64,000 nucleotides of DNA, taken from NCBI GenBank assembly GCA_016868315.1, contig VGHE01000008.1:62001-126000 (forward strand), given 5' to 3'. Position numbers and translations under genes: made by a program. The notes under the pieces are model-generated. The model was not told where the DNA came from, did not search any database, and saw only the letters and a list, made by a program, of their open reading frames with translations. The DNA comes from Betaproteobacteria bacterium (GTDB lineage Bacteria; Bdellovibrionota_B; Oligoflexia; Silvanigrellales; Silvanigrellaceae). This document shows positions 1 to 64,000 of this stretch, piece after piece. Numbering within the stretch: position 1 is the stretch's first letter; each line of letters opens with the position of its first letter.

Positions 1-2511
1 GTCTTCCTTTTCGCGCGCCAGGAATCCACTCACTCCGTGGTCAATGATGTCAGCTGGGCCCTTGACCGCATAAGCACACACGGGCAACCCGCAGCTCATT
101 GCCTCTAAAACCACACAGCCGAAGGTATCGAATGTGGAGGGCAGCAAGAGAAGATCTGCACGGTTGTAAAGTTCACAAAGGCTTTCTTGAGGCTGCCATC
201 CGAGAAAAATGGCATCTGGAAGGAGAGACCGCAATTTCTCTTCCGCGGGTCCGGTACCAGCAAAAACCAAGCGAACATTCTGATTTGCTTGGCGCGCAGC
301 CTCGTAAACCTCTGGGAGCTGGAAGACACCCTTTTCTTCACTGAGGCGCCCTGCATACAAGAGTACAACATCATCCTTGCGCAAGCCTGCAATTGCAGAC
401 TTACGAAGTTGCGTATGACGTTTGAAATTTTCGGAAGCCCAGTGCGCCGTTTGATAGACGCGTGGCAACTGAAAGCTCTCGCTCGTGAACAGCTGCTTCT
501 GCTCGGAATTCAGAACAAACAAACCATCGAACTGAGAATAGAGAGCACGCATCAACCTCCGGACACGATCCTGGTTAACAGCGCGGAGTGCGTCGTTCTG
601 CTGAGCAAACGCAAGCCAATCTGTATGCACATAAAAATAGACTGGCAATTTGAGCGCATGCTTAAAGTACAGTGCGGCCGCAGCCATTGGCCCCTCTGTT
701 GAGCAAACAATTGCACTATAGCCACCGCTCTCCACAATATTTTGCATCTCTGCGAGATTGGGAATGCGGAAAGGTTGTTGGGGGTAAAACGAGAGTTTGA
801 ATGTCGACAAAGGTTTCACCACTCTCAGATTGGCATCCGACTCCAGTGATTCGTGAGACACAAGAAAATCAATTGGGAGGTTGTTTGCCGCAGCAAACTT
901 TCGAGTGAGCTGCAATATGCTCGAAACACCATTCTTATCTGCAAATGTATCGCTGAGCCAAAGAATTCTTTGCGGAGCGCGCATGTGTGGGAAGCGCTTG
1001 GCAAGCGTATCACTGAATTCGCGTTTACCATGCAAAACTCTTCCGGTCGCGAACATCGAACCCGCCACCAGCGTGGAGGCAAGAAATGGAAAAGAAAGGC
1101 CATCGAAAAATTCACCAATAGAGGGAAGCGACATCTTACGTCCCAAGCGCGAGTTAGCTCTCTCCGATGGATTCACCAAAGTTCGAAGCACACTGGGAAG
1201 TTCAAGTTTTTCAACTAGGTCATTGACGTTTGTAAAATCTGAAAGTGATGAGCTATCGAGACACGCAATTTTAGATTCGATTCTCCGACTCAGTTTCCCA
1301 GCAAACTGTGTAAAAAGCTCCTCTGCAATTGGGATTTCAAGGTGACCCACTCCTTCGTCTGATGCCTTCACCAATTTCTCAACGACCTTCAAGAGCTCGG
1401 GCTGGTATCGCCTCAGGAGAAATCGCGTGACCATACTGGGTGGAATTCCACGCACGGCATCGTGGAAAGTCTTCACAAATCGCATCGTATAGCGGTGCCG
1501 ACGTGCTTCATGAATGGCGTTACTTATGAGGAGTGCTGAAACCTTCTGCCAAGGAGTTCCCTTGTGAAGGAGAATTCGCCCCAAACCTGGATCCTTAAGA
1601 TGAAGAACAAGTCCCGAAAAATAGTCGAGCAACGCGAGGTTCAACTTGCGGCCGTCATTCCATTCACCAAAGGGAGCAGCCTGGCCGTGCCTCAGAGCAG
1701 ACAATGCCAACTCACTGGACTTCATTTGTGAACGCTGAACTTCTGTCAGATGATCCACCCCGAGGATTGTACCCGTGCGGCCAGCAAAAACTCCAAAGTG
1801 GTCATCTGAACCACCCACACCCACCTTCTTCCAGGGATTCGAACAAAAGGTTGAGGCCGAGAAATCAAATCTCTTTTCGAGCTTTTCAAGATGCTCTTGG
1901 TTAAAGGAGTTTAGCCACTCCCAGGTGAGCAAAGATGAACCCGTATCACGTTGGCCGTTCATGACCTCAAAATGACTGAACAGCAAAAAGACTTTCTCGT
2001 ATTTTTCCAGGTCGGGAAGCCCATGCGGAGCATAAAAGTCGAGCGGATGCGCAAGAACCGTTGGAATTTCATTTTCTGAAGTAAATTCCAAAAACTCGTA
2101 AATATTTCTGCGCAAGACCTTGAGTTTCTCTTCCTGATGCGGATTGAAACCATAGGTCAGAACATGAACGCCGACATCAAGATCGGGAATGTGACAGGAG
2201 AATTCGGCACCGGGAAGAATATCAACTCCCTTATCCATGAGCTCCCAACAGCTACGCGCATTGTTGTGATTCGTAATGGTTGTGGCCGACATCCCAGCTT
2301 TCTTGAGCGTGGAAAGAAGCCTTTCTGTGGGTAACCATGTTTCAGGTACGCCTAAGATTCTTCCAAGCGCCTCATCGGGAACATTGCTGTTGTGATCATG
2401 GCAATGCAGGTCGATGCGCAGTTGATGGCTGCCAACCTGACTCTGCGCACGCTCGAAGCGAAACTTGAGATCATCCTTGAGCCAACCCTGAAAATCAAAC
2501 TGCGCTTTCAT
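1..2511 (-). CDS. PHP-domain / GT4 glycosyltransferase fusion (C-terminus cut by window edge)
   Basis: The frame is open from the ATG at 2511 to base 1 (837 codons), so the gene continues past the left edge. The N-terminal part reads as a PHP metal-dependent hydrolase domain: residues around 30-40 carry RIDLHCHDHNS, followed by ITNHNN, a GAEFSCH segment and a late GGSDDHFG motif, all typical PHP metal ligands. The C-terminal third (from about residue 530) is a GT-B glycosyltransferase of the GT4 type: WLSDTFADKNGVSS, then LYAGRLSEEKG, VFAGTGP and LPSTFDTFGCVVLEAMSCG, which holds the E-x7-E nucleotide-sugar region. The enzyme probably transfers a sugar to a lipid or polymer, and the PHP domain may hydrolyse a phosphoester. 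The start overlaps the stop of the upstream gene (ATGA, 2508-2511), so the two are translationally coupled. Sugar donor and acceptor are unknown. Confidence 0.88.
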   Translation of the reverse strand, partial: MKAQFDFQGWLKDDLKFRFERAQSQVGSHQLRIDLHCHDHNSNVPDEALGRILGVPETWLPTERLLSTLKKAGMSATTITNHNNARSCWELMDKGVDILPGAEFSCHIPDLDVGVHVLTYGFNPHQEEKLKVLRRNIYEFLEFTSENEIPTVLAHPLDFYAPHGLPDLEKYEKVFLLFSHFEVMNGQRDTGSSLLTWEWLNSFNQEHLEKLEKRFDFSASTFCSNPWKKVGVGGSDDHFGVFAGRTGTILGVDHLTEVQRSQMKSSELALSALRHGQAAPFGEWNDGRKLNLALLDYFSGLVLHLKDPGLGRILLHKGTPWQKVSALLISNAIHEARRHRYTMRFVKTFHDAVRGIPPSMVTRFLLRRYQPELLKVVEKLVKASDEGVGHLEIPIAEELFTQFAGKLSRRIESKIACLDSSSLSDFTNVNDLVEKLELPSVLRTLVNPSERANSRLGRKMSLPSIGEFFDGLSFPFLASTLVAGSMFATGRVLHGKREFSDTLAKRFPHMRAPQRILWLSDTFADKNGVSSILQLTRKFAAANNLPIDFLVSHESLESDANLRVVKPLSTFKLSFYPQQPFRIPNLAEMQNIVESGGYSAIVCSTEGPMAAAALYFKHALKLPVYFYVHTDWLAFAQQNDALRAVNQDRVRRLMRALYSQFDGLFVLNSEQKQLFTSESFQLPRVYQTAHWASENFKRHTQLRKSAIAGLRKDDVVLLYAGRLSEEKGVFQLPEVYEAARQANQNVRLVFAGTGPAEEKLRSLLPDAIFLGWQPQESLCELYNRADLLLLPSTFDTFGCVVLEAMSCGLPVCAYAVKGPADIIDHGVSGFLAREKED

Positions 2512-5003
2512 ACCGCCGCACCTTTCAAATGTGCAAAGAATCGCTCACCACGCAATGAGCAGCGAATTCTGGCTCGCCGCTGCGACAGATGACTTTCAGA
2601 CGACACATCAGCATCTGTTAGTCCTCTTGGAAGTGAGAGAGTGAGTTGTGTTGTTTCTTCCCCATTCCACGGCTCAAGCTGCCACCGTGCCCAAATGCCA
2701 CGGTTGTCAGACTCAAGAGATGCGGTTATGCGGCCATGAAAAGTGGGAGCGTTGTGAATAGAAGTCACCTGACCCGGTTCCAGCCAACTCGCCTGAACTC
2801 CAGGAAAGAGCACCAAACCTGAGGAGTCCTCGAGAACAATCATCTGCCTCAGCAGATTACAAAACTCTGCTGCAGCCCATCCATGGTCACCATCTCCCAT
2901 GCATCCCCCTTGGGTGCGCGGATTAATGGCCTCTGGCCATGTGACTGTGGGCGAAGCTGCATCGGAAATGGCGTGCAGCAAAGTCAGTGCACGTGGGTCT
3001 TCGAGCCGTATCAGGACACGGGCAACTTGTGCCGTGAGGTAGGGGTTCAAGCCTGTATGAAAAACACTTTGGAAGAACAGACCCTGATGAAAATGTGAGT
3101 CCAGTAAAAACTCGAGGGTCGAGTGCAGCCAAGGCTGGCAAATATCCGAGAGCTCGAGCGGGTCGCACGCAACCAGGTTACCAATGCAAGCAGCATCGGG
3201 CCAGCGGTACGGGGAAACCGGTAGCACCTGCCCGCCCACTCTCTCAAGAGTCGCCGAAATGGCCCTGCGCAGGCTTCCAGAGAAACTCAGACTCATCCGA
3301 TCAAGCGCATCAGCTTCCTTGGCTCGCCCCATTCTTCTGGCCGCAGCGCGTCCGAGATGCATGGCTTTGAGTGCCCAAAAGTTATCCCAGAAATAATGGT
3401 CGCAGCCACCGAAATGTTCGGCCGAAAAGCTTGCGGGCAAAAGACCCTCGTGAAGAACGCTCCGCTTGGATGAAGTCAAGCGCTGCTTATCTATCCATTG
3501 TAAGCCGCGCCAGACACTCTCAAACAGATCGCGCTGAAGTTTCGTATCCCCCGATTTTCGGGAAAAACTGAGCATCGAACACAACGCAATGGCGTGAGAA
3601 TCGAGTTCCCCTGGATGGTCAACAAAAGCGCCTGAGGCCTGTTGCCTTTGTGGATAGGATTCGATCTTGGAACGCACCTCTTTGAGGAACCCAAGGTTGG
3701 AGAAGGCTTCGGAAATAAAATACGAATCGCGGTACCAATGGGTGTGGTAGAGGAACGTTCCCGGGCTGAAGTGTGTGACGTCATCGAACGCCGGAAGGCG
3801 CAGCTTGATGGCATCCAACTGATTCTCGAACTTTTCTTCGGGAAGTTTGATTCGAGCAGAACGGAGATCTTCGAGGCGGAGTTCCTCCTCGCGCGCACGA
3901 ATAAGGCTATCCACTGTGGTGTGGAGACGAGGTCGAACCTTGCGCTTTTTTTTCTCAGCATCGCACCATACAACAACACCAAGCGCGATTTTTTCTCCCG
4001 GTTGGAGAACACGATCGTATTCTATCGATCCTGCAGCAATGCCAGAGCGGGCAATGATACTCTTAAGATCCTCGGAAAGAGGGCGAGGTGAGGCATCCTT
4101 CATGGGATCACCTGTGCCTCTGTCTCCCAGCAAAACCCGAGTGGGGCTCTCCAGGATTTCGACATCCCATTTTTGATTGACTCTCAGAAATGATCCCAAG
4201 TTTTCGAGCTGATTGATATGGCCAATAGACAGCACATTGTACGGGCGAACTCCGAATCCAATGACCACAGGAACAGGCGTATTGCTCTGGTTCTCAATTG
4301 TAATTCTGCAGGTGATTCGCATGGAATCATCGATATAAGATGCAGTTGCTGTTGATGCCCACTTCACATCACCCACTGCGGGATATCGAGTTTCAACTAC
4401 AGGCAACACGTCGTCAGCCAGCCTCTGTTGAACTCCGGGCTGCAAGTAAGGTGGCGCCTGAAGACTCGAATCCACACGCAAATAAGGAAGCAACGACCAA
4501 CTGTGTGGTTCAACCGTAATCATCCCCACAGGGTCGACCATGCATTCCAAAGGCGAAGCTGAGTGTCCCAAAGAGGTCCAGTTTCGCCTCGAAAGGTTGG
4601 CTCCCAGCAGTCCCGCACCTGTTGGAATAAATGCGCTCGAGCGGGGCTGCCACTGCTCTTCGATCCACAATGGCCAAACCCAGTTTCTATTTGTGTGCAC
4701 GGCCAACATATTGTTGGCGCCCGAAAACAAAACCCAAAGAGCCTGATCAAGCAAAGCCGAAGAGCCCATCATGCCCGTGGGTTTTCCGATCCACTCGATA
4801 CTCCGGACATAAGGAAGGAGCCAATGCCTATTTGTGGCCTTGAGTATCCATTGAATCGCCTTGAGAATCATTCTGGCTTTGTCCTGTTTTGAGCTGCTCT
4901 GCGGCAACACTACACTGGTTGAGCAGCTCTTTTGGAAACTCAGCAATTGTGACAACTCAGTGAAGCTATTGAACCGCAAGCGCATCCACAGAAAAGTTTT
5001 CAT
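2508..5003 (-). CDS. Six-hairpin ((alpha/alpha)6) glycosidase-like protein, glycogen-debranching type
   Basis: An 831-residue protein without signal peptide. The N-terminal half looks like a beta-sandwich (for example WASTATASYIDDSMRITCRI). The C-terminal half resembles the six-hairpin barrel of GH15/GH63/debranching enzymes, with HWYRDSYFISEAFSNLG near residues 425-445 and GDGDHGWAAAEFCNL near residue 700; the acidic residues in these two segments are candidate catalytic acids. It probably acts on an alpha-linked glucan or related glycan in the cytoplasm, next to the fused glycosyltransferase with which it overlaps by 4 bases. The start is uncertain: the ATG at 5003 has no Shine-Dalgarno, while the in-frame ATG at 4871 is preceded by AGGACAAAG, and residues 1-44 look non-conserved. 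The superfamily is fairly sure, the substrate unknown. Confidence 0.75.
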   Translation of the reverse strand: MKTFLWMRLRFNSFTELSQLLSFQKSCSTSVVLPQSSSKQDKARMILKAIQWILKATNRHWLLPYVRSIEWIGKPTGMMGSSALLDQALWVLFSGANNMLAVHTNRNWVWPLWIEEQWQPRSSAFIPTGAGLLGANLSRRNWTSLGHSASPLECMVDPVGMITVEPHSWSLLPYLRVDSSLQAPPYLQPGVQQRLADDVLPVVETRYPAVGDVKWASTATASYIDDSMRITCRITIENQSNTPVPVVIGFGVRPYNVLSIGHINQLENLGSFLRVNQKWDVEILESPTRVLLGDRGTGDPMKDASPRPLSEDLKSIIARSGIAAGSIEYDRVLQPGEKIALGVVVWCDAEKKKRKVRPRLHTTVDSLIRAREEELRLEDLRSARIKLPEEKFENQLDAIKLRLPAFDDVTHFSPGTFLYHTHWYRDSYFISEAFSNLGFLKEVRSKIESYPQRQQASGAFVDHPGELDSHAIALCSMLSFSRKSGDTKLQRDLFESVWRGLQWIDKQRLTSSKRSVLHEGLLPASFSAEHFGGCDHYFWDNFWALKAMHLGRAAARRMGRAKEADALDRMSLSFSGSLRRAISATLERVGGQVLPVSPYRWPDAACIGNLVACDPLELSDICQPWLHSTLEFLLDSHFHQGLFFQSVFHTGLNPYLTAQVARVLIRLEDPRALTLLHAISDAASPTVTWPEAINPRTQGGCMGDGDHGWAAAEFCNLLRQMIVLEDSSGLVLFPGVQASWLEPGQVTSIHNAPTFHGRITASLESDNRGIWARWQLEPWNGEETTQLTLSLPRGLTDADVSSESHLSQRRARIRCSLRGERFFAHLKGAAV

Positions 5004-5061
5004 TTTGAAACAATAAATTCACAACTCTGGGCTGAGCGCTGCGGCGAGTTGAGCTCAGGAA

Positions 5062-5919
5062 TTACTCAATGTCCTGCACGTTATCCAGCTTCACGCGAAA
5101 CAGCTTTGGCACGAACGAACGCGACGAAAGCTGGGCAAAATCATTGAAGGTGTCGAGACACCGGAAATCATATTTGCCTTCTGCAGTTATCTTGTTTGCC
5201 CGACACAAAGAAACACCATTGTCTCCCCTCGTTAAGCGTCCCATCCGATATCCAATGTATTTTGGAGTGGTAATCACGAGTTCATACGACTTCGAAATCT
5301 GCCAGTTCGTGCCAACCCCAATCTCAAGCAGTGTCTTAGGATCGACTGTCGTGAGATTAATGGCACCGCCATTCGAAGAATAGAAACGGAAGCGCATTTC
5401 ATCGACCTTGATTGCCTCTGAAATAAATCCGACTTTATCGAGGTAATCCTTACAAATATCCGGGAGTGAGTTCCTATAAAATCCCGTCAATTTGATAGAA
5501 TCGAAATACTCGCGCTTGGGGCGCGTATAGCTGAAATCAACCCGCTGAGCCCTGTCGAATGCAACCCCCACTGAAATGGGTGCATTCCCCTTCCCCAAAG
5601 CATCAATCAAACCCACACGTGCGCTCCCTGAAATCTGAAACGAATTCGATTTCATGGGCAACTCGGTGTTGTCGAGGACTCGCAGCTGAGTAGGTGTTCC
5701 TCCAACTGAATTGGGAAAACAAGACTCCGGCGGGGCAATAAGCTGCATCTCGTAAGGCGAGCCCCCCACGAGTGTTCCCGTGCCTGCAAACTCCAATGGC
5801 GTCTCATAGGGAATGAACCCTACATTGAGAACCTCAGCTCGCAGCAACTGTTCAGGATCGGCGCTGCCGCACGCTGCCAAGTGCAGCGCTCCTATCGAAC
5901 AAAAAATGAAACAACGCAT
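5062..5919 (-). CDS. Lipoprotein of unknown function (285 aa)
   Basis: The chosen start at 5919 follows a strong AAGGAGGGAG ribosome site. The protein starts with a short signal peptide ending in the lipobox LAAC (cysteine at residue 18), so it should be lipid-anchored in the envelope. The mature part has several cysteines (PPESCFPNS, LPDICKDYL, GVSLCRA, DFRCLDTF) and a beta-rich look, which suggests a disulfide-stabilised periplasmic or surface domain. I recognise no family. It sits 58 bases upstream of the glycosidase gene on the same strand, and the 185 bases in front of it are AT-rich and suitable for a promoter. A longer reading frame reaches 5970 but adds charged residues before the signal peptide, so I reject that start. 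Confidence 0.8.
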   Translation of the reverse strand: MRCFIFCSIGALHLAACGSADPEQLLRAEVLNVGFIPYETPLEFAGTGTLVGGSPYEMQLIAPPESCFPNSVGGTPTQLRVLDNTELPMKSNSFQISGSARVGLIDALGKGNAPISVGVAFDRAQRVDFSYTRPKREYFDSIKLTGFYRNSLPDICKDYLDKVGFISEAIKVDEMRFRFYSSNGGAINLTTVDPKTLLEIGVGTNWQISKSYELVITTPKYIGYRMGRLTRGDNGVSLCRANKITAEGKYDFRCLDTFNDFAQLSSRSFVPKLFRVKLDNVQDIE

Positions 5920-6104
5920 GATTTCTCCCTCCTTTTCATGCAAAAAGGAGGATCGGAACAAGTCCGGCAATATTTACCTAGAGAACGCGCAATTCGATTT
6001 TGTTGAATTTAGTCAAAGCATGGATTTTTCAATGATTTTAAAACAACTTGGCATGCCCATAGGTATAAATAATTTATATTTTTATCTGAAAAGATTAAAA
6101 CCCT

Positions 6105-6665
6105 TCAGCGCCCACAGCGAATCCAACGCTTAGATTCTGCGTAGCTGATGCCCGCACTGATAGCGCTCATGCATGCAGCGCCGACGCCATCTCCAAGAAA
6201 ACCTGCAGCCATGCCACCGCCCCAAATCAGGAGTTTGAGCTCCTGAAGACCGGGAATTCCGATGCCTGCGACCTCATATGCAGCGCGTTTACCCGCGGCA
6301 AAGCTCGCGATTGTCCAATCCTCGATCTCTTTGTCGCACTGCGTTACGGAATCCACTTTGCTCTGCGACATCTTCTGAACGAATTCATCTGCGAGAATAT
6401 CGCGCTGCAGATTCACAGGACGCTTCTTCACCTCAGACATAATCACGAGCGCACGTTCACATGCTCGAGCACCCATCTGGCACTGCACTCCAGAGCTGAG
6501 CGCGAGATAACAAGGGTTAATTTTTGGTTTCAGCGACGATGCCTGGCGCGCATTCACTTCGGAAGCTGAAGAGAGCAAGCGACATCCACTGGCCAAAGAT
6601 ATACCAATCAGAAATACCGCTGCAACGCTAAAACTTCCACGAAAATCCAGAAAGCCCACACTCAC
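6105..6665 (-). CDS. Lipoprotein of unknown function, GTG start (186 aa)
   Basis: Translation begins at a GTG with a very good ribosome site (GGAGG, 7 bases upstream). The signal peptide ends in LASGC, a lipobox. The mature part has six cysteines and a glycine-rich hydrophobic stretch near the C-terminus (LLIWGGGMAAGFLGDGVGAAC), which could be a membrane-inserting helix or a glycine-zipper. Cysteine pairs within CYLALSSGVQCQMGARAC suggest disulfides. I recognise no family. It is isolated: 185 bases from the lipoprotein gene downstream, and divergent from the RCC1-repeat gene. Confidence 0.72.
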   Translation of the reverse strand: MSVGFLDFRGSFSVAAVFLIGISLASGCRLLSSASEVNARQASSLKPKINPCYLALSSGVQCQMGARACERALVIMSEVKKRPVNLQRDILADEFVQKMSQSKVDSVTQCDKEIEDWTIASFAAGKRAAYEVAGIGIPGLQELKLLIWGGGMAAGFLGDGVGAACMSAISAGISYAESKRWIRCGR

Positions 6666-7013
6666 GCTGAAACCTCCTTCTCTCTGGCGAAGTCAACCCC
6701 CTCGAATCAAAGGCCCACTCACGGCGCACGCTCCCTCCCGGCCTTGTGGAGCATCGGACACAGTGATCACCTATATTATTCGATTTTTTCTCAACCAATC
6801 TCGAGCAATGCAGACAACCAGCCGTAATTATGAAGATTACCACAATACCAAGTGCACGACGTTTAGCCGCAGAATGACTGGTTCTCTGAACCTAAATAAT
6901 CAATGTTTTAGGCGCCTTAATCGGATTCCCGCGAATTATGACGGCCGGAAGTCATTTTTTCTCAGCCCGGTCCGATCTTTAACCCAGAGCACGAGAAACG
7001 TGGGTGTGTAAAG
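6666..7013. other. Intergenic region between divergent genes
   Basis: These 348 bases separate the GTG-started lipoprotein (minus) from the RCC1-repeat gene (plus) and must hold both promoters. The stretch around 6765-6790 is AT-rich. I see no convincing sigma-70, sigma-54 or sigma-28 element, no strong hairpin and no RNA gene. Short reading frames here have no ribosome site or recognisable protein features. Confidence 0.5.
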
Positions 7014-10000
7014 ATGCAACGATATTTTATCGCCAAGGGCTGCATGTTGTTCGCCATGCTTTCGAGCTGTGCGAAGCAACCTCGGCATGAGGCGGGCTCA
7101 CCCGTGCCACTCCGGCTCGCCCTGAACTTCCCAGAGAATCAGCAGCGTTTGGCTCTGAGTTATACAGATGAAAACACAAGAATCGTGTCGCTCCCCGCAT
7201 CTCAATTTGAGAGCCCAGAGGTTCTCCTTGACGGTGCAGATCAGCGCTTCAGACACAAGAGAGTTTTTCGCTGGCTGAGCTACACAATCAAAAATCAAGC
7301 AGCAGTGCTGAGGACGGGTTCCATTCCCATCGAAGATAGGAATCGAATGAGCCTCGATGCCGTCGAGCTGGAGGCCAAGGTAAACGATAGACTGCAATTA
7401 GACTTCAGTTTCATGCAAGTTGATTTCATGAGTGAAGCAGACGCCGATGCATTTTGCTCAAAAGGGGCTCCTGGATTCGTGCGCACATGGAGAGCAAGCC
7501 AAACCCACACCGTAACCGAGGCTGGCGAAATACCACTGGCCTTTTCTCAGACTGGGAAAAGTATTGTCCAGATGGGAATTCTGCGGGTTCCCGCAGATTC
7601 GGGTGAGGCTGAAAAGCTCTCACAACTCCAGGCGACGCTGTATGATAGAACGACTGGGCTGACACTTGAACAAAAGATTTGTCAGCTTGAAAGACCGCTT
7701 GGCAGTGAACATGAAACGAATGCTGTTTATCTGCGTGCACCAGTCTTTGCACTTCCTCTTGATTCACTTCAGTTTGTTTACACGCGCAATGATTTAAAAA
7801 TTCAAACCGTAACTGCTGAAGCACGCCCAGAGACACTTTCGGGTTCAGCGAGTGGGTGGGAAACATTGGCCGAGCTGCAAGTGAGGTCGGCCTTCAATGT
7901 GGAAAAAAAAGGCTCTGAATGGTTTTTACAGCGCGATACTTTAGGTGCCGTTTTGCCAAGAAGCTTTTTTCCGCGACTTCCTTTTGGCCTAGCTGACGAT
8001 GACACTGCAGCCCAGAGAAAGAAGGTTGAAGTGAGCAATACACTCAGCAGCCTCAAGAACAATAAGTCAGAGAACGTTCTTGTTGAATTGATAGATGGCA
8101 ACGACACCCAGTGTGGGTCTGCGAATGCCTTTTTTTCCAAAGTGGGCTCCGCTCAAACCACTGAACTGCCTTTGTATCTCAAAAGAGGAGCGGAGAAGTA
8201 TCGCCTCCGCATTCGAACAATCTCGCCACAGGGAATTGTTACCTGTTCAACCAATACTCTTGACTATGAACATCCTGGACTGAAACCTGATGCAGGAGAG
8301 TCAAAGATAGCGGTCGGTAGAGGTCATACATGTGCTATTCAGGGTGGAAAGCTGTTCTGCTGGGGAGCCAACAATCGTGGCCAGCTTGGAGATGGTTCCT
8401 TCACCGATAAGAGTGCGCCGACTGCCGTAAGCAATTTGGGGAATGGTGTTCTTGCTGTTGCCGCAAGCAACGATTTCACCTGCGCAATTGTGAATGAATC
8501 TGACACGCAGCCGCGCGTGCTGAAATGCTGGGGAGATAATTCGGGGAACCGTTTTGGTGTGCCAAGTCCTGCTTCTCCACCTGCTCCTGAAGCCGTGCCT
8601 AGAACCATCCTAGTCGACAGTGGCATGAATCGCACCGTCAAACTGGTTGCTGCAGGAGAAGTGACCTGTTCCATTCAGAGCAACTCGGAAGCCAGCACAA
8701 GTGGTACCCTTTACTGCTGGTATAATTCAAATAAATCCTCTTTGGCCTCTGTCTCATTTCCCAGCCAAGTATCGCATGTGAATATTTCAAAAATGATTTC
8801 TACAAATCTTATTTGTGCACGCGGAACCGCTGCTGCAGGGGGAACAACTACCACTGCGTGTGTAGCCTATTCGGACACTGGTTCGCACACAGCGTCGAAC
8901 GAAATCACAAGTCTTCAAAGTACCATTCAAAATTCACTTGTCTCAGCGACTTCTCTCAATTTTGCTTCCGGAGAGAATCATGTCTGTACTCTTGATGGAA
9001 ATAAAGTCCGCTGCGCTGGAAAAAATAATTTCGGGCAATTTGGTGATGTTCTGATAGCAACCTCCGACTCCTGGATATTCTCTCTCAATACAGGCATCGG
9101 CGACTTCTCGAAGGTCGCTGCCTTTGGAAACAACACGTGTGGCATAACGACTGCCGGCGAACTGAAATGCTGGGGTAAAAACGACCGATCCCAGCTCGGT
9201 TTTTATTCCCAGGACGTAAAAACCAATCCCACAACAGTGCCAGGTATGGAACGTGATGTGACTGCTTTGGTGACGGGCGAAGGTCACGCTTGTGCAGTAC
9301 AAAATGGCCTCTTGAAGTGCTGGGGCAAGAATGACAACGGACAGCTTGGGCGCAGAGGTGCTTCTCGCGAGTTGGAATACGTTTCTGCCCCTGCAGGCAG
9401 TTCCATTTCTGGCTCAGGCATCGAAGCTCTCGCCGTGGGCGGCATACTTTCGGGTGCAACAGATGAGATGCAACGTAAGGGGCACACCTGTGCAATCCAG
9501 AGCGGGCGGCTTATGTGCTGGGGTCACAACGACTTCGGTCAACTCGGTTTGGGATCAGAGGGCTCAAATCCACGGATGCCGCAATCTCCGCTGAACCTCG
9601 AAGGAAAGGTTACGGCCGTTGCGACTGGACAAGCACACACCTGTGCCGTTGCCGGAGCAAATGCAGAATTACGCTGTTGGGGTCGAAACGACTTCGGCCA
9701 GCTTGGAACCAGCAATTCAGTTGGTGGTATCACCACCACAAAGCCAAGTTCGCTTGTAACGCGCCTCATCAATGTGAGTGCGGTGGCAGCCGGTGAATCA
9801 CACACCTGTGCCATCAGCTCCGGAGATTTGTATTGCTGGGGTAAGAATGATCAATCTCAGATTGGCTCGCCTGCAGGAAATCAGAGTCCAACGCCCAACA
9901 AGGTTACCGGACTCCCACAGTTGGTCTCGGTGGCAACACGCAAGGGGCATACTTGCACTCTCGATAGGGAAGGCCACATCAATTGCTTCGGCTCAGATTC

Positions 10001-10607
10001 GCACGGCCAGCGAGGGGACGGCAGTATCACGAACGAAGCAGGATTCACCCAAATTGCAGTTGGTAATACACATTCGTGCGCCATCCAAGGCGGACAAATG
10101 CTCTGCTGGGGTTCAAACGAGTATGGTCAATTAGGTCAGGACTCAGCAACCTGCAGAAGTTCTGCGCGGATGGTCGTTCCAGGTTTCGAAGATGGAGTAA
10201 CTTCTATTGCCACAGGTGAAGACCACACCTGTGCGATAAAAAACGGTGCGCTGTGGTGCTGGGGTCGCAATGATTACGGACAACTTGGTTTGGGGAAAAC
10301 AACTCTGCCTGCGACCACTCCGGCTCCAACGCCGAATCCAACGCCGACTCCAACGTTTGCAGGACAGATTGGTGCAGGGGTTAACGCCACCCAGACTGAT
10401 TCTCAGGAGAGCGTATCTGGGAGCTGTCCATCAAATAATGCAGGCGTAAATCAACCAACCCAGATTATTGAATCAGGCGTCACGCACGTGAGCGCCGGCA
10501 GCGGAACCTGTGCCGTACTTTATGGCCGCGAACTGAAGTGCTGGGGCACTCGCTTCAATGGCAAGAGTGAAAATTCGCCCAGCCCCGCTGGAGTTATTGC
10601 TCCTTAA
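7014..10607 (+). CDS. Giant RCC1-repeat lipoprotein (1197 aa, 14 repeats)
   Basis: The signal peptide ends in LSSC (cysteine near residue 19), so this is probably a surface or periplasmic lipoprotein. Residues 20 to about 425 form an N-terminal region I do not recognise. From about residue 432 to the end I count 14 RCC1-type repeats. The consensus repeat is GHTCAI-x-G-x-LxCWG-x-N-x-x-GQLG, spaced about 50-60 residues apart; repeats 2-4 and 14 are degenerate. RCC1 repeats form seven-bladed beta-propellers, so 14 fits two propellers. Nearly every repeat has a TCA and a CWG cysteine, which suggests one disulfide per blade, an adaptation to an extracytoplasmic place. A proline/threonine linker (TTPAPTPNPTPTPT) lies between repeats 13 and 14. 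A role in binding a partner or surface is likely; nothing indicates an enzyme. The stop overlaps that of kup. Confidence 0.88.
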   Translation: MQRYFIAKGCMLFAMLSSCAKQPRHEAGSPVPLRLALNFPENQQRLALSYTDENTRIVSLPASQFESPEVLLDGADQRFRHKRVFRWLSYTIKNQAAVLRTGSIPIEDRNRMSLDAVELEAKVNDRLQLDFSFMQVDFMSEADADAFCSKGAPGFVRTWRASQTHTVTEAGEIPLAFSQTGKSIVQMGILRVPADSGEAEKLSQLQATLYDRTTGLTLEQKICQLERPLGSEHETNAVYLRAPVFALPLDSLQFVYTRNDLKIQTVTAEARPETLSGSASGWETLAELQVRSAFNVEKKGSEWFLQRDTLGAVLPRSFFPRLPFGLADDDTAAQRKKVEVSNTLSSLKNNKSENVLVELIDGNDTQCGSANAFFSKVGSAQTTELPLYLKRGAEKYRLRIRTISPQGIVTCSTNTLDYEHPGLKPDAGESKIAVGRGHTCAIQGGKLFCWGANNRGQLGDGSFTDKSAPTAVSNLGNGVLAVAASNDFTCAIVNESDTQPRVLKCWGDNSGNRFGVPSPASPPAPEAVPRTILVDSGMNRTVKLVAAGEVTCSIQSNSEASTSGTLYCWYNSNKSSLASVSFPSQVSHVNISKMISTNLICARGTAAAGGTTTTACVAYSDTGSHTASNEITSLQSTIQNSLVSATSLNFASGENHVCTLDGNKVRCAGKNNFGQFGDVLIATSDSWIFSLNTGIGDFSKVAAFGNNTCGITTAGELKCWGKNDRSQLGFYSQDVKTNPTTVPGMERDVTALVTGEGHACAVQNGLLKCWGKNDNGQLGRRGASRELEYVSAPAGSSISGSGIEALAVGGILSGATDEMQRKGHTCAIQSGRLMCWGHNDFGQLGLGSEGSNPRMPQSPLNLEGKVTAVATGQAHTCAVAGANAELRCWGRNDFGQLGTSNSVGGITTTKPSSLVTRLINVSAVAAGESHTCAISSGDLYCWGKNDQSQIGSPAGNQSPTPNKVTGLPQLVSVATRKGHTCTLDREGHINCFGSDSHGQRGDGSITNEAGFTQIAVGNTHSCAIQGGQMLCWGSNEYGQLGQDSATCRSSARMVVPGFEDGVTSIATGEDHTCAIKNGALWCWGRNDYGQLGLGKTTLPATTPAPTPNPTPTPTFAGQIGAGVNATQTDSQESVSGSCPSNNAGVNQPTQIIESGVTHVSAGSGTCAVLYGRELKCWGTRFNGKSENSPSPAGVIAP

Positions 10608-12520
10608 ATCTCGACCTGAATTCCCACTTCCATGACCTGCTTAGCGGGCAATTTATAGAAGCTCACAGGCGACTGCGCATTGCGTCCCATGAAAGCAAAA
10701 AGTTTTTCACGCCAAATGGACATGCCCAATTTGCGAGTGGCCAAAACAATTTCCCGGCCGAGGAAAAAGGTGGTTTGGTTGGGGTCGATATCGAGACCCT
10801 TTTCGCGAGCAAGCTCCACCACAACACCGAAATCGGGGCTATCCATAAAGCCGAGTGAGACCACAATGCGGTAAAGATCTTTCGCTGGCTCATCAACTAC
10901 CAAACGCTTGTAATAAGGCACATGCGGAACATCGAGAGTGGTGAACGTAATAAGAACGACTCGTTCGTGGATGACTTTGTTGTGCTTAACATTATGACTC
11001 AATGCCAAAGGGCAGGTTCCCGGACGACCCGACATGTAAATTGCCGTTCCGGCCACACGCGGATAGCGGCTCGCATTGAATTCTTCGATGAGCTTCTCAA
11101 ACGGAAGAGCGTACTCGGCAATTCCGGCAGCCAACAATTTTCGCCCTTGAATCCAAGTCAACATCATTAAAAACATTGCACAGGCGGCTACAAGCGGAAT
11201 CCAGCCACCATTGAGAATTTTGAGTGCGTTTGAGCCAAAAAATGCAATATCAATAAAAACAAATGGACCGAAGACAGCTGCCACGGTGAGATTCGACCAC
11301 CTCCAAGCCGTCTTGGCGACAACAAGGGCAAGGAGTGTTGTTACGAGCATAGTGAGCGATACGGCAATACCATACGCCGCAGCCATCGATGAAGATTCAC
11401 GAAACTCAATCACCAACCACACGGCACCAATATACAACACCCAGTTGATGAAAGGCACATAAATTTGCCCAATCGCCTTATCGGATGTCTGAACAATTCC
11501 CATACGCGGCAGATAGCCCAGTTGGATGGCTTGCTTGGTTATAGAAAACACACCCGAGATAAGAGCCTGCGACGCAATCATGGTGGCCATCGTGGCGAGA
11601 ACAACCATGGGGTAAAGCGCCCACGAGGGTGCCATACGATAAAAGGGATTCTCTACCGCCGAAGGATCTTGAAGAATCAAAGCTCCCTGACCGAAATAGT
11701 TGAGCAACAAACTGGGCAAAACCAAGGCAAACCAACCCACTCGAATGGGTAGCTTTCCGAAATGCCCCATATCAGCATAGAGCGCCTCACCACCCGTAAC
11801 CGTGAGAAACACAGTTCCCAGAATGACGTAGCCATGCCAGCCATTTTCAACGAAGAAGTTGAACGCATAGGCAGGATTCACTGCAGAAAGAATCGCAGGG
11901 TATTCAAGAATCTTGTAAACACCGAGCACACCCAGCGCAAGAAACCAAAGCGTCGTGATGGGGCCATAAATCTTGCCGATCTTCTCTGTTCCGTAGCGTT
12001 GAACCGCAAACAGGCCTGTCAGCACAGCAATGGTAATGAGAGGGACGTAGGATTCAAAAACAGGTGTGGCTTCCTTGAGGCCTTCAAGTGCAGATAGAAC
12101 CGAAATAGCAGGCGTTATGATACCATCGCCATAGAGCAGAGTAGCTCCGAAAACACCGCACAAAAGCAGTATTTGCGAAAAGGTCGCATTCGAAATGCGA
12201 CCGTCTTTACGAGCCAATGTCTCGAGTGCGAGAATGCCTCCCTCGCCTTTGTTGTCTGCACGCAGAACCAGAACAACATATTTGAGGCTAATGACGAGCA
12301 TCAAAGACCAGAAGATCATGGACAATGCGCCCAGAATATTCACTGGATTTGCAGTAAAACCATGTTCACCGTGAAACGACTCGCGAATCGCATAGAGTGG
12401 AGACGTTCCGATATCCCCAAATACGACTCCGATGGCACCCAAGAGGAGGGCATGAAACTTCGACTGGGGGTGGTGCTCGGAGGCCGCGGGGGCTGCTGAT
12501 TCTTCCATGGAGGATGACAA
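10604..12520 (-). CDS. kup: KUP-family potassium uptake protein
   Basis: A 638-residue polytopic inner-membrane protein, close to the usual Kup length (about 620-630). It imports K+ with protons. The diagnostic GDIGTSPLYA lies in the first membrane helix (about residues 35-45), followed by the conserved GGILALETL, LLYGDGIITPAISVLSA and GGEALYADMGHFG segments. About 12 hydrophobic helices are followed by a hydrophilic C-terminal domain of about 190 residues. The start is probably the TTG at 12520, because AGGAG lies 9 bases upstream, whereas the in-frame ATG at 12508 has no ribosome site. It converges with the RCC1-repeat gene, the two stop codons sharing bases 10604-10607. No c-di-AMP riboswitch was recognisable in the leader. 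Confidence 0.95.
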   Translation of the reverse strand: MSSSMEESAAPAASEHHPQSKFHALLLGAIGVVFGDIGTSPLYAIRESFHGEHGFTANPVNILGALSMIFWSLMLVISLKYVVLVLRADNKGEGGILALETLARKDGRISNATFSQILLLCGVFGATLLYGDGIITPAISVLSALEGLKEATPVFESYVPLITIAVLTGLFAVQRYGTEKIGKIYGPITTLWFLALGVLGVYKILEYPAILSAVNPAYAFNFFVENGWHGYVILGTVFLTVTGGEALYADMGHFGKLPIRVGWFALVLPSLLLNYFGQGALILQDPSAVENPFYRMAPSWALYPMVVLATMATMIASQALISGVFSITKQAIQLGYLPRMGIVQTSDKAIGQIYVPFINWVLYIGAVWLVIEFRESSSMAAAYGIAVSLTMLVTTLLALVVAKTAWRWSNLTVAAVFGPFVFIDIAFFGSNALKILNGGWIPLVAACAMFLMMLTWIQGRKLLAAGIAEYALPFEKLIEEFNASRYPRVAGTAIYMSGRPGTCPLALSHNVKHNKVIHERVVLITFTTLDVPHVPYYKRLVVDEPAKDLYRIVVSLGFMDSPDFGVVVELAREKGLDIDPNQTTFFLGREIVLATRKLGMSIWREKLFAFMGRNAQSPVSFYKLPAKQVMEVGIQVEI

Positions 12521-12856
12521 ATTTTATAGCTCCTGAGAGGGATACCAACTTGCTGAAAAAATCAACAAGAGCGACCACAGTAGCAGAAAAACGAGCGGCA
12601 GGGCAGCCACCAGAGACGCAAAATCAGCAGCAACTTGAATATTCGCCCACCAAAGATGCACAAAATAATCATCCACGTCGGTCAGACTGAATTAAAGCTT
12701 ACTAATAGGGCAAACTATAACCTCACGAAGAGCACCTCTCTTTCGCTCTTGTGAGCTTTGAGCGGTGAAAGTGCGGGCAATTACATTTATTGCTGAGAGG
12801 TCGCGCTTTTTCTTTCTCTGGGCTTTTCGATTCTCAACCAAGAAAGGAAACCTCTC
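12521..12856. other. Intergenic region, kup / DUF4383 divergent promoters
   Basis: This region of 336 bases must hold the promoters of kup (minus) and the DUF4383 gene (plus). On the plus side a possible leader hairpin lies at 12740-12771, with arms CTTTCGCTC and GAGCG-gtg-AAAG; it is imperfect and has no T-tract. Otherwise I see no RNA gene or conserved motif. Confidence 0.45.
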
Positions 12857-13354
12857 ATGCAGTTCAAATATTTTTCTGTTTGGGTCGGCTCGATTTATCT
12901 CCTCCTGGGCATTCTCGGATTCATTCCCCTTTTAGTTAGCGAACCACCCCTCAATGCACCTGACATGAACATTTCCTCTGCATTCGGGCAGCTTTTTGCC
13001 CTTTTTCCTGTGAACTCACTGTTGAATGTTTTCCATGCAGTTCTGGGTATCATCGGTATTTATGCATTTACAGGCGAAGCTGAGGCGAAATCCTACACAC
13101 GCTGGTGTGCAGCGATTTGCGGTGTGATGTCGATTTTGGGAATGCTGCCTTTTGCTCGAACTTTTTTCGGCCTTTTGCCTCTCTACAGCAACAACATCTG
13201 GTTGCACGGAGTCACAGCGATCGTCGGTTCCGTTCTCCTCAGCCGGAGACTCAAAATTGCAGCAGGCGGTGGAGCGGAATCGCTGGGGAGCTACCGCGAG
13301 TCCCGACGTGGTACACAGGAGAGAAAACCCTCTGACCTCGACAAAGCTGGTTGA
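12857..13354 (+). CDS. DUF4383-like small membrane protein
   Basis: A 165-residue protein with four hydrophobic segments (about residues 6-28, 50-72, 82-103, 110-128) and a basic hydrophilic tail of about 35 residues. The pattern of a first helix with GSIYLLLGILGFIP, then the NVFHAVLGIIGIYAF helix and an LHGVTAIVG helix, matches the DUF4383 family, whose function is unknown. AAAGGAAA precedes the ATG. It is alone between two genes on the opposite strand. The tail (SRRGTQERKPSDLDKAG) may face the cytoplasm. Confidence 0.72.
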   Translation: MQFKYFSVWVGSIYLLLGILGFIPLLVSEPPLNAPDMNISSAFGQLFALFPVNSLLNVFHAVLGIIGIYAFTGEAEAKSYTRWCAAICGVMSILGMLPFARTFFGLLPLYSNNIWLHGVTAIVGSVLLSRRLKIAAGGGAESLGSYRESRRGTQERKPSDLDKAG

Positions 13355-13398
13355 GCCTGAGTGTTCGCTGCGAACGCACGCGCGGAGCGTTGATGTCT

Positions 13399-14949
13399 TC
13401 ACGCTCCGCGCATGCGATCTTCGAAAGCACTGAGAGCCACTTTCGCTCCCTCGCCCATGGCGATGATAATTTGTTTGTAAGGCGTAGTGGTGACATCGCC
13501 CGCCGCATAAATGCCCCGGGCAGTCGTGCGACCTTTTGCGTCGACTTCAATTTCACCGAATTTCGAAAGCTCAACCACGCCCTTCACGCAGTCGCTGTTG
13601 GGAAGCAAACCAATCTGCACGAAAAGACCGTCAAGCTCGATACGCTGGAGAGCTCCTGTCTTGCGGTTTTCAACCTCAACGGCATTGACCTTGGAACCAT
13701 CGCCGAGAATTTTGTTCGTTCTGCTCGAGACCATCACGTTCACGTTAGGTAATGAATTCAACTTTTCCACAAGAACCTGATCGGCTTTCAGGGAATCAGC
13801 ATACTCAATCAGCAAAACCTCTTTGGAAATTCCTGCGAGGTCGATGGCTGCCTCAACTCCTGAGTTACCGCCGCCAACCACGGCAACCTTCTTGTCCTTG
13901 AAGAAGGGACCATCACAGTGCGGGCAGTAGGCCACACCACGACCGAGATATTCGCTTTCCCCAGGAACATTCAGCGTGCGCCATTTAGCACCAGTAGCAA
14001 CAATAACCTGAGCCGCCGAAAGCGTTTCACCGCTCTCCAAAGCAATGGTCTTAAACTCACCATCTTTAAGCCCCTTGAAACGGCGGTGTTCAAAAATTGA
14101 GACAGGGTAGCTCCGTACATGACTTGCCAGACCAGCAGAAAGCTGAGGGCCTTCTGTGTAGAGCACTGAAATCAAGTTCTCAATGCCTTTGGTTTCGTTG
14201 ACCTGGCCACCAATTTTCTCGGCTATCAACGCAGTCTTCAATCCTTTGCGAGCGCTGTAAATCGCTGCGGACACTCCTGCCGGGCCGCCTCCAAGGACTG
14301 CCACATCAAAAGTTCCGAGGTCTTCCTCGGAGTGCACTGTGGACTCCTCAACTCCCAGCTCTTTTTCCAACTTGCTGAGAATTTCTATGAGTGAGCCACG
14401 GCCGCTGTGAATGAGTTTGTCGCCGAGGAACACGGCAGGCACACCCTGAACATTGAGCCGCTCAAGCTCTTCTTGAAGGACGCTCCCTTCAACCATCGTG
14501 TGATTTATCTTGTTCCCAAACAATGCAATTTGGTTGAGAGCCTGAACAACATCGGGACAATTTTCACAGCTGAGCGAAACAAACGTGTGCACATGAGCCG
14601 CTTGCTTCATCCGTGCCATGCGTGCCTGCAAACCAGAGTCTGGAATCTGACCAAGCCCTGCAGAGTTGAGCACAGCAAGAATGAGTGAGGTGAATTCGTG
14701 TCCGCCAGGAACTCCAACGAACCCTACACCTGTGAATTCGCCCTCTTTGAGAATTTCGAACTTTGGCACCGGAGATTCATTAGGGGTCAACTCCGCCGAC
14801 AACTTGTCGGAACATTCGGCCACGTCCCGAAGCATGTCCAGAAGTTCAACTTGCTGTGTGTGTTGTGAGGTGTACACGCGAAAAGTCAGCGCTGAACCTA
14901 TTTTCGCAAAGTAATCTCTCAGTTGATTTTTAATCTCGATATCCAACAT
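13399..14949 (-). CDS. ahpF: Alkyl hydroperoxide reductase subunit F
   Basis: This cytoplasmic flavoprotein passes electrons from NAD(P)H to AhpC. Its 516 residues match the family length. The N-terminal thioredoxin-fold pair holds the first redox motif CENC (within SLSCENCPDV, about residue 130). The FAD-binding GGGPAGVSAA follows near residue 220, the second redox motif CPHC (in AYCPHCDGPFF) near residue 350, the NAD(P)H-binding GGGNSGVEAA next, and the C-terminal GIYAAGDVTTTPYKQ motif last. The start at 14949 is fixed by GGAGG seven bases before ATGTTGGAT. It lies 76 bases downstream of ahpC in one operon. A perfect hairpin occupies part of that gap and may set the expression ratio. Confidence 0.97.
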   Translation of the reverse strand: MLDIEIKNQLRDYFAKIGSALTFRVYTSQHTQQVELLDMLRDVAECSDKLSAELTPNESPVPKFEILKEGEFTGVGFVGVPGGHEFTSLILAVLNSAGLGQIPDSGLQARMARMKQAAHVHTFVSLSCENCPDVVQALNQIALFGNKINHTMVEGSVLQEELERLNVQGVPAVFLGDKLIHSGRGSLIEILSKLEKELGVEESTVHSEEDLGTFDVAVLGGGPAGVSAAIYSARKGLKTALIAEKIGGQVNETKGIENLISVLYTEGPQLSAGLASHVRSYPVSIFEHRRFKGLKDGEFKTIALESGETLSAAQVIVATGAKWRTLNVPGESEYLGRGVAYCPHCDGPFFKDKKVAVVGGGNSGVEAAIDLAGISKEVLLIEYADSLKADQVLVEKLNSLPNVNVMVSSRTNKILGDGSKVNAVEVENRKTGALQRIELDGLFVQIGLLPNSDCVKGVVELSKFGEIEVDAKGRTTARGIYAAGDVTTTPYKQIIIAMGEGAKVALSAFEDRMRGA

Positions 14950-15006
14950 ATTAACCTCCGCAACATTCCATTTGAGCAAGAAGAACTCTGGAGCTTTGAA
15001 GAAGAG

Positions 15007-15027
15007 GATCCGGAAAAATTCCGGATC
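15007..15027 (-). promoter_or_regulatory. Intercistronic hairpin between ahpC and ahpF
   Basis: A perfect inverted repeat: arms GATCCGGAA and TTCCGGATC (9 bp) around a 3-base loop. It overlaps the last bases of the ahpC stop codon. The minus strand has no T-tract behind it, so it is more likely an RNA-stabilising or attenuating element than a full terminator. It would allow more ahpC than ahpF product, as the stoichiometry of the system needs. Confidence 0.6.
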
Positions 15028-15589
15028 AAATCTTACCCACGAGGTTCAGACCAGGCTTAAGTGTCTGCTGACCAGGCTTCCATTTCGCCGGACACACTTC
15101 GCCCTTGTTGTTTGCAACAAACTGAGCTGCCTGAACCTTGCGCACCAGTTCTGCGGCGTTGCGACCAATGCCGTTGTCATGAACTTCAACAATCTTGATG
15201 AGCCCTTCAGGGTTCACAACGAACGTTCCGCGGTTGGCGAGGCCTTCTGCTTCAATATGAACACCGAAAGCACGGCTGAGGTGACCTGTTGGGTCAGCCA
15301 GCATCGGAAATTTGATCTTTTTGATCGTGTCTGATGCGTCATGCCATGCTTTGTGTGTGAAGTGGGTGTCGGTACTCACCGAGTAAACCTCAACGCCCAT
15401 GGAGCGAAGTTTTTCGTAGTTGTCGGCCATATCACCCAACTCTGTGGGGCACACAAAAGTGAAATCCGCAGGGTAGAAAAAGAAAATAGACCACTTACCT
15501 TTGAGGTCATCCTGAGTGACCGTCTTAAAGGAATCATTGACGTAAGCCTGCACGCTGAAATCTGTAACCTTAGTATTGATCAAGTTCAT
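15026..15589 (-). CDS. ahpC: Alkyl hydroperoxide reductase subunit C (peroxiredoxin)
   Basis: This typical two-cysteine peroxiredoxin of 187 residues reduces peroxides in the cytoplasm. The peroxidatic cysteine is in DFTFVCPTEL (about residue 47) and the resolving cysteine in GEVCPAKW near the C-terminus (about residue 167). Conserved NRGTFVVNPEG and a C-terminal tail are present. The ATG at 15589 follows GAGGTG at a short spacing. It is first in the ahpC-ahpF operon. An OxyR-like site about 100 bases upstream suggests peroxide induction. Confidence 0.97.
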   Translation of the reverse strand: MNLINTKVTDFSVQAYVNDSFKTVTQDDLKGKWSIFFFYPADFTFVCPTELGDMADNYEKLRSMGVEVYSVSTDTHFTHKAWHDASDTIKKIKFPMLADPTGHLSRAFGVHIEAEGLANRGTFVVNPEGLIKIVEVHDNGIGRNAAELVRKVQAAQFVANNKGEVCPAKWKPGQQTLKPGLNLVGKI

Positions 15590-15684
15590 TGGGCACCTCA
15601 ACTGGTAGAGTTTCGCAAGGAGCGGCCTTCCGTCCTTACACTTGAATCATCGCCATTTTTTTCAATAAGCGAAGTTGATTATTT

Positions 15685-15709
15685 CTATCTTACGATAGGA
15701 AGAATCTAT
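15685..15709 (-). promoter_or_regulatory. OxyR-like operator upstream of ahpC
   Basis: The pattern CTAT-N6-ATAG-N7-CTAT is read on the plus strand (15685-15688, 15695-15698, 15706-15709). OxyR binds ATAG-N7-CTAT units, and the right-hand unit fits exactly. The left spacer is 6 instead of 7 and the outermost ATAG is replaced by GTTG. It lies about 100 bases before ahpC. I infer peroxide-responsive control; the regulator itself is not in the window. Confidence 0.5.
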
Positions 15710-15794
15710 CGACCCTCTGAAACAAAAAAGAGCCCGAAATTACTGATAATTTAGACTCAAAACAGAAACTTTGGGTGTGAGGGGAACAGGCGCT

Positions 15795-16898
15795 TCAGCG
15801 GACGTTTATCTGCACAATATGATTTGAAAGATGCTCGAGCCATTCATATTCATAGAGCATGATTTTAGGTGCGAAGGGCTTTTCCTCGCCCTTTTGGTTC
15901 AGATCGTAATCGTAAGTGCCATCGGCTCCGTAAAACTCCGAGTTGCGCACATAGAAAACGCCCTGCCCTCGGCATCCACCAGCAGCATCATAACTCTTGC
16001 GGAGTTTGCTTCGACTCTCGCGTTGGATCTTGGCCTTGCGCAAATACTCTTTACGTTCCGTTTCTGTTCCTGCAGACTCAGCCAGTTTAGTGAAGTCGCG
16101 CTGCAGCTCATCAAAATATCGGATTGAACTTTCAACGAATCCGCAGTTGCGGCTCGGCCGAGTATCGTCAAAGCCCACAACAAATACAGAGTGCCAATAA
16201 CTCTCATGATTGTAGACAACCTGAACGGGAGCCTTCTTTTCCACCAAAGTGCGCTTGACTCGCTCCACTATTCCAGGGGGATTGAGGCCAACATTCCATT
16301 CATTTTCATCGGGGTCGGCGAAAAGAATATCGCGCTCGAAGTAGGGCAAGGAAACATAACCCGAGAGGACAGACTTCAGATTATCGAACCAATTGATAAT
16401 GACCCCATAGGTGCTTCCAGGTGCATTTGGCTCTGCCGGAAAAATATCTCCTTTGGAGTCTTCGCGATACCAGCCCTTTGAAAAAGGGTAGGCGCGGTTC
16501 AACACCGATTTCCGGGTTGCGTTGAAAATCTCAATGCTGTCTGTACGCCAATTCTTGATACGAGTTTGGTTCTCTTTAGCTTCTGAAGCATTGATGAGGT
16601 AGCGTTCGGAGAGATCCACTGGACCATTGGAAGAGCGAGACATCAAAGGGTTCAGTTTTGCCAACCACCATTCCGCAACTCCCGTGAGCGACATATAGAG
16701 ACACGTTCCAGAGTCTTCCTGATGGGGCGATGGCAGCACAAACGGCACGAGCTCATTGAACCCTCCGAGGGTTCGGGTGTCCTGAATGATCTCGGGTTTG
16801 TAATTTGCGGGGGTAGCAAGAGCATTAGCAGGGATGCAAACCAGCGCCAATCCCCAAAAAACCAAAAGCATTGAGAATGATTTGATTTTATTAAGCAT
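15795..16898 (-). CDS. Secreted papain-like cysteine peptidase-like protein
   Basis: A 367-residue protein with a signal peptide (about residues 1-28, ending ANALA). The segment HQEDSGTCLYMSL resembles the active-site region of clan CA peptidases: glutamine near residue 60 for the oxyanion hole and cysteine at 66 as the nucleophile. The later YWHSVFVVGFDD (histidine about 236) matches the papain-type histidine motif. The remaining catalytic polar residue could not be placed with certainty. It is likely a periplasmic or secreted peptidase or a transglutaminase-like relative. It is transcribed away from the degenerate M48 gene. GGGGGAAG upstream serves as ribosome site. Family assignment is from motifs only. 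Confidence 0.65.
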   Translation of the reverse strand: MLNKIKSFSMLLVFWGLALVCIPANALATPANYKPEIIQDTRTLGGFNELVPFVLPSPHQEDSGTCLYMSLTGVAEWWLAKLNPLMSRSSNGPVDLSERYLINASEAKENQTRIKNWRTDSIEIFNATRKSVLNRAYPFSKGWYREDSKGDIFPAEPNAPGSTYGVIINWFDNLKSVLSGYVSLPYFERDILFADPDENEWNVGLNPPGIVERVKRTLVEKKAPVQVVYNHESYWHSVFVVGFDDTRPSRNCGFVESSIRYFDELQRDFTKLAESAGTETERKEYLRKAKIQRESRSKLRKSYDAAGGCRGQGVFYVRNSEFYGADGTYDYDLNQKGEEKPFAPKIMLYEYEWLEHLSNHIVQINVR

Positions 16899-16967
16899 CC
16901 AGTCACTTCCCCCAGCAAGACCTGTGGCTTTTTAAACACAATGACCGAAGACGCTCAAGACCAGTCG

Positions 16968-16994
16968 TTAAGTGTCTTGGGATTCTTCCGATAA
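16968..16994 (+). promoter_or_regulatory. Sigma-28 (FliA)-like promoter before the degenerate M48 lipoprotein
   Basis: The element reads TTAAGTGT, exactly 11 bases, then TCCGATAA. The sigma-28 consensus is TAAAGTTT-N11-GCCGATAA, so 13 of 16 positions match with the right spacing. Transcription would start near 17001, giving a leader of about 47 bases to the GTG at 17048. Confidence 0.55.
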
Positions 16995-17047
16995 AGTTCG
17001 AGTCTTAAGGGTCTTAATGAGTGCCCGCTTTAAGAAAGGGATTTACA

Positions 17048-18016
17048 GTGAGGTTGAGGACGTGTCTCACCGCTCTCGTTTTCTTGGGTGCAACAGCCTG
17101 CAACAAAGACTCGTCTGTCACCGAATTCAAAGAAGATGCCGACGCCAGTGCAGTTGCCAAAAGCCTATCGCCACTTGAAACGCTTCTGACCGCAGGGTTA
17201 GCGATGGATTTCTACGAGCAAACCCACACCGAAAGGAAAGCATGGCTCGTGCAGAATCTTCTGACACTGGCTGACAGCAGCGGGAGCCTCGATGCCACTG
17301 CCTCTCAACCCTGTCAGATCCCTCTGCAAGAGCAAGGGCAGACGTTCACGCTCGCGTTGAAAGAAAAATCAGCCTACCCTCTGCCAACGGGACGAGTTGT
17401 ATTCTGCCGGGACAGTCGACTTGCATGGGCAGGCCAAGATGCCTCGCTGCGTGAAAAAGTGCTTGCAGCAGGAGTATTTCCTGAAGAATTAGAGCAGGTT
17501 AACTTTTATCGTATTCCGATTGACCTTCCGAATTCATTCGCAAGTCTCAATGCAAAGAATGAGGCTGTTGTCGTTATTTTTGATGGTGTGGCGCAAACAG
17601 CGCGACAGAGCTCTCTCGACGTCGAATCGGTTATCACAGGTGTTTTGCTGCATGAACTGGGGCAAATCAACGAACAACGCAAAACAAGCCAGGCTCCGCT
17701 GAAAGCTGCACAGGACAGGCTCAAAGCAGCTTGCAGAGTGCGCAGCAAATCAGACGACAGCTCTTACACGCAGCGGCTCGATGTCTGCAGAAGAAGCTTA
17801 GGAGCTGTCAGCCGCCCTTGGAAGTATGCAGCAGATCAATTTATTGTAGACGTTCTAGCTCGAAAGAAATTTCCACAGACACTGCGGGCTGCGGATATCT
17901 CAAAATATTTCAGGGGTCAGCCCGCAACTGGACGCGACCCTCTTGATGCACATCCCGATGGCGTGGAACGCGGTATTCAATTTGAAAGAAACCTGGAGCG
18001 CATTGGTGTGCGGTAA
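17048..18016 (+). CDS. Lipoprotein resembling an M48 peptidase without zinc ligands
   Basis: The GTG at 17048 follows AAAGGG by 7 bases and gives a signal peptide ending in the lipobox GATAC (residue about 18); a GTG at 17021 adds nine residues. The 322-residue protein follows the plan of M48 lipoprotein peptidases: GVLLHELGQINEQR (H202-E203-L-G-Q206) sits where HExxH belongs, WKYAADQFIVDVLARKK where the helix with the third zinc ligand (ExxxD) belongs, and DAHPDGVERGIQF where M48 enzymes have a HPDxxxR segment. The second histidine and the glutamate are both missing, so zinc catalysis is unlikely. It may be a binding or regulatory relative. A sigma-28-like promoter lies in front. The relation to M48 is my inference from motif order; a true M48 lipoprotein is at 33394-34257. 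Confidence 0.65.
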   Translation: MRLRTCLTALVFLGATACNKDSSVTEFKEDADASAVAKSLSPLETLLTAGLAMDFYEQTHTERKAWLVQNLLTLADSSGSLDATASQPCQIPLQEQGQTFTLALKEKSAYPLPTGRVVFCRDSRLAWAGQDASLREKVLAAGVFPEELEQVNFYRIPIDLPNSFASLNAKNEAVVVIFDGVAQTARQSSLDVESVITGVLLHELGQINEQRKTSQAPLKAAQDRLKAACRVRSKSDDSSYTQRLDVCRRSLGAVSRPWKYAADQFIVDVLARKKFPQTLRAADISKYFRGQPATGRDPLDAHPDGVERGIQFERNLERIGVR

Positions 18017-18076
18017 CGCCCATAAAGCGCTCTGCGGAGAGAGGCGTGTCCCAATTGGCGGCGCCCATAATTTCTG

Positions 18077-18088
18077 CCGAATATTCGG
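18077..18088. promoter_or_regulatory. Perfect 12-bp palindrome upstream of the chymotrypsin-like lipoprotein
   Basis: CCGAATATTCGG is a perfect palindrome 55 bases before the start at 18143, just upstream of a TATACAAT segment that could be a -10 box. It could be an operator; the regulator is unknown. Confidence 0.35.
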
Positions 18089-18142
18089 GTATACAATTAC
18101 AATTCTTGATTAATTTAAAAAAGGCTCAATTTTTTACTGCTC

Positions 18143-19840
18143 ATGTCCGATAACCTGCTCATGATTACGTCGCGATACATACAACTCAGTTCTGTGTTTG
18201 CCTGCACCGCGTTGCTTGCCTGCAAAGCAGCAACCAACTCACAGTGCCTCTCCACGGGCAGCAGCTCAGTGAAACTGGCACCTGAAGGGTCGATTATTCA
18301 GGGCGGTTATATTCACTTCGGCGAGAAGAGCTGCAGTGCCACATTTGAAATTGTTGATGTGACCGCAGAGAAAATAAATTTAAAGGCATTTTCGGCGCGT
18401 CACTGCCGATTCGAGAACGGTCTACAACTCGATCAGGTCAAAGTCAGTTTCCACGTTGATGGGTCGAGCAAACGGAGCAAAGGCTATATCAAAAACGTTC
18501 CGGCTGAAGAGAGTTTTGTGACCCTCGCCCGATCAGCGATGACGGAGGTCTCGAAACTCAACCTGCCCGACATGACGAGCCGCTTTCTTTACGCTCTCAG
18601 AATTCCTACGCAATATGACCCCTGGGGTCAGGCCATATTCTCAGACAACGCAGAGACTGTGAAAGATGCTGGATCTGCACCTGATTCATCTCTGATTTGT
18701 AACAATCGAGACATCTTCACCCCTTTGGATAATCCCCAAAAGACTCTCACTGAATCGTGCTGGAGCTTTTTGGATTTGGGCACCTTTGACATCACCATCA
18801 GAAACACGCCCCAATTGGCCAAAGTGTTTTCGGCGCTGAGTGAAGAGCTGATGCAGAAGCAGAAGCGCTTCAGCGAGTTCATGGCACGCGATGCAGCTCT
18901 GAAAACAGACTATCAGCAACACAAAAAACGCATCGACGACACGATGTCGCTCCTGCGTGTTCAAAAAGCCGCTGGCTTGGCTTTTCTGCTGAACTTCGAC
19001 CTTTGCAAGCCCGCACTCAAACGAGATGACCTTTGCAGAAATCAACGAAAATTGATTGAAATCATGGGGCAGAATTTCAAGTACATCAACGAAAGTCGAG
19101 TCACGGCGAACATCTTCGACTGGATTGCCGCAGCGAAAACTGTTGATGGCGCTCCTATCGGTGCACTGCCGCTCAACGAGCTTCTCGCTGGAAAGAGGAT
19201 GAAGCTGGAAAATGAACTTGTTTCATTCGAACAGGCTGAGCAGCTTTCAGCAGCGTTTGGTTCAGAATTCACAACACGGCTAAAAGAAAAAACAGTATTT
19301 ACACTGAATGATATGAAAAAGATGCTCGAGTTTAATTCCCGACCTACAGACATCAACGAGCTTTCTCCCGTTATCCTATTGGGAACAAACTTCTCAACAC
19401 GCAAGAGTTCAGGGGAAATCTCGCAACAGTTTGCGATGATAAATTTACGCAATATATTTGACGACAGTTCAAAGGTTCGCCTTGTTGACACCCAAGACCA
19501 CTCTGCTCTGCGAGCGAGCCACGGTGTCAGCAAATATGGAACCCTGCGCCTTGCCGCCAACCTAGAAAACCAATTGGTGAAATTTCAGCCAACAGACAGC
19601 GGTTCAATGCTACTCCTGAAGGGAGTTGTGCCTCTCATGGTGCTCAACACCGTAGACGGCGTAGGAACCTCAGGCGGATCAGCTATTCTTGCGCTGCCCG
19701 ACTCCGAAGAGGAACAGGAAGTCATCGCGAGAAATGGTCGCAAAACTGCTCCAGTAGCGCGAGGAAGCAGAAACTCGAATTCGACCGTAGAAATTAACAA
19801 CGGCGGATTTGGTAACGGCGTAAATACCGCGTGCCGTTGA
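18143..19840 (+). CDS. Chymotrypsin-like serine protease-related lipoprotein, large insertion (565 aa)
   Basis: A signal peptide ending in LLAC (cysteine 27) makes it a lipoprotein. KAFSARHC (H87-C88) resembles the TAGHC motif around the catalytic histidine of chymotrypsin-fold proteases. TDSGSM (serine 486) resembles the nucleophile motif and is followed by VLNTVDGVGTSGGSAI, where the substrate-binding glycines are expected. About 400 residues separate the two, against roughly 150 in ordinary trypsins, so a helical domain (about residues 200-380, charged, with QKQKRFSEF and similar) seems inserted. The 35464-37026 protein has the same plan and the same TSGGS tail followed by an EEE patch, so the two are paralogs. 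The catalytic aspartate could not be identified. SARHC instead of TAGHC leaves activity uncertain. No good ribosome site precedes the first ATG; the ATG at 18161 is an alternative. Confidence 0.65.
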   Translation: MSDNLLMITSRYIQLSSVFACTALLACKAATNSQCLSTGSSSVKLAPEGSIIQGGYIHFGEKSCSATFEIVDVTAEKINLKAFSARHCRFENGLQLDQVKVSFHVDGSSKRSKGYIKNVPAEESFVTLARSAMTEVSKLNLPDMTSRFLYALRIPTQYDPWGQAIFSDNAETVKDAGSAPDSSLICNNRDIFTPLDNPQKTLTESCWSFLDLGTFDITIRNTPQLAKVFSALSEELMQKQKRFSEFMARDAALKTDYQQHKKRIDDTMSLLRVQKAAGLAFLLNFDLCKPALKRDDLCRNQRKLIEIMGQNFKYINESRVTANIFDWIAAAKTVDGAPIGALPLNELLAGKRMKLENELVSFEQAEQLSAAFGSEFTTRLKEKTVFTLNDMKKMLEFNSRPTDINELSPVILLGTNFSTRKSSGEISQQFAMINLRNIFDDSSKVRLVDTQDHSALRASHGVSKYGTLRLAANLENQLVKFQPTDSGSMLLLKGVVPLMVLNTVDGVGTSGGSAILALPDSEEEQEVIARNGRKTAPVARGSRNSNSTVEINNGGFGNGVNTACR

Positions 19841-19861
19841 CTCTAAGCTTTCCTCCAGGAA

Positions 19862-20770
19862 TTAAATTAAATTTTTGAGTTCAATTTCGAGACGCTGGGT
19901 CACAGTGAACGCGATGCCTTTTTCGTAATACGCAGCCTCGTTAATAAACACCGGCCAGAGATTTTCCCCCTGCCAGTGGGTTGTTGTGCCATCAAAACCC
20001 AGAAAAATGGGGTCACCCTTTTTGAGTTCTTGAAAATCACGGTTCTGAAGTTGCGGATGAATCATCGCCGCAGGCAAGCCATCAACTGTGCGCGGATAAT
20101 CGATGTGCCGGACAAACTTGTAGAGAGGCACTGCCTCTGGCAACGCCTGTGGTTCACCCCTGTTCCAGGTCTCGATGAAATCAAGACACCCAAAAACAAG
20201 TTGGGCTGTCTTCAAAACCAAGTCAGCATTCAACACACCGTTGGCAACAGGCCCGACCTCAATAGCAAAGCCCTTGGTGCTCAGTGAATTTAAGAATCCA
20301 GGTTTGCTCTCTGGCTCCTCCCACAAATAGGCATTCACGTTTTCGAACCTTTCGCGCAAATAACCCAAAAGAAGAAGATTAAAGGGCTCGCGATTTGTAA
20401 ACACGAGGCTGAGTCCCATGTTGGCTGTGGTGCTATGAAGGTCAAAAATAGCATCGGGCATCTGCCCGCCGCATTTGCTGAGGAGCTCCCGCTGGATCTG
20501 TGTTGCCCTGGAAAGCTCTAATGCTTCAGGGTTGGCCAGTACACCGCTCGGATTGAAGCTGCGGTTTAGGTCACGCTCCACGTAACGACAACAAATTTTA
20601 AAGGCCTCAGGATTGCTCAACAGCACATGAGTTGAAAAATTGCTGCGCTCTAGGCCTCCCTGATCCGACAGCCAGTGGCGCACGAGAAACGCCCCTGTAT
20701 ACTCATTGCCGTGCGTTCCACCGGAAACCAGAACATGGCGAACCTGGGTCTGATTCAAAAGAGGAGTCAT
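19862..20770 (-). CDS. Aspartoacylase (animal ASPA/ACY3 type)
   Basis: A zinc carboxypeptidase-fold enzyme of 302 residues that would hydrolyse N-acetylaspartate or related N-acyl amino acids. VSGGTHGNEYTG carries the first zinc ligands (His, Glu), ERDLNRSF the substrate-binding Asn-Arg, and FDLHSTTANMG the third ligand. Similarity to the human enzyme runs to the C-terminus: DYPRTVDG, AAMIHPQLQNRD, GDPIFLGFDG and WPVFINEAAYYEKGIAF all have close counterparts. I chose the ATG at 20770 because GGCGGG lies 6 bases upstream and the length before GGTHGNE then equals that of the animal enzymes; a longer frame reaches 20866 from a TTG. It is divergent from the zinc operon, which may be meaningful because the enzyme needs zinc. 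Confidence 0.88.
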   Translation of the reverse strand: MTPLLNQTQVRHVLVSGGTHGNEYTGAFLVRHWLSDQGGLERSNFSTHVLLSNPEAFKICCRYVERDLNRSFNPSGVLANPEALELSRATQIQRELLSKCGGQMPDAIFDLHSTTANMGLSLVFTNREPFNLLLLGYLRERFENVNAYLWEEPESKPGFLNSLSTKGFAIEVGPVANGVLNADLVLKTAQLVFGCLDFIETWNRGEPQALPEAVPLYKFVRHIDYPRTVDGLPAAMIHPQLQNRDFQELKKGDPIFLGFDGTTTHWQGENLWPVFINEAAYYEKGIAFTVTQRLEIELKNLI

Positions 20771-20854
20771 GAGCATCCCGCCTGTTGAAAAATACTTATT
20801 GATATCGGCGCCTTTTTGAGTCACGGCTGAATCTCTACTGCAAATAATCTTGGG

Positions 20855-20896
20855 TTGACAGCTCAAGCTTTCGTTATTAATGAGAACACAGTCTCA
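20855..20896 (+). promoter_or_regulatory. Candidate promoter and operator of the zinc operon
   Basis: A perfect -35 hexamer TTGACA (20855-20860) is followed by TATTAA at 20875-20880, a short spacer of 14. A perfect inverted repeat TGAGA-N6-TCTCA (20881-20896) lies just downstream, where a repressor would block transcription. Because the operon ends in a Zur-type regulator, this may be a Zur box, though it does not match the enterobacterial consensus. Confidence 0.4.
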
Positions 20897-20922
20897 ACAA
20901 TTACGGCAAGGAGCCACGAAAA

Positions 20923-21516
20923 ATGAGAACAAATTTGAAAAACCTGCAACCGTACTCAAGTTCATTCACTCTCTCGGCAGCTCTCTGCGCGATCCTGGTC
21001 AGCCCAGCTGCATTCGCTGGCAAAGGCCACGGTGCACACGAGCACGGCGTTGCAGCTGTGAACGTTGTGGGTGAAGGCAATGCCGTTACCGTCCAACTCC
21101 AAGCACCTTCGGACAGTATTTATGGCTTTGAGCACGAGGCGAAAAAAGATGCGGACATCAAGAAACGCGATGCCGCTATTGAGAAACTAAAAAGTCATGC
21201 AGATAAAATCTTTGTTCTCGATGCAAGCCTCGGCTGCAAATTGGCGTCGAGCGACATCAAGCCTTTCGTCACAGACGGGAACGAGAAGAAGGATGAAAAC
21301 GCAGCGGGCGCAAAATCTAAGCACAAAGAAGGCACCCACAGCGAAGTTCATGCAACATTCAAATTTGAGTGCAGCAAACCCGTTGCAGGCAGCAAGCTTG
21401 GCTTTGCTGCTCGCAAGCATTTTAAGTCTCTCCGTACATTGAAAATCCAGGTTCTATCCGGTGAAAAACAGGATGGCGCCACAATCAAAAACGACAAAGG
21501 GACTGTTGGTCTCTGA
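20923..21516 (+). CDS. zrgA: ZrgA-type (DUF2796) periplasmic zinc-binding protein
   Basis: A signal peptide of about 32 residues ends in AAFA. The mature protein begins with GKGHGAHEHGVAAVNVV, a histidine-rich segment typical of DUF2796/ZrgA proteins, which help zinc uptake in the periplasm. The motif APSDSIYGFEHEAKKDAD is also characteristic. A second His/Lys/Asp-rich loop (residues about 120-145) includes KSKHKEGTHSEVH, which can bind metal. AAGGAG lies 9 bases before the ATG. It is first in an operon with a COG0523 GTPase (gap 17) and zur (gap 19), which supports a role in zinc scarcity. Confidence 0.85.
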   Translation: MRTNLKNLQPYSSSFTLSAALCAILVSPAAFAGKGHGAHEHGVAAVNVVGEGNAVTVQLQAPSDSIYGFEHEAKKDADIKKRDAAIEKLKSHADKIFVLDASLGCKLASSDIKPFVTDGNEKKDENAAGAKSKHKEGTHSEVHATFKFECSKPVAGSKLGFAARKHFKSLRTLKIQVLSGEKQDGATIKNDKGTVGL

Positions 21517-21533
21517 CCCGAAAGTGAGTTCAC

Positions 21534-23270
21534 ATGAAAAACCGCCTTCCCGTGACCGTACTCTCTGGCTTTTTGGGCGCTGGCAAAACCACGCTTCTGA
21601 ACCACATTCTCAACAACCAACAGGGAATGAAGGTGGCCGTGATTGTCAACGACATGAGCGAGCTGAACATCGATGCCAAGCTGGTAAAGTCGGGCTCGTT
21701 CGATGTTAAAAGAGCCGAAGAGAAACTCGTGGAGATGAGCAATGGGTGCATCTGCTGCACCTTGCGTGAAGATCTTCTTATTGAGGTCAAACGGCTCGCC
21801 GAGGAAGGGCGATTCGATTATCTTGTGATTGAAAGCACGGGTATCTCCGAGCCACTTCCCGTTGCAGAAACCTTCACATTCACCGATGATGCTGGGCAAT
21901 CATTGTCCGAATTTGCACAACTCGACACGCTGGTGACAGTCGTAGACGCGCTCAACTTCAAGCGCCAGTTTCAGGAAGGTCAGCTCCTGACCGAGGCCGG
22001 GCAAGCGCTGAACGATGAAGACGACCGCAACCTCTCTGACCTACTCACCGACCAGGTCGAATTTGCAGATGTCATCGTTCTCAATAAATCTGATCTGGTG
22101 AAGGGCGAGGAACTCAGCGACCTAACGGGTTTGCTGAACCGTCTTAATCCTCAGGCCAAGATCATTCCAACGGCACATTCAAAAGTCGATCTTAAAGAAG
22201 TTCTCAACACCGGACTTTTCAACCTCGAAAAAGCACAGCAGGCACCCGGCTGGTTGAAGACGCTGCGGGGCGAGGAGAAATCGGAAAAAGATGAATATGG
22301 TTTTTCGAGCTTCGTCTATCGCGCACAGCGCCCATTCAATACGGCGCGCTTTGCAAAATTTGTTGAGAATGAATCAGAGACAATCGTGCGCTCGAAAGGC
22401 TTTTTGTGGCTTGCAACCCGTAATGATTTCGTTGTGCAGTGGGGACAAGCAGGAGCCAGTTGTCGTCTGGAACCTGCAGGTCAGTGGCTCGCCGTAACGC
22501 CCGAAGCCGATTGGGTGCTCGACCCAGACGAGCGCAAAGAAGTGCTCGCTAAATGGCATCCGCAGTGGGGCGACCGTTCACAGGAGCTCGTTGTTATTGG
22601 GCAGGACATGAACGAAGGCGAAATTCGTGCCAAGCTCGACGCCTGCCTGCTGACCGAAACCGAACTCGCTAAAGGTGAGATGCTCTGGGCTGCTCAGCCC
22701 GATCCATTCCCTGCCTGGTTTGCTCCGCCAGAAGATGCGGGTGAGCTTGAATGCGATGATGAAGACATTGCGAAGCGGCAGCAGAACATTACCGAAATGT
22801 TCAAAACCGACCCAGTTGCCTGCACAATGGAAGGTTTTCACCTGGCACTCATGTATCGCGAATCTGGTCGCGTGCACTCTGCCTTGCCGCTCTTCCGTTC
22901 GGCAATCAAAGCTTTGCAGGATTTTCCGGATGAACGTTGGATGCTTTGCGATGCATACAACATTTATGCATCATCGCTTCTTGAAACCAACGATGCCCCA
23001 CGTGCAAGACTCGCACTGGTCGAAGCGCTCGGCATTGCCAAGGACTCCGAGCTGTTAGCCTGGGAGGCAAACTTTCTTTCTCTACTCGGCCGGTTAGAGA
23101 TGAGTACTGGTTTTGATTTGGCTGGCGCACGGCGCATGCTTGAACGTGCCTTGGGAATTCGTAAAGAGAAACTCTTCCTCAAGGAAGACGAATGCCAAGA
23201 CATCGTTGATGCGCTCTCGGAACTCGATGCGCTCAGCAAGGCTCGTAAAACGACATCACCGAAACACTGA
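21534..23270 (+). CDS. COG0523 (CobW/ZigA-type) zinc GTPase with TPR-like C-terminus
   Basis: G3E-family GTPase: Walker [12 protein letters not shown] (residues about 11-21), the metal motif [11 protein letters not shown] (CxCC, about 72-82), ESTGISEP, and the guanine-specificity motif NKSD. The CobW C-terminal domain follows (about 265-370, with [18 protein letters not shown] and [13 protein letters not shown]). Such Zur-controlled proteins (ZigA, ZNG1) are thought to deliver zinc to client enzymes. The protein is 578 residues, about 150 more than usual: from about residue 405 it has a helical, TPR-like tail ([49 protein letters not shown]). The tail may bind clients; this is inference. Middle gene of the zinc operon. 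Confidence 0.9.
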
Positions 23271-23289
23271 TTCCAGCGGAATTTGAGCG

Positions 23290-23685
23290 ATGGTTGATAT
23301 GCCAAAAGAAAAACGCAAAACCCAGCAACAGGCTCTGATTCGGGGTCTGTTCCAGCACTCAGAGCGGCCTCTCTCTGCACAAGAGCTGCTTCACATTGCC
23401 ACTACCATTCAACCAGGAATTGGTATGGCTACTGTGTACCGTGGGATCAAAGCCCTGATGGAAGAAAATTTCATCACCCAGGTCGAGATCCCGGGTACAA
23501 CTCCCCGTTACGAGCGCACCGCAGTGCGCCATCACCATCATTTTCTTTGCAAAAAATGTGACAAAGTTTTTACCGTTGGTGGCTGTGCAGGGCATTTGGG
23601 GAAACTCATTCCACCAGGCTTTGTGATGGATTCACACAAGATTGTGCTCGAAGGCAGTTGCGTGTCCTGCACACCAGGGCATTAA
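23290..23685 (+). CDS. zur: Fur-family transcriptional regulator, Zur type
   Basis: A 131-residue winged-helix regulator. GIGMATVYRGIKALMEENFI is the DNA-reading helix region typical of Fur proteins. RHHHHFLCKKCDKVF contains the regulatory metal histidines and the first CxxC, and GSCVSC near the C-terminus the second CxxC; together these form the structural zinc site. Its place behind zrgA and a COG0523 GTPase argues for Zur rather than Fur or PerR. It probably represses its own operon when zinc is sufficient. The stop codon overlaps that of the convergent lipoprotein gene (23682-23685). Confidence 0.88.
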   Translation: MVDMPKEKRKTQQQALIRGLFQHSERPLSAQELLHIATTIQPGIGMATVYRGIKALMEENFITQVEIPGTTPRYERTAVRHHHHFLCKKCDKVFTVGGCAGHLGKLIPPGFVMDSHKIVLEGSCVSCTPGH

Positions 23686-24389
23686 TCACGTTCGAAATCA
23701 ACACGCACCGCATGCACCTCGCCCGCGGGAACAACGATAAAACGGATTTTGTTTGCCAATGCGTCGCGGAAGCCAACACAACCTGCAGAGTTGTTGATTG
23801 TAATAAAACGAACTCCGCGCAGGGTGCGGCATTCTTTTTCCGCAGCTGTGGTCGAGATTCCCTCACCTGCGAACCCAAGATTTTTGTCGAGCCGCGGATC
23901 CGGCTGTCCCAAAAAGTTTAAAGCTCGGTTCACAGGCACAAGGGTTTCGGTAAACCCGCTCTCAGAGGCCGTACAGCGCCCCATTTCGATTGCGGTTGCG
24001 AGAAGATGAATACCGCCCACAATTCCATTCGCAGTCAGCAGGAAACGGCTGCCCGAAAGGTTATCACCGAGTGCGCTAATCTTAGTCGCTTTCAATCGGC
24101 AAAACATCTTGCCCGAGAGATACCCATCGCCCTCGGAGTCGATGTTGAATTGGAGTCTCCACGATTCTTTGTTCAGCTCGGACTTCGCTGCGCGCAACGG
24201 AACAGTCTTTCCCTCATCATTTCGGGTGAAGCCGTACAAGTGTGTGGCTCTCCATGTTCCTGTGACGGGAAGCGAGGCGCGTTGTTGCGCAGCAAGAACA
24301 TCGGATTCGGGCGCGGTCGAGTTGGCCTTCTGGTTATAGCAGGCCGCGCCGACAAACAGTGTTGAAACGAGAATGGCCGACCGAATCAT
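23682..24389 (-). CDS. Lipoprotein of unknown function (235 aa)
   Basis: The ATG at 24389 follows GGAGGAG. The signal peptide ends in GAAC, a lipobox. After a short linker the protein opens with LPVTGTWRATHLYGFTRND, a strand-turn-strand opening reminiscent of lipocalin-like barrels, but I cannot assign it to a family. Four later cysteines (MFCRL, GRCTA, EKECRTL, AGCVGF) could form two disulfides. It is convergent with zur, sharing its stop bases. A strong terminator (24471-24498) separates it from the next minus-strand gene upstream, so it needs its own promoter between 24390 and 24470. Confidence 0.78.
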   Translation of the reverse strand: MIRSAILVSTLFVGAACYNQKANSTAPESDVLAAQQRASLPVTGTWRATHLYGFTRNDEGKTVPLRAAKSELNKESWRLQFNIDSEGDGYLSGKMFCRLKATKISALGDNLSGSRFLLTANGIVGGIHLLATAIEMGRCTASESGFTETLVPVNRALNFLGQPDPRLDKNLGFAGEGISTTAAEKECRTLRGVRFITINNSAGCVGFRDALANKIRFIVVPAGEVHAVRVDFERD

Positions 24390-24470
24390 GTGCTCCTCCG
24401 TAGCGGAAAAGACGTTCCGGCTCCGGCACAAGCAAAACTCACACTAACATCAAGCGTCCGAATTCATTGC

Positions 24471-24498
24471 AAAAAAACTCCTGCGGGCGCACAGGAGT
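24471..24498 (-). terminator. Rho-independent terminator after the 24532-25050 lipoprotein gene
   Basis: Arms ACTCCTG and CAGGAGT (24477-24483 and 24492-24498) with an 8-base loop. On the minus strand the stem is followed by a run of seven T. It starts 33 bases past the stop of the upstream lipoprotein gene. Confidence 0.85.
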
Positions 24499-24531
24499 CT
24501 GACAATGTCAAGCAAATTTAGAGCATTACAA

Positions 24532-25050
24532 TCAGCGGAGATTACAGGCTGGCGAACTTACCGCGAATTTCGAGAGTGGCGCAACTCGCACAGTCACGCG
24601 CTGATTTGAAACACCTGTAGGAAAACCCACGTAAACCGTGAATGTTCCCGAACGGGTGAACGTGTCAATCATCTGCATGTTGCCGTTGCTGGTCACTTCC
24701 GACACGAGATTGCCCTGAGCATCCACGACCATCAGCGCAGCCTGCGAAGCCATTCCCGGGAGATGAGTTGCCAAGCAAAAGGCCACCATGGTGCCTGCTG
24801 CAGCTGAACTCACCGAAATACGGGCTGCCGGCACTGCGTTGAGACAGTAGTCGCTCGCAAAACTGTTGCTGGGGAGCTGAGTCAGGCAAGCACCCGATTC
24901 TGCGACCATGCTGAGTGGCTGCGATACACCGCTGACACTCCAATTCTGCGTGGCATGCGAGGCCAGCCCCGATTCCGGGATCTTGAGATCTTGACCGCAA
25001 CCAACGAGAGCCAAAAGCAAGGATGTGAAAATCAAGCGCGCAGCAAACAT
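24532..25050 (-). CDS. Small lipoprotein of unknown function (172 aa)
   Basis: The ATG at 25050 lies behind GGGGATAG. The signal peptide ends in LVGC (lipobox). The mature part is serine-, alanine- and valine-rich with a beta-strand pattern: AARISVSSAAAGTMVAF, ALMVVDAQGNLVSEV, TRSGTFTVYVGFPTG, QRVTVRV. This looks like a small beta-sandwich similar in shape to bacterial pre-peptidase C-terminal domains, but I would not assign it. Cysteines at CLTQL, DYCLN, FCLA and PACNLR suggest two disulfides. It has its own terminator. Confidence 0.75.
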   Translation of the reverse strand: MFAARLIFTSLLLALVGCGQDLKIPESGLASHATQNWSVSGVSQPLSMVAESGACLTQLPSNSFASDYCLNAVPAARISVSSAAAGTMVAFCLATHLPGMASQAALMVVDAQGNLVSEVTSNGNMQMIDTFTRSGTFTVYVGFPTGVSNQRVTVRVAPLSKFAVSSPACNLR

Positions 25051-25216
25051 AACTATCCCCACGTTCAAAAAAGAATCGCGACAAATCATAAACGCGAATC
25101 GTCTCCTAGGACGTCTTGGAACTATACCGCCGGCAACATTTTTCCAATAGAAAAATTCACCAGATATGAACTTTTTTATTGATTAATTGGCCAAATTTGA
25201 ACGGCCAGCCAAAAGA

Positions 25217-26002
25217 TCAAACGAACCGCTCCGCCAGAACACCGCGCCACTCAAAGACCACGTTATCAGCAAGAATCTTGGCCTTATTGAACTGTTCTTC
25301 GGTTCTAACGGTCCAGACCATCAGCGGCATGCGTGCGCGGATGCGCTGCGAAAGCTCGGAGGTTAGGTCGTTTATGTTGTAGCTGACAAACTCACACACG
25401 GGCGCAATGCCCTCAACAAGCTGCGACAGACCGTGCATTTGCTCGGCAGTCATGAATGCAAAATCGGCGTCCTTGGCATGATTGCAAGAGATGAATCCAA
25501 CAGGCCACGTGTCGCTGGGCTTGCGGATTCGCATAAGCTCCGCAACAGAAAAGGGATTAAAGCTTTTTAAAGCCACAGGTCCGGCGTAGCCAGAAAGCAG
25601 TTGAGCGACCTGTGCCTCGAGACGTCCATCTGTTTGGATACCATTGCGCGTAAATGACTTGAGTTCGATGATTAAAGGTCGCCTGCCCTGCACAGCAGCC
25701 AAAACCTGAGCAAGCGTGGGAATGTTTTCAACCGATTGCTTAAGCTGGAAGGCCTGCAACTCTTTTGCACCGAGATCACCGAACAACGTCTTGTTGCCAC
25801 CCATGCGCTCCAGCGAATCATCGTGAAAAACCATGACCTCATTGTCGGCCGAAAGCATCACATCTAATTCTGATGCAAACCCGAGTTGAACCGCCTCTGC
25901 AATGGCTCCACATGAGTTCTCGGGAAATCTCCCTGCGTTGTCGAAGAAGCCGCGGTGAGCAATTGGGAATGCCTTGAGCAAATCCAGATTTCGTGCGGTC
26001 AT
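25217..26002 (-). CDS. Glycerophosphodiester phosphodiesterase
   Basis: A cytoplasmic TIM-barrel enzyme of 261 residues that splits glycerophosphodiesters into glycerol-3-phosphate and an alcohol. The catalytic motifs are plain: IAHRGFF with PENSCGAI (catalytic His and the first Glu-Asn), ELDVMLSADNEVMVFHD (metal ligands and the second catalytic His), LIIELK and a C-terminal MVWTVRTEEQ. It has no signal peptide, so it is of the UgpQ rather than the GlpQ type. AAAGGA precedes the ATG. It starts two bases after the stop of pldB, so both are made together and probably degrade phospholipid in two steps. Confidence 0.93.
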   Translation of the reverse strand: MTARNLDLLKAFPIAHRGFFDNAGRFPENSCGAIAEAVQLGFASELDVMLSADNEVMVFHDDSLERMGGNKTLFGDLGAKELQAFQLKQSVENIPTLAQVLAAVQGRRPLIIELKSFTRNGIQTDGRLEAQVAQLLSGYAGPVALKSFNPFSVAELMRIRKPSDTWPVGFISCNHAKDADFAFMTAEQMHGLSQLVEGIAPVCEFVSYNINDLTSELSQRIRARMPLMVWTVRTEEQFNKAKILADNVVFEWRGVLAERFV

Positions 26003-26004
26003 GT

Positions 26005-27060
26005 TTATTCCTTTGAGCTTGCAGCTTTTTCAAAAAAGGAAACGGTGCGATCGATGACCCGAGCACGAATATCATCGTGCTCTTGTAGCAACTCGTGTTG
26101 GCTTCGGCGCTCAACAGCGAGCTCACAGTTCTCCCCGAAATAACGCAAATACCGATGAGCGTTGGGCTTCACAACTTGATCGGCTCCAGCTTGCCACACA
26201 AGCAAAGGTGTTTTCATGGCTCCCACAAAACCGGAGGAACGCATTTTGCGCGCAACCTGCAGCGCCTCGTGAAGCCAACGGTAGCTCGGCGACCCCAAAC
26301 GAATCTGTGGGTATGATATAAAAAGTGAACGGTTCCAGTCACGCCGCGCCGCAGAATTCGTGAGATCGAAGCCGTAATCGCTGGGCTCAAATGCGGTGCC
26401 GCCTGGGATATATTCCTTCTCTCGCCCCGCTCTAAGACCAGCAGCCACCATCATATTCACCACCACACGAGGGTATGGCTTAAGAAGCAAATCCACCATA
26501 GGGGCTGTGAATGCTACGGCATTCAGGCGAACACGAGTTTGATTCATCCACAATGTACTGACAGCTGCACCCATAGAGTGAGCCAATAAAAATAGGGAAT
26601 TCTTTTTGTGCGGAGCCAAAATGCGATCATGGAAAATGGAAAGGTCGTTCACATAGTTTTGAAAGCTGTCGACCCAACCGACTTGAGTGTCGACGAGCTC
26701 ACGCTGTGAAAAGCCCTGACCACGATGATCGTAAATCCACACGTCGAATCCACGAGTGAAAAAATCATACGCCACTTCAGCATATTTGGCATGAGATTCA
26801 TTGCGTCCACCCACAATGAGGAGCGTGGAGTGAGAGCGTTGGTGACGCCAACAGCGAGCCGAGAGAATCACATTGCGCGAAGCTTCAAAGTCGAGAATCT
26901 CGGCACCGGAATAAAAAGGCTGAAAGTATTTCTCATGCAATTGAGTGAGTTTACTCTCGCGGCCAAGCAAAGTGAGCTGTGGAAAATCTGCAAGAGCGGA
27001 CTTGCTGCCTGCGGTGGAGGAGTGCTCGGTCGATGTATGATCAGAAGTTTCAAGCGTCAT
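26005..27060 (-). CDS. pldB: Lysophospholipase (PldB-like alpha/beta hydrolase)
   Basis: A 351-residue alpha/beta hydrolase. IVGGRNESHAKYAEVAYDFF followed by GFDVWIYDHRGQGFSQR matches the signature region of E. coli PldB closely. The nucleophile is in LLAHSMGAAVS, and the late VWQAGADQVVK holds the candidate catalytic Asp, with a His in RRSQHELLQE. The enzyme removes the remaining acyl chain from lysophospholipids. Its product is the substrate of the phosphodiesterase encoded two bases downstream. No Shine-Dalgarno precedes the ATG at 27060; instead a long hairpin ends 12 bases before it. Confidence 0.9.
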   Translation of the reverse strand: MTLETSDHTSTEHSSTAGSKSALADFPQLTLLGRESKLTQLHEKYFQPFYSGAEILDFEASRNVILSARCWRHQRSHSTLLIVGGRNESHAKYAEVAYDFFTRGFDVWIYDHRGQGFSQRELVDTQVGWVDSFQNYVNDLSIFHDRILAPHKKNSLFLLAHSMGAAVSTLWMNQTRVRLNAVAFTAPMVDLLLKPYPRVVVNMMVAAGLRAGREKEYIPGGTAFEPSDYGFDLTNSAARRDWNRSLFISYPQIRLGSPSYRWLHEALQVARKMRSSGFVGAMKTPLLVWQAGADQVVKPNAHRYLRYFGENCELAVERRSQHELLQEHDDIRARVIDRTVSFFEKAASSKE

Positions 27061-27071
27061 GATGGGCGAGC

Positions 27072-27115
27072 ATAGCCCCCGGCAGGGCAAACTTCAATCT
27101 GCGGCCGGGGGCTAT
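27072..27115 (-). promoter_or_regulatory. Long hairpin before pldB, after the upstream lipoprotein gene
   Basis: A perfect 12-bp stem (ATAGCCCCCGGC with GCCGGGGGCTAT) encloses 20 bases. On the minus strand it lies 12 bases after the upstream stop codon and ends 12 bases before the pldB ATG. There is no T-tract, so it is either a terminator of the Rho-assisted kind or a leader structure covering the pldB ribosome site. Confidence 0.6.
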
Positions 27116-27127
27116 TCATGGTTCAAA

Positions 27128-28396
27128 TCAGTGCTGGCAACCACCATTTGAGCCGACACTTTCACGCCCAACACAAGAGGTCAGCCAGTTGCCGATTTTT
27201 TCGTTCTTCGGTGAGCAGTCGGCGATCACCTGGAACGCCGAACCACGTACCGTTGAACCTAATGCTACTGCCACAGAAATGCCATTGCCCGAGCCATCGA
27301 AAGGAACCCAGAGTGTGCCGCCTGCAGCAACCGTGCGCCCAGTCAGGCCAGGAATGGGAGAGTGGTATGAAAGTTTGCTTTTGACCTCAGCATCGTCGAA
27401 GAAGAACATTGGGCTGCGATAACTGACGGGCGAAGGCGCAGAGCCTGCCGAAAACGCAGGTGCACCATCCATCGATACACTGCTGAATTTAACCTCGCCC
27501 TGGTTTGCATCTTTGATATGAGCCGCAAGGCCAAGAATGTACTGAGACTTGAGAGCAATTGCCTTGCCATCGGAGCTCGCCTGACGCCAAATCACATCCA
27601 CCGCACCGTTTTCACTGCAATCGTAAATGCGTTCATGACGGAACTGGACATCGTAACTTGCCGGACGACCCGGCGGGCGCAAATCAAATGCGGCACTTCG
27701 AGTTGGTGTTGCCACGGGAGTAGGAGTTTCTGCAGAGCCGGATGAAATCACGGGACCGCGTCCACCCGTAAAACCATGGCTACCGTCTTTAACGAGATAG
27801 GTTCGCATGCGATCGCGTGTCACATCACTCATGGGTTGACAGTTGAACTCGAGGGTCGCGCCCTCACCCGTAACAATGAAGTAACGGTTTGCAAATGCAC
27901 CGGCACTTGCGGACTTGGGAATCACAAAGGTTCCACCGAAAATATCTGAGAAGGTGGTATTCTTGCCATTAACGCGCAAATATCCCCAACCGGATTTTAC
28001 TTCATCGGCAGGGTACTGGAGCGAGGCTGCAAAGTAACTCTCTACTGGAAATGATGCACTATTGGTGAGTTTTGGTGTGCGATAGCGTGGTTCATCGATG
28101 GTCGTCATGCTTCGGAATTCGACCTTTTTACCATCGACCGTCTCAGCAGCGCCTGCAAAGCCGAGAATGTATGGGCTCACACCTTCTCCGCTTGACTTCT
28201 TAACACGCCAAACAAAATCGAGTCCTCCGGACTCCTGCCCCTTGGAATTTTTGCAGGCTGTGAAGCGTGTTATTTCGAACTGCTTGCTATAATCATCAGC
28301 ATCGCTCGACTGTGTTGCAGCGTTAAATGTTCTTGGCTTGCAGCTCACAAGCACAAGTGCAGCTGACGCGAGCAGGTGCAAATAAAAGTTCTTCAT
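27128..28396 (-). CDS. Lipoprotein with two homologous domains, unknown function (422 aa)
   Basis: The ATG at 28396 follows GGGAG by 9 bases. The signal peptide ends in LVSC (lipobox). The mature part seems to be an internal duplication. Domain 1 (about 40-190) has FEITRFTACKN, GLDFVWRVKKSS, PYILGFAGAAE, KVEFRSMTTID, YRTPKL; domain 2 (about 255-415) has VQFRHERIYDC, AVDVIWRQASSD, QYILGLAAHIKD, EVKFSSVSMDG, YRSPMF. Each ends with a cysteine-containing strand (LEFNCQP, QVIADCSP). A PT/PV linker (SAETPTPVATPTR) separates them. The duplicated unit is likely a beta-sandwich. I recognise no known family. Confidence 0.8.
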   Translation of the reverse strand: MKNFYLHLLASAALVLVSCKPRTFNAATQSSDADDYSKQFEITRFTACKNSKGQESGGLDFVWRVKKSSGEGVSPYILGFAGAAETVDGKKVEFRSMTTIDEPRYRTPKLTNSASFPVESYFAASLQYPADEVKSGWGYLRVNGKNTTFSDIFGGTFVIPKSASAGAFANRYFIVTGEGATLEFNCQPMSDVTRDRMRTYLVKDGSHGFTGGRGPVISSGSAETPTPVATPTRSAAFDLRPPGRPASYDVQFRHERIYDCSENGAVDVIWRQASSDGKAIALKSQYILGLAAHIKDANQGEVKFSSVSMDGAPAFSAGSAPSPVSYRSPMFFFDDAEVKSKLSYHSPIPGLTGRTVAAGGTLWVPFDGSGNGISVAVALGSTVRGSAFQVIADCSPKNEKIGNWLTSCVGRESVGSNGGCQH

Positions 28397-28559
28397 CCCG
28401 AGCATCTCCCGTAATCGAAAGAATTGATTGTTCCGAAATTCTGGCTCATTCTATTGAAAAGAAATGAAATCACCCTAAACTCTACGATTCTGGCATTGGA
28501 ACGCATCTCCATGCTGCCAAAAAACAGACGTGTCTGATCCAAAAACAGGAGATACGCCG

Positions 28560-29168
28560 ATGAAGATAGGGATTATTTCCGGAAGTCACCGCATCAATTC
28601 GCAGTCTATGCGAATCGCGTGCTGGATTGAAAAAAGACTGACGGCTCTTGCCCTCACCCAGCGCAATTACACTCTCGAACTCGCAACCGCGAATATTCCC
28701 CTCTGGGACGAAGGGCTTTGGAACGGTGATGAAAAATGGAAAGGTATCTGGGGCAAACACTCCCAAGAGCTCATCAGCTGTGACTCTTTCGTCTTCGTTG
28801 CACCTGAGTACGGCGGAATGGTACCACCAGCGCTCAAGAATTTCTTTCTCTTGTGTAGCAATCAAGAGCTCGCGCATAAACCCGCTCTTATTGTGGGGGT
28901 AAGCGCCGGCCGCTCGGGCAGCTACCCCATCGTCGAGCTCCGCTCGAGCGGCTACAAAAACACACGCATTTGCTACTTGCCAGACCACATGATAATCCGC
29001 GACGCTGAGAAAATGTTCTTGAATGATGAGCCACGCGACAACTTTGAAGCATCAGACAGGGCACGCCTCGACTACTTCCTAAGGGTCTTAAAGGAGTACG
29101 CCAAGGCACTTTCAACCGTGCGAGCAAGCGGTATTATCGACGTAAAAAACTTCCCCAACGGACTTTAA
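28560..29168 (+). CDS. NADPH-dependent FMN reductase (flavodoxin-like fold)
   Basis: A 202-residue protein. IGIISGSHRINSQSMR is the phosphate-binding loop of the NADPH-dependent FMN reductase family, and FVFVAPEYGGMVPPALKNFF is the second hallmark, contacting the isoalloxazine ring. It probably reduces FMN or quinones in the cytoplasm. The ATG at 28560 follows AGGAG by 8 bases; an upstream GTG would add ten residues without a ribosome site. A nitroreductase follows after 51 bases, so the two form a likely redox operon with the antiporter behind. Confidence 0.87.
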   Translation: MKIGIISGSHRINSQSMRIACWIEKRLTALALTQRNYTLELATANIPLWDEGLWNGDEKWKGIWGKHSQELISCDSFVFVAPEYGGMVPPALKNFFLLCSNQELAHKPALIVGVSAGRSGSYPIVELRSSGYKNTRICYLPDHMIIRDAEKMFLNDEPRDNFEASDRARLDYFLRVLKEYAKALSTVRASGIIDVKNFPNGL

Positions 29169-29219
29169 ATTTCGTTTCAGAGCCGACTCATTCAACAGTA
29201 TTTTCTGGGAGACTTTCCG

Positions 29220-29864
29220 TTGGATATTAGAGAAACTATCAAAAACTCTCTTCACTGGCGCTACGCCGTGAAGAAGTTTGATGCCACACGCAAGATCAAT
29301 TCTGCAGACTGGGAGATGCTTAAAGAATCTCTGCGACTGACCCCATCCTCCTACGGCCTGCAGCCTTGGAAGTTCATCACCGTGGAAACTCCCGAGCTGC
29401 GCCAGAAGCTGCGTGAAGTCTCTTGGAACCAATCGCAGGTTACCGATTGCTCACACTATGTTGTTCTCGCATACAAGGAAAAGGTCGACGCAGCTTTCAT
29501 CCGAAAGAACATGACAAAAATCGCACAGGTGCGTCAGGTTCCGTTGGAATCGCTCGCCGGATTCGAAAAAGCCATCATCTCCGACATCGTCGAAGGACCT
29601 CGTTCTGCCGTGATTGAAGCCTGGGCGCAGCGGCAAGTTTATATCGCCATGGGATTCTTACTTGAAACGGCAGCCCTGATGGGTGTCGATTCCACCCCAA
29701 TGGAAGGCCTCGATCCCAATGCCTACGACACTCTCTTGGGATTGAAAGGCAGTGGCTGGAAAACTGTTGCGGCTGTTGCGCTTGGGTACCGTCATGCGGA
29801 AGATCCATTCTTGAAGCTGACGAAAGTTAGGTTCGATGACAGCGAAGTTTTCGAGGTTCGCTAA
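29220..29864 (+). CDS. NAD(P)H nitroreductase family protein, TTG start
   Basis: A flavoprotein of 214 residues similar to NfsB-type nitroreductases: RYAVKKFDATRKI near the start (FMN phosphate site), SSYGLQPWKFITV (flavin-binding), and the C-terminal VAAVALGYRHAEDP (GxR). It probably reduces quinones or nitro-compounds using NAD(P)H as a dimer. The TTG at 29220 follows GGGAGA by 7-8 bases, and no ATG fits. It is the second gene in a run with the FMN reductase and the antiporter. Confidence 0.9.
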   Translation: MDIRETIKNSLHWRYAVKKFDATRKINSADWEMLKESLRLTPSSYGLQPWKFITVETPELRQKLREVSWNQSQVTDCSHYVVLAYKEKVDAAFIRKNMTKIAQVRQVPLESLAGFEKAIISDIVEGPRSAVIEAWAQRQVYIAMGFLLETAALMGVDSTPMEGLDPNAYDTLLGLKGSGWKTVAAVALGYRHAEDPFLKLTKVRFDDSEVFEVR

Positions 29865-29909
29865 GAGCGCATTTGCAGTACCCTTCAGAAATATGAAAAG
29901 GTGGGAAGC

Positions 29910-31187
29910 ATGATATCCGATCCAACGCTTCTTAAGATATCAACATTGCTGTTCGCTTGCGCAGTGCTTCACACCTTCTTTACAAAGCAGTTCAATCAGT
30001 GGGCGAGAAAGTTTCCCGAAGGCTCCGCGCGTGAGAATCTTTTCCATTTCCTCGGTGAAGTCGAGGTGGTTTTTGGAATATGGGCTGCACTCTTCGTCAC
30101 GCTGCTTGCAATTTCGCAGGGAACCCAGACTGCCGTAAATTATATGAACCAGGTTAACTACTCTGAAGCGGTTTTCGTCTTCGTGATTATGTGCCTGGCC
30201 TCTACTCGACCAGTCATGCAGGCTGCCAACTTGCTTATTGATACACTCGCTCGGCTTTTGCCTCTGCCCGCAGGTGTTTCATTTTTTCTGACTGCACTCG
30301 TGATTGGCCCCCTGCTCGGCTCATTCATCACCGAACCTGCAGCCATGACAGTCGTTGCGCTGATGCTGCGTGACAGGCTTTTCTCGCAAAATATCTCTTT
30401 GAAATTGCGCTACGCCATTCTTGGTTTATTGTTCGTCAACATATCAATTGGCGGCACGCTGACCCACTTTGCTGCTCCTCCAGTGCTGATGGTCGTCAAT
30501 GCCTGGAAATGGGATTTGGCCTACGTCTTCCAGAATATTGGGACACGCTCGCTGATTGCAGTTTTGCTAGGCACCCTCATCACAGCCATTGTTTTCTGGC
30601 GCGAGCTCGCACGCCTGAACATCTCCAGCGCCAAAGAGAGTCGAAAGTCCGTGCCACTCTGGCTCACTCTCATTCACTTTGGGTTCATGATTTTAACCAT
30701 TGTCTATCACTCTCATATCGCCTTTGTTCTGCCTCTCTTCTTGCTTTTTATGGGAATTGCCGAAGTGACCAATGAGCATCAGAATCCGCTTAAAATCAGA
30801 GAGAGCCTACTGGTTGGATTCTTCCTGGGAGGCCTTGTGACTCTCGGAGGATTGCAAGGCTGGTGGCTTAAAGACATTGTCGCTGCTCTGAACTCAAAGG
30901 CTCTGTTCCTGAGCGCAACAGGCCTTACGGCCATCACCGACAATGCAGCCCTCACTTATCTGGGAACCCTTGTTCCGAACATTTCGGACCAAGCAAAATT
31001 GGCGCTGGTGAGTGGAGCAGTCGCTGGAGGCGGACTCACAGTCATTGCCAATGCACCCAACCCAGCGGGATACGGCATTCTGCAAAAATCCTTTGGAGAA
31101 GATGGCATAAGCCCACTCGGATTACTTCTGGCAGCATTGCCGGCAACCTTACTTGCGATGTTTATATATCTAATATCATTGCCCTAA
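29910..31187 (+). CDS. Putative Na+/H+ antiporter (ion transporter superfamily)
   Basis: A 425-residue integral membrane protein with roughly 11-12 hydrophobic segments. Two inverted-repeat-like loops, GGTLTHFAAPPVLMV (about residues 190-205) and GGLTVIANAPNPAGYGIL (about 375-395), resemble the substrate-binding hairpins of NhaD/ion-transporter (IT) proteins, and ITDNAALTYLGTL adds the conserved Asp-Asn pair of ion-binding helices. The best match from memory is the family annotated as putative Na+/H+ antiporter. It would exchange sodium for protons across the inner membrane. AAAGGTGGG precedes the ATG at 29910. Ion specificity is unproven. Confidence 0.78.
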   Translation: MISDPTLLKISTLLFACAVLHTFFTKQFNQWARKFPEGSARENLFHFLGEVEVVFGIWAALFVTLLAISQGTQTAVNYMNQVNYSEAVFVFVIMCLASTRPVMQAANLLIDTLARLLPLPAGVSFFLTALVIGPLLGSFITEPAAMTVVALMLRDRLFSQNISLKLRYAILGLLFVNISIGGTLTHFAAPPVLMVVNAWKWDLAYVFQNIGTRSLIAVLLGTLITAIVFWRELARLNISSAKESRKSVPLWLTLIHFGFMILTIVYHSHIAFVLPLFLLFMGIAEVTNEHQNPLKIRESLLVGFFLGGLVTLGGLQGWWLKDIVAALNSKALFLSATGLTAITDNAALTYLGTLVPNISDQAKLALVSGAVAGGGLTVIANAPNPAGYGILQKSFGEDGISPLGLLLAALPATLLAMFIYLISLP

Positions 31188-31256
31188 AATCGCCATTTGC
31201 GCTCCGTAGTGAGATGTGTCAAGACGCTGATCCCAATGTTTTTGGAGTGCATGACC

Positions 31257-32489
31257 ATGTTAAAAGCAAATCAACTCAGCCACATTCTGCGCGCCGGCCT
31301 TAGTCTTCTGGGAGTCGTGTTCCTGAGCACCCCAGCCGCCGCACAACCAAACGCACCCGTGGTCGATGAATTCGCCCAGCTGCTGCTTGGAATTTTCGAT
31401 AGCTCGACTCAAGCCATCGATGACTCCGACTATCTGGATGTCAGTGTGCGGCATTGCAATGTTGTTGTAAAAGACGCCCCAGCTCAGTTTGCATCGGGTC
31501 GGTTTCTTGCACTCCGCCAATCTGTGAGCACTTCAGCAGATCCCTACCGCGTGCGCATCTTGCGCGTTTTTTCTGGAAGCGAGAAGGACGCAGTCAACAC
31601 GTCATCGTTTGCGCCCAAAGCTGGAATCGATTTTAGCGATTTGTGCTTCAAACCCGAGGCAGAGCGTGTGGTCTCGTTCGCTGACCTCAGCGAAGAGCGC
31701 TGCACAACAACTGCCAAAAAAGATGCCGACGGATCTTTCGCGGGTGGTACAACCAGTGAGGGTTGCCCGAGCACACGCATGGGCTCTGTGCGCATGACCA
31801 GCGAAGTCAAACTGAACGCAGAGGGAATGAGCACATGGGATAGGGGCTGGGATGCACAGGGCAACCTCGCCTGGGGTCCAGCAAAGGGACCGTACCGCTT
31901 TGAGCGCGTGAGCGCGCAGGACGTTCGTCTTTCGCAGTTGGCCGCCTTCTTCTCCGGAAAATTCTCAAATGCGGAGCAGGTTGAAGCCGATCCAACGAAT
32001 TTCACTCCGGTTGAATATCAGTTCTGCCAAATCGATTTTGCAGATGAACCGCTTCGCCCAACGACCCGTTTGATGCTCGCACAGCAGACTGTCACCACAC
32101 CAGCTCGTGTGTTCAAGCGCAATCGGATCTACGAATTCTTCAGAAACGAAGACGGTAAAATCGCAGTGCGCACAAACCCATTTAATGAAGCAGCTGTGCC
32201 ACAGGATATTTGCAATCGAGCACTCAATGAACGACGCGGACTTTCGAAGGACATTCTCACGCAGCGTGACACATGCGTTCTGACTTTTGACTGGAATGAC
32301 GCAGAGCAAAGCTTTGTGGGCGGAACGCCAGCAGAGGGCTGCGCAAGCAACTTCCAAGGTGCGGTGAGAATGACCATTGAAGAAGTGATTAAGGATGGTC
32401 TGATTCAACCCTGGGAGCGTTGGTTCAACGCGCAGGGCGAACAGGTTGCCGGCTCCAAAACCGGCCCCTACGTCTACAAGAGAAAGTGA
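31257..32489 (+). CDS. Secreted protein with two tandem CpcT/CpeT-like domains
   Basis: The ATG at 31257 (GGAG 9 bases upstream) gives a signal peptide ending in TPAAAQ. The rest reads as two copies of the CpcT/CpeT fold. Copy 1 (about 35-225) shows FLALRQSVSTSADPYRVRIL, FAGGTTSEGCPS, SVRMTSEVKL, WDRGWDAQGNLAWGP and KGPYRFER. Copy 2 (about 235-410) shows LMLAQQTVTTPARVFKRNRI, FVGGTPAEGCAS, AVRMTIEEVI, WERWFNAQGE and TGPYVYKRK. In cyanobacteria this family attaches bilins to phycobiliproteins, but relatives in non-photosynthetic bacteria have no known role. The WDRG motif is intact only in copy 1, and paired cysteines flank the GC motif in both copies. Confidence 0.75.
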   Translation: MLKANQLSHILRAGLSLLGVVFLSTPAAAQPNAPVVDEFAQLLLGIFDSSTQAIDDSDYLDVSVRHCNVVVKDAPAQFASGRFLALRQSVSTSADPYRVRILRVFSGSEKDAVNTSSFAPKAGIDFSDLCFKPEAERVVSFADLSEERCTTTAKKDADGSFAGGTTSEGCPSTRMGSVRMTSEVKLNAEGMSTWDRGWDAQGNLAWGPAKGPYRFERVSAQDVRLSQLAAFFSGKFSNAEQVEADPTNFTPVEYQFCQIDFADEPLRPTTRLMLAQQTVTTPARVFKRNRIYEFFRNEDGKIAVRTNPFNEAAVPQDICNRALNERRGLSKDILTQRDTCVLTFDWNDAEQSFVGGTPAEGCASNFQGAVRMTIEEVIKDGLIQPWERWFNAQGEQVAGSKTGPYVYKRK

Positions 32490-32495
32490 GTGCGC

Positions 32496-33131
32496 TTAGC
32501 GCGCCACGAAGAAAGAGGCACCTTGCTCGTCGCTACCGTTGCTGAATCGGCAGCGGAACATCTCGTCCATCTTGATGGCGTAGTCGCGCGGGTCAAGGTA
32601 TGCCACTTTCACCAAAACTTCGCCATCGTCGTATGCACGCACGCTACCATAGTTCAGGACGAACCCACGAATAGAAATCAGTTTGGTTTCTGATGCCGCC
32701 AAGTAGGTACGCTTGTCTTGACGCTTTCCGGTGATGCCTGGTCCGAACTGTTCCCAGGTCTCCAGTTTCATTCCACCGACAGCATCCATCCCATTCTTTG
32801 CAGAACCATAGCAGCTCATGGGTTTGCCTGGAGCGGCAAGTTTGCAAGCTGCATCAGATGTCTGCTCATCTGGATTTGCAAGGTTGCCTTCAACGAATTG
32901 CTTCAGAAAAAGAAACTCACATTTCTTATAATCGAAAACACCGCGCACAGACTTGCCCGCAGAGAGTGTTGCGAAAAGATCGTTGTAATTCAAAACGCGC
33001 TTTTCCATACCCGCAACAATTGCGTCGGTCACGGGTTTCCAGGGGTTGTTGGATTGAGCTTCCGCGCGGCTGGCAGAAAAAACTGTCAGAGCTGCGACGA
33101 ACACCGGGGCAAAGAGAGAAGAGTTTTGCAT
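32496..33131 (-). CDS. VirK-like secreted protein
   Basis: A 211-residue protein with a cleavable signal peptide (ends SRAEA). The segment LFATLSAGKSVRGVFDYKKC near residues 50-70 and the later alternating strands (TYLAASETKLISIRGFVLNY, AYDDGEVLVKVAYLDP) resemble the VirK family, named after a small exported Agrobacterium protein of unclear function. Conserved cysteines near FDYKKC and FRCRF could pair. It converges on the CpcT/CpeT-like gene with only 6 bases between the stops. Its promoter must lie in 33132-33393, opposite the sigma-54 promoter. Confidence 0.6.
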   Translation of the reverse strand: MQNSSLFAPVFVAALTVFSASRAEAQSNNPWKPVTDAIVAGMEKRVLNYNDLFATLSAGKSVRGVFDYKKCEFLFLKQFVEGNLANPDEQTSDAACKLAAPGKPMSCYGSAKNGMDAVGGMKLETWEQFGPGITGKRQDKRTYLAASETKLISIRGFVLNYGSVRAYDDGEVLVKVAYLDPRDYAIKMDEMFRCRFSNGSDEQGASFFVAR

Positions 33132-33286
33132 GAAAGCCTCGTGGGTTGTTGGCGAACTCAGGGAGCAAAGATATTGAAAACTCAGCCCTGGTCAGCCCAC
33201 CTGCGCACCTAGCAAGGAGCTTTAGGCGGCGCAACAATTTGGCAGTGCTGTCTACTTCTTCGACACCTTAAAGAACCTCAAACTCA

Positions 33287-33308
33287 CCAAAAAGGCAGGA
33301 TTTTTTGG
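33287..33308. promoter_or_regulatory. Inverted repeat upstream of the sigma-54 promoter
   Basis: CCAAAAA-N7-TTTTTTGG lies 20-40 bases before the -24 element. It may bind an activator, or simply be a bent AT-rich tract. Confidence 0.3.
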
Positions 33309-33328
33309 CTGTAAAAAAATACTCCACT

Positions 33329-33344
33329 TGGCACATACTTTGCA
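33329..33344 (+). promoter_or_regulatory. Sigma-54 (RpoN) promoter before the M48 lipoprotein
   Basis: TGGCAC, five bases, TTGCA: this matches the -24/-12 consensus TGGCAC-N5-TTGCW at every defined position. Transcription would start near 33356, leaving a leader of about 38 bases to the ATG at 33394. Such promoters need an enhancer-binding activator. Confidence 0.75.
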
Positions 33345-33393
33345 ATACGTGAACTGCCGTGGGCGCGAATCGCCCCTGATGGGAGAGTCACAC

Positions 33394-34257
33394 ATGGAGA
33401 ATATGTCACGCAGTCTTTTTTTAGTGTCCTTGGCTCTGACTACCGTTGCTTGCGGCACACAACAGGACAACGTTGACGCTAAACCTCAAGAATGGGGCAC
33501 ATCAGTTGCTGCCGGTCAGGCTGAGGCCGAGAAACTGCGCAACCTGACCCTTCAGGAAGAGTATAAATACGGCGCGGACTTCGATGCTGCTCTTAAAGAT
33601 CCCGCTCGAGCGAAAGAAACTGGTCTCACCATTCAAACTCTGGAAAATCATCCGGCGACAGCATACGTCCGCAACATTGGCCAGCGCCTCGCATTCTCTT
33701 CCTCACGCGATGACATCACATACACATTCCAAGTTGTGCAGGATGATTCCATCAACGCCTTTGCCACCATGGGTGGCTACGTTTACATGCACACAGGGTT
33801 ACTCAAAGCTGCTGAGAATGAAGCACAGGTTGCTGGTGTTATGGCGCACGAGATTGCCCACATTGCCCGCAAACATGCGCTGCAGTCGATGGCACACCAG
33901 GCTGCTTTGGGAGGCTGGCTCAAAGGCGTGGGCGGCGGACTCGGCAGTATCATGATTGGACTCACCTCGGCCGTACTGTTCCAACTGCCACGCAGCCGTG
34001 GATTCGAATTTGAAGCAGATGATTTTGGATTTCAGAACATGAGAGCTTCAGGATACGCCTCTGAGCAAATGATTTACTTCTTCAGAAACGTCTTGGGCAA
34101 AGATGAGCCCAACAGCGGCGGACGCCGTGATTGGCTTTCAACTCATCCCGACACAGCGCGTCGCGTAGAAGCTCTGCGCCAGAAAAAGACCCCTGCAGAC
34201 AGCAACGGATACGGGCTCCGCAGCGCCGAACACAAAGCAATTATTCAAGGGCTCTGA
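33394..34257 (+). CDS. M48-family zinc metallopeptidase lipoprotein
   Basis: The ATG at 33394 follows GGGAGAG. The signal peptide ends in TVAC (lipobox). MAHEIAHIARKHAL contains the zinc site H152-E153-x-x-H156, FEFEADDFGFQNM gives the third ligand (Glu in ExxxD), and STHPDTARRVEAL is the conserved C-terminal motif. Its 287 residues and plan match periplasmic M48 proteases such as the LoiP/YggG group, which work in envelope quality control. FATMGGYVYMHTGLL is the typical segment before the active site. It is the first gene after a sigma-54 promoter, with two lipoprotein genes following after 42 and 87 bases. Confidence 0.93.
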   Translation: MENMSRSLFLVSLALTTVACGTQQDNVDAKPQEWGTSVAAGQAEAEKLRNLTLQEEYKYGADFDAALKDPARAKETGLTIQTLENHPATAYVRNIGQRLAFSSSRDDITYTFQVVQDDSINAFATMGGYVYMHTGLLKAAENEAQVAGVMAHEIAHIARKHALQSMAHQAALGGWLKGVGGGLGSIMIGLTSAVLFQLPRSRGFEFEADDFGFQNMRASGYASEQMIYFFRNVLGKDEPNSGGRRDWLSTHPDTARRVEALRQKKTPADSNGYGLRSAEHKAIIQGL

Positions 34258-34299
34258 AACGCGTTTGACTCATGAGCTCTGACCCACGAGGAGGCATCT

Positions 34300-35376
34300 A
34301 TGTTGAAGCAGCAACTGCTCGTTCTGACAGCCGCATGCTCAAGTCTATTTGCTTTCGGATGTGCTCCTCGCACCTCAGCTTCTGAAGCCACACAAGTTCA
34401 AAGCCTGCAGGTCAAATCTTTTGATCTCATTAACGAAGAAATCACAAATACTATTGCCCAACAGATGCAACTCAAGTGCACCTCGTTGTTCGGAGCACAA
34501 AGCGGAAGTCTTCAACAATGCAATCGAGCCGCAACTCAAATGGCTCAATTTTTGGACTTCAATTATATCCGGCGCAGTGACAGCCAAAGTGCGTTTGTCT
34601 TCATGCACCGCCGCTTGAATGAAATGCTCTCTGACCGCACTGTGCTTGAATTCGTTAGCAATCTCACAGTTGCCGCAGAGGATGCACTCTACCTCAACAA
34701 GAAGCTCGACCTGTGGGAATTTACACTCAGAAACAGCAACAATCGTGCAGACATTGCCACTGAACGACTCGCGGTTTTGGTTCAAGATGGAGCTGAGACC
34801 GCTGCACAAATTAAATATCTTCTTGTGGCACAGCACCCACAAGCACTTCAGCTTGCCCAAATGATATCGACACTCGAAGAGGCATTGAAACAAGGGAAAG
34901 CATCAGCCTACCCCGCACATGTTGGCCTTTCGCGCACAGCTTTGTATCACTACTACGTGCCTCGATACCTAGCGCAAAAGCTCCAGAATGCAGGAGCCGA
35001 AGCACAAATGGCTGCGCGCCTCCCCTTCATGTTTAACAGTTCGTATGAAATGCATCAGATTCAAAAGGCTCAGAGTCCAAACCTGGCACTCAACCACAAA
35101 CCTGTCAGGACTTCTGAAACCCTATCTCCCGAACTCAAACGATTTGTGAACAAATGGAACTCCTACGACGAACTCTACTCCGACCTGCTCGACCACCTAG
35201 GTGCGCCCTTTGAAAGTTTTGACCCTGCGGGACAACGCACCAATATGGAAGACCTTTACCTGGGCTATGTTGGTGGTCTCGATGGTGGCTCGGGAGGGCG
35301 CGCGGTACCTGTGAACTTTAATGGCTTTTTGGAGAGATTCCCGGTTGCTCCGTCGTCCTTTATGGTCAGTAAATAA
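34300..35376 (+). CDS. Lipoprotein of unknown function (358 aa), mainly helical
   Basis: The signal peptide ends in FGC (cysteine near residue 21). The mature protein looks helical and polar, with heptad-like stretches (NEEITNTIAQQMQLKC, AQLAQ-rich segments such as ALQLAQMISTLEEALKQGK) and ends in a glycine-rich tail (GYVGGLDGGSGG, residues about 325-338). Only two cysteines remain after the lipid site (KCTSLF, LQQCNR), probably one disulfide. I recognise no family. GAGGAGG lies before the ATG. It is between the M48 and the chymotrypsin-like genes and may belong to the same transcript. Confidence 0.78.
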   Translation: MLKQQLLVLTAACSSLFAFGCAPRTSASEATQVQSLQVKSFDLINEEITNTIAQQMQLKCTSLFGAQSGSLQQCNRAATQMAQFLDFNYIRRSDSQSAFVFMHRRLNEMLSDRTVLEFVSNLTVAAEDALYLNKKLDLWEFTLRNSNNRADIATERLAVLVQDGAETAAQIKYLLVAQHPQALQLAQMISTLEEALKQGKASAYPAHVGLSRTALYHYYVPRYLAQKLQNAGAEAQMAARLPFMFNSSYEMHQIQKAQSPNLALNHKPVRTSETLSPELKRFVNKWNSYDELYSDLLDHLGAPFESFDPAGQRTNMEDLYLGYVGGLDGGSGGRAVPVNFNGFLERFPVAPSSFMVSK

Positions 35377-35463
35377 TTAAAAATAATAACATATTTTCGC
35401 CTATTAAGTTAATTCTAAAAAGATAAACATAGACATCCGATATGACCCTCGGAGGAAGCAGGC

Positions 35464-37026
35464 ATGTCCGGGAAGGTCAAAACATCAAAAAGTGTTTTGG
35501 GGTTGGGTGGCTTAATGCTGCTAACCGCTTGCGGTGGTGCAACACCCGCAGGGACTTTGTCGCCAACCTGCTCCAAGAGTCCATCGGTCTCTTCGAAGAA
35601 GACCGGTGGAGCGGCACCGTCGACTCTAAATCTTTCAGCTTCAACCGACCCAACGCAGCCTGCCGTGGGCACAGGTTTCCTCGACATCGAGACTTCAAAT
35701 AGTAGCGGCGCGCGAGTCTCCCGCCGCTGCACAATGAGTTTGCGTCCGATACCCGGAACTGAAACAGAAGTGAAGGTATGGACTGCGGGACATTGCCTTT
35801 TTGATCCCGTTTCCGCTGAGTTCAAAAACTCAAAATTTACGCTACAAATTTACCTCGATGGTGGCTACTTTAACGCCCCAATTCAATTCACAGGCTACAG
35901 CGAATTGCAAAAATTCTCTGAGCTCTTTAATATGGTCAACACATACGTTGGATTTCCCGAAGACCAGATTTCCCGTGCACTGCCGCGTGGAAACTCGACA
36001 GTTTGCACGGCAGAGACTGGCACATACAAAGCAGCCTTAGGTTCAGCTGCGAAGAGCATTGCGTGTTTTAGCCGCGATGAAATGCGCGGCATAGGTGGCA
36101 AGTTGACGGTCAACTCAACATCAGCACCACTTCTTAAAAAAGTCATCAGTATTATTCGCGAACGTGAGAGCACCGTGCTCAGTAAAATGGATGCGGATAC
36201 TCGCCGCCTACTTGATGCCTACACAAGTGCACACAGCTTGGAACAGCGGCGGGTAACCGACCTGCGCAGTATTTCATACTTAATCAATGAGCAGTTTTGC
36301 GCACCAGGTGCTGTTCGGCCTCCGCCAGACAAGAGCGGATCAGAACCCGATTCTGCCGAAGGCTGTAACAATCGCATTTTGATTCTCGCTGCGTTGCCGC
36401 AGTATTTGTCTGCTTCAGATTTGGCTCTTGCAAAATCTGTTTATGAAGACACAACCACGCCGCTCGTTGATTTGCGCAAAAAGACGCTCGGCTGCAGCAA
36501 CATCACCGACCCATCCAAAGTTCCCGCAGGCTTGGATCTGACTCGTATGACTCCCTGTGACATGCACAATCTGAGCGTGAATGCATGGCACAAATTCATC
36601 GACCGGGGTCCGAATCTTTCTGCAGCATCAACCTCTGAATCCGTGTTTGGACTCAATACGAGCTCATACTATGGCTTCTACACCAATGCTTTTGAAGAAG
36701 GTCAAATATCAAGAAGCGTTGCAAAGCTTGTACCACTCAATAAGGCGACTGTTCTCAATTTCGAGTACGCGTCTCGGCTCAGCTCAGGTGCAAAGCTGCC
36801 CGTTGCGACTTTCCTGGTCAACTTTGACCCAGCGAAGAAAACTTTCAATCCATCTAAAGGTGCGAGTGGATCGATTCTTTCTGCATTTGGATTGTTCCCC
36901 ATGGCTCTGCTTTCGACAGTTAACGGTGAAGCAACTTCGGGTGGCTCGTCAATCACTCCTCTGCCCCAGGTGGGAGAGGAAGAAGACAGTATTCCGATGC
37001 GATCGAAGTCGAACGCGGGCTGCTGA
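35464..37026 (+). CDS. Chymotrypsin-like serine protease-related lipoprotein, large insertion (520 aa)
   Basis: The ATG follows GGAGG by 8 bases. The signal peptide ends in LTAC (lipobox, residue 23). VSRRCTMSLRP then VWTAGHCLFDP give the full TAGHC histidine motif (H110) with its partner cysteine. GASGSILS (serine 468) fits the nucleophile, resembling the GNSGS of glutamyl endopeptidases, and LLSTVNGEATSGGSSI follows. About 360 residues lie between histidine and serine, including a helical region (about 230-300) with eight or so cysteines around it. The 18143-19840 protein has the same order and the same TSGGS-then-EEE end. This copy has a better histidine motif and is more likely active. 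The catalytic aspartate is not identified. It follows the 34300 lipoprotein by 87 AT-rich bases. Confidence 0.72.
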   Translation: MSGKVKTSKSVLGLGGLMLLTACGGATPAGTLSPTCSKSPSVSSKKTGGAAPSTLNLSASTDPTQPAVGTGFLDIETSNSSGARVSRRCTMSLRPIPGTETEVKVWTAGHCLFDPVSAEFKNSKFTLQIYLDGGYFNAPIQFTGYSELQKFSELFNMVNTYVGFPEDQISRALPRGNSTVCTAETGTYKAALGSAAKSIACFSRDEMRGIGGKLTVNSTSAPLLKKVISIIRERESTVLSKMDADTRRLLDAYTSAHSLEQRRVTDLRSISYLINEQFCAPGAVRPPPDKSGSEPDSAEGCNNRILILAALPQYLSASDLALAKSVYEDTTTPLVDLRKKTLGCSNITDPSKVPAGLDLTRMTPCDMHNLSVNAWHKFIDRGPNLSAASTSESVFGLNTSSYYGFYTNAFEEGQISRSVAKLVPLNKATVLNFEYASRLSSGAKLPVATFLVNFDPAKKTFNPSKGASGSILSAFGLFPMALLSTVNGEATSGGSSITPLPQVGEEEDSIPMRSKSNAGC

Positions 37027-37062
37027 ACCAAACACACTACACTCATGTGAATGCGAGGAAAT

Positions 37063-37833
37063 TCAAACGTCGCGGACAGCCTGATGTGCACCGAGACGAA
37101 GTTTCCTTGCCACCCAGAGCTCCAACGCCGAAAAAAGAAAATGAATCAGCACTCCAAAGCCAGACACAACGAAAAGCGCTGCGAAGAGCTTTGCTGTCTC
37201 TTGGTTGTAGGCCGCCATCAAGAGGCGGTAGGCCAAACCCAATTCATGACCGCCTGTGCCCGCAACAAACTCAGCACCAATAGCACCCACAAGGGCGAGC
37301 CCCCCAGAGATACGCACACCATTGAGAATCATGGGCAGTGCCGACGGCACTTCAAAATGCAAAAAACTTTTCCACGGCGAGATTCCGTGCAGCCGAAAAA
37401 GTCGTTGCAGGTTGGGATCGGTGCTCCTGAAACCTGCATAGGCAGCACTGATGAGCGGATAAACACACACAAGCCAGGCACAGGCCACCAGCGCAGCGAA
37501 AGCATTGTTGCGGAACCATACAATCAGCAGTGGCGCCACAGAGACCACTGGAGTCGTTTGCAACAAAATAGTGAAAGGAAAAATTCCCTCACGTACTCCG
37601 CGCGAAACATGCGAGAGAAAACCCACGGCTAGACCCGTGACCAAAGCCAAAATGAATGACGCGGCCGTGACTTTTGCTGTAAAGAAAAAGCTCTTGAACA
37701 GGGTTCCCGCGTCGGAAAAAAGAACCTGCATGACACTTGTTGGTGTTGGTAGCAACCAGGCAGGAATGGAAAAGAGCTGGCATCCCACCTGCCACAACAC
37801 AACCACAAAGAGCACAGTCAGCAAACTACGCAT
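37063..37833 (-). CDS. ABC transporter permease (nitrate/sulfonate/NMT1 type)
   Basis: A 256-residue inner-membrane protein with about six helices. TTPVVSVAPLLIVWFRNN and the coupling-helix region DPNLQRLFRLHGISPWKSFLHFEVP, followed by LPMILNGVRISGGLALVGAIGAEF, match permeases of importers for nitrate, sulfonates and thiamine pyrimidines. The ATG at 37833 overlaps the ATPase gene by 8 bases, so it is translationally coupled; the longer frame to 37908 is inside that gene and is rejected. It is last of a four-gene operon beginning with the dipeptide epimerase. Confidence 0.88.
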   Translation of the reverse strand: MRSLLTVLFVVVLWQVGCQLFSIPAWLLPTPTSVMQVLFSDAGTLFKSFFFTAKVTAASFILALVTGLAVGFLSHVSRGVREGIFPFTILLQTTPVVSVAPLLIVWFRNNAFAALVACAWLVCVYPLISAAYAGFRSTDPNLQRLFRLHGISPWKSFLHFEVPSALPMILNGVRISGGLALVGAIGAEFVAGTGGHELGLAYRLLMAAYNQETAKLFAALFVVSGFGVLIHFLFSALELWVARKLRLGAHQAVRDV

Positions 37834-38599
37834 GAGTTGCTTCCCTCGTGGTGGCTTGCCAGAGCGAACGAATGGCAGAGCGGATGTCGGAGACCTCTTT
37901 GGAATCACGACGTATCGATTCAGAGCCGGAGAAATCGCTCACACGTAGCTCGGCAACGATTTTGCCCTGGGGTGAAAAAACCAGAATGCGTTCGGCCAAT
38001 AACGCAGCCTCTTCCATATTGTGCGTCACCAGGACATAACTCAACTCGCTCGAACGGTACAACTGAAGAAGATCGTCTTGGAGCTTTTCGCGGGTGAAGT
38101 CGTCAAGCGCCGAGAATGGCTCATCGAGAAGTAAGAGGCGAGGAGACATGAGTAAGGCGCGGGCAAGGGCAACGCGCATCTTCATTCCACCAGAGAGTTC
38201 ATCGGGAAAAGCACCACGCCGTTCCCACAAACCAACGCGTGTGAGCACATCGCGCAGTTTCTGCCGCACATCAGACTGAAGCTGAGCTGTAGAGTTTAAT
38301 GAAAGTAGCAACTGAACGTTTTCAGCAACGGTTTTCCATGGAAGCAAAGAAGGCTCCTGAAAAACAATTGAAACATCTCCTGGCTTAAGAGTGCTATTGA
38401 GTGTGCCTTCCGAGGCTGGAAGCAAACCTGCAAGTACATTCAAAAGTGTGCTCTTTCCACAACCAGATGGACCAAGCAATGCAATCCGGTCGCCCCTGCA
38501 AACCTCAACAGACACACTGGAGAGAATCTTGTGATTTCCTATTTCAACCCCAACATCCGCGCACTTGACAAGAATATCACTTATCGATTTTTGAGCCAT
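37826..38599 (-). CDS. ABC transporter ATPase subunit (SsuB/TauB/ThiZ type)
   Basis: A 257-residue ATPase: Walker A GPSGCGKST, Q-loop VFQEPSLLPWKT, signature LSGGMKMRVALARAL, Walker B LLLLDEPFSALD, switch VTHNMEEA. The QEPSLLPW form is typical of the nitrate/sulfonate/taurine subgroup, fitting the permease downstream. The ATG at 38599 overlaps the stop of the substrate-binding gene (TGATG). It powers import from the periplasm. Confidence 0.93.
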   Translation of the reverse strand: MAQKSISDILVKCADVGVEIGNHKILSSVSVEVCRGDRIALLGPSGCGKSTLLNVLAGLLPASEGTLNSTLKPGDVSIVFQEPSLLPWKTVAENVQLLLSLNSTAQLQSDVRQKLRDVLTRVGLWERRGAFPDELSGGMKMRVALARALLMSPRLLLLDEPFSALDDFTREKLQDDLLQLYRSSELSYVLVTHNMEEAALLAERILVFSPQGKIVAELRVSDFSGSESIRRDSKEVSDIRSAIRSLWQATTREATHA

Positions 38600-39648
38600 C
38601 AAGGTGCCTGCGGCAAAAATTTAAGTGTGTACGCCTTATCGATGGTTAGGTTATCTGGGAACAATCCTCCTTCAACGAGGCTCCGGTAAAACGCACTCCA
38701 TCGTTCACTCGTCATGGCACCAATACCGAGAGTTTTGGCATCACCCGAATCCACAAGACCCATGTCTTTCATTTGGGTGAATCCATATTGCAGAAGGTCA
38801 TCCTGCATTTCCGGATTCAATTTCTTAATTGCCGCAAATGCTGGTTGAGGGTTTGCGAGGTAACTCTTCCAACCTGCAATCGATGCAGAAACAAATTTCT
38901 GCACCAAATCAGGATTCTTCTCGACGAGTTCAACGCGGGTTTCGATGGTTGTTGCATAAGGGAGGTAGCCATGGTCGGCCAGATAAAAAACGTTCGGCCT
39001 TTTGCCGAGCTTCTTCTCGATGGTGAATGGTTCAGATGTTCCGTAGCCCTGTTGAATGGCCTGGGGGTCAGCCAAAAAGGGGGCAATGTTGAACGTGTAC
39101 GGACGCTTCTGTTCATCGGTGAAGCCAAACTTGCCGACGAGAAAAGGCCAGTACGACGTGTTGGCTGTCGCAGAAACCAAAATGGGCTTACCCTTCATGC
39201 TTTCGAGCGAATCATGACCCACGTCAGGATGCGAAATCAGAACCTGAGGATCCTTCTGAAACATGGCAGCAACTGTGATGATGGGAATATTTTGAGCCAC
39301 AGAACGCACGGCCTCAAACCCACTCCCCATGAAGAAATCAGTGCCACCGCTCATCAGCAAAACAGGGCCGTTGACTTGAGCATTGCCTTGACGGATTTCT
39401 ACATCGAGACCCACCTGCTTGTAGAGCCCCTCCTCCACAGCTTGAAAAAAACCACCCTGCTCAGCTTGGGCAAACCAGTTGGTGGTGAATACAACCTTGG
39501 TCAGCTCCCCAGTCGCCGGATTTTGATTTTGTGAGGCGCTTCTGTTCAAAAAAACCACGACACTGATGCCCAACAAAACCAAAACCAGTGCGGAAAGTCC
39601 AAGAATAATTTTGTTCTTCAAAATATTGAATTCAGATTCCACCAGCAT
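38599..39648 (-). CDS. NMT1/ThiY-like ABC substrate-binding protein, membrane-anchored
   Basis: The ATG at 39648 follows GGAGG by 5 bases. The N-terminus has one membrane helix (about residues 14-34) without a lipobox, so it is tethered to the inner membrane by an uncleaved anchor. FTTNWFAQAEQGGFFQAVEE is the opening of the NMT1/ThiY fold, and ADPQAIQQGYGTSEPF is the conserved hinge region. Relatives bind pyrimidine precursors of thiamine or sulfonates and nitrate. No TPP riboswitch was seen upstream and the operon starts with a dipeptide epimerase, so the ligand is open. The protein has 349 residues, normal for the family. Confidence 0.85.
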   Translation of the reverse strand: MLVESEFNILKNKIILGLSALVLVLLGISVVVFLNRSASQNQNPATGELTKVVFTTNWFAQAEQGGFFQAVEEGLYKQVGLDVEIRQGNAQVNGPVLLMSGGTDFFMGSGFEAVRSVAQNIPIITVAAMFQKDPQVLISHPDVGHDSLESMKGKPILVSATANTSYWPFLVGKFGFTDEQKRPYTFNIAPFLADPQAIQQGYGTSEPFTIEKKLGKRPNVFYLADHGYLPYATTIETRVELVEKNPDLVQKFVSASIAGWKSYLANPQPAFAAIKKLNPEMQDDLLQYGFTQMKDMGLVDSGDAKTLGIGAMTSERWSAFYRSLVEGGLFPDNLTIDKAYTLKFLPQAP

Positions 39649-39675
39649 CAGCGCCTCCACAACTTCATTTGGAAT

Positions 39676-40773
39676 TCATATCCCCAGATTCTTCGCCAAT
39701 TTCAACCCTAATCCGGAACCCGACGGAAGATGCAGGCGCGCGTGCCTCTGATGGTAGGGACTCGCCTCGGTGACCCGCTGCTGTAGAAAAAATGGGGTGT
39801 CGAGATCACACCAGCGAATAGCACCCGTACCGCTCACTGCGTGCAGCGATGCAGTCATCGCAATTTCACTTTCAACCATACCACCAATCATCAAGGTAAT
39901 TTGAAAGCGGCGGGAAATTTCGGTGATCAAAAGTGATTCTCGGACGCCTGACTTCATAAATTTGAGATTGATCATGTGCGCGCACTTATCGTTTATCAGT
40001 CGAATAGCGTCTTTTACGGTTTTGACTGACTCGTCGGCACACACCGGGATCGGCAGCGTCTCAGACAATCGTGCCATTCCGGAGAAGTCATCCTCGGGGA
40101 GCGGCTGCTCGAAGAACAAAGGCTCAATTCCGCGTGCCATAAGCTCGGCAACCAAGCGCTTAGCTGACTCCACGCCAAAGCCCTGATTGCCATCGAGGCT
40201 AAGTTTGAGTGTGTTCGAGGCACATTCTTGAAGGGTCAAAATGCGATCGAGGTCATCTTGCAAAGAACCATCGCCCACCTTCACTTTAACATAGGGAAAC
40301 TCTGCATCTGCAAAATGATTCCAGAATGTGCGCACATCCGCGGGTGGCAAACAGGGCAAGGTGATGTCGGTTTCAATCTGCTGCAAGCCAGCGCGCCCCC
40401 AGAGCTTCCAGAGCGGAAGCTTCAGTTGCTGTGCATGAATATCCCACAATGCAATCTCAACCCCTGTGCGCGCAGACGGAGCATATCGAAAGGTAGGCCA
40501 CAACTCATTGTGCAATTTCTCAAGCGCAGCAGCCGGAGTCAGCTTGACCAACTCCGCGAGAATCTGTTGCGCTGCCTTGAGCGCAATTTCTTGAGTGTCA
40601 CCTGTGAGCACTGGAAAAGGCGCAGCCTCACCCAAGCCCGAGTGCCCCGCAGAATCTGCGACTGTTATGAGAACATTTTCGGCCTTTGCAACACTTCCTT
40701 TTGAAATATTGAATGGCATATGAAGCGTTGATTCCAGCGGCACAGCATGGCAGTGTTGCAATTCAAAAACCAT
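39676..40773 (-). CDS. Dipeptide epimerase (L-Ala-D/L-Glu epimerase-like, enolase superfamily)
   Basis: A 365-residue cytoplasmic enzyme of the muconate-lactonising subgroup. Catalytic Lys pair: VKVKVGD (KxK) and NLKFMKSG. Metal ligands: SLDGNQGF, FFEQP and CADES. The lid region is N-terminal (STLHMPFNISKGS). This set is typical of L-Ala-D/L-Glu epimerases, used in recycling of murein peptides; o-succinylbenzoate synthase is less likely. The ATG at 40773 follows GGAG by about 10 bases; the longer frame to 40833 is rejected. It starts an operon with a three-part ABC importer (gap 27), so it may act on what the importer brings in. Confidence 0.87.
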   Translation of the reverse strand: MVFELQHCHAVPLESTLHMPFNISKGSVAKAENVLITVADSAGHSGLGEAAPFPVLTGDTQEIALKAAQQILAELVKLTPAAALEKLHNELWPTFRYAPSARTGVEIALWDIHAQQLKLPLWKLWGRAGLQQIETDITLPCLPPADVRTFWNHFADAEFPYVKVKVGDGSLQDDLDRILTLQECASNTLKLSLDGNQGFGVESAKRLVAELMARGIEPLFFEQPLPEDDFSGMARLSETLPIPVCADESVKTVKDAIRLINDKCAHMINLKFMKSGVRESLLITEISRRFQITLMIGGMVESEIAMTASLHAVSGTGAIRWCDLDTPFFLQQRVTEASPYHQRHARLHLPSGSGLGLKLAKNLGI

Positions 40774-40924
40774 TTCAATGCATCTCCAGGAATGAACAAA
40801 CACTCTAAAACACGCCAGACATTCTGCCTGCATCAGCCAAGCGCCAACAGACTGCCGTTAAGCATATCACAACTCCACGAATGTACCGCTTCATGATAGC
40901 TTCAAGAACCTGCCGGGGGATAAC

Positions 40925-42190
40925 ATGAGCGCCGTAGAACAAGTTAAGCGTGAAAAAATTGTACTTATCCTTTTGGCCTCTATCCAGTTTGCTCATGTGA
41001 TGGACTTCATGGTGATGATGCCATTAGGTCCACAACTCATGCGTATTTTTGGGCTCAGCACTTCAGAATTTGGTCACATTGTTTCGGCTTATGGAATTAG
41101 CAGCGGTGTTGCAGGACTCCTTCTTGCGCCCTACCTCGACCGCTTTGATCGCAGGAGCTTCTTGAAATTTTGCCTCGTTGGGCTCTTCCTGGGAACGTTG
41201 CTCTGCGCAGTTGCACCGAGCGCTTCGATGCTTATGCTGGGGCGTTGCCTTGCCGGATTCTTCGGTGGCATCCTGGGAGCACTAGTGCAGGCCGTAATTT
41301 CGGACATCTTTCCGCCGGAACGCCGTGGTTCTGCGCTGAGTCGCGTGATGCTGGCCTTTTCCATTGCATCGGTGGTGGGTGTCCCCGCAGGATTGTTCTT
41401 TGCCAACTCATTTGGCTGGCACGCACCCTTTTTGATAGTTAGCGGCCTCTTGCTCGCGCTCTTTTTGGCTGCGCACCTGTATTTTCCTTCACTCACAGGA
41501 CACATGAATCCCAGAGTCAGTGTTTCGGCACGGATTCAGCAGATGCTTCATTTCTTTGTGGAGAAGAATGCCATTCTTGGTTTCCTGGCCACGGTGTTCA
41601 TCGTTCTGGGGCAGTTTATGGTCATCCCATTCATCAGCCCATACCTGGTCAACAATCTGGGATTTGGCGAGGAGAACCTGCCATTCCTTTACTTACTCGG
41701 TGGCATCGCCAGCATCTTCACGGTTCCGCTCATTGGCAAACTCACCGACAAACACTCTCCACTCAAAATATTTCCCGTTGGAATTTTAGTTTCAATTATT
41801 CCACTTTTTACACTGACACATCTGGCGACCTCAAATAAATTTTACATCCTTGCAACCACCACGATGTTCATGGTCTGTATGGGAGGGCGTATGGTGCCCT
41901 TCATGGCTCTGCTGACTCAAGTGGTGGAACCTCAGAAACGAGGTACATATCTCAGCCTCACCTCATCCATACAAGCACTTGCACAAGGCAGCGCTGCGCT
42001 GCTTGCGGCTGCGATTGTGGAGACAGGAACTCAACGTGAATTAATTGGATACGGCACAGCAGGCTGGCTTGCAGCACTCTTTAGCGGTGTGACTATTTTG
42101 TTGGGCTGGCAAATCGCAAAAGCCGTAAGGCATTCATCACAACAAACACACTTGAAAACGCCATCGCAGCCGCAGCCCACATCGGAGTGA
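40925..42190 (+). CDS. MFS transporter (AraJ/drug-exporter type)
   Basis: A 421-residue membrane protein with 12 helices. The motif between helices 2 and 3 reads LAPYLDRFDRRSFLKF, a variant of the MFS motif A. GRCLAGFFGGILGALVQAVI and the R in helix 4 fit exporters of the DHA1 group. The N-terminal helix begins HVMDFMVMMPLGPQLM, typical of AraJ-like proteins. GGGGGATAAC precedes the ATG. Its last 98 bases overlap, tail to tail, the 3' end of the copper ATPase gene; the overlap encodes the hydrophilic C-terminus after the last helix. Substrate unknown. Confidence 0.88.
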   Translation: MSAVEQVKREKIVLILLASIQFAHVMDFMVMMPLGPQLMRIFGLSTSEFGHIVSAYGISSGVAGLLLAPYLDRFDRRSFLKFCLVGLFLGTLLCAVAPSASMLMLGRCLAGFFGGILGALVQAVISDIFPPERRGSALSRVMLAFSIASVVGVPAGLFFANSFGWHAPFLIVSGLLLALFLAAHLYFPSLTGHMNPRVSVSARIQQMLHFFVEKNAILGFLATVFIVLGQFMVIPFISPYLVNNLGFGEENLPFLYLLGGIASIFTVPLIGKLTDKHSPLKIFPVGILVSIIPLFTLTHLATSNKFYILATTTMFMVCMGGRMVPFMALLTQVVEPQKRGTYLSLTSSIQALAQGSAALLAAAIVETGTQRELIGYGTAGWLAALFSGVTILLGWQIAKAVRHSSQQTHLKTPSQPQPTSE

Positions 42191-44255
42191 GGCGCCCAGA
42201 AATCGCCAATGGAATGAGGAGAACGTTGTAACCAAATGCCCAGGCTAAGTTCTGCGCAATGTTTTTGAACGTCGCCTTCGAAAGACGCAAAGCCGTTATG
42301 ATATTCGAAAGGCTCACGTCACGCAGTGTGACTGCTGCCGTCTGCTGGGCAGCATCGGTTCCGCTGCCCATCGCAATTCCAACTTCAGCGCGCGCCAGCG
42401 CCGGAGCATCGTTCACACCATCACCCACCATTGCCACACGTTTTCCTTGGTTTTGCAATTGAGCAATATATTCGGCCTTCATTTCGGGCGTCTGCTCACC
42501 CCTGCCCTCAACCTGCAGCAACTGTGCAACGTGCTCAACAACCTTGCTGCGATCGCCGGAAGCAAGAACCGGATCTATTCCCATCTTTTTCAACTCGCTG
42601 AGCAGCTGGGGTGCATCAGCACGCAGCGCGTCTGAGAGTGCAAATGCAATTTGCGGATGATGATCGAGAGAGCAGAGAATCCAGGTTGCAGAAGGCAAGT
42701 CTGGCAATTGAGAGAGCGTATTGGCATCGGCTCTGCCAATGGACAGTTGGTACTCATGCTGCGCCCAAGTGATTTTAGACTGAACACCTGCTCCGGCAAC
42801 TTCACTGTGATGACTCAGTTCAATATCACCTTGTGGCGCTAATTTTTTTTGCTCAATCCAATTGACCAAGGCTGCCGCAATAGGATGCTGAGAGATTTTT
42901 TCGAGCGCACACACCGCATTCAGAAGAACCTCGCGCGGCAAAAGCGTTTCGAATTCATGCTCATGTACAATTTTGAAATCACCTTCCGTGAGTGTTCCCG
43001 TCTTATCAAGAACAAGCATGTTCACTGAGTGAAGAGCCTCAAAGGCTGCCACGTCACGAAAAAACAGCCCTGCGCGCGCCGCTCTATGAGTTGCGATAGC
43101 CACCGCAATCGGTGTTGCCAAACCCAAAGCACAAGGGCACGCCACCACGAGAACTGAGACAGCTGCATTGAGGGCAAAAATTTGTTCGGAACCAAACACA
43201 AATGCCCACGCAATCCAGGTCAGTACGCTCAGCGCAAGAATCACTGGAACAAAAACTGCTGAGACCTTATCAACAAGTTTCTGCACCGGAGCTTTGCTGA
43301 GCTGTGTGCGTTCAACGAAGGCGACAATTTCACCCAAACGCGATTGAGCACCCACAGACCGAGCCTCGTACAGCAGCGGCGCGGTCAGATTCAACGCACC
43401 GGCAACAACCTTTTCACCTGATTTCTTCAGCACTGGAAGACTTTCGCCTGTCAGCAATGACTCATCCGATTCAGATGTGCCTTCAAGCACTACGCCATCC
43501 GCTGCAAAGCGTTCACCGACGCGCACACGCAACACATCGCCCGGGCGCAGGAATCTGACGTCGACTTCCTCCGTATCGGTTGGATTGCCATTCTTAAGTC
43601 GCTGCGCTGTGCGTGGCTGAAGCTGCAGCAACGCACCCAGCGAAGAGGTTGCGCGCCAGGTCATCCGCTGTTCAACAAATTTTCCGATAAGAACAAAGGC
43701 AACAATCGCTGCGGCCGTCTCGAAATAAACGAAGCCCTGACCCCAGAATGTTTGAAAAACAGACCAAAGAAAAGTGAGTCCTGCACCCAAGGCAACGAGT
43801 GTGTCCATGTTCGTTGAGCGGTGGCGAAGATTACGGAGAGCATTTGCAAAAAAAATGCGTCCTGGCCCAACCAACAAAGCAGCCGTGGCCAAGGCACTTG
43901 AAATGCGCACCCAGGAGAGCTCAGCCCATGAATGCATCATTCCGAGCGCAATAACGGGCAATGCAAAAATCATGGCCCAAATCAAGCGCATGCGTGCCTG
44001 AACTTGCTCGCGCCTTTGCAGTTCCTCACGGCTGAGCGATCCACCCAATGCGTGCGCAGAGAAACCCAAATCGTCGATGATTGCTTGAATATCCTGCGCA
44101 GTCAGGGATGACTGAATGACTGCCGAGTGACTCGCAAAATTCACAACCGCCCGCTCAACACCCGGCGTCTGCAAGAGAACTCGCTCAATCCGATTCGAAC
44201 AACCGGTGCAGCTCATCCCCTGGATGGCAAATTCCTGAATCTGTGTTTCAGCCAT
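42093..44255 (-). CDS. copA: Copper-exporting P1B-type ATPase
   Basis: A 720-residue heavy-metal pump. One N-terminal metal-binding domain with GMSCTGCSNRIE; the membrane copper motif CPC in VVACPCALGLATP; phosphorylation site DKTGTL; the SQHPIAAAL motif of the nucleotide domain; TGES actuator loop; and GDGVNDAPAL hinge. Eight membrane helices are expected. It exports Cu+ from the cytoplasm. The ATG at 44255 was chosen because the ORF further upstream lacks family similarity. It converges on the MFS gene with a 98-base overlap. No clear CueR box was seen in the 115 bases upstream. Confidence 0.95.
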   Translation of the reverse strand: MAETQIQEFAIQGMSCTGCSNRIERVLLQTPGVERAVVNFASHSAVIQSSLTAQDIQAIIDDLGFSAHALGGSLSREELQRREQVQARMRLIWAMIFALPVIALGMMHSWAELSWVRISSALATAALLVGPGRIFFANALRNLRHRSTNMDTLVALGAGLTFLWSVFQTFWGQGFVYFETAAAIVAFVLIGKFVEQRMTWRATSSLGALLQLQPRTAQRLKNGNPTDTEEVDVRFLRPGDVLRVRVGERFAADGVVLEGTSESDESLLTGESLPVLKKSGEKVVAGALNLTAPLLYEARSVGAQSRLGEIVAFVERTQLSKAPVQKLVDKVSAVFVPVILALSVLTWIAWAFVFGSEQIFALNAAVSVLVVACPCALGLATPIAVAIATHRAARAGLFFRDVAAFEALHSVNMLVLDKTGTLTEGDFKIVHEHEFETLLPREVLLNAVCALEKISQHPIAAALVNWIEQKKLAPQGDIELSHHSEVAGAGVQSKITWAQHEYQLSIGRADANTLSQLPDLPSATWILCSLDHHPQIAFALSDALRADAPQLLSELKKMGIDPVLASGDRSKVVEHVAQLLQVEGRGEQTPEMKAEYIAQLQNQGKRVAMVGDGVNDAPALARAEVGIAMGSGTDAAQQTAAVTLRDVSLSNIITALRLSKATFKNIAQNLAWAFGYNVLLIPLAISGRLTPMWAAAAMAFSSVFVVMNALRLLRFASPTK

Positions 44256-44370
44256 TATCTCTTCTTCCTTGGGGAGTTTTGAGCAAGTGGAGAGCCGGAT
44301 TTCGACAAGCGAAACACGACACCCCTTCGAAAAGTCTCTATACACGCTGATTTTAGGAGAGTCATTAGCT

Positions 44371-45339
44371 TCAGTTGCAAGAAGGCGGACGATTTGGTGT
44401 TCCTGGTGGAGGGCATCTGAATACACTCATTTCCTGACCGTCGTTGAATTCAAGGGTGAGGCCGCCATGAATCCAGATGTAATTGCTGAGGCGGTTGGGA
44501 GGATCGGCAGGATTCACGGGCGGCAAGACATCAAAGCGTGCGCGCGCCAGAAAGAGCGTGAGGGTCATGTAGTCTGGCACAAATGCACCACTGTTCTCTC
44601 CATACAAACCCTGCAAAAACCGTTGCCGATCGGTAAAGTAGACACCACAAAGGACTGCACCCCAGTGATTCAACGCAGCACGGCTCATTGAACCATCTGC
44701 TTGAACAATTCGCCGCGGTACCTGACGTTGAACAATCTCGCCGCGTGCAGTGTTGAGATACTTCACAACTGGCCGACTGCCCGCAGCACATTCCACAGGA
44801 CAAATGCTGTCGCGTCCGGCATCAGCATCCACTCCACCCCAGTTACCTATCGCGTTGCGCGGGTGGCGCGGCGCTTCCATCACGCCACCCCGTCCTGTAG
44901 GCAGAGCCAATCCAGCGGGAATCTCCTCACAGGCATTCACAAATGCTTGCGAGGGTGCACCACCGGCGTCGAGCCCGAATCCAATCCCATCTGTTGGAAC
45001 ACCCGCAAGAACACCAGCCGCAGGATTGCAGGTGTAATTTGCAATATCTGCGCGGTCGCCAGCGTTGAACTGAAGAATACAGCCACGACGCTGATTACCA
45101 ATATTTACAGAAACTGAGGTTTGGAAAACCCGCCTCACATCGCGCAACAAATTCATCAGATCCGCGTTGGCGTCGGCTGCGACTTGTATCGTTTTAGCCG
45201 TGGCCATGTAGTCGCGCAGGAGTGAGCCTGATGCCGTCATGAGAATGAGGGTCAGGCTCACGCCAATCATGAGCTCCACAAGTGTGAAACCGGCTTGCCG
45301 CTCTGCCTTCCTTTGCAATGAACGGGTCTCCATGCTCAT
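44371..45339 (-). CDS. Type IV pilin-like (pseudopilin / PilW-like) protein
   Basis: A 322-residue protein with the class III prepilin signal GFTLVELMIGVSLTLILM at residues 17-34: glycine at the cleavage site, Phe +1, Glu +5, then a hydrophobic helix. The length fits minor pilin PilW. Six or more cysteines (RRGCIL, YTCNP, NACEE, ICPVEC, LCGVY, FRCPPP, SCN) indicate a disulfide-rich globular head. It lies 7 bases downstream of the Hint-domain gene and is the last of three coupled genes. It should be processed by a prepilin peptidase and placed at a pilus or pseudopilus tip. Start ATG at 45339 or 45333. Confidence 0.85.
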   Translation of the reverse strand: MSMETRSLQRKAERQAGFTLVELMIGVSLTLILMTASGSLLRDYMATAKTIQVAADANADLMNLLRDVRRVFQTSVSVNIGNQRRGCILQFNAGDRADIANYTCNPAAGVLAGVPTDGIGFGLDAGGAPSQAFVNACEEIPAGLALPTGRGGVMEAPRHPRNAIGNWGGVDADAGRDSICPVECAAGSRPVVKYLNTARGEIVQRQVPRRIVQADGSMSRAALNHWGAVLCGVYFTDRQRFLQGLYGENSGAFVPDYMTLTLFLARARFDVLPPVNPADPPNRLSNYIWIHGGLTLEFNDGQEMSVFRCPPPGTPNRPPSCN

Positions 45340-45346
45340 GCCCGCT

Positions 45347-47824
45347 TCACTTGCTCGAGGCTTTGAGTTGCAACATATTTTGTATAACCAAATCGCCTGT
45401 GACTACTCCATCGGCCAGCACATAATGCAGTTCAGGGTAGTCGGCGGGACCCTCAAGTGCCAGATTGACCACCGTGCGCCCGAACTCTCCCAATTCGACA
45501 GATTGAACAGGGAGGAACGCCTTTTGAGCCCTCAAAATCTCCACACCTTTTTTCAGATCCTTGGCCTGCACCCAACCGCGCCGAGTCATGAATGGGTGCG
45601 AGTCGGTCACCTTCACCACACGATCGCCCACACGCACATTCAGGAGATGCTTCAATTCTGGGCCGATGGTCAATTTGGTGATCTTTGCAGGGAGTTTGGT
45701 GACTGGATTGAAAACAAACTCGCCCATCTTGAGCTGTGTGATCAATCGATCCGAGCCATCCGCCATGCGAATCCGGGTAGACTCATCGAAGCAGCCATCA
45801 TTGTTTCGGCACACAAAACCAGCTTGATCGCGCGTAATGAAGGTGTAAGAACATTGTCTGGGATCTTCGGCTTTTTTATACACGAAGTACGCACATGTTT
45901 GAGAGGTGTAGCGCTCTGCCTCCACGGGAGCACTCAACGCTTGTAAGCGATAAACCTTGAAGGTTCTCGTGGTTCCTGCATCAATAACGGCACCAGTGTC
46001 AGGGTCTACAACCTTGTCAGTTGCCCCTCGAAGTTCCATGGCATACGGATTTCCAGCAACAAAACTTGCACCCGGTGCTTGCATCTCGGCGCTCTTGAAG
46101 TTTTCAAAGGCATGGCGCAAAGGGTGGTTCATTGGATCTGATGGTTGCAATGGCACAGCCGTTGGATTGACACGGTTAATCAACCGTACCGGATTGTTTG
46201 CCCAGCGGTCACGCCCAGCAATAAACGCATCGTCGACTTCCAATGCAGCAATGGCCATTTGTAAGGTTGTTTCTGCGTGCCGACCCGCCACCTGCGGAGT
46301 GAATACCGCTGTTTTGTTGTTGAGACGCGCTTCTTCTGCTCGCACCAAGTCGCGCACGTTCTGCACCCACTGGTCACTACAACTCACCTGGAGAGCACGG
46401 TCTGCATACTTCACATTGGGAGCCTCGGCTGCTGTAACAGGCTCAATAGTCACATCCTCACTCACACAGCGGGCGTTGAAGCGAGTGTTAAGATGCTCAC
46501 GCGGCACATAAACTTTCGTGCAGAAATCCGCTCCGGCACCGGTTGACCCTGCTGAACCGCAACCGCTCTTGTAGTCGTTGTACCACTCTTGCGGCGACTT
46601 ATTTGGGGTAGCCGGATTACGCTGCTTCAACCACTCAACTGGTTGTGATTTGCTCCCTGTTAAGTAGTACTTAAATTCTGGACCACCAACATTTTTCAAC
46701 TTTGGCGTCACACCCACGAAGTATGAATTAGCCTGCTCAGCAGCTGTAAAGCGCTCGCGGCGCACAACTAATTGCTCGCTGATATACTGCCCGCGTCCAC
46801 CCGCATTCGGGCGCCATGAGTCAGCTGCACCCGAGACAGCAACATTGAGCCCAGCTCGACCGCCGCGAACATGGCGCTGGCTTGCCGGAATATTGGGGTC
46901 GTTTGACATATAATAAGGAATGAGACGCTCGCGCAGAGGAGCCAAAACCGCATAATCCTCTTCCTGCGCAAGCGCAGCGAGATTTGGAATTTCTCTTTCA
47001 AATTCATCCGCCAGATTCCCATCCGGCCGAGGTTCAAGTTCGGTTATAACGTAGCGCTGACCAACGCGACCGCCGCCACGCGCTGCAAATCCAATTGTTC
47101 CGCTTGCACTTTGTGCCACCGTTTGAGGGCGCATATAGAAGCAGGTATCTGCCGCGCCGTAACGTCCCAGGAGGCCGCGGTTTCCGTCCGAGGCTGCACC
47201 CAAATTCACTTTTGCTTCAAGAGAGGAAAAGTATGTTCCATTGGCTGCTCGTGGGCGCTGTGCTTTGATGAAAGCAAAATTTCGCTCAGTCACGAGTGCA
47301 TCGCCGCTCCCCGAACGCTCTGGCGCAGGATAGCGAACGAATTTAACTTCAACCAAGACACGGTCGTTGACCACAACTCCGTTTGCATCTTTGCGTGAGA
47401 CTGGAACACAGACGTCAACAACTTCGCATCCCTGGCTCGGGCAAGTTCGCTTGAAGCGCCAAGATGCGTTCGCATTGGCGCAATCAAGAGCTGGCATAAC
47501 AGTTGTGATGTTCAAACAACCGCCTCGCGTATACCTCGAGGAATTGACAGGATTGCCGTTGATTTGTGGCTCAATCACACGGCACCCAGCGGTGGAATTG
47601 AAGTACAGCGAACCGTTGGTAATCAGCTGTGTGACTGACTGCAGTGCCGTTTCATTCACTCGGCGGTCGACGTCTGCTGCTGTTTCCTGAGTCCGCGCTT
47701 TTCTGTTGTCGCGCAGCGACTGGATGACTGCACCGGAAGACAGTGCCAAGACCGAGGTGAACACAAGAATACTTGTGGTCGATGTCCCCCGCTGATTTCC
47801 CCATCGCAAACTGAATCCAAACAT
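45347..47824 (-). CDS. Pilus-associated protein with C-terminal Hint (intein/hedgehog-type) domain
   Basis: The ATG at 47824 follows GAGGAG by 7 bases. The N-terminus has one hydrophobic helix after a basic stretch (residues 14-36, STTSILVFTSVLALSSG), like a PilX- or pseudopilin-type anchor. A long, cysteine-rich extracytoplasmic region follows (about 40-675). From C678 a Hint domain begins: CFDESTRIRMADGS with the nucleophile cysteine, then VTDSHPF (TxxH block B, H743), RGWVQAKDLKKG, and HYVLADGVVTGDLVIQN near the C-terminus. Hint domains self-cleave, so the protein may be processed at this cysteine and the N-terminal part released or linked. It lies between two pseudopilin genes of one operon. 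Confidence 0.82.
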   Translation of the reverse strand: MFGFSLRWGNQRGTSTTSILVFTSVLALSSGAVIQSLRDNRKARTQETAADVDRRVNETALQSVTQLITNGSLYFNSTAGCRVIEPQINGNPVNSSRYTRGGCLNITTVMPALDCANANASWRFKRTCPSQGCEVVDVCVPVSRKDANGVVVNDRVLVEVKFVRYPAPERSGSGDALVTERNFAFIKAQRPRAANGTYFSSLEAKVNLGAASDGNRGLLGRYGAADTCFYMRPQTVAQSASGTIGFAARGGGRVGQRYVITELEPRPDGNLADEFEREIPNLAALAQEEDYAVLAPLRERLIPYYMSNDPNIPASQRHVRGGRAGLNVAVSGAADSWRPNAGGRGQYISEQLVVRRERFTAAEQANSYFVGVTPKLKNVGGPEFKYYLTGSKSQPVEWLKQRNPATPNKSPQEWYNDYKSGCGSAGSTGAGADFCTKVYVPREHLNTRFNARCVSEDVTIEPVTAAEAPNVKYADRALQVSCSDQWVQNVRDLVRAEEARLNNKTAVFTPQVAGRHAETTLQMAIAALEVDDAFIAGRDRWANNPVRLINRVNPTAVPLQPSDPMNHPLRHAFENFKSAEMQAPGASFVAGNPYAMELRGATDKVVDPDTGAVIDAGTTRTFKVYRLQALSAPVEAERYTSQTCAYFVYKKAEDPRQCSYTFITRDQAGFVCRNNDGCFDESTRIRMADGSDRLITQLKMGEFVFNPVTKLPAKITKLTIGPELKHLLNVRVGDRVVKVTDSHPFMTRRGWVQAKDLKKGVEILRAQKAFLPVQSVELGEFGRTVVNLALEGPADYPELHYVLADGVVTGDLVIQNMLQLKASSK

Positions 47825-47851
47825 AACCAATCTCCTCAAAAAACAAAGAAA

Positions 47852-48991
47852 TTAGCGAGCGACAATAGGCACAGGATCCGCACATTCCTCTCGGCATTGG
47901 TAGAGCCACAAAGGCGCAGCAATGCACACTGGACGAAGTCCATTTACGGGAATGGGAGGACGGTTGCTGCAATTCGGAACGGACACTCCAATTTTTTCAC
48001 TTGAAAATTCCTTCATCGTTTTGAAAGCAAGTTGCTTCTTCGATGCCACAGAGCTCTCCGCATTGAGAACCGTATAAAGATTGAGCCGCACATTCAAAGT
48101 GCGATGCATTTCGTTGACTGCTTGATTGCAAGTTATGGCCTGTCCCGTGTTGGAGTTCCGGAACGTCGCTGTCGCTACCGCCAAACCCAACACCGATGGG
48201 TTGTCTATCACTTCGAGCTCACGTGCTGCAGCACCATTGACCACGTTGCCCGTACGTGAAAAAAGATTGCCTACAAATGCAAAGCACATGCGAAAACTCG
48301 ATAAATTATTGAGGCTACTCACTCCCGCCCGGGGGGAGAGGTAATTGACACCGTCATTGGTGATGTCAGGGGTTAATGGTCGCTGAGGAGCTCGGTTGCC
48401 ACCCTGCCCCGAACACGTATCAACCCAATTGCAAAACTCGCGCGCAGCACCCTGTGAGTCTTCGAGGACGCCCTCGTTGGCATTGCAAAAACTGGCGAGG
48501 TTGGCATTGGCATCCATAATTGCGCTCGGCCTAACTAAACGCGTGCTGAACGGCACAAGTGCCCCCCACGCAGCACCACCTTGGTTCAAGCGCCCCGTTA
48601 ATGGATTCGCGGCCACCTCAGCATAATCCAAAGTGGAAAGCGCCATACGCATGTCTGCGCCTAGCGTGCGGTTGTTGAATGCCTGGTCGTTCGCCGGGGG
48701 GCCACCCGCAAGGACTGCATCATTACTTGCAAAGGCGAAGCGTAGCGCATCGCTGCAATCTTGCGCACCCGCATGAGCAACCCACTGCATTAACTTCGAG
48801 TAGTAAAGACGAAGTCTGCTGCTCGCAAACGTTTCAAAAAACAAATGAGGGCCAGCGGTATCGCGAGCCCGCGCGCTCACACGCGCCTTGTTGAGCACCA
48901 TAAACGAACCGCCGAACACGATGATGAGGATGGTCATTCCGACCATCAACTCGATCAAAGAAAATCCAGATTGTTTTTTGAGGCCTCTCAT
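47852..48991 (-). CDS. Type IV pilin-like (pseudopilin) protein
   Basis: A 379-residue protein with prepilin motif SGFSLIELMVGMTILIIVFG at residues 9-28 (Gly at cleavage, Glu at +5). The globular part carries about ten cysteines (DCSDA, SFCNAN, EFCNW, DTCSG, RMCF, ITCNQ, PNCSN, PVCIA, YQCREEC). ATG at 48991 is preceded by GGTGAG; a TTG three bases earlier is possible. It is the first of three genes (gaps 27 and 7 bases) and lies behind a sigma-28-like promoter. It probably forms the tip complex of a type IV pilus or a type II-like system with its two partners. Confidence 0.85.
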   Translation of the reverse strand: MRGLKKQSGFSLIELMVGMTILIIVFGGSFMVLNKARVSARARDTAGPHLFFETFASSRLRLYYSKLMQWVAHAGAQDCSDALRFAFASNDAVLAGGPPANDQAFNNRTLGADMRMALSTLDYAEVAANPLTGRLNQGGAAWGALVPFSTRLVRPSAIMDANANLASFCNANEGVLEDSQGAAREFCNWVDTCSGQGGNRAPQRPLTPDITNDGVNYLSPRAGVSSLNNLSSFRMCFAFVGNLFSRTGNVVNGAAARELEVIDNPSVLGLAVATATFRNSNTGQAITCNQAVNEMHRTLNVRLNLYTVLNAESSVASKKQLAFKTMKEFSSEKIGVSVPNCSNRPPIPVNGLRPVCIAAPLWLYQCREECADPVPIVAR

Positions 48992-49038
48992 CAAGACTCA
49001 CCAAACGCCAAGGGGCGGTCGGCAACCTCCAAAGTGCT

Positions 49039-49065
49039 ATATCGGCTGATTTTTATAAAATTTGA
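49039..49065 (-). promoter_or_regulatory. Sigma-28 (FliA)-like promoter of the pseudopilin operon
   Basis: Read on the minus strand: TCAAATTT, exactly 11 bases, GCCGATAT. Against TAAAGTTT-N11-GCCGATAA this is 13 of 16 with exact spacing. The start of transcription would be near 49030, about 40 bases before the ATG at 48991. Confidence 0.6.
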
Positions 49066-49129
49066 CTGTCGCCCATTAAAATGCGTAGCGACTTAGGACT
49101 TAACAATAAATTTGGATACTTAACCAGAG

Positions 49130-49816
49130 CTAGAGCACCTTCTGCAAGTCCAACCAACGATCGAGGTAGGAAGCCTCTATCAGGTCGCCGTGCCCCACGT
49201 GAAAGCGCTCTACACCGCTCCTGCGCAACCTAGAAACCTCCCTTAAACACAAAGGCTTGTTGAGTGTTGCGGGGTGTTGAGCCGGCATCCAAGCCGGAGG
49301 CAGGCCGAGCACCCCTCCCATGAGGAGGTCGCCTACGCATGCCGAGCCATCGGCCAGCACGACCGAGAGTGAGCTTTCGGTGTGGCCAGCTGTGCGCTCA
49401 ACTTTCCCCTCAATTCCGAATTCGCTCAGCTCCAAAATCCCAGACACCGGTACGTCGATCTCCACGGCCGGAAAGGCTTGCGGCAAGATATTGCCCAAAG
49501 TCGAGCGTAAAAACTTCGGAGCGAGTGCTTGCAATGTACCGCTCTCTTGCTTCCCAGATTTCAGAAAACTCCGCGCCTGCTCGGAGGCAATGACGGGAAC
49601 CCCCCTTCTGCGCAACTCTGCCGCGCAGCCGCAATGATCAAAATGCACATGTGTAAGCACAACTGCGGCAAGCGATTCCGGCTTCACGCCGCGCTCGATA
49701 AGCTGCCTCGAGAGCTGTGCAAAGTCACTTTGGCAACCAGTATCGACAAGAATATTTTTACGATCGCAGATGAGAAATGCGTTCGACAAGGGCAGCGAGA
49801 TTCTATGGACGCGCAT
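49130..49816 (-). CDS. Metallo-beta-lactamase-fold hydrolase
   Basis: A 228-residue cytoplasmic protein. THVHFDHCG is the HxHxDH zinc motif, TAGHTESSL the third-histidine segment, GDLLMGG the bridging aspartate and FHVGHGD the last histidine. This fits the glyoxalase II/lactonase type of the superfamily. The ATG at 49816 directly follows the stop of the upstream gene (TGAATG), so they are coupled. Substrate unknown; lactones, thioesters or phosphodiesters are possible. Confidence 0.88.
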   Translation of the reverse strand: MRVHRISLPLSNAFLICDRKNILVDTGCQSDFAQLSRQLIERGVKPESLAAVVLTHVHFDHCGCAAELRRRGVPVIASEQARSFLKSGKQESGTLQALAPKFLRSTLGNILPQAFPAVEIDVPVSGILELSEFGIEGKVERTAGHTESSLSVVLADGSACVGDLLMGGVLGLPPAWMPAQHPATLNKPLCLREVSRLRRSGVERFHVGHGDLIEASYLDRWLDLQKVL

Positions 49817-50926
49817 TCAGTACCCCATCATGAAGCGCTCGAGTTCAAATCCACTCGGCTTGAGCTCGAAATTGCGAATGATTTGTTCGCGCACTGTTTC
49901 GCTTTTTTTATCTCTTAAAAAACTTTGATGTTGCAGAAGATAGGCCTGCATTTCGTTCGTCAAAATATAGGGATCACTCGTATCAAATATTTTCGCTACG
50001 AAAAATTTGAGTCGCTCGAGGCTGTTCTGACTGTCTCCCAAGGTCTGACCAACCACCTTCCGAAAATCTTCTGATTGAAAATACAAACCATGCAGAAACT
50101 CGTGCGATGGCACCCCGGTAAAAACACTTGGAGCGCTGAAACTCAGAAAGTACTTCCAGGGCTGAGCCGACATCCAGGACCAAAGCCTTTGCTCATCGGC
50201 CAAAGGCTCACCCGCTTGTAACAGCAGCTGAACAGCGATTTCGAAATCCTCTCTTCGTAAATTCGAGCCCTGCCAGAATCGGAGCAAAGGATTGGTGCGA
50301 TGCTGCTCAATGGTGAGAATTTTATTCCCCTGTTCAACGTACGATACAACGCGCCCCAGCGCATAATTGAACTGCCTGTTCCCTTGAGAAACACAAAGCA
50401 AGGTTTCAGGAAGCTCTAGTACTGCACCGCAAACCAAATCAATTTCACTGCCCCGCGCTGCGACTGCTCCCTGCAAACCGATATCAAGCCACGAGTCAAT
50501 TGGCTGCGCACCAGCGAGCTGCGCAATACTTGGCCATGAATGAGGCTTCTTTGCCTCTGAAGCCTGCAGCTTCTGCCACTTCTGTTCTTGCTGGGCTTCT
50601 TCGATACGCCGCAGGCGCTCACAAGAAAATTCAGAACCCAGGGAACAACTTTGATCCAAGAAGCGCTTGAATTCGGCCGGGGCTGAGGAGTTCCAGGCCC
50701 AACTCACCATGCTCCAATCCACACATTGCTCTGTGGAAGCGGAGGTGGTCTCCCGGCACTCCAGCGCCAGTTGCTCGAGCAGGGACTCCTGGTCTCGGAC
50801 AAAGCTATCGGCTTTAAATCCCTTGGGATTTTTGGGCTTAAAGGGTGAAGCTTGAAGACCGACCACCACAGCAACAAGCGAGGCTGCACAAAAAACCAGC
50901 AGTGCCAGCAGCCCCTTTTTTTTCAT
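49817..50926 (-). CDS. Membrane-anchored HExxH protein, candidate metallopeptidase (369 aa)
   Basis: One N-terminal membrane helix (residues 5-25) and a periplasmic body. VPSHEFLHGLYF contains H275-E276-F-L-H279, a zinc-peptidase motif, and NEMQAYLLQH offers a third ligand (E325), 46 residues later, as in gluzincins. The first part has cysteines that may pair (ALECRET, EQCVDW, QSCSLG, FSCERL, DLVCGA, LLCVS). I recognise no family, so the activity is an inference from two motifs. It is translated together with the metallo-beta-lactamase-fold protein, and divergent from the LOV kinase. Confidence 0.7.
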   Translation of the reverse strand: MKKKGLLALLVFCAASLVAVVVGLQASPFKPKNPKGFKADSFVRDQESLLEQLALECRETTSASTEQCVDWSMVSWAWNSSAPAEFKRFLDQSCSLGSEFSCERLRRIEEAQQEQKWQKLQASEAKKPHSWPSIAQLAGAQPIDSWLDIGLQGAVAARGSEIDLVCGAVLELPETLLCVSQGNRQFNYALGRVVSYVEQGNKILTIEQHRTNPLLRFWQGSNLRREDFEIAVQLLLQAGEPLADEQRLWSWMSAQPWKYFLSFSAPSVFTGVPSHEFLHGLYFQSEDFRKVVGQTLGDSQNSLERLKFFVAKIFDTSDPYILTNEMQAYLLQHQSFLRDKKSETVREQIIRNFELKPSGFELERFMMGY

Positions 50927-51016
50927 CCTGCAAATACCCCTTACCAACTCGTAAATTTCGCGGCTGTCCCCTCGACCCCCAGAACACTATTGTGCCCCAT
51001 TGAGAGACGTAAAGAC

Positions 51017-53437
51017 ATGACGAAAATATTCCGCCAAATAGAACTGCTGACCAAGAGACTCAACGCCATTGTCTTATGCCATCTGCCCTTGGTGTTTGCG
51101 GGAATCCTTGTTTTGTCAGGCTTCCATGGCCGAAATCTCGGAAACGATGAATTGCGTATATTCTATGCAATGTCTGCAATTTCGTTGCCGCCCCTGCTGC
51201 TTGTTTCGCTGCGTCATACATCCAAACCCGAGCAGAACGCCTCCACATTGGAGAGCCTGTTCTGCCGCATCACGCTGGCTCTCTTGGTGCTCGTTCATAT
51301 TGTTACCCTCTCGTTTTCTCCGAACGAGATGAACCTTGGATTGGCAAGATTCTTATCCTCAATCGAGCAGACACTGCTCGTGATTTATATCTTCCAAAAG
51401 GTTGTGGAGGAGTTTCCATCGAGATGGTCGCGCCTGGCGCTGTGCGGTTCCTTACTGAACGGTTTTCTTGTTTTTGTGATCTCAATTTTGACGTTTGCAA
51501 CCCGTGATCACGAAAATTACCAGAATCATTTCATAAACACGGTTGAAACGAATGCTGCTTTAACTTCAATCATCACAATGGTTGTGCTTTATCGTTCAAA
51601 TTTCCCAAACCGCAACAGCAGACTACACAGCATCATCTGTTATTCCGTGCTGCAGTCGAGCATTCTGTTTTTTTTCTTTCCGCTGCACTTCACAGAAGTC
51701 ATTTCTTCGTTGCTGACATCGGGTACTATTTTTGCTCTCTCGCTCGATTTCATTCTGCTCAAGCCCAGCGTCCTACTGGAAAATGGATTTTCATTCTTAA
51801 ACCGGCAGAAGGATTTGCATGCAAAGATTGCTAAGGTCAGCAAAGATCTGAAATTGCAAGAGGAGAAAACAACACGTGTTGAAAAAGAGTTGTCGGACAC
51901 GGTTTTGCTTGCAGCAGCAACCCTCGACAGCATGTCGGTTCAGGTCTGTATCCTCGACACTGATGGTATGATCAGGTCTTCAAATCAGGCCTGGCGAGAA
52001 TTTCACAAGTCTTTGGGAGTTCAATCTGAGCATTTTTTAACACGCGGATCATACGTTGAAGGATGCGAAAGTGACCTCACCGCCAACAGCGATTCGCTCA
52101 AGAAATCAGCCTTGGAATTCAAATCTGTAATGCGAGGTGAGCATCAGGAGAGCTGCACACAGCAGTCGTATTTTTTGGGTCATCAGAAACGCTGGCTGAT
52201 GTGTCGCATCACTCGTTTCGAATCGAGTCTTGGGCTGCGCTACATGATTGTCCAAGAGGACATCACCGAACTGAAACACACGGAAGAAGAACTACGCCTA
52301 AAGTCAATTGCGATTGAACGGGCAAATGATGGCATTGTGCTCACCGATCCAAATCTCCCAGACAACCCTATTGTTTATGTAAGCCAGGGATTTTTGAAGC
52401 TCACTGGCTATACGCAAGATGAAGTTATGGGGCGTAATTGTCGATTCATGCAAGGGCAGGGCAGCGATCCTGAGATGATTCAGAAAATGCGTGAGGCGAT
52501 TGCTCATGAGCAGTCGTTTGTGGGTGAAATTGTCAATTACCGGAAGGATGGCAAACCTTGGGTCAACCGCCTCAAACTCGAGCCCGTGCGCAACGAGGAA
52601 GGAAGGCTGATTCGCTACGTGGGAGTGCAGCTCGACGTTACCGCTGCAAGGAAGCTCGAACGCGAGCGAAAAGCTGCCCTCGAAAAAGAGACCAGCGCGC
52701 GCCAAGAAACAGAGCGGCTCTATCGCGAAGCTCAGCAGGCCAACACCATCAAAGATGAGTTTTTGGCAACACTTTCCCATGAACTCAGAACACCTTCCGG
52801 TGTGATTGTCGGTTTCACTGAGCTCTTGAAATATGAAGATATGAATCAGGAAGAGAGAGATGAGGCACTCGATGCCCTCGAGCGCAATGCCCGCTTGCTT
52901 GTTACATTGATAGACGACATGCTCGACATGAGTCGGGTCATCACCGGAAAATTGAAACTGAATCCAAAACCGGTAGACCTGGCCTCCATTGTTGAATCGG
53001 TTATTGCCGCAGAAACACTCGCTGCACAAACAAAAAACATTCGCTTGGTCACAGAGTTTGAACCGGGAGCAGGCCCGGTTTACGGCGATACCACGCGTCT
53101 CCAACAGATTTTTTGGAACCTTCTCTCCAATGCCATTAAGTTCACGCCACGCAATGGGCGCGTGAAGGTTTCCGTGAAAAGTGAGGGTTCCCGGGTTGTG
53201 GCGCGTGTTATCGACACAGGCGTCGGCATTGAGCCAAAGTTTCTTCCGCACGTGTTTGAACGTTTCCGGCAGCAAGAGAGCAGCACAAACCGAAGCTATG
53301 GAGGCTTAGGCTTGGGGTTGTCCATAGTAAAACATCTCGTTGAACTCCATGGCGGAACGGTGGCCGCCGAGTCTGCCGGAGCCGGACGCGGCGCAACGTT
53401 TATTGTTAAGTTACCCACCCTGACTTCGGCTGTTTGA
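51017..53437 (+). CDS. Blue-light (LOV) sensor histidine kinase with membrane domain
   Basis: An 806-residue hybrid sensor. Residues about 15-255 have some seven hydrophobic helices; a short coiled coil follows (about 265-300). A first PAS-like domain spans about 300-415. A LOV domain (about 430-540) carries NPIVYVSQGFLKLTGY, GRNCRFMQG with the flavin-binding cysteine at 475, VNYRKDGKPWVNRLKLEPV and VGVQLDV: nearly every residue that contacts FMN in LOV domains. After a coiled coil, the HisKA box LATLSHELRTPSG has phospho-accepting H588, and the ATPase part shows the N-box FWNLLSNAIKFTP, DTGVGI and GGLGLGLSIVKHL. It should autophosphorylate under light control. No response regulator lies next to it. 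Start ATG at 51017; a longer frame begins at 50852 inside the divergent gene and is rejected. Confidence 0.93.
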   Translation: MTKIFRQIELLTKRLNAIVLCHLPLVFAGILVLSGFHGRNLGNDELRIFYAMSAISLPPLLLVSLRHTSKPEQNASTLESLFCRITLALLVLVHIVTLSFSPNEMNLGLARFLSSIEQTLLVIYIFQKVVEEFPSRWSRLALCGSLLNGFLVFVISILTFATRDHENYQNHFINTVETNAALTSIITMVVLYRSNFPNRNSRLHSIICYSVLQSSILFFFFPLHFTEVISSLLTSGTIFALSLDFILLKPSVLLENGFSFLNRQKDLHAKIAKVSKDLKLQEEKTTRVEKELSDTVLLAAATLDSMSVQVCILDTDGMIRSSNQAWREFHKSLGVQSEHFLTRGSYVEGCESDLTANSDSLKKSALEFKSVMRGEHQESCTQQSYFLGHQKRWLMCRITRFESSLGLRYMIVQEDITELKHTEEELRLKSIAIERANDGIVLTDPNLPDNPIVYVSQGFLKLTGYTQDEVMGRNCRFMQGQGSDPEMIQKMREAIAHEQSFVGEIVNYRKDGKPWVNRLKLEPVRNEEGRLIRYVGVQLDVTAARKLERERKAALEKETSARQETERLYREAQQANTIKDEFLATLSHELRTPSGVIVGFTELLKYEDMNQEERDEALDALERNARLLVTLIDDMLDMSRVITGKLKLNPKPVDLASIVESVIAAETLAAQTKNIRLVTEFEPGAGPVYGDTTRLQQIFWNLLSNAIKFTPRNGRVKVSVKSEGSRVVARVIDTGVGIEPKFLPHVFERFRQQESSTNRSYGGLGLGLSIVKHLVELHGGTVAAESAGAGRGATFIVKLPTLTSAV

Positions 53438-53524
53438 ACAGCAAGAAGAGCGACACAACGTGCTGAGCGCCGCAGACTGTGACACAATCGGCTGCACGGA
53501 AAAACGAATTGCACAGGATTCAAC

Positions 53525-53923
53525 ATGTCGAACGGCAGAAAAAAGCCCATAAAACTTGATTTTGAAACACAACTCATCCGCACGGACTCGGGTGCACTTG
53601 GCTCCACCCGGGTGCAAATTGCCGGCGAAGAGCGTCCCCGAGCTCAAACGCCTGACACCCCTCCACAGCCGCTCGGCGGAACGGTCAAGCTCCGTCGCGA
53701 AGTCAAAGGCCGTGCCGGCAAACCTGTCTCAGTCTTGCATGGTTTTTCGGATCCCAACGCCAAACACTCCCCCTCGCTGAAGGAACTTCAGGCCAAGTTG
53801 AAGAAAAAGCTGGCCTGTGGAGGAACATTCGATGAGGTGGAGGGGACGATTGTCCTCCAGGTCGACGATCTGAAAAGGGTTCGCTCTGCCCTTGAGGCCA
53901 TGGGATTTGACGTTAAAGGTTAA
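53525..53923 (+). CDS. yciH: SUI1/eIF1-domain translation factor (YciH-like)
   Basis: A 132-residue protein; the C-terminal 80 residues form the eIF1 fold: VKLRREVKGRAGKPVSVLHG, LKKKLACGGTFDEVEGTIVL and SALEAMGFDVKG. The E. coli homologue YciH affects initiation-codon choice by the 30S subunit. The first 50 residues are polar and probably disordered (DTPPQPLGG). AGGATTC before the ATG. It stands between the LOV kinase and a STAS protein. Confidence 0.93.
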   Translation: MSNGRKKPIKLDFETQLIRTDSGALGSTRVQIAGEERPRAQTPDTPPQPLGGTVKLRREVKGRAGKPVSVLHGFSDPNAKHSPSLKELQAKLKKKLACGGTFDEVEGTIVLQVDDLKRVRSALEAMGFDVKG

Positions 53924-54012
53924 CCTGCCAGAAGATAGACTCCGTTGTTCGGGCAGAATTGAGGTATACTCAGAGAGTTCCCGTTATTTTCGGGACAATC
54001 GGAGAAATTGAA

Positions 54013-54519
54013 ATGCAGGTGAATCGTGAGGGGCGCACACTCAATTTGGAAGGCGTGTTGAACGAACACGTTGACCTGAGCGTTATTGAATCGGCCATCC
54101 GCGACGCCAATAAGGCCGCAGCAAGTGACAACGGCGAGGTTCTTCTTGACCTCTCTAAGGTTCAGCGCGCCAACTCCTCCGGACTTTTGCAGTGGCTCCG
54201 CATGACAAAACGCCTTTCCGTTCCGCTGTGCTATCGCAACACGCCGGTCTGGTTGGTGGAACAGTTCAACATGATCGATGAGTTTTTCGATGGTCAGGTG
54301 CGGGTCGAGTCACTGTATGCTCATTTTTATTGCCCAGAAACAGACACGAGCGAGAGCCATTTGCTCACGCTCGGTAAAGAAGTTCCTGTGCTGAGTCAGT
54401 ACAAAGATTTTCAGGTCACAGTGACCTCAGGCGAGGGCAAAACACTCGAGCCCGACTTCGACGAACGCTCGTATTTCCATTTCATCGCCCGCCACATCTT
54501 CAAGAAGACTGAAGGCTGA
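54013..54519 (+). CDS. STAS-like (anti-sigma antagonist type) protein
   Basis: GGAGAA lies 7 bases before the ATG at 54013. The first about 100 residues resemble a STAS domain: NREGRTLNLEGVLNEHVDL opens the sheet, and VLLDLSKVQRANSSGLLQW is the characteristic loop with the phosphorylatable serine pair (S-S in ANSSG). The remaining 65 residues (QVRVESLYAHFYCPETD onwards) are an added domain with one or two cysteines that I do not recognise. STAS proteins switch partner kinases or sigma/anti-sigma factors; the partner is unknown here. It converges on dacB with 18 bases between the stops. A weak GCGCA-GGGC-TGCGC hairpin lies between them. Confidence 0.75.
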   Translation: MQVNREGRTLNLEGVLNEHVDLSVIESAIRDANKAAASDNGEVLLDLSKVQRANSSGLLQWLRMTKRLSVPLCYRNTPVWLVEQFNMIDEFFDGQVRVESLYAHFYCPETDTSESHLLTLGKEVPVLSQYKDFQVTVTSGEGKTLEPDFDERSYFHFIARHIFKKTEG

Positions 54520-54537
54520 GGCTGCGCAGGGCTGCGC

Positions 54538-55425
54538 TCAGTTCGCAGCCACAGCAGACGAGGACGCCGGTAGATAGTTCAAGGTCGAAATAACTTCGGT
54601 CAGAGCCGAGTCGATCGATGCTCTTCCTGAATCGACTGAGGGAACACTGTCGCCCAGAATTGCAAACACAATCTGCCAACCTGTTCTGCTATCGCCATAG
54701 CCCGCCAAAGCAGCGGTGGGGTCGTTGATGAGAGTTCCTGTTTTAGCTGCAATGGTTCCGTTCACGTTCCCCAAGCGACCCGCGAGCGTACCATCGACCC
54801 CAGCCACGGGGAGCAACGAGCGGAACGCCTTCATTTTTGCGCTGGCTCTGATACCAGACAAAATCTGAACGAGATCGTCGGCTGCGAGGCGGTTATGGTA
54901 GCTGAGTCCCGAACCGTCTGCGATATTCAATTGCGCTGACTTCGAAATGCCGAAATTAGTCAGCATGGAATAACTTGCTGAAACACCACCGCACCAACCC
55001 AAAATATTTTCAGCCATCGTGTTGTCGGAGTATTTCATCATTTCGCGGATATAGCTGTATTTGTCGGAGCCAATCGTGGATGCGGATGGAATTTTTTGAA
55101 ACGCTATCCAACTCGTTAGAATTTTCATTGTGGATGCAGGCTTCACTGCACGCTCTGCACTTTGACGATAAAGAGAGAGCTTTTGCCCGCGCGGGCCGTA
55201 GGCACGGATGGATACACTCCAGCGCGTGTTTCCATCGGAGCCGTTTGCGAAAATATTGCTCAGCGCTTTCGAAAAGCGCTCATTCTTATAGGGCTCAAAG
55301 CCGTCGTCGCCACCGGAGTCAACGGCGAGTGTTTGTGATCCCTCGGGCGAGGTCGCTTGGCCACAACCAATCAGGGCCAGCGCGGCCAGTGAGAGAGCAA
55401 CAAGAGAAGTCCACCGAGAAGTCAT
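54538..55425 (-). CDS. dacB: Compact D-Ala-D-Ala carboxypeptidase/endopeptidase (S13, DacB-like) lipoprotein
   Basis: A lipoprotein (lipobox LIGC, cysteine 21) of 295 residues. VKPASTMKILT has the nucleophile S98 (SxxK), KYSDNTMAENIL the SxN motif (S133), ADGSGLSYHNRLAADDLV the S13 signature, and IAAKTGTL the KTG. In E. coli PBP4 (about 477 residues) the SxxK and SxN motifs are some 240 residues apart because two domains are inserted there; here they are 35 apart, so both domains are missing. The enzyme should cleave D-Ala-D-Ala or D-Ala-mDAP bonds in peptidoglycan. Bdellovibrio uses DacB enzymes with reduced domains to round its prey, which suggests a similar use. Confidence 0.9.
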   Translation of the reverse strand: MTSRWTSLVALSLAALALIGCGQATSPEGSQTLAVDSGGDDGFEPYKNERFSKALSNIFANGSDGNTRWSVSIRAYGPRGQKLSLYRQSAERAVKPASTMKILTSWIAFQKIPSASTIGSDKYSYIREMMKYSDNTMAENILGWCGGVSASYSMLTNFGISKSAQLNIADGSGLSYHNRLAADDLVQILSGIRASAKMKAFRSLLPVAGVDGTLAGRLGNVNGTIAAKTGTLINDPTAALAGYGDSRTGWQIVFAILGDSVPSVDSGRASIDSALTEVISTLNYLPASSSAVAAN

Positions 55426-55536
55426 AGCACACCCTCCTTCTTGGGAGCTCTCAGTGCAAAAGTCGCGCCATCTCGCTCAGAGAAAAAGCTAAATAATTCC
55501 AGAAATCTACAAAAAATATGAGCCTTTGCGGAGTGT

Positions 55537-55995
55537 TTAAACTGCAGTCGTGTTGAAAAGGTAGACAGTATGCAAGGTCGAGTGAAGCTGACCTTCGCAC
55601 AACCGAGTAATTTCTTTTTCAAGCCAACCCGGTGGAGGTCCTTCGAAGACCGGCACCGCAGCACTGCCCAGCTGTCTTTCAAAAATCCCCTCGAATAAAA
55701 GACCAAGAGCCTGGCGCGTGACGTCCGGACGCATCTTTTCCTGCCAATGATTTTTCAACGGCAGCGCAACCACAAATCGAGTTCCAAAGAGCTCGCCAAC
55801 CTCATGCCACAGCGGCTCGCCTGGTAGTAATTTCTTACGAATGCAGCTGCGTGTGTACTCACGGAAATAGTCTGGCCAAGACTTCTTAACCTGCCTGGAA
55901 AGAATATCTTTACTCACACCGACGCAATTGACCGGGTGAACGAACACTTCCGGATAAACGGTAAAGATATCGTCAACATGTATGAGCTCGAGCAC
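55537..55995 (-). CDS. Macrodomain protein (DarG-like), orphan
   Basis: A 152-residue protein. HPVNCVGVSKDILSRQVKKSWPDYFREY resembles the ADP-ribose loop region of DarG/TARG-type macrodomains (AVNxVGVMGKGIAxQFKKxxP), and ALPLKNHWQEKMRPDVTRQAL the next conserved part (FPTKxHWR). Macrodomains remove ADP-ribose from proteins or DNA. The glycines of the MGKGI loop are replaced (SKDIL), so activity is uncertain. No DarT-type toxin is next to it. The ATG at 55995 has no clear ribosome site. It stands alone between dacB and the subtilase. Confidence 0.72.
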   Translation of the reverse strand: MLELIHVDDIFTVYPEVFVHPVNCVGVSKDILSRQVKKSWPDYFREYTRSCIRKKLLPGEPLWHEVGELFGTRFVVALPLKNHWQEKMRPDVTRQALGLLFEGIFERQLGSAAVPVFEGPPPGWLEKEITRLCEGQLHSTLHTVYLFNTTAV

Positions 55996-56113
55996 ATTGC
56001 CTCCGCTGTCATTCTTGCAGCGTCAATTCCAGCACATTTCTGTCTACCGATGAACGCAAACAACTTACCATGATTTGTATCGTCGAGACCAGCTTCGTTG
56101 AGGTAGAAGCCCC

Positions 56114-58300
56114 ATGCACAAACACCGCTCCAGACCCATTTTTACAACGTCCATTCTCGGTCTTCTGCTTATAACCGCGGGTGGATGTGTGCCGGGCAAA
56201 AAAGCTAGCCTAACAAGTGACGCAGGAATTTCTATTCCTCAGGCTGCTTCGGAATTGGGAATTGAGCCTGATTTTCTGCTCGCCGCTTATTCCAAGAAAA
56301 ACCTGGAAAAGAGAGCTAAGCCCGGTCAGCTGGTTGCCATGGTCAAGAGTGAGTGGAGAGACAATCTTCCTCTCAAACTGCGCTCCGGTGATGTGAAGAA
56401 TTTCCGCAATACAAGTGAATCAGCAAGCATCACTGCGGTCGGTTCGGTTGAGGTCAACAGCATTAGTGTTGCCAAAAGCCCGATGAAAATTAAAAATCAG
56501 AAAAGCGGCTCCGAAAACCAATTCGAAGTCATACGCCTCGACTTGCGCGACATAAGCAACGCAGGTCTGAGCAAAGCCATCAACTCTCTGCATGCACTGG
56601 GCTCAGTGGTTCTCGCAGAGCCAAACTATGAAATGAATGCCATTGGTGTTCCCAATGACCCCCGCTGGCCATCACTCTGGGGTCTGGAGAAAATCGGCGC
56701 TCCAGCAGCATGGGATAGCTGGCAAGGAGATTCCAACTTCACCGTAGCGGTCATCGACACCGGGATCGATTACAATCATGAAGATCTTAAAGACAGCATT
56801 TGGAAGAACACAAAAGAAATTGCGGCAAACAATATCGATGACGATGGCAATGGCTACATCGATGACGTGATTGGCTGGAACTTCCACTGGGCCAACAACA
56901 ACCCAATGGACGGCAACGGACACGGTACCCACTGCGCTGGAACAGTTGCAGGCAAAGGTAACAACGGCGTCGGAGTTGCAGGTGTCAGTTGGAATGCAAA
57001 ACTGATGCCCGTGAAGGTTCTGAGTGACAGTGGTTCGGGCTACAACTTCGATATCTACGAAGGCATCATGTATGCCTTGAACAACGGCGCAAAGGTCACA
57101 AGCAATAGCTATGGCGGCGGCGGAGCAAGCTCGCTGATGGCAACAGCACTGACAGCGGCTAAAAACAAGGGTGTTCTATTTGTTGCTGCTGCGGGCAACG
57201 AATCCGCTGCGACCTCGAGCTATCCAGCCTACTACAGCAAAACCTATGACAACGTTTTATCGATTGCATCTACAGACAAGCTCGATGCGTTGTCCTCATT
57301 CTCTAACTACGGTGACGGTGTAAATATCGCTGCCCCTGGAAGCGACATTGTTAGTACTGTTCCCAACAACGGCTATCAATCCTACAGTGGAACCTCGATG
57401 GCCACACCCCATGTGGCGGGTCTGGCAACTTTGATTTGGAGCAAAAACCCCAATCTAACTTACCTTCAAGTCAAAGATGCTATCCTCACAACAGGTGATG
57501 CATTGCCCGCACTGGTCGGTAAAGTGGATACCGGAACACGCATCAATGCCAAGAAGGCGCTCGATAAAGTGAGTGTATCGCCCTCGCCCACTCCAGCACC
57601 TACAACACCTGCTCCGACTCCAACTGCTGCACCAACCACGGCAGCACCAACGCCTGCGCCCACAACGCCTGCGCCCACAACGCCTGCGCCCACAACGCCA
57701 GCCCCTACTCCGGCACCAACAACACCTGCACCAACAGCAACGGCTACACCCACTCCCGTGCCGACAACTCCGGCACCAACGGCAACGCCGACACCCGTGC
57801 CTACGACTCCAGCACCCACAGCAACTCCAACGCCTGTGACGACAACTCCGGCGCCAACGCCCACCCCGGCATACAAGTCGGGAGTTCAATACTCCTACTT
57901 CACAACTGCCGTCACATGGTCAGACATTCCCAACTTCGACCGCATGGCACCCTTGAAGCAAGGAGTGATCGCCAACTTTGCAGTCGGCCAGAGAACACAG
58001 ACAACCAACTATGGGTTCAGCTTAAAGGCCTTTATAAAAGTTCCACGCAATGGAACCTACACGTTCTTCACATCATCCGACGATGGAAGTCGCCTGTGGA
58101 TCAACGGTACGGTAGTTGTTGAAAATGGCGGAACGCACACACTGCGTGAACGCTCAGGAACAATAAATCTGACTGCTGGTTACCACGCGATTCGCGTGGA
58201 TTACTTCCAGGGAACTGGAAACCAGGGACTCACAGTGAGCTACCAGGGTCCACGCATTACCAAACAGAAGATTCCAAACTCTGCGCTGTTCTACCAATAA
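56114..58300 (+). CDS. Subtilisin-like (S8) protease lipoprotein with PA14 domain
   Basis: The signal peptide ends in AGGC (lipobox). An I9-like prodomain spans about residues 85-180 (EVIRLDLRDISNAGLSKAI, VLAEPNYEMN). The S8 catalytic domain (about 190-490) has D215 in VAVIDTGID, H270 in GNGHGTHCAG and S428 in GTSMATPHVAGL. A Pro/Thr/Ala linker of about 95 residues follows. The C-terminal PA14 domain (about 605-725) shows YTFFTSSDDGSRLWING and GYHAIRVDYFQ, and probably binds carbohydrate. So it is a surface or secreted protease with glycan targeting. ATG after GGTAGAAGCCCC lacks a strong Shine-Dalgarno. Confidence 0.95.
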   Translation: MHKHRSRPIFTTSILGLLLITAGGCVPGKKASLTSDAGISIPQAASELGIEPDFLLAAYSKKNLEKRAKPGQLVAMVKSEWRDNLPLKLRSGDVKNFRNTSESASITAVGSVEVNSISVAKSPMKIKNQKSGSENQFEVIRLDLRDISNAGLSKAINSLHALGSVVLAEPNYEMNAIGVPNDPRWPSLWGLEKIGAPAAWDSWQGDSNFTVAVIDTGIDYNHEDLKDSIWKNTKEIAANNIDDDGNGYIDDVIGWNFHWANNNPMDGNGHGTHCAGTVAGKGNNGVGVAGVSWNAKLMPVKVLSDSGSGYNFDIYEGIMYALNNGAKVTSNSYGGGGASSLMATALTAAKNKGVLFVAAAGNESAATSSYPAYYSKTYDNVLSIASTDKLDALSSFSNYGDGVNIAAPGSDIVSTVPNNGYQSYSGTSMATPHVAGLATLIWSKNPNLTYLQVKDAILTTGDALPALVGKVDTGTRINAKKALDKVSVSPSPTPAPTTPAPTPTAAPTTAAPTPAPTTPAPTTPAPTTPAPTPAPTTPAPTATATPTPVPTTPAPTATPTPVPTTPAPTATPTPVTTTPAPTPTPAYKSGVQYSYFTTAVTWSDIPNFDRMAPLKQGVIANFAVGQRTQTTNYGFSLKAFIKVPRNGTYTFFTSSDDGSRLWINGTVVVENGGTHTLRERSGTINLTAGYHAIRVDYFQGTGNQGLTVSYQGPRITKQKIPNSALFYQ
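57580..57870 (+). repeat. Pro-Thr-Ala coding repeat (interdomain linker of the subtilase)
   Basis: Imperfect tandem units coding for PAPTT, TPAPT and TPTPVP steps; bases show the CxACxxC pattern repeated with silent drift (for example cctgcgcccacaacg, three copies near 57656-57700). It encodes an extended linker between S8 and PA14 domains and could expand or shrink by slippage. Long antisense frames here are low-complexity shadows. Confidence 0.9.
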
Positions 58301-58334
58301 TAAAAACAGACAGTAGAACAGGAAAGCTCACACG

Positions 58335-58365
58335 AAAAGCCCCGGCTCGGAAACGAGCCGGGGCT
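58335..58365 (-). terminator. Strong hairpin terminator between subtilase and L,D-transpeptidase genes
   Basis: A 12-bp perfect stem, AGCCCCGGCTCG with its complement, closed by GAAA on the plus strand. The minus strand runs into TTTT, so it ends the L,D-transpeptidase transcript; on the plus strand it may also stop subtilase transcription, without a T-tract. Confidence 0.88.
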
Positions 58366-58402
58366 ACGTGCATGAGGCCAGACAAATTCCGAAGGCTCGG
58401 AA

Positions 58403-59455
58403 TCAGTCTTGACTACGACAGGAACCTAAATATTTCTTATCAAGCAATCCGCGAGTTGTGTTCACAAAGCCCGTACCAGGAACATCTTCCTTCACATAAG
58501 CTTCGTCGCCCTTGCTGTAGAAGCCGAACATATTGTCATTATTTGCTGGAAGCTGCGAATAGGTTGGGGCAATTCCCAAAACAGGATCCGCACCTATCAC
58601 CATGCATTTGACTTTGGTGAATTTGGGGTCACCTGCCGGAACCGTTGGTTTGGGCGCAGGAGTGAGCTGTGGTGAAGATGCAGCGAGCTGGGGATCTTCG
58701 CTCCACTCTCCCACGACGACCTTCATGTCCACTTTTCTTAGGCTTTGCGTGAGTGTCTTCTTTTTATCTGTTGTTTCCAACTGAAGCGTTTCTGCTTTGA
58801 ATGCATTCAACTGATAGGTGTCGAGCACCTGGTGAAACACATCCTTAATTTTGGAATTCGGATTGCGGATACATCCACCAGAGACCCTGCGCTTCTCAGC
58901 GTCACCCAGCTCAAGAATCCACTCTGCTGCGTTGCCGTGAACACCATATTCACCATAGAACCAGATCGCGTATGAGCCCAGTGGATTCTTTGCTCCACAT
59001 GCGCCAAAAAGATCCGGGTTTTTCTTGAAAATCTCACGCCGCTCCGCTTCGTTTGTGGCCACTTTGCCCGTGGCCGGATCTTTCGGAGAACGGGGTAGCC
59101 ATTCAGGGCAGGCCTGCATGTCTTCAACCGCAAAAATCCCCTTGGGAGTGGACTGGGAGATGTTGTCATGGAACTCACCCGAAACATCTGCAGAGGCAAT
59201 GTTCCATTGGTCAACAGCTTTGCCGGCTTTAAAGAGTGTAATGCGATTTGTCTTGAGGTTGATTTTTAACGCTACCTTAGCGCTCAGTGCCTTATTAACG
59301 TTCGCATCAGCAAGATTCTCAGATTGCAGCCACTGCGGAGCTGTTTCGCTCGTCGCTTCAGAAACAGAGCAGGCACCGAGTATCTGCAACGAAAGCAGAG
59401 GAAACAGAGACCAACCCGCACGAGCTTTGAGGTATTTCTTCAGAACACGCTTCAT
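58403..59455 (-). CDS. L,D-transpeptidase (YkuD) lipoprotein
   Basis: A 350-residue lipoprotein (lipobox LGAC, about residue 29). The YkuD catalytic domain begins KVALKINLKTNRITLFKAG (about 60-80) and ends with YGVHGNAAEW and RVSGGCIRNPN, where the catalytic cysteine sits (about residue 202). The usual S-H-G-C has a glycine instead of the histidine; SGGC forms occur but are less common. A C-terminal part (about 270-350) resembles an SH3-like wall-binding domain (VKCMVIGADPVLG, GDEAYVKEDV). The enzyme crosslinks peptidoglycan stems at the 3-3 position or attaches D-amino acids. Its 3' end is followed by a strong terminator. Confidence 0.9.
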   Translation of the reverse strand: MKRVLKKYLKARAGWSLFPLLSLQILGACSVSEATSETAPQWLQSENLADANVNKALSAKVALKINLKTNRITLFKAGKAVDQWNIASADVSGEFHDNISQSTPKGIFAVEDMQACPEWLPRSPKDPATGKVATNEAERREIFKKNPDLFGACGAKNPLGSYAIWFYGEYGVHGNAAEWILELGDAEKRRVSGGCIRNPNSKIKDVFHQVLDTYQLNAFKAETLQLETTDKKKTLTQSLRKVDMKVVVGEWSEDPQLAASSPQLTPAPKPTVPAGDPKFTKVKCMVIGADPVLGIAPTYSQLPANNDNMFGFYSKGDEAYVKEDVPGTGFVNTTRGLLDKKYLGSCRSQD

Positions 59456-59561
59456 AGATTGTTCTCCTGCTGCTTGTGCCGCTTGGGCAGCACGTCACCG
59501 GAGTTTGACAAGCAAACCGAAGACCAACCTAAACCTCAATGAATTCAAACCCTTGAAAGCA

Positions 59562-60251
59562 TTATAAGTGTTCAATGTTTTTACAGTGTTCAAGCAGCTT
59601 TGTGCCCCGGAGCACAGAGCGTCTCACGGCGGTGCCTAAATCGGGCTCCACAAACTGTACCCGAAAACGCTCGCGGTGCTCGAGACATTCCCAGATAGCA
59701 CCGGCGCACATCGGACAAGGCTCAAGAGTTGTAACGAGTCGTGCATCAACCGGAAGAGGCCTGCGCTCTCGCTGCCACCACGCCTGCAAGAGATTCATTT
59801 CTGCATGCTGAAGTCTATTACGCCCAGAAGAGTTGGAGGCACAGCCCAAAAGCCGCCCTTTTGAATCAATCAGCCACGCCTCTATGGAACGGTCACGTTG
59901 ATACAGAGCAGCACTCTCTGACGAAGGCGTGAGGCTCGGAGACAAACGATTCGAGTGCTCTTTGCCAACCTGAACAGCGCGGTCGGCGGCCTTCATGCGA
60001 CTCACTGCATCTTCCGGCGCCTGGGCTAATCGAGTTATGCGCTTTGCACAGACAATCACCGCACCCCGACACAGTGCTGTGGGTTCGTAATCAATAAAAA
60101 TTCGGCTTCTCAAAATAAAGTGGGCAAGACCAGGATGACTTTTCCAAATACCTTCAACCAAGCACGTGACAGCCGTGCGTGGCTCGAAGGGTTGACGGGT
60201 GTAAGTGCACCAGTAAATTGTGCCATTCCACTCTAGCCAGGCCCGTGCCAT
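59562..60251 (-). CDS. Cytidine/deoxycytidylate-deaminase superfamily protein (Bd3614-like?)
   Basis: A 229-residue protein. The zinc site is made by LQHAEMNLLQ (HAE) and LEPCPMCAGAIWE (PCxxC), as in nucleic acid deaminases of the TadA type. The first about 110 residues have no TadA counterpart, and the order (long N-terminal part, then HAE, then PCPMC) fits the Bd3614-like deaminases described from Bdellovibrio, as far as I remember. Substrate unknown: tRNA adenosine, free nucleotide or metabolite. The ATG is 5 bases after the stop of the ABC permease, so it is the last gene of the PEP-utiliser/ABC operon. Confidence 0.78.
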   Translation of the reverse strand: MARAWLEWNGTIYWCTYTRQPFEPRTAVTCLVEGIWKSHPGLAHFILRSRIFIDYEPTALCRGAVIVCAKRITRLAQAPEDAVSRMKAADRAVQVGKEHSNRLSPSLTPSSESAALYQRDRSIEAWLIDSKGRLLGCASNSSGRNRLQHAEMNLLQAWWQRERRPLPVDARLVTTLEPCPMCAGAIWECLEHRERFRVQFVEPDLGTAVRRSVLRGTKLLEHCKNIEHL

Positions 60252-60256
60252 TCAAC

Positions 60257-61465
60257 TCAACCCACCTGTCGCAGCGCATGGCTGATAGGCATCCGCAAGA
60301 CCTTCAAGGCCGCAAGAAGACTACCCACAACAGCTGCGACGAGAACTAGAAAAGCAGCCTCAATTGCCATGCCCGAGTGAAGCTGAATGTACGTTTTGAA
60401 GGAACGGGTGATTCCAGGTCCAGGGGGCATGTAGAATCCGTCACGCAGAATCGTCATGTTGAGGAGCACCACCACCAGCAGTCCAATCAATGCACCTGCT
60501 GCCGCTGCAAACGCGCCTTCCAACGCAATGAGGCTCAGGATGTCTTTCTTTGACTCACCATTAGCGCGCAGCATGCCTATTTCCTGAGTGCGCTCGAGAA
60601 TCGCAGAAGTAGCCGTGTTAAAAACTCCGAGAATCACAACAAAGAGAATGATGGCGCGCACGATAGCGTATTGCGCGTTGAGAAAATCTACAGAGTTTTG
60701 ATAGTAGATTTTGTCGAGAATTTCGAAGGGAGTGGCTTCGAGTCCGGAAAAAGTCGCACGGATGACCTGCTCAACACGTGCCCAATCTTCGTGGCGCGCA
60801 AGTCCAAGGGAAACCTTCTCGACCTTTTCGGTATCCAAAAGTCTCTGCGCGTGCGGAAGCTGGATCTGAAAAAAGGAATCATCGAGCTCTCGTGAACCGG
60901 TATGAAAAATGCCCACCACTTCAAGGTCTGCGCCGTTCAACGTGCCATGAATCGTATTCGACAAAAGAGTTACACGCTGCCCAACTTGCAGGTCGAGGGA
61001 GTGAGCAAGACCACGCCCCAGCACAATTCCATCCTCTGCATCACGCAGTGGATTGCCTTCAACAACATTAATTGTGTAGAAAAATTCGCTTTCTGCCGCA
61101 CCATCAATCCCTACACCTCTAGCGCCCAAGGAACGAGTTCCGTTCGAAACCAAGGCAGAAAATTCAAGGCGCGGAAAAACCTTTTCAACACCAGGAATCT
61201 TCAAAAGGTTTGACAGAACCTCTTGTGGATTTTGGATCCAAGCCTCCCAAGGCTTAGCAAGAACTTTGTCGCGGTAGCCGATGGTATTGACCTGACCATT
61301 ACCGTAATGAGCATGCACAGCATTGTTACGGTATTCATTGAGTAGGCCAGTATTGAATCCGCGGAAAAGAAAAAGTGCTGCTGTACCGACTGCTACCGTT
61401 GCGAGTGTCACAGCAGTGCGTCTTTTGTTTCTGAGGAGACTCCGCAAAGCGACGGTCAGTAGCAT
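60257..61465 (-). CDS. ABC transporter permease (LolC/E-MacB, FtsX-like)
   Basis: A 402-residue protein with one helix at the N-terminus (ALRSLLRNKRRTAVTLATVAVG), a large periplasmic domain (about 50-265) and three C-terminal helices with the FtsX motif (NTATSAILERTQEIGMLRANG). This plan is that of LolC/LolE and MacB, which extract lipoproteins or drive export by mechanotransmission. ATG at 61465 lies one base after the ATPase stop; a longer frame into the ATPase gene is rejected. With only one permease gene present it would form a homodimer. Confidence 0.9.
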   Translation of the reverse strand: MLLTVALRSLLRNKRRTAVTLATVAVGTAALFLFRGFNTGLLNEYRNNAVHAHYGNGQVNTIGYRDKVLAKPWEAWIQNPQEVLSNLLKIPGVEKVFPRLEFSALVSNGTRSLGARGVGIDGAAESEFFYTINVVEGNPLRDAEDGIVLGRGLAHSLDLQVGQRVTLLSNTIHGTLNGADLEVVGIFHTGSRELDDSFFQIQLPHAQRLLDTEKVEKVSLGLARHEDWARVEQVIRATFSGLEATPFEILDKIYYQNSVDFLNAQYAIVRAIILFVVILGVFNTATSAILERTQEIGMLRANGESKKDILSLIALEGAFAAAAGALIGLLVVVLLNMTILRDGFYMPPGPGITRSFKTYIQLHSGMAIEAAFLVLVAAVVGSLLAALKVLRMPISHALRQVG

Positions 61466-61466
61466 T

Positions 61467-62147
61467 TTACTTCTCCCCCAAAAGCTGGCCATCCCTGAGC
61501 CGCAAAACTCTGTCTGCCATGTTGATAGCCTGGTGATCGTGGCTTGCCATAATAACCGTACAACCATGCTCACGGCATAATCGAACCAGAAGCTGCAAGA
61601 TATCTGAGCCCGTTTTTGAATCTAGGTTTGCGGTCGGCTCATCAGCAAGAATCACCTTGGGCTGCTTGGCGAGGGCGCGCGCAATGGCAACCCGCTGCCG
61701 CTGACCACCACTCATCTGACCTGGTCGCTTGTGGGCATGATCCGCGAGTCCAACCCACTCGAGTGCAGAACGCACAAGTAGCTTCCTCTTTTCCTCCGGA
61801 ACCTCCTGACGCGCCAGAAAATATTCAACATTCTCTTCAGCAGTCAAAACATCAATGAGAAAAAAACTCTGAAAAACAAAACCGATCTCAAATCGACGAA
61901 TACGATTGAGTTCTATTTCCGAAAATTCAGAGATGAGCTGTCCGCGATATTTGATTTGCCCCTGCTGCAAGGGCTCAATGAAACCGAGCAGATTCAAGAG
62001 CGAGGACTTTCCTGACCCCGAGGCACCGGCAAGACAAGTGAACTTGCCTGTCTCAATTTCAAAATCTAACTGCTTGATCGCCTCGACGCGCACATCGTCC
62101 ATGATGTAGGACAACGACACAGACTTACCCTGAAACAGCGATTCCAT
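61467..62147 (-). CDS. ABC transporter ATPase (LolD/MacB type)
   Basis: A 226-residue ATPase: Walker A GASGSGKSSLL, Q-loop FVFQSFFLIDVLTAEENVE, signature MSGGQRQRVAIARAL, Walker B VILADEPTANLD, switch MASHDHQAI. The LTAEENVE and DEPTANLDSKTG stretches are typical of LolD/MacB ATPases. GGGGGAGG precedes the ATG. It pairs with the FtsX-like permease one base downstream; 22 bases upstream lies the PEP-utilising gene. Confidence 0.94.
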   Translation of the reverse strand: MESLFQGKSVSLSYIMDDVRVEAIKQLDFEIETGKFTCLAGASGSGKSSLLNLLGFIEPLQQGQIKYRGQLISEFSEIELNRIRRFEIGFVFQSFFLIDVLTAEENVEYFLARQEVPEEKRKLLVRSALEWVGLADHAHKRPGQMSGGQRQRVAIARALAKQPKVILADEPTANLDSKTGSDILQLLVRLCREHGCTVIMASHDHQAINMADRVLRLRDGQLLGEK

Positions 62148-62169
62148 GACCTCCCCCTAATGCTCTTCA

Positions 62170-64000
62170 TTATTGCTCGGAAACACGATCTGCCTCTGGG
62201 AGAATACGCACCTCGCCGCGCGCTGCATCCATGCGAACCCGCATTCCGGTCTTGAGACGACTCACAAGTCCACCTCGGATACCCACAATTGTCGGAAGAC
62301 CCAATTCACGAGCAACCACAGCAGAATGCGACAGAAGGCTGCCACGCTCAATCAAAAGCCCACTGCAAGCGGGATACAGAGGCACCCAGCCTGGGTCAGT
62401 TCGTTCTGTGACAAGTATTTCGCCATTTAAACCCTGAGCATCCTTCATCGAGTGGACAACACGCACAATCCCCTCGACCACACCAGGACAGCAGGCCGTG
62501 CCCAGCAGAACATTGGGATCTGTTGAAGCAGGAAGATCCTGCGCAAGCAAATCGTTCCCTGCCAGAATCTCAGACCACTTGAATGACGCGCCTGCTGCTC
62601 CACGGGTCGTAAAACGGTCGGGAGGTGGCGGAGTGCGTCGATACTCTTCGAACTCAGCCTTACGCACTTGCGAGAGGCTTCTGAGCTGCAGACTCGAGGC
62701 TCGCCCCTCAACGTATGAAATGATTTCTTCGATATTGAGATAAAACACATCCTGTGTCGCATCCAGAACACCCAGCGCGTGCAAATTTCTGCCAAAACCT
62801 CGAAACAGATGCCGCACAATTCCAAAGCTTTTTGTTCGGTCAAAACGGAGATTCTCTCGATCGCGCACCGCGCTGCGCGCATTCCGGAGTACGAACCAAA
62901 AAACCGGACGCTTCAAAAATCCAAACAGACCACCGAGCTTTTCAGCTGCAAGCGCCTCGGCCTTGTGGAGAATTTCCTTCTCGCGCGCTTCCATTTCCTC
63001 TACGGAGTAACTCTTCATTCGAACGTAGCTCCCCACGGCTTCGAGTGCGAAGCTAGGGTCATCGTGCAAATCCGGCTCCTCAAGTTTCAGCTCATTGACG
63101 CAACGAAAGCCATAGAGATCAAGAAACTCCTTAAACTTCAAATAAAGCTCGGGAAAAACTCCGTGCTCGAACATCTCCTGCCATGCCTGCTGTGCCGTTT
63201 TGGACAGGAACCAGCTGCGGCGGTTCTCCGGGCCGTTATCTATCTCTTTGGCAATGCGCATCAACATTCGCGTTGGCTCAGTGCTTTCCAAGTCTCCCTG
63301 CCCACATAACAGATCATTCTGCAGGGTTGCCGAGTCAGCCCCCGCAGACAGCCAACGTGTGGTGAGCGCCTTGAGCAATCCGAAAAAAACCATGCAACGG
63401 GTGTCGTTTACAATGGGTGCCTGCCAGTGTTTCAGAACACGCTCGGTCAGTGAATGATAGTAGTTGACCTGCTCCTGCAGAGACATACGCGCAAAGTTTG
63501 TATGGCGACCCTCAGCAACAATGGCATCAACGCGTTGTTCAAATGCAGTCACAAGACCACGAATAAAGATGAGACGATAGACAACTGAGAACAACAGGCG
63601 CAGACGCGCAAAGACCGAATACTCAACAGGATTGCGGGTGAAATCGAAGAGTGCAGCAATCTCTGGCTTGAGGTTTTGCTTCACACCCATCATGGTTTCC
63701 ATGAAAGACTTGCTCTGCGCAGTCCCTGGAAACAGGTAAAGCAGCCGATACCAATTTGCGAGATTGTAGTAAACGCGCCCGCGCACCAGCCCGAGCATAT
63801 TGCGGAAGGTCGCTTCATTTTCGGCAATTATTTTTTCTGGAACAAGCATCAGCCGACAGAACTGATAGTATACCTCCTGATAGCAGCGACTCACATGACT
63901 GAACGTCAGTGGCGTAGTGACACCACAAAAGCTCTCGATGATGTTTGAGTTATCCCAAAGAATATATCCCCCGCCCGCGCACTTTTCGTCGAACAGTCCA
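62170..64000 (-). CDS. PEP-utilising enzyme (phosphoenolpyruvate synthase-like), N-terminus cut by window edge
   Basis: The frame is open through base 64000; the GTG at 63894 is not the start, as the upstream codons read YILWDNSNIIESFCGVTTP, a segment typical of this family. The C-terminal swivelling domain (about 490-600 of the visible part) has GSLLSHSAVVARELGLPT, with the phospho-accepting histidine. The middle part is the helical region seen in PEP synthase-like and rifampicin phosphotransferase-like proteins. The ATP-grasp domain, if present, lies beyond the window. It would transfer phosphate between ATP, the histidine and a substrate. It heads an operon with the ABC transporter and deaminase. 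Confidence 0.86.
   Translation of the reverse strand, partial: GLFDEKCAGGGYILWDNSNIIESFCGVTTPLTFSHVSRCYQEVYYQFCRLMLVPEKIIAENEATFRNMLGLVRGRVYYNLANWYRLLYLFPGTAQSKSFMETMMGVKQNLKPEIAALFDFTRNPVEYSVFARLRLLFSVVYRLIFIRGLVTAFEQRVDAIVAEGRHTNFARMSLQEQVNYYHSLTERVLKHWQAPIVNDTRCMVFFGLLKALTTRWLSAGADSATLQNDLLCGQGDLESTEPTRMLMRIAKEIDNGPENRRSWFLSKTAQQAWQEMFEHGVFPELYLKFKEFLDLYGFRCVNELKLEEPDLHDDPSFALEAVGSYVRMKSYSVEEMEAREKEILHKAEALAAEKLGGLFGFLKRPVFWFVLRNARSAVRDRENLRFDRTKSFGIVRHLFRGFGRNLHALGVLDATQDVFYLNIEEIISYVEGRASSLQLRSLSQVRKAEFEEYRRTPPPPDRFTTRGAAGASFKWSEILAGNDLLAQDLPASTDPNVLLGTACCPGVVEGIVRVVHSMKDAQGLNGEILVTERTDPGWVPLYPACSGLLIERGSLLSHSAVVARELGLPTIVGIRGGLVSRLKTGMRVRMDAARGEVRILPEADRVSEQ

Follow-up and report, generated by a model that had tools for sequence, protein, structure and literature searches.

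A putative N-cleaving Hint domain on a minor-pilin-like protein encoded between two prepilins in an Oligoflexia genome

Type IV pili are primed and capped by minor pilins, none of which, as far as we know, has autocatalytic chemistry. What would an autoprocessing fold do at the end of a large protein that is encoded between two prepilins? We studied this question for an operon in a stretch of 64 kb (64,000 nucleotides, below called the window). The source assembly has 3.24 Mb in 27 contigs and a completeness of 94.8%. The closest named relative of the genome is an uncultured Silvanigrella, in the class Oligoflexia of the phylum Bdellovibrionota, and the bacterium is thus a relative of the predatory Bdellovibrio.

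The operon and its FliA-like promoter site

Three successive ORFs on the minus strand encode prepilin A, a protein of 825 residues with a C-terminal Hint domain (the Hint protein) and prepilin B, separated by intergenic gaps of 27 and 7 bases. The operon is bordered by one gene at each end, for a metallo-beta-lactamase-fold protein and for a heavy-metal P-type ATPase, so the unit consists of the three genes. The features are:

49039..49065, minus strand: FliA-like promoter site TCAAATTT-N11-GCCGATAT, 13/16 to the consensus TAAAGTTT-N11-GCCGATAA, ending 47 bp upstream of the first start codon
47852..48991, minus strand: prepilin A, class III minor pilin or pseudopilin, 379 aa, KKQSG/FSLIELMVG, PF07963 30.9 bits; also found by the genome scan
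45347..47824, minus strand: 825-aa protein, pilus-tip-like, with the Hint domain at its C-terminal end, from ORF, Pfam, AF2 model and PDB comparison
47786..47824, minus strand: predicted class-III-like leader of the Hint protein, MFGFSLRWGNQRG/T, cleavage G13/T14, then a hydrophobic helix without Glu5; from the sequence, with a pattern common to most family members
44371..45339, minus strand: prepilin B, class III minor pilin or pseudopilin, 322 aa, ERQAG/FTLVELMIG, PF07963 27.4 bits

The original prediction, made from the DNA alone, described two class III prepilin-like proteins flanking a protein of 825 residues. Both prepilins indeed exceed the curated cut-off of the N_methyl family PF07963 (21.2 bits). 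The longest frame of the Hint protein starts with TTG at 47839 and gives 830 aa. The alternative start, an ATG at 47824 preceded by GAGGAG, yields the predicted 825 aa, and the numbering of C678 used below is therefore correct. G13 of the leader is invariant within the genus.

The promoter had been proposed to be sigma-28-like, and this proposal holds in part. Sites scoring 13/16 at N11 spacing occur only twice in the window, counting both strands. The orthologous operons of two genomes of the genus have the sites TCAAATTT-N11-TCCGATAT (G049; 12/16, 47 bp before the start) and TAAATAGT-N11-GCCGATAT (G048; 12/16, 51 bp before the start), and the element is conserved in position across the three genomes. 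FliA is encoded in the genome (264.7 bits). However, no good FliA site was found upstream of the six flagellin genes checked, out of eight, where the best matches score 9-11/16. Control of the operon by FliA is plausible but weak, since these flagellin genes lack the motif. Other matches to the pattern in the genome precede genes for a REC-TPR protein, an FtsZ-like protein, citrate synthase and others; these genes are unrelated, and no motility regulon emerges from them.

The Hint domain and its catalytic residues

The features of the C-terminal part of the Hint protein are:

45392..45793, minus strand: Hint domain, C678 to D811
45791..45796, minus strand: predicted scissile junction Gly677/Cys678
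45596..45607, minus strand: block B motif T740-x-x-H743
45380..45397, minus strand: signature G810-D811-L-x-x-Q815, where inteins have His-Asn

In the AlphaFold2 model, based on an alignment of 16 rows, pLDDT is mostly 80-95 for residues 680-820. Using VIA-align, the closest similarity is to the Ssp DnaB intein (1mi8; Z 20.1, 1.4 A over 130 residues), followed by the Clostridium thermocellum BIL domain (2lwy; Z 19.2) and Hedgehog (1at0; Z 17.9, with an identity of only about 14%). The modelled Hint fold of residues 678-811 is secure, and the structure prediction that had been suggested as a check thus agrees with the proposed domain. The horseshoe Hint fold, a nucleophile at position 1 and the TxxH of block B, which define the HINT superfamily, are all present: C678 aligns with intein residue 1 in the structural alignments, and C678, T740 and H743 occupy the catalytic positions, as had been proposed.

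The other end of the domain is different. D811 falls on the final residue of the RecA (440), GyrA (198), gp41-1 (125) and DnaE (159) inteins, so the terminal His-Asn of inteins corresponds to Gly810-Asp811 here. An intein has a C-terminal Asn followed by a Cys, Ser or Thr as the first residue of the C-extein; in the Hint protein we find G810-D811-Leu812 and a tail of 14 aa. Splicing is not expected, because Gly-Asp replaces His-Asn and there is no C-extein, and for the same reasons thioester chemistry at the N-terminal junction, Gly677/Cys678, is predicted.

A near-terminal catalytic Asn was also part of the original prediction, and here it has to be corrected. The Asn that was meant must be N816, as no other Asn lies near the terminus. 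N816 sits in the tail helix, five residues beyond D811 and outside the Hint domain, at a position that is variable in the family (Asn in 9 of 50), and as a catalyst it is ruled out.

To what degree are these residues conserved? We searched 58 genomes of the class; a search at the level of the phylum gave the identical 58, Bdellovibrio not being among them. Hint matches (E <= 1e-10) are present in 36 of the 58, with as many as eight per genome, and conservation was counted over 50 gene-called members of the main type. A separate motif scan of the genome contigs gave 27 loci, which are uninformative on distribution because the patterns were restrictive.

The junction Gly-Cys is found in all 49 main-type members that cover the region. 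In block B, Thr740 is kept in 48 of 50 and His743 in all 50, and Asn787 and His800 are likewise present in 50/50. Gly810, Asp811 and Gln815 are each invariant in the main type (50/50), in the short secreted Hint proteins (13/13) and in both outgroups; Gly-Asp-x-x-x-Gln also closes the Hint domains of an Enterobacter protein and a Lachnospiraceae protein. The region before the Hint domain, on the other hand, is highly divergent: outside the genus the alignment is confined to the Hint region, and even with the closest ortholog the identity is 78% for the Hint domain and 49% for the remainder of the protein.

Since dozens of relatives keep the catalytic residues unchanged, self-cutting of the putative pilus tip, or transfer of a part of it, is probable. 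It could be argued that the Hint domain is folded yet inactive and serves as a structural cap, as the Gly (and not His) at the penultimate position might suggest. However, structure alone would not require about 50 divergent proteins to keep the nucleophile and block B unchanged, and we regard an inactive cap as unlikely. Activity of the domain at its own N-terminal junction we consider likely.

Cleavage could also take place on the C-terminal side, where cyclisation of Asp811 would release the tail of 14 residues. In some inteins an Asp in this place is able to cyclise (PMC4031507), and G810, D811 and Q815 are invariant, but the tail is short and of variable sequence past Q815, and there is no penultimate His, which makes such a release very doubtful.

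The nearest Pfam family is PT-HINT (PF07591), the pretoxin Hint of polymorphic toxins. It scores 25.9 bits on the Hint protein alone, slightly below the cut-off of 27.7, and 29.3 bits at the Hint gene in the genome search, above that cut-off. These toxins resemble the Hint protein in having a Hint fold in bacterial surface proteins; unlike them, it has no C-terminal toxin and no His-Asn. None of the 50 members has a domain after the Hint domain: the residues that follow Asp811 number at most 35 in the family (median 19). Toxin release is ruled out by this lack of a C-terminal toxin domain, and a role as a polymorphic-toxin release domain is extremely improbable.

Putative minor-pilin character and the choice of machine

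Most members of the Hint family begin with a short leader with basic or polar residues, after which come a Gly and a hydrophobic stretch that lacks Glu5; one member (L113) has a canonical Glu5. GspK-type caps show this pattern, GspK being naturally without Glu5. The GspK of the type II secretion system (T2SS) in the window's own genome lacks it as well.

Canonical class III prepilins with Glu5 make up 24 of the 132 operon neighbours of Hint genes versus none of the 355 other genes at the same loci (Fisher p 5e-15, an optimistic value because related genomes were counted as independent). The enrichment is spread over six families, and this spread is not explained by a single close group. Within the genus, the order prepilin-Hint-prepilin is retained in G049 and in one copy of G048; a search for the operon in relatives had been proposed as a check, and it thus gave a positive answer.

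The Hint protein shares with GspK and PilX a class-III-like leader, a Gly that precedes a hydrophobic helix lacking Glu5, a large size and the co-encoded minor pilins. It differs from them in its 825 aa with a Hint domain and in having no sequence match to T2SSK: the T2SSK models give no match at E <= 1, in families that diverge fast, while the genome's own T2SS GspK does match. In the full AF2 model a helix (19-69) is followed by strands (73-210) at low to moderate confidence. Residues 1-670 folded alone have a mean pLDDT of 37.8 and no PDB match above chance, and the missing GspK and pilin rows are uninformative.

Which machine would these proteins belong to? The genome encodes one prepilin peptidase. 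A T2SS cluster (order D-E-F-G...J-K) contains a secretin, E, F, GspG, a ComGF-like subunit, and J-like and GspK-like proteins. There is also a PilB-PilT-PilC cluster, and a PilA-like pilin lies at the end of a contig (C4). Besides the T2SS pseudopilins, the class III prepilins detected are only this PilA-like pilin and prepilins A and B, with the reservation that N_methyl may miss divergent prepilins and that the assembly is 94.8% complete.

The trio might serve the T2SS pseudopilus instead of a type IVa pilus, as GspK and PilX are equivalents (PMC7248040) and a T2SS is encoded. However, G, J and K pseudopilins and the ComGF-like subunit are already present in the T2SS cluster itself, and we consider such a role very improbable. 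Type IVa pili require minor pilins for priming (PMC7248040, PMC7541494), which makes the trio their likeliest source. Since the T2SS has pseudopilins of its own and no other minor-pilin set was detected, the best reading is that of a type IVa minor-pilin or tip set. The pilus-tip role suggested at the outset is therefore plausible, and on the gene inventory we find it rather probable that the Hint protein is located at the tip of the type IVa pilus.

A large tip protein is reminiscent of the tip adhesin PilY1. The Hint protein shows no sequence similarity to it that we could find, and it would be anchored by its own pilin-like helix; to our knowledge PilY1 has no Hint domain. The search of this genome, at the completeness given above, found no match to PilY1.

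If these elements are put together, the single prepilin peptidase would process prepilins A and B and the large GspK/PilX-like cap, which lacks Glu5, and the three would assemble as the tip of a type IVa pilus. C678, aided by T740 and H743, would then attack the carbonyl of Gly677 in an N-S acyl shift, forming a thioester that is resolved by water or a small nucleophile. This is only the first half of protein splicing. The products would be a pilus-bound ectodomain of 677 residues that ends in Gly and a separate Hint piece of 148 residues. That the protein cuts, when it would do so, its place at the tip and its biological role are what we infer from the genes and the model. For the whole reading, a type IVa minor-pilin or tip complex with an N-cleaving Hint cap, we lean narrowly in favour.

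Relation to known Hint domains

The thioester could alternatively be passed on, as in Hedgehog, from Gly677 to an external amine or hydroxyl of a neighbouring subunit, of the cell's own surface glycan or of a target cell, giving a covalent attachment. The Hog/Hint domain of Hedgehog is similarly C-terminal, has a TxxH and no C-terminal Asn, and is cleaved at its N-terminal side only, which is also what is predicted for the Hint protein, whose C-terminal Hint domain has no partner for splicing. The invariant junction Gly-Cys resembles the Gly and Cys that are conserved in Hedgehog (PMC5874633), and an Arg five residues upstream of the junction Cys is kept in 44 of 47 members. In contrast to Hedgehog, the Hint protein is bacterial, and after its Hint domain there is neither a sterol-recognition region nor another acceptor module; the candidate cysteine-rich partner of other families is missing here too. 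Transfer of this kind is rather unlikely. The version in which contact triggers transfer of the Gly677 carboxyl from the Hint cysteine to a nucleophile of the touched surface, so that the Hint domain is shed and the tip becomes covalently welded to the target cell, is quite unlikely.

The cysteine-rich partner is a TM-anchored protein (about 280 aa, 4 cysteines) that adjoins Hint genes in many relatives, where, depending on the relative, it replaces or accompanies the prepilin neighbours. No Pfam family scored above the cut-off in the four partners scanned, and the partner of the short secreted Hint proteins has no detectable kinship with it (hhalign probability 1%). It was not found in the window's genus, and as a candidate acceptor or inhibitor it is ruled out here.

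Among the known systems closest to the Hint protein are the bacterial intein-like (BIL) domains. These were defined in 2003, and the C type was described from Bdellovibrio bacteriovorus by Dori-Bachash et al. 2009 (PMC9185962, PMC2797640, PMC3403396) and is linked to a PPS-1 domain (PMC9185962). Common to BIL domains and the Hint protein are Cys1, TxxH and a Hint domain standing alone in a secreted or surface protein that is not conserved. A-type BIL domains have a conserved C-terminal His-Asn (PMC7765530), whereas all 50 members here have Gly-Asp, as part of Gly-Asp...Gln. The B type lacks the C-terminal intein motif, as does the Hint protein, shares the other intein motifs and shows N-terminal cleavage (PMC7765530). 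With the C type the phylum, Bdellovibrionota, is shared, and the Gly-Asp...Gln type may be the C-type BIL.

The novelty that was originally claimed must thus be divided. The Hint domain itself is probably of an already known kind, since the 2009 report describes C-type BIL domains of Bdellovibrio. On the other hand, a literature search for a Hint domain with a pilus or pilin found no paper, and the fusion to a pilus-tip protein appears new. What we describe is a minor-pilin-like cap fused to an autoprocessing fold that is known as such but whose C-terminal signature is altered.

Should this cap be self-cutting, it would be an irreversible, protease-independent switch for pilus assembly, adhesion or release, and a bacterial Hint domain without a toxin to release would have a testable physiological job. 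For Bdellovibrionota, pili are reported to be important in predation (Evans et al. 2007, cited in PMC2797640). The G-D-x-x-x-Q subtype might also supply protein chemistry with new N-cleaving or ligating domains.

The Hint domain is not exclusive to pili, as there are cysteine-rich partners elsewhere and a few family members begin as lipoproteins or signal-peptide proteins. In G048, two additional Hint copies stand without prepilin neighbours.

Pilin fusions and the Hint ending

The clearest pilin-Hint fusion among those seen is a protein that starts as a canonical class III prepilin (GFGMIE) and also carries a Hint domain (L113:2716-4170). At another locus, two similar prepilin-like Hint proteins stand in tandem (L037:8601-12565), and a third, partial copy lies at the contig end.

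The GD-x-x-x-Q ending of the window's Hint domain is also found in Hint domains from distant phyla:

L056:4888-6525, Hint protein of Enterobacter sp. BIGb0383
L057:4240-5820, Hint protein of Lachnospiraceae

Short secreted Hint proteins of about 255-300 residues with a signal peptide (L117-L122, L125-L127) occur in Silvanigrella-like and other Oligoflexia genomes, and most of them end in VGDLxWQNxL. Their genes lie in a largely conserved cassette together with those for a TM protein of ~250 residues, a lipoprotein-like protein of ~470 and a protein of ~200.

Membrane-anchored neighbours

Outside the genus of the window, most Hint genes adjoin a gene for a TM-anchored protein of ~280 residues with four conserved cysteines, for example:

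L031:1985-2926
L032:2263-3096
L038:11234-12139

Sampled members matched no Pfam family, and this partner family is absent from the window's genome. Upstream of the operon lies:

49817-50947, minus strand, 376-residue protein with an N-terminal TM anchor

It has no Pfam match either, and no relationship to the partner family by HMM.

FliA-like sites elsewhere in the genome

The genome contains eight flagellin genes; upstream of the six examined (L132-L137), no recognisable FliA consensus was found. Good FliA-like sites precede the genes for an FtsZ-like protein (15/16 positions; contig C4, 89290-89316) and a REC-TPR protein (14/16; contig C1, 237094-237120).
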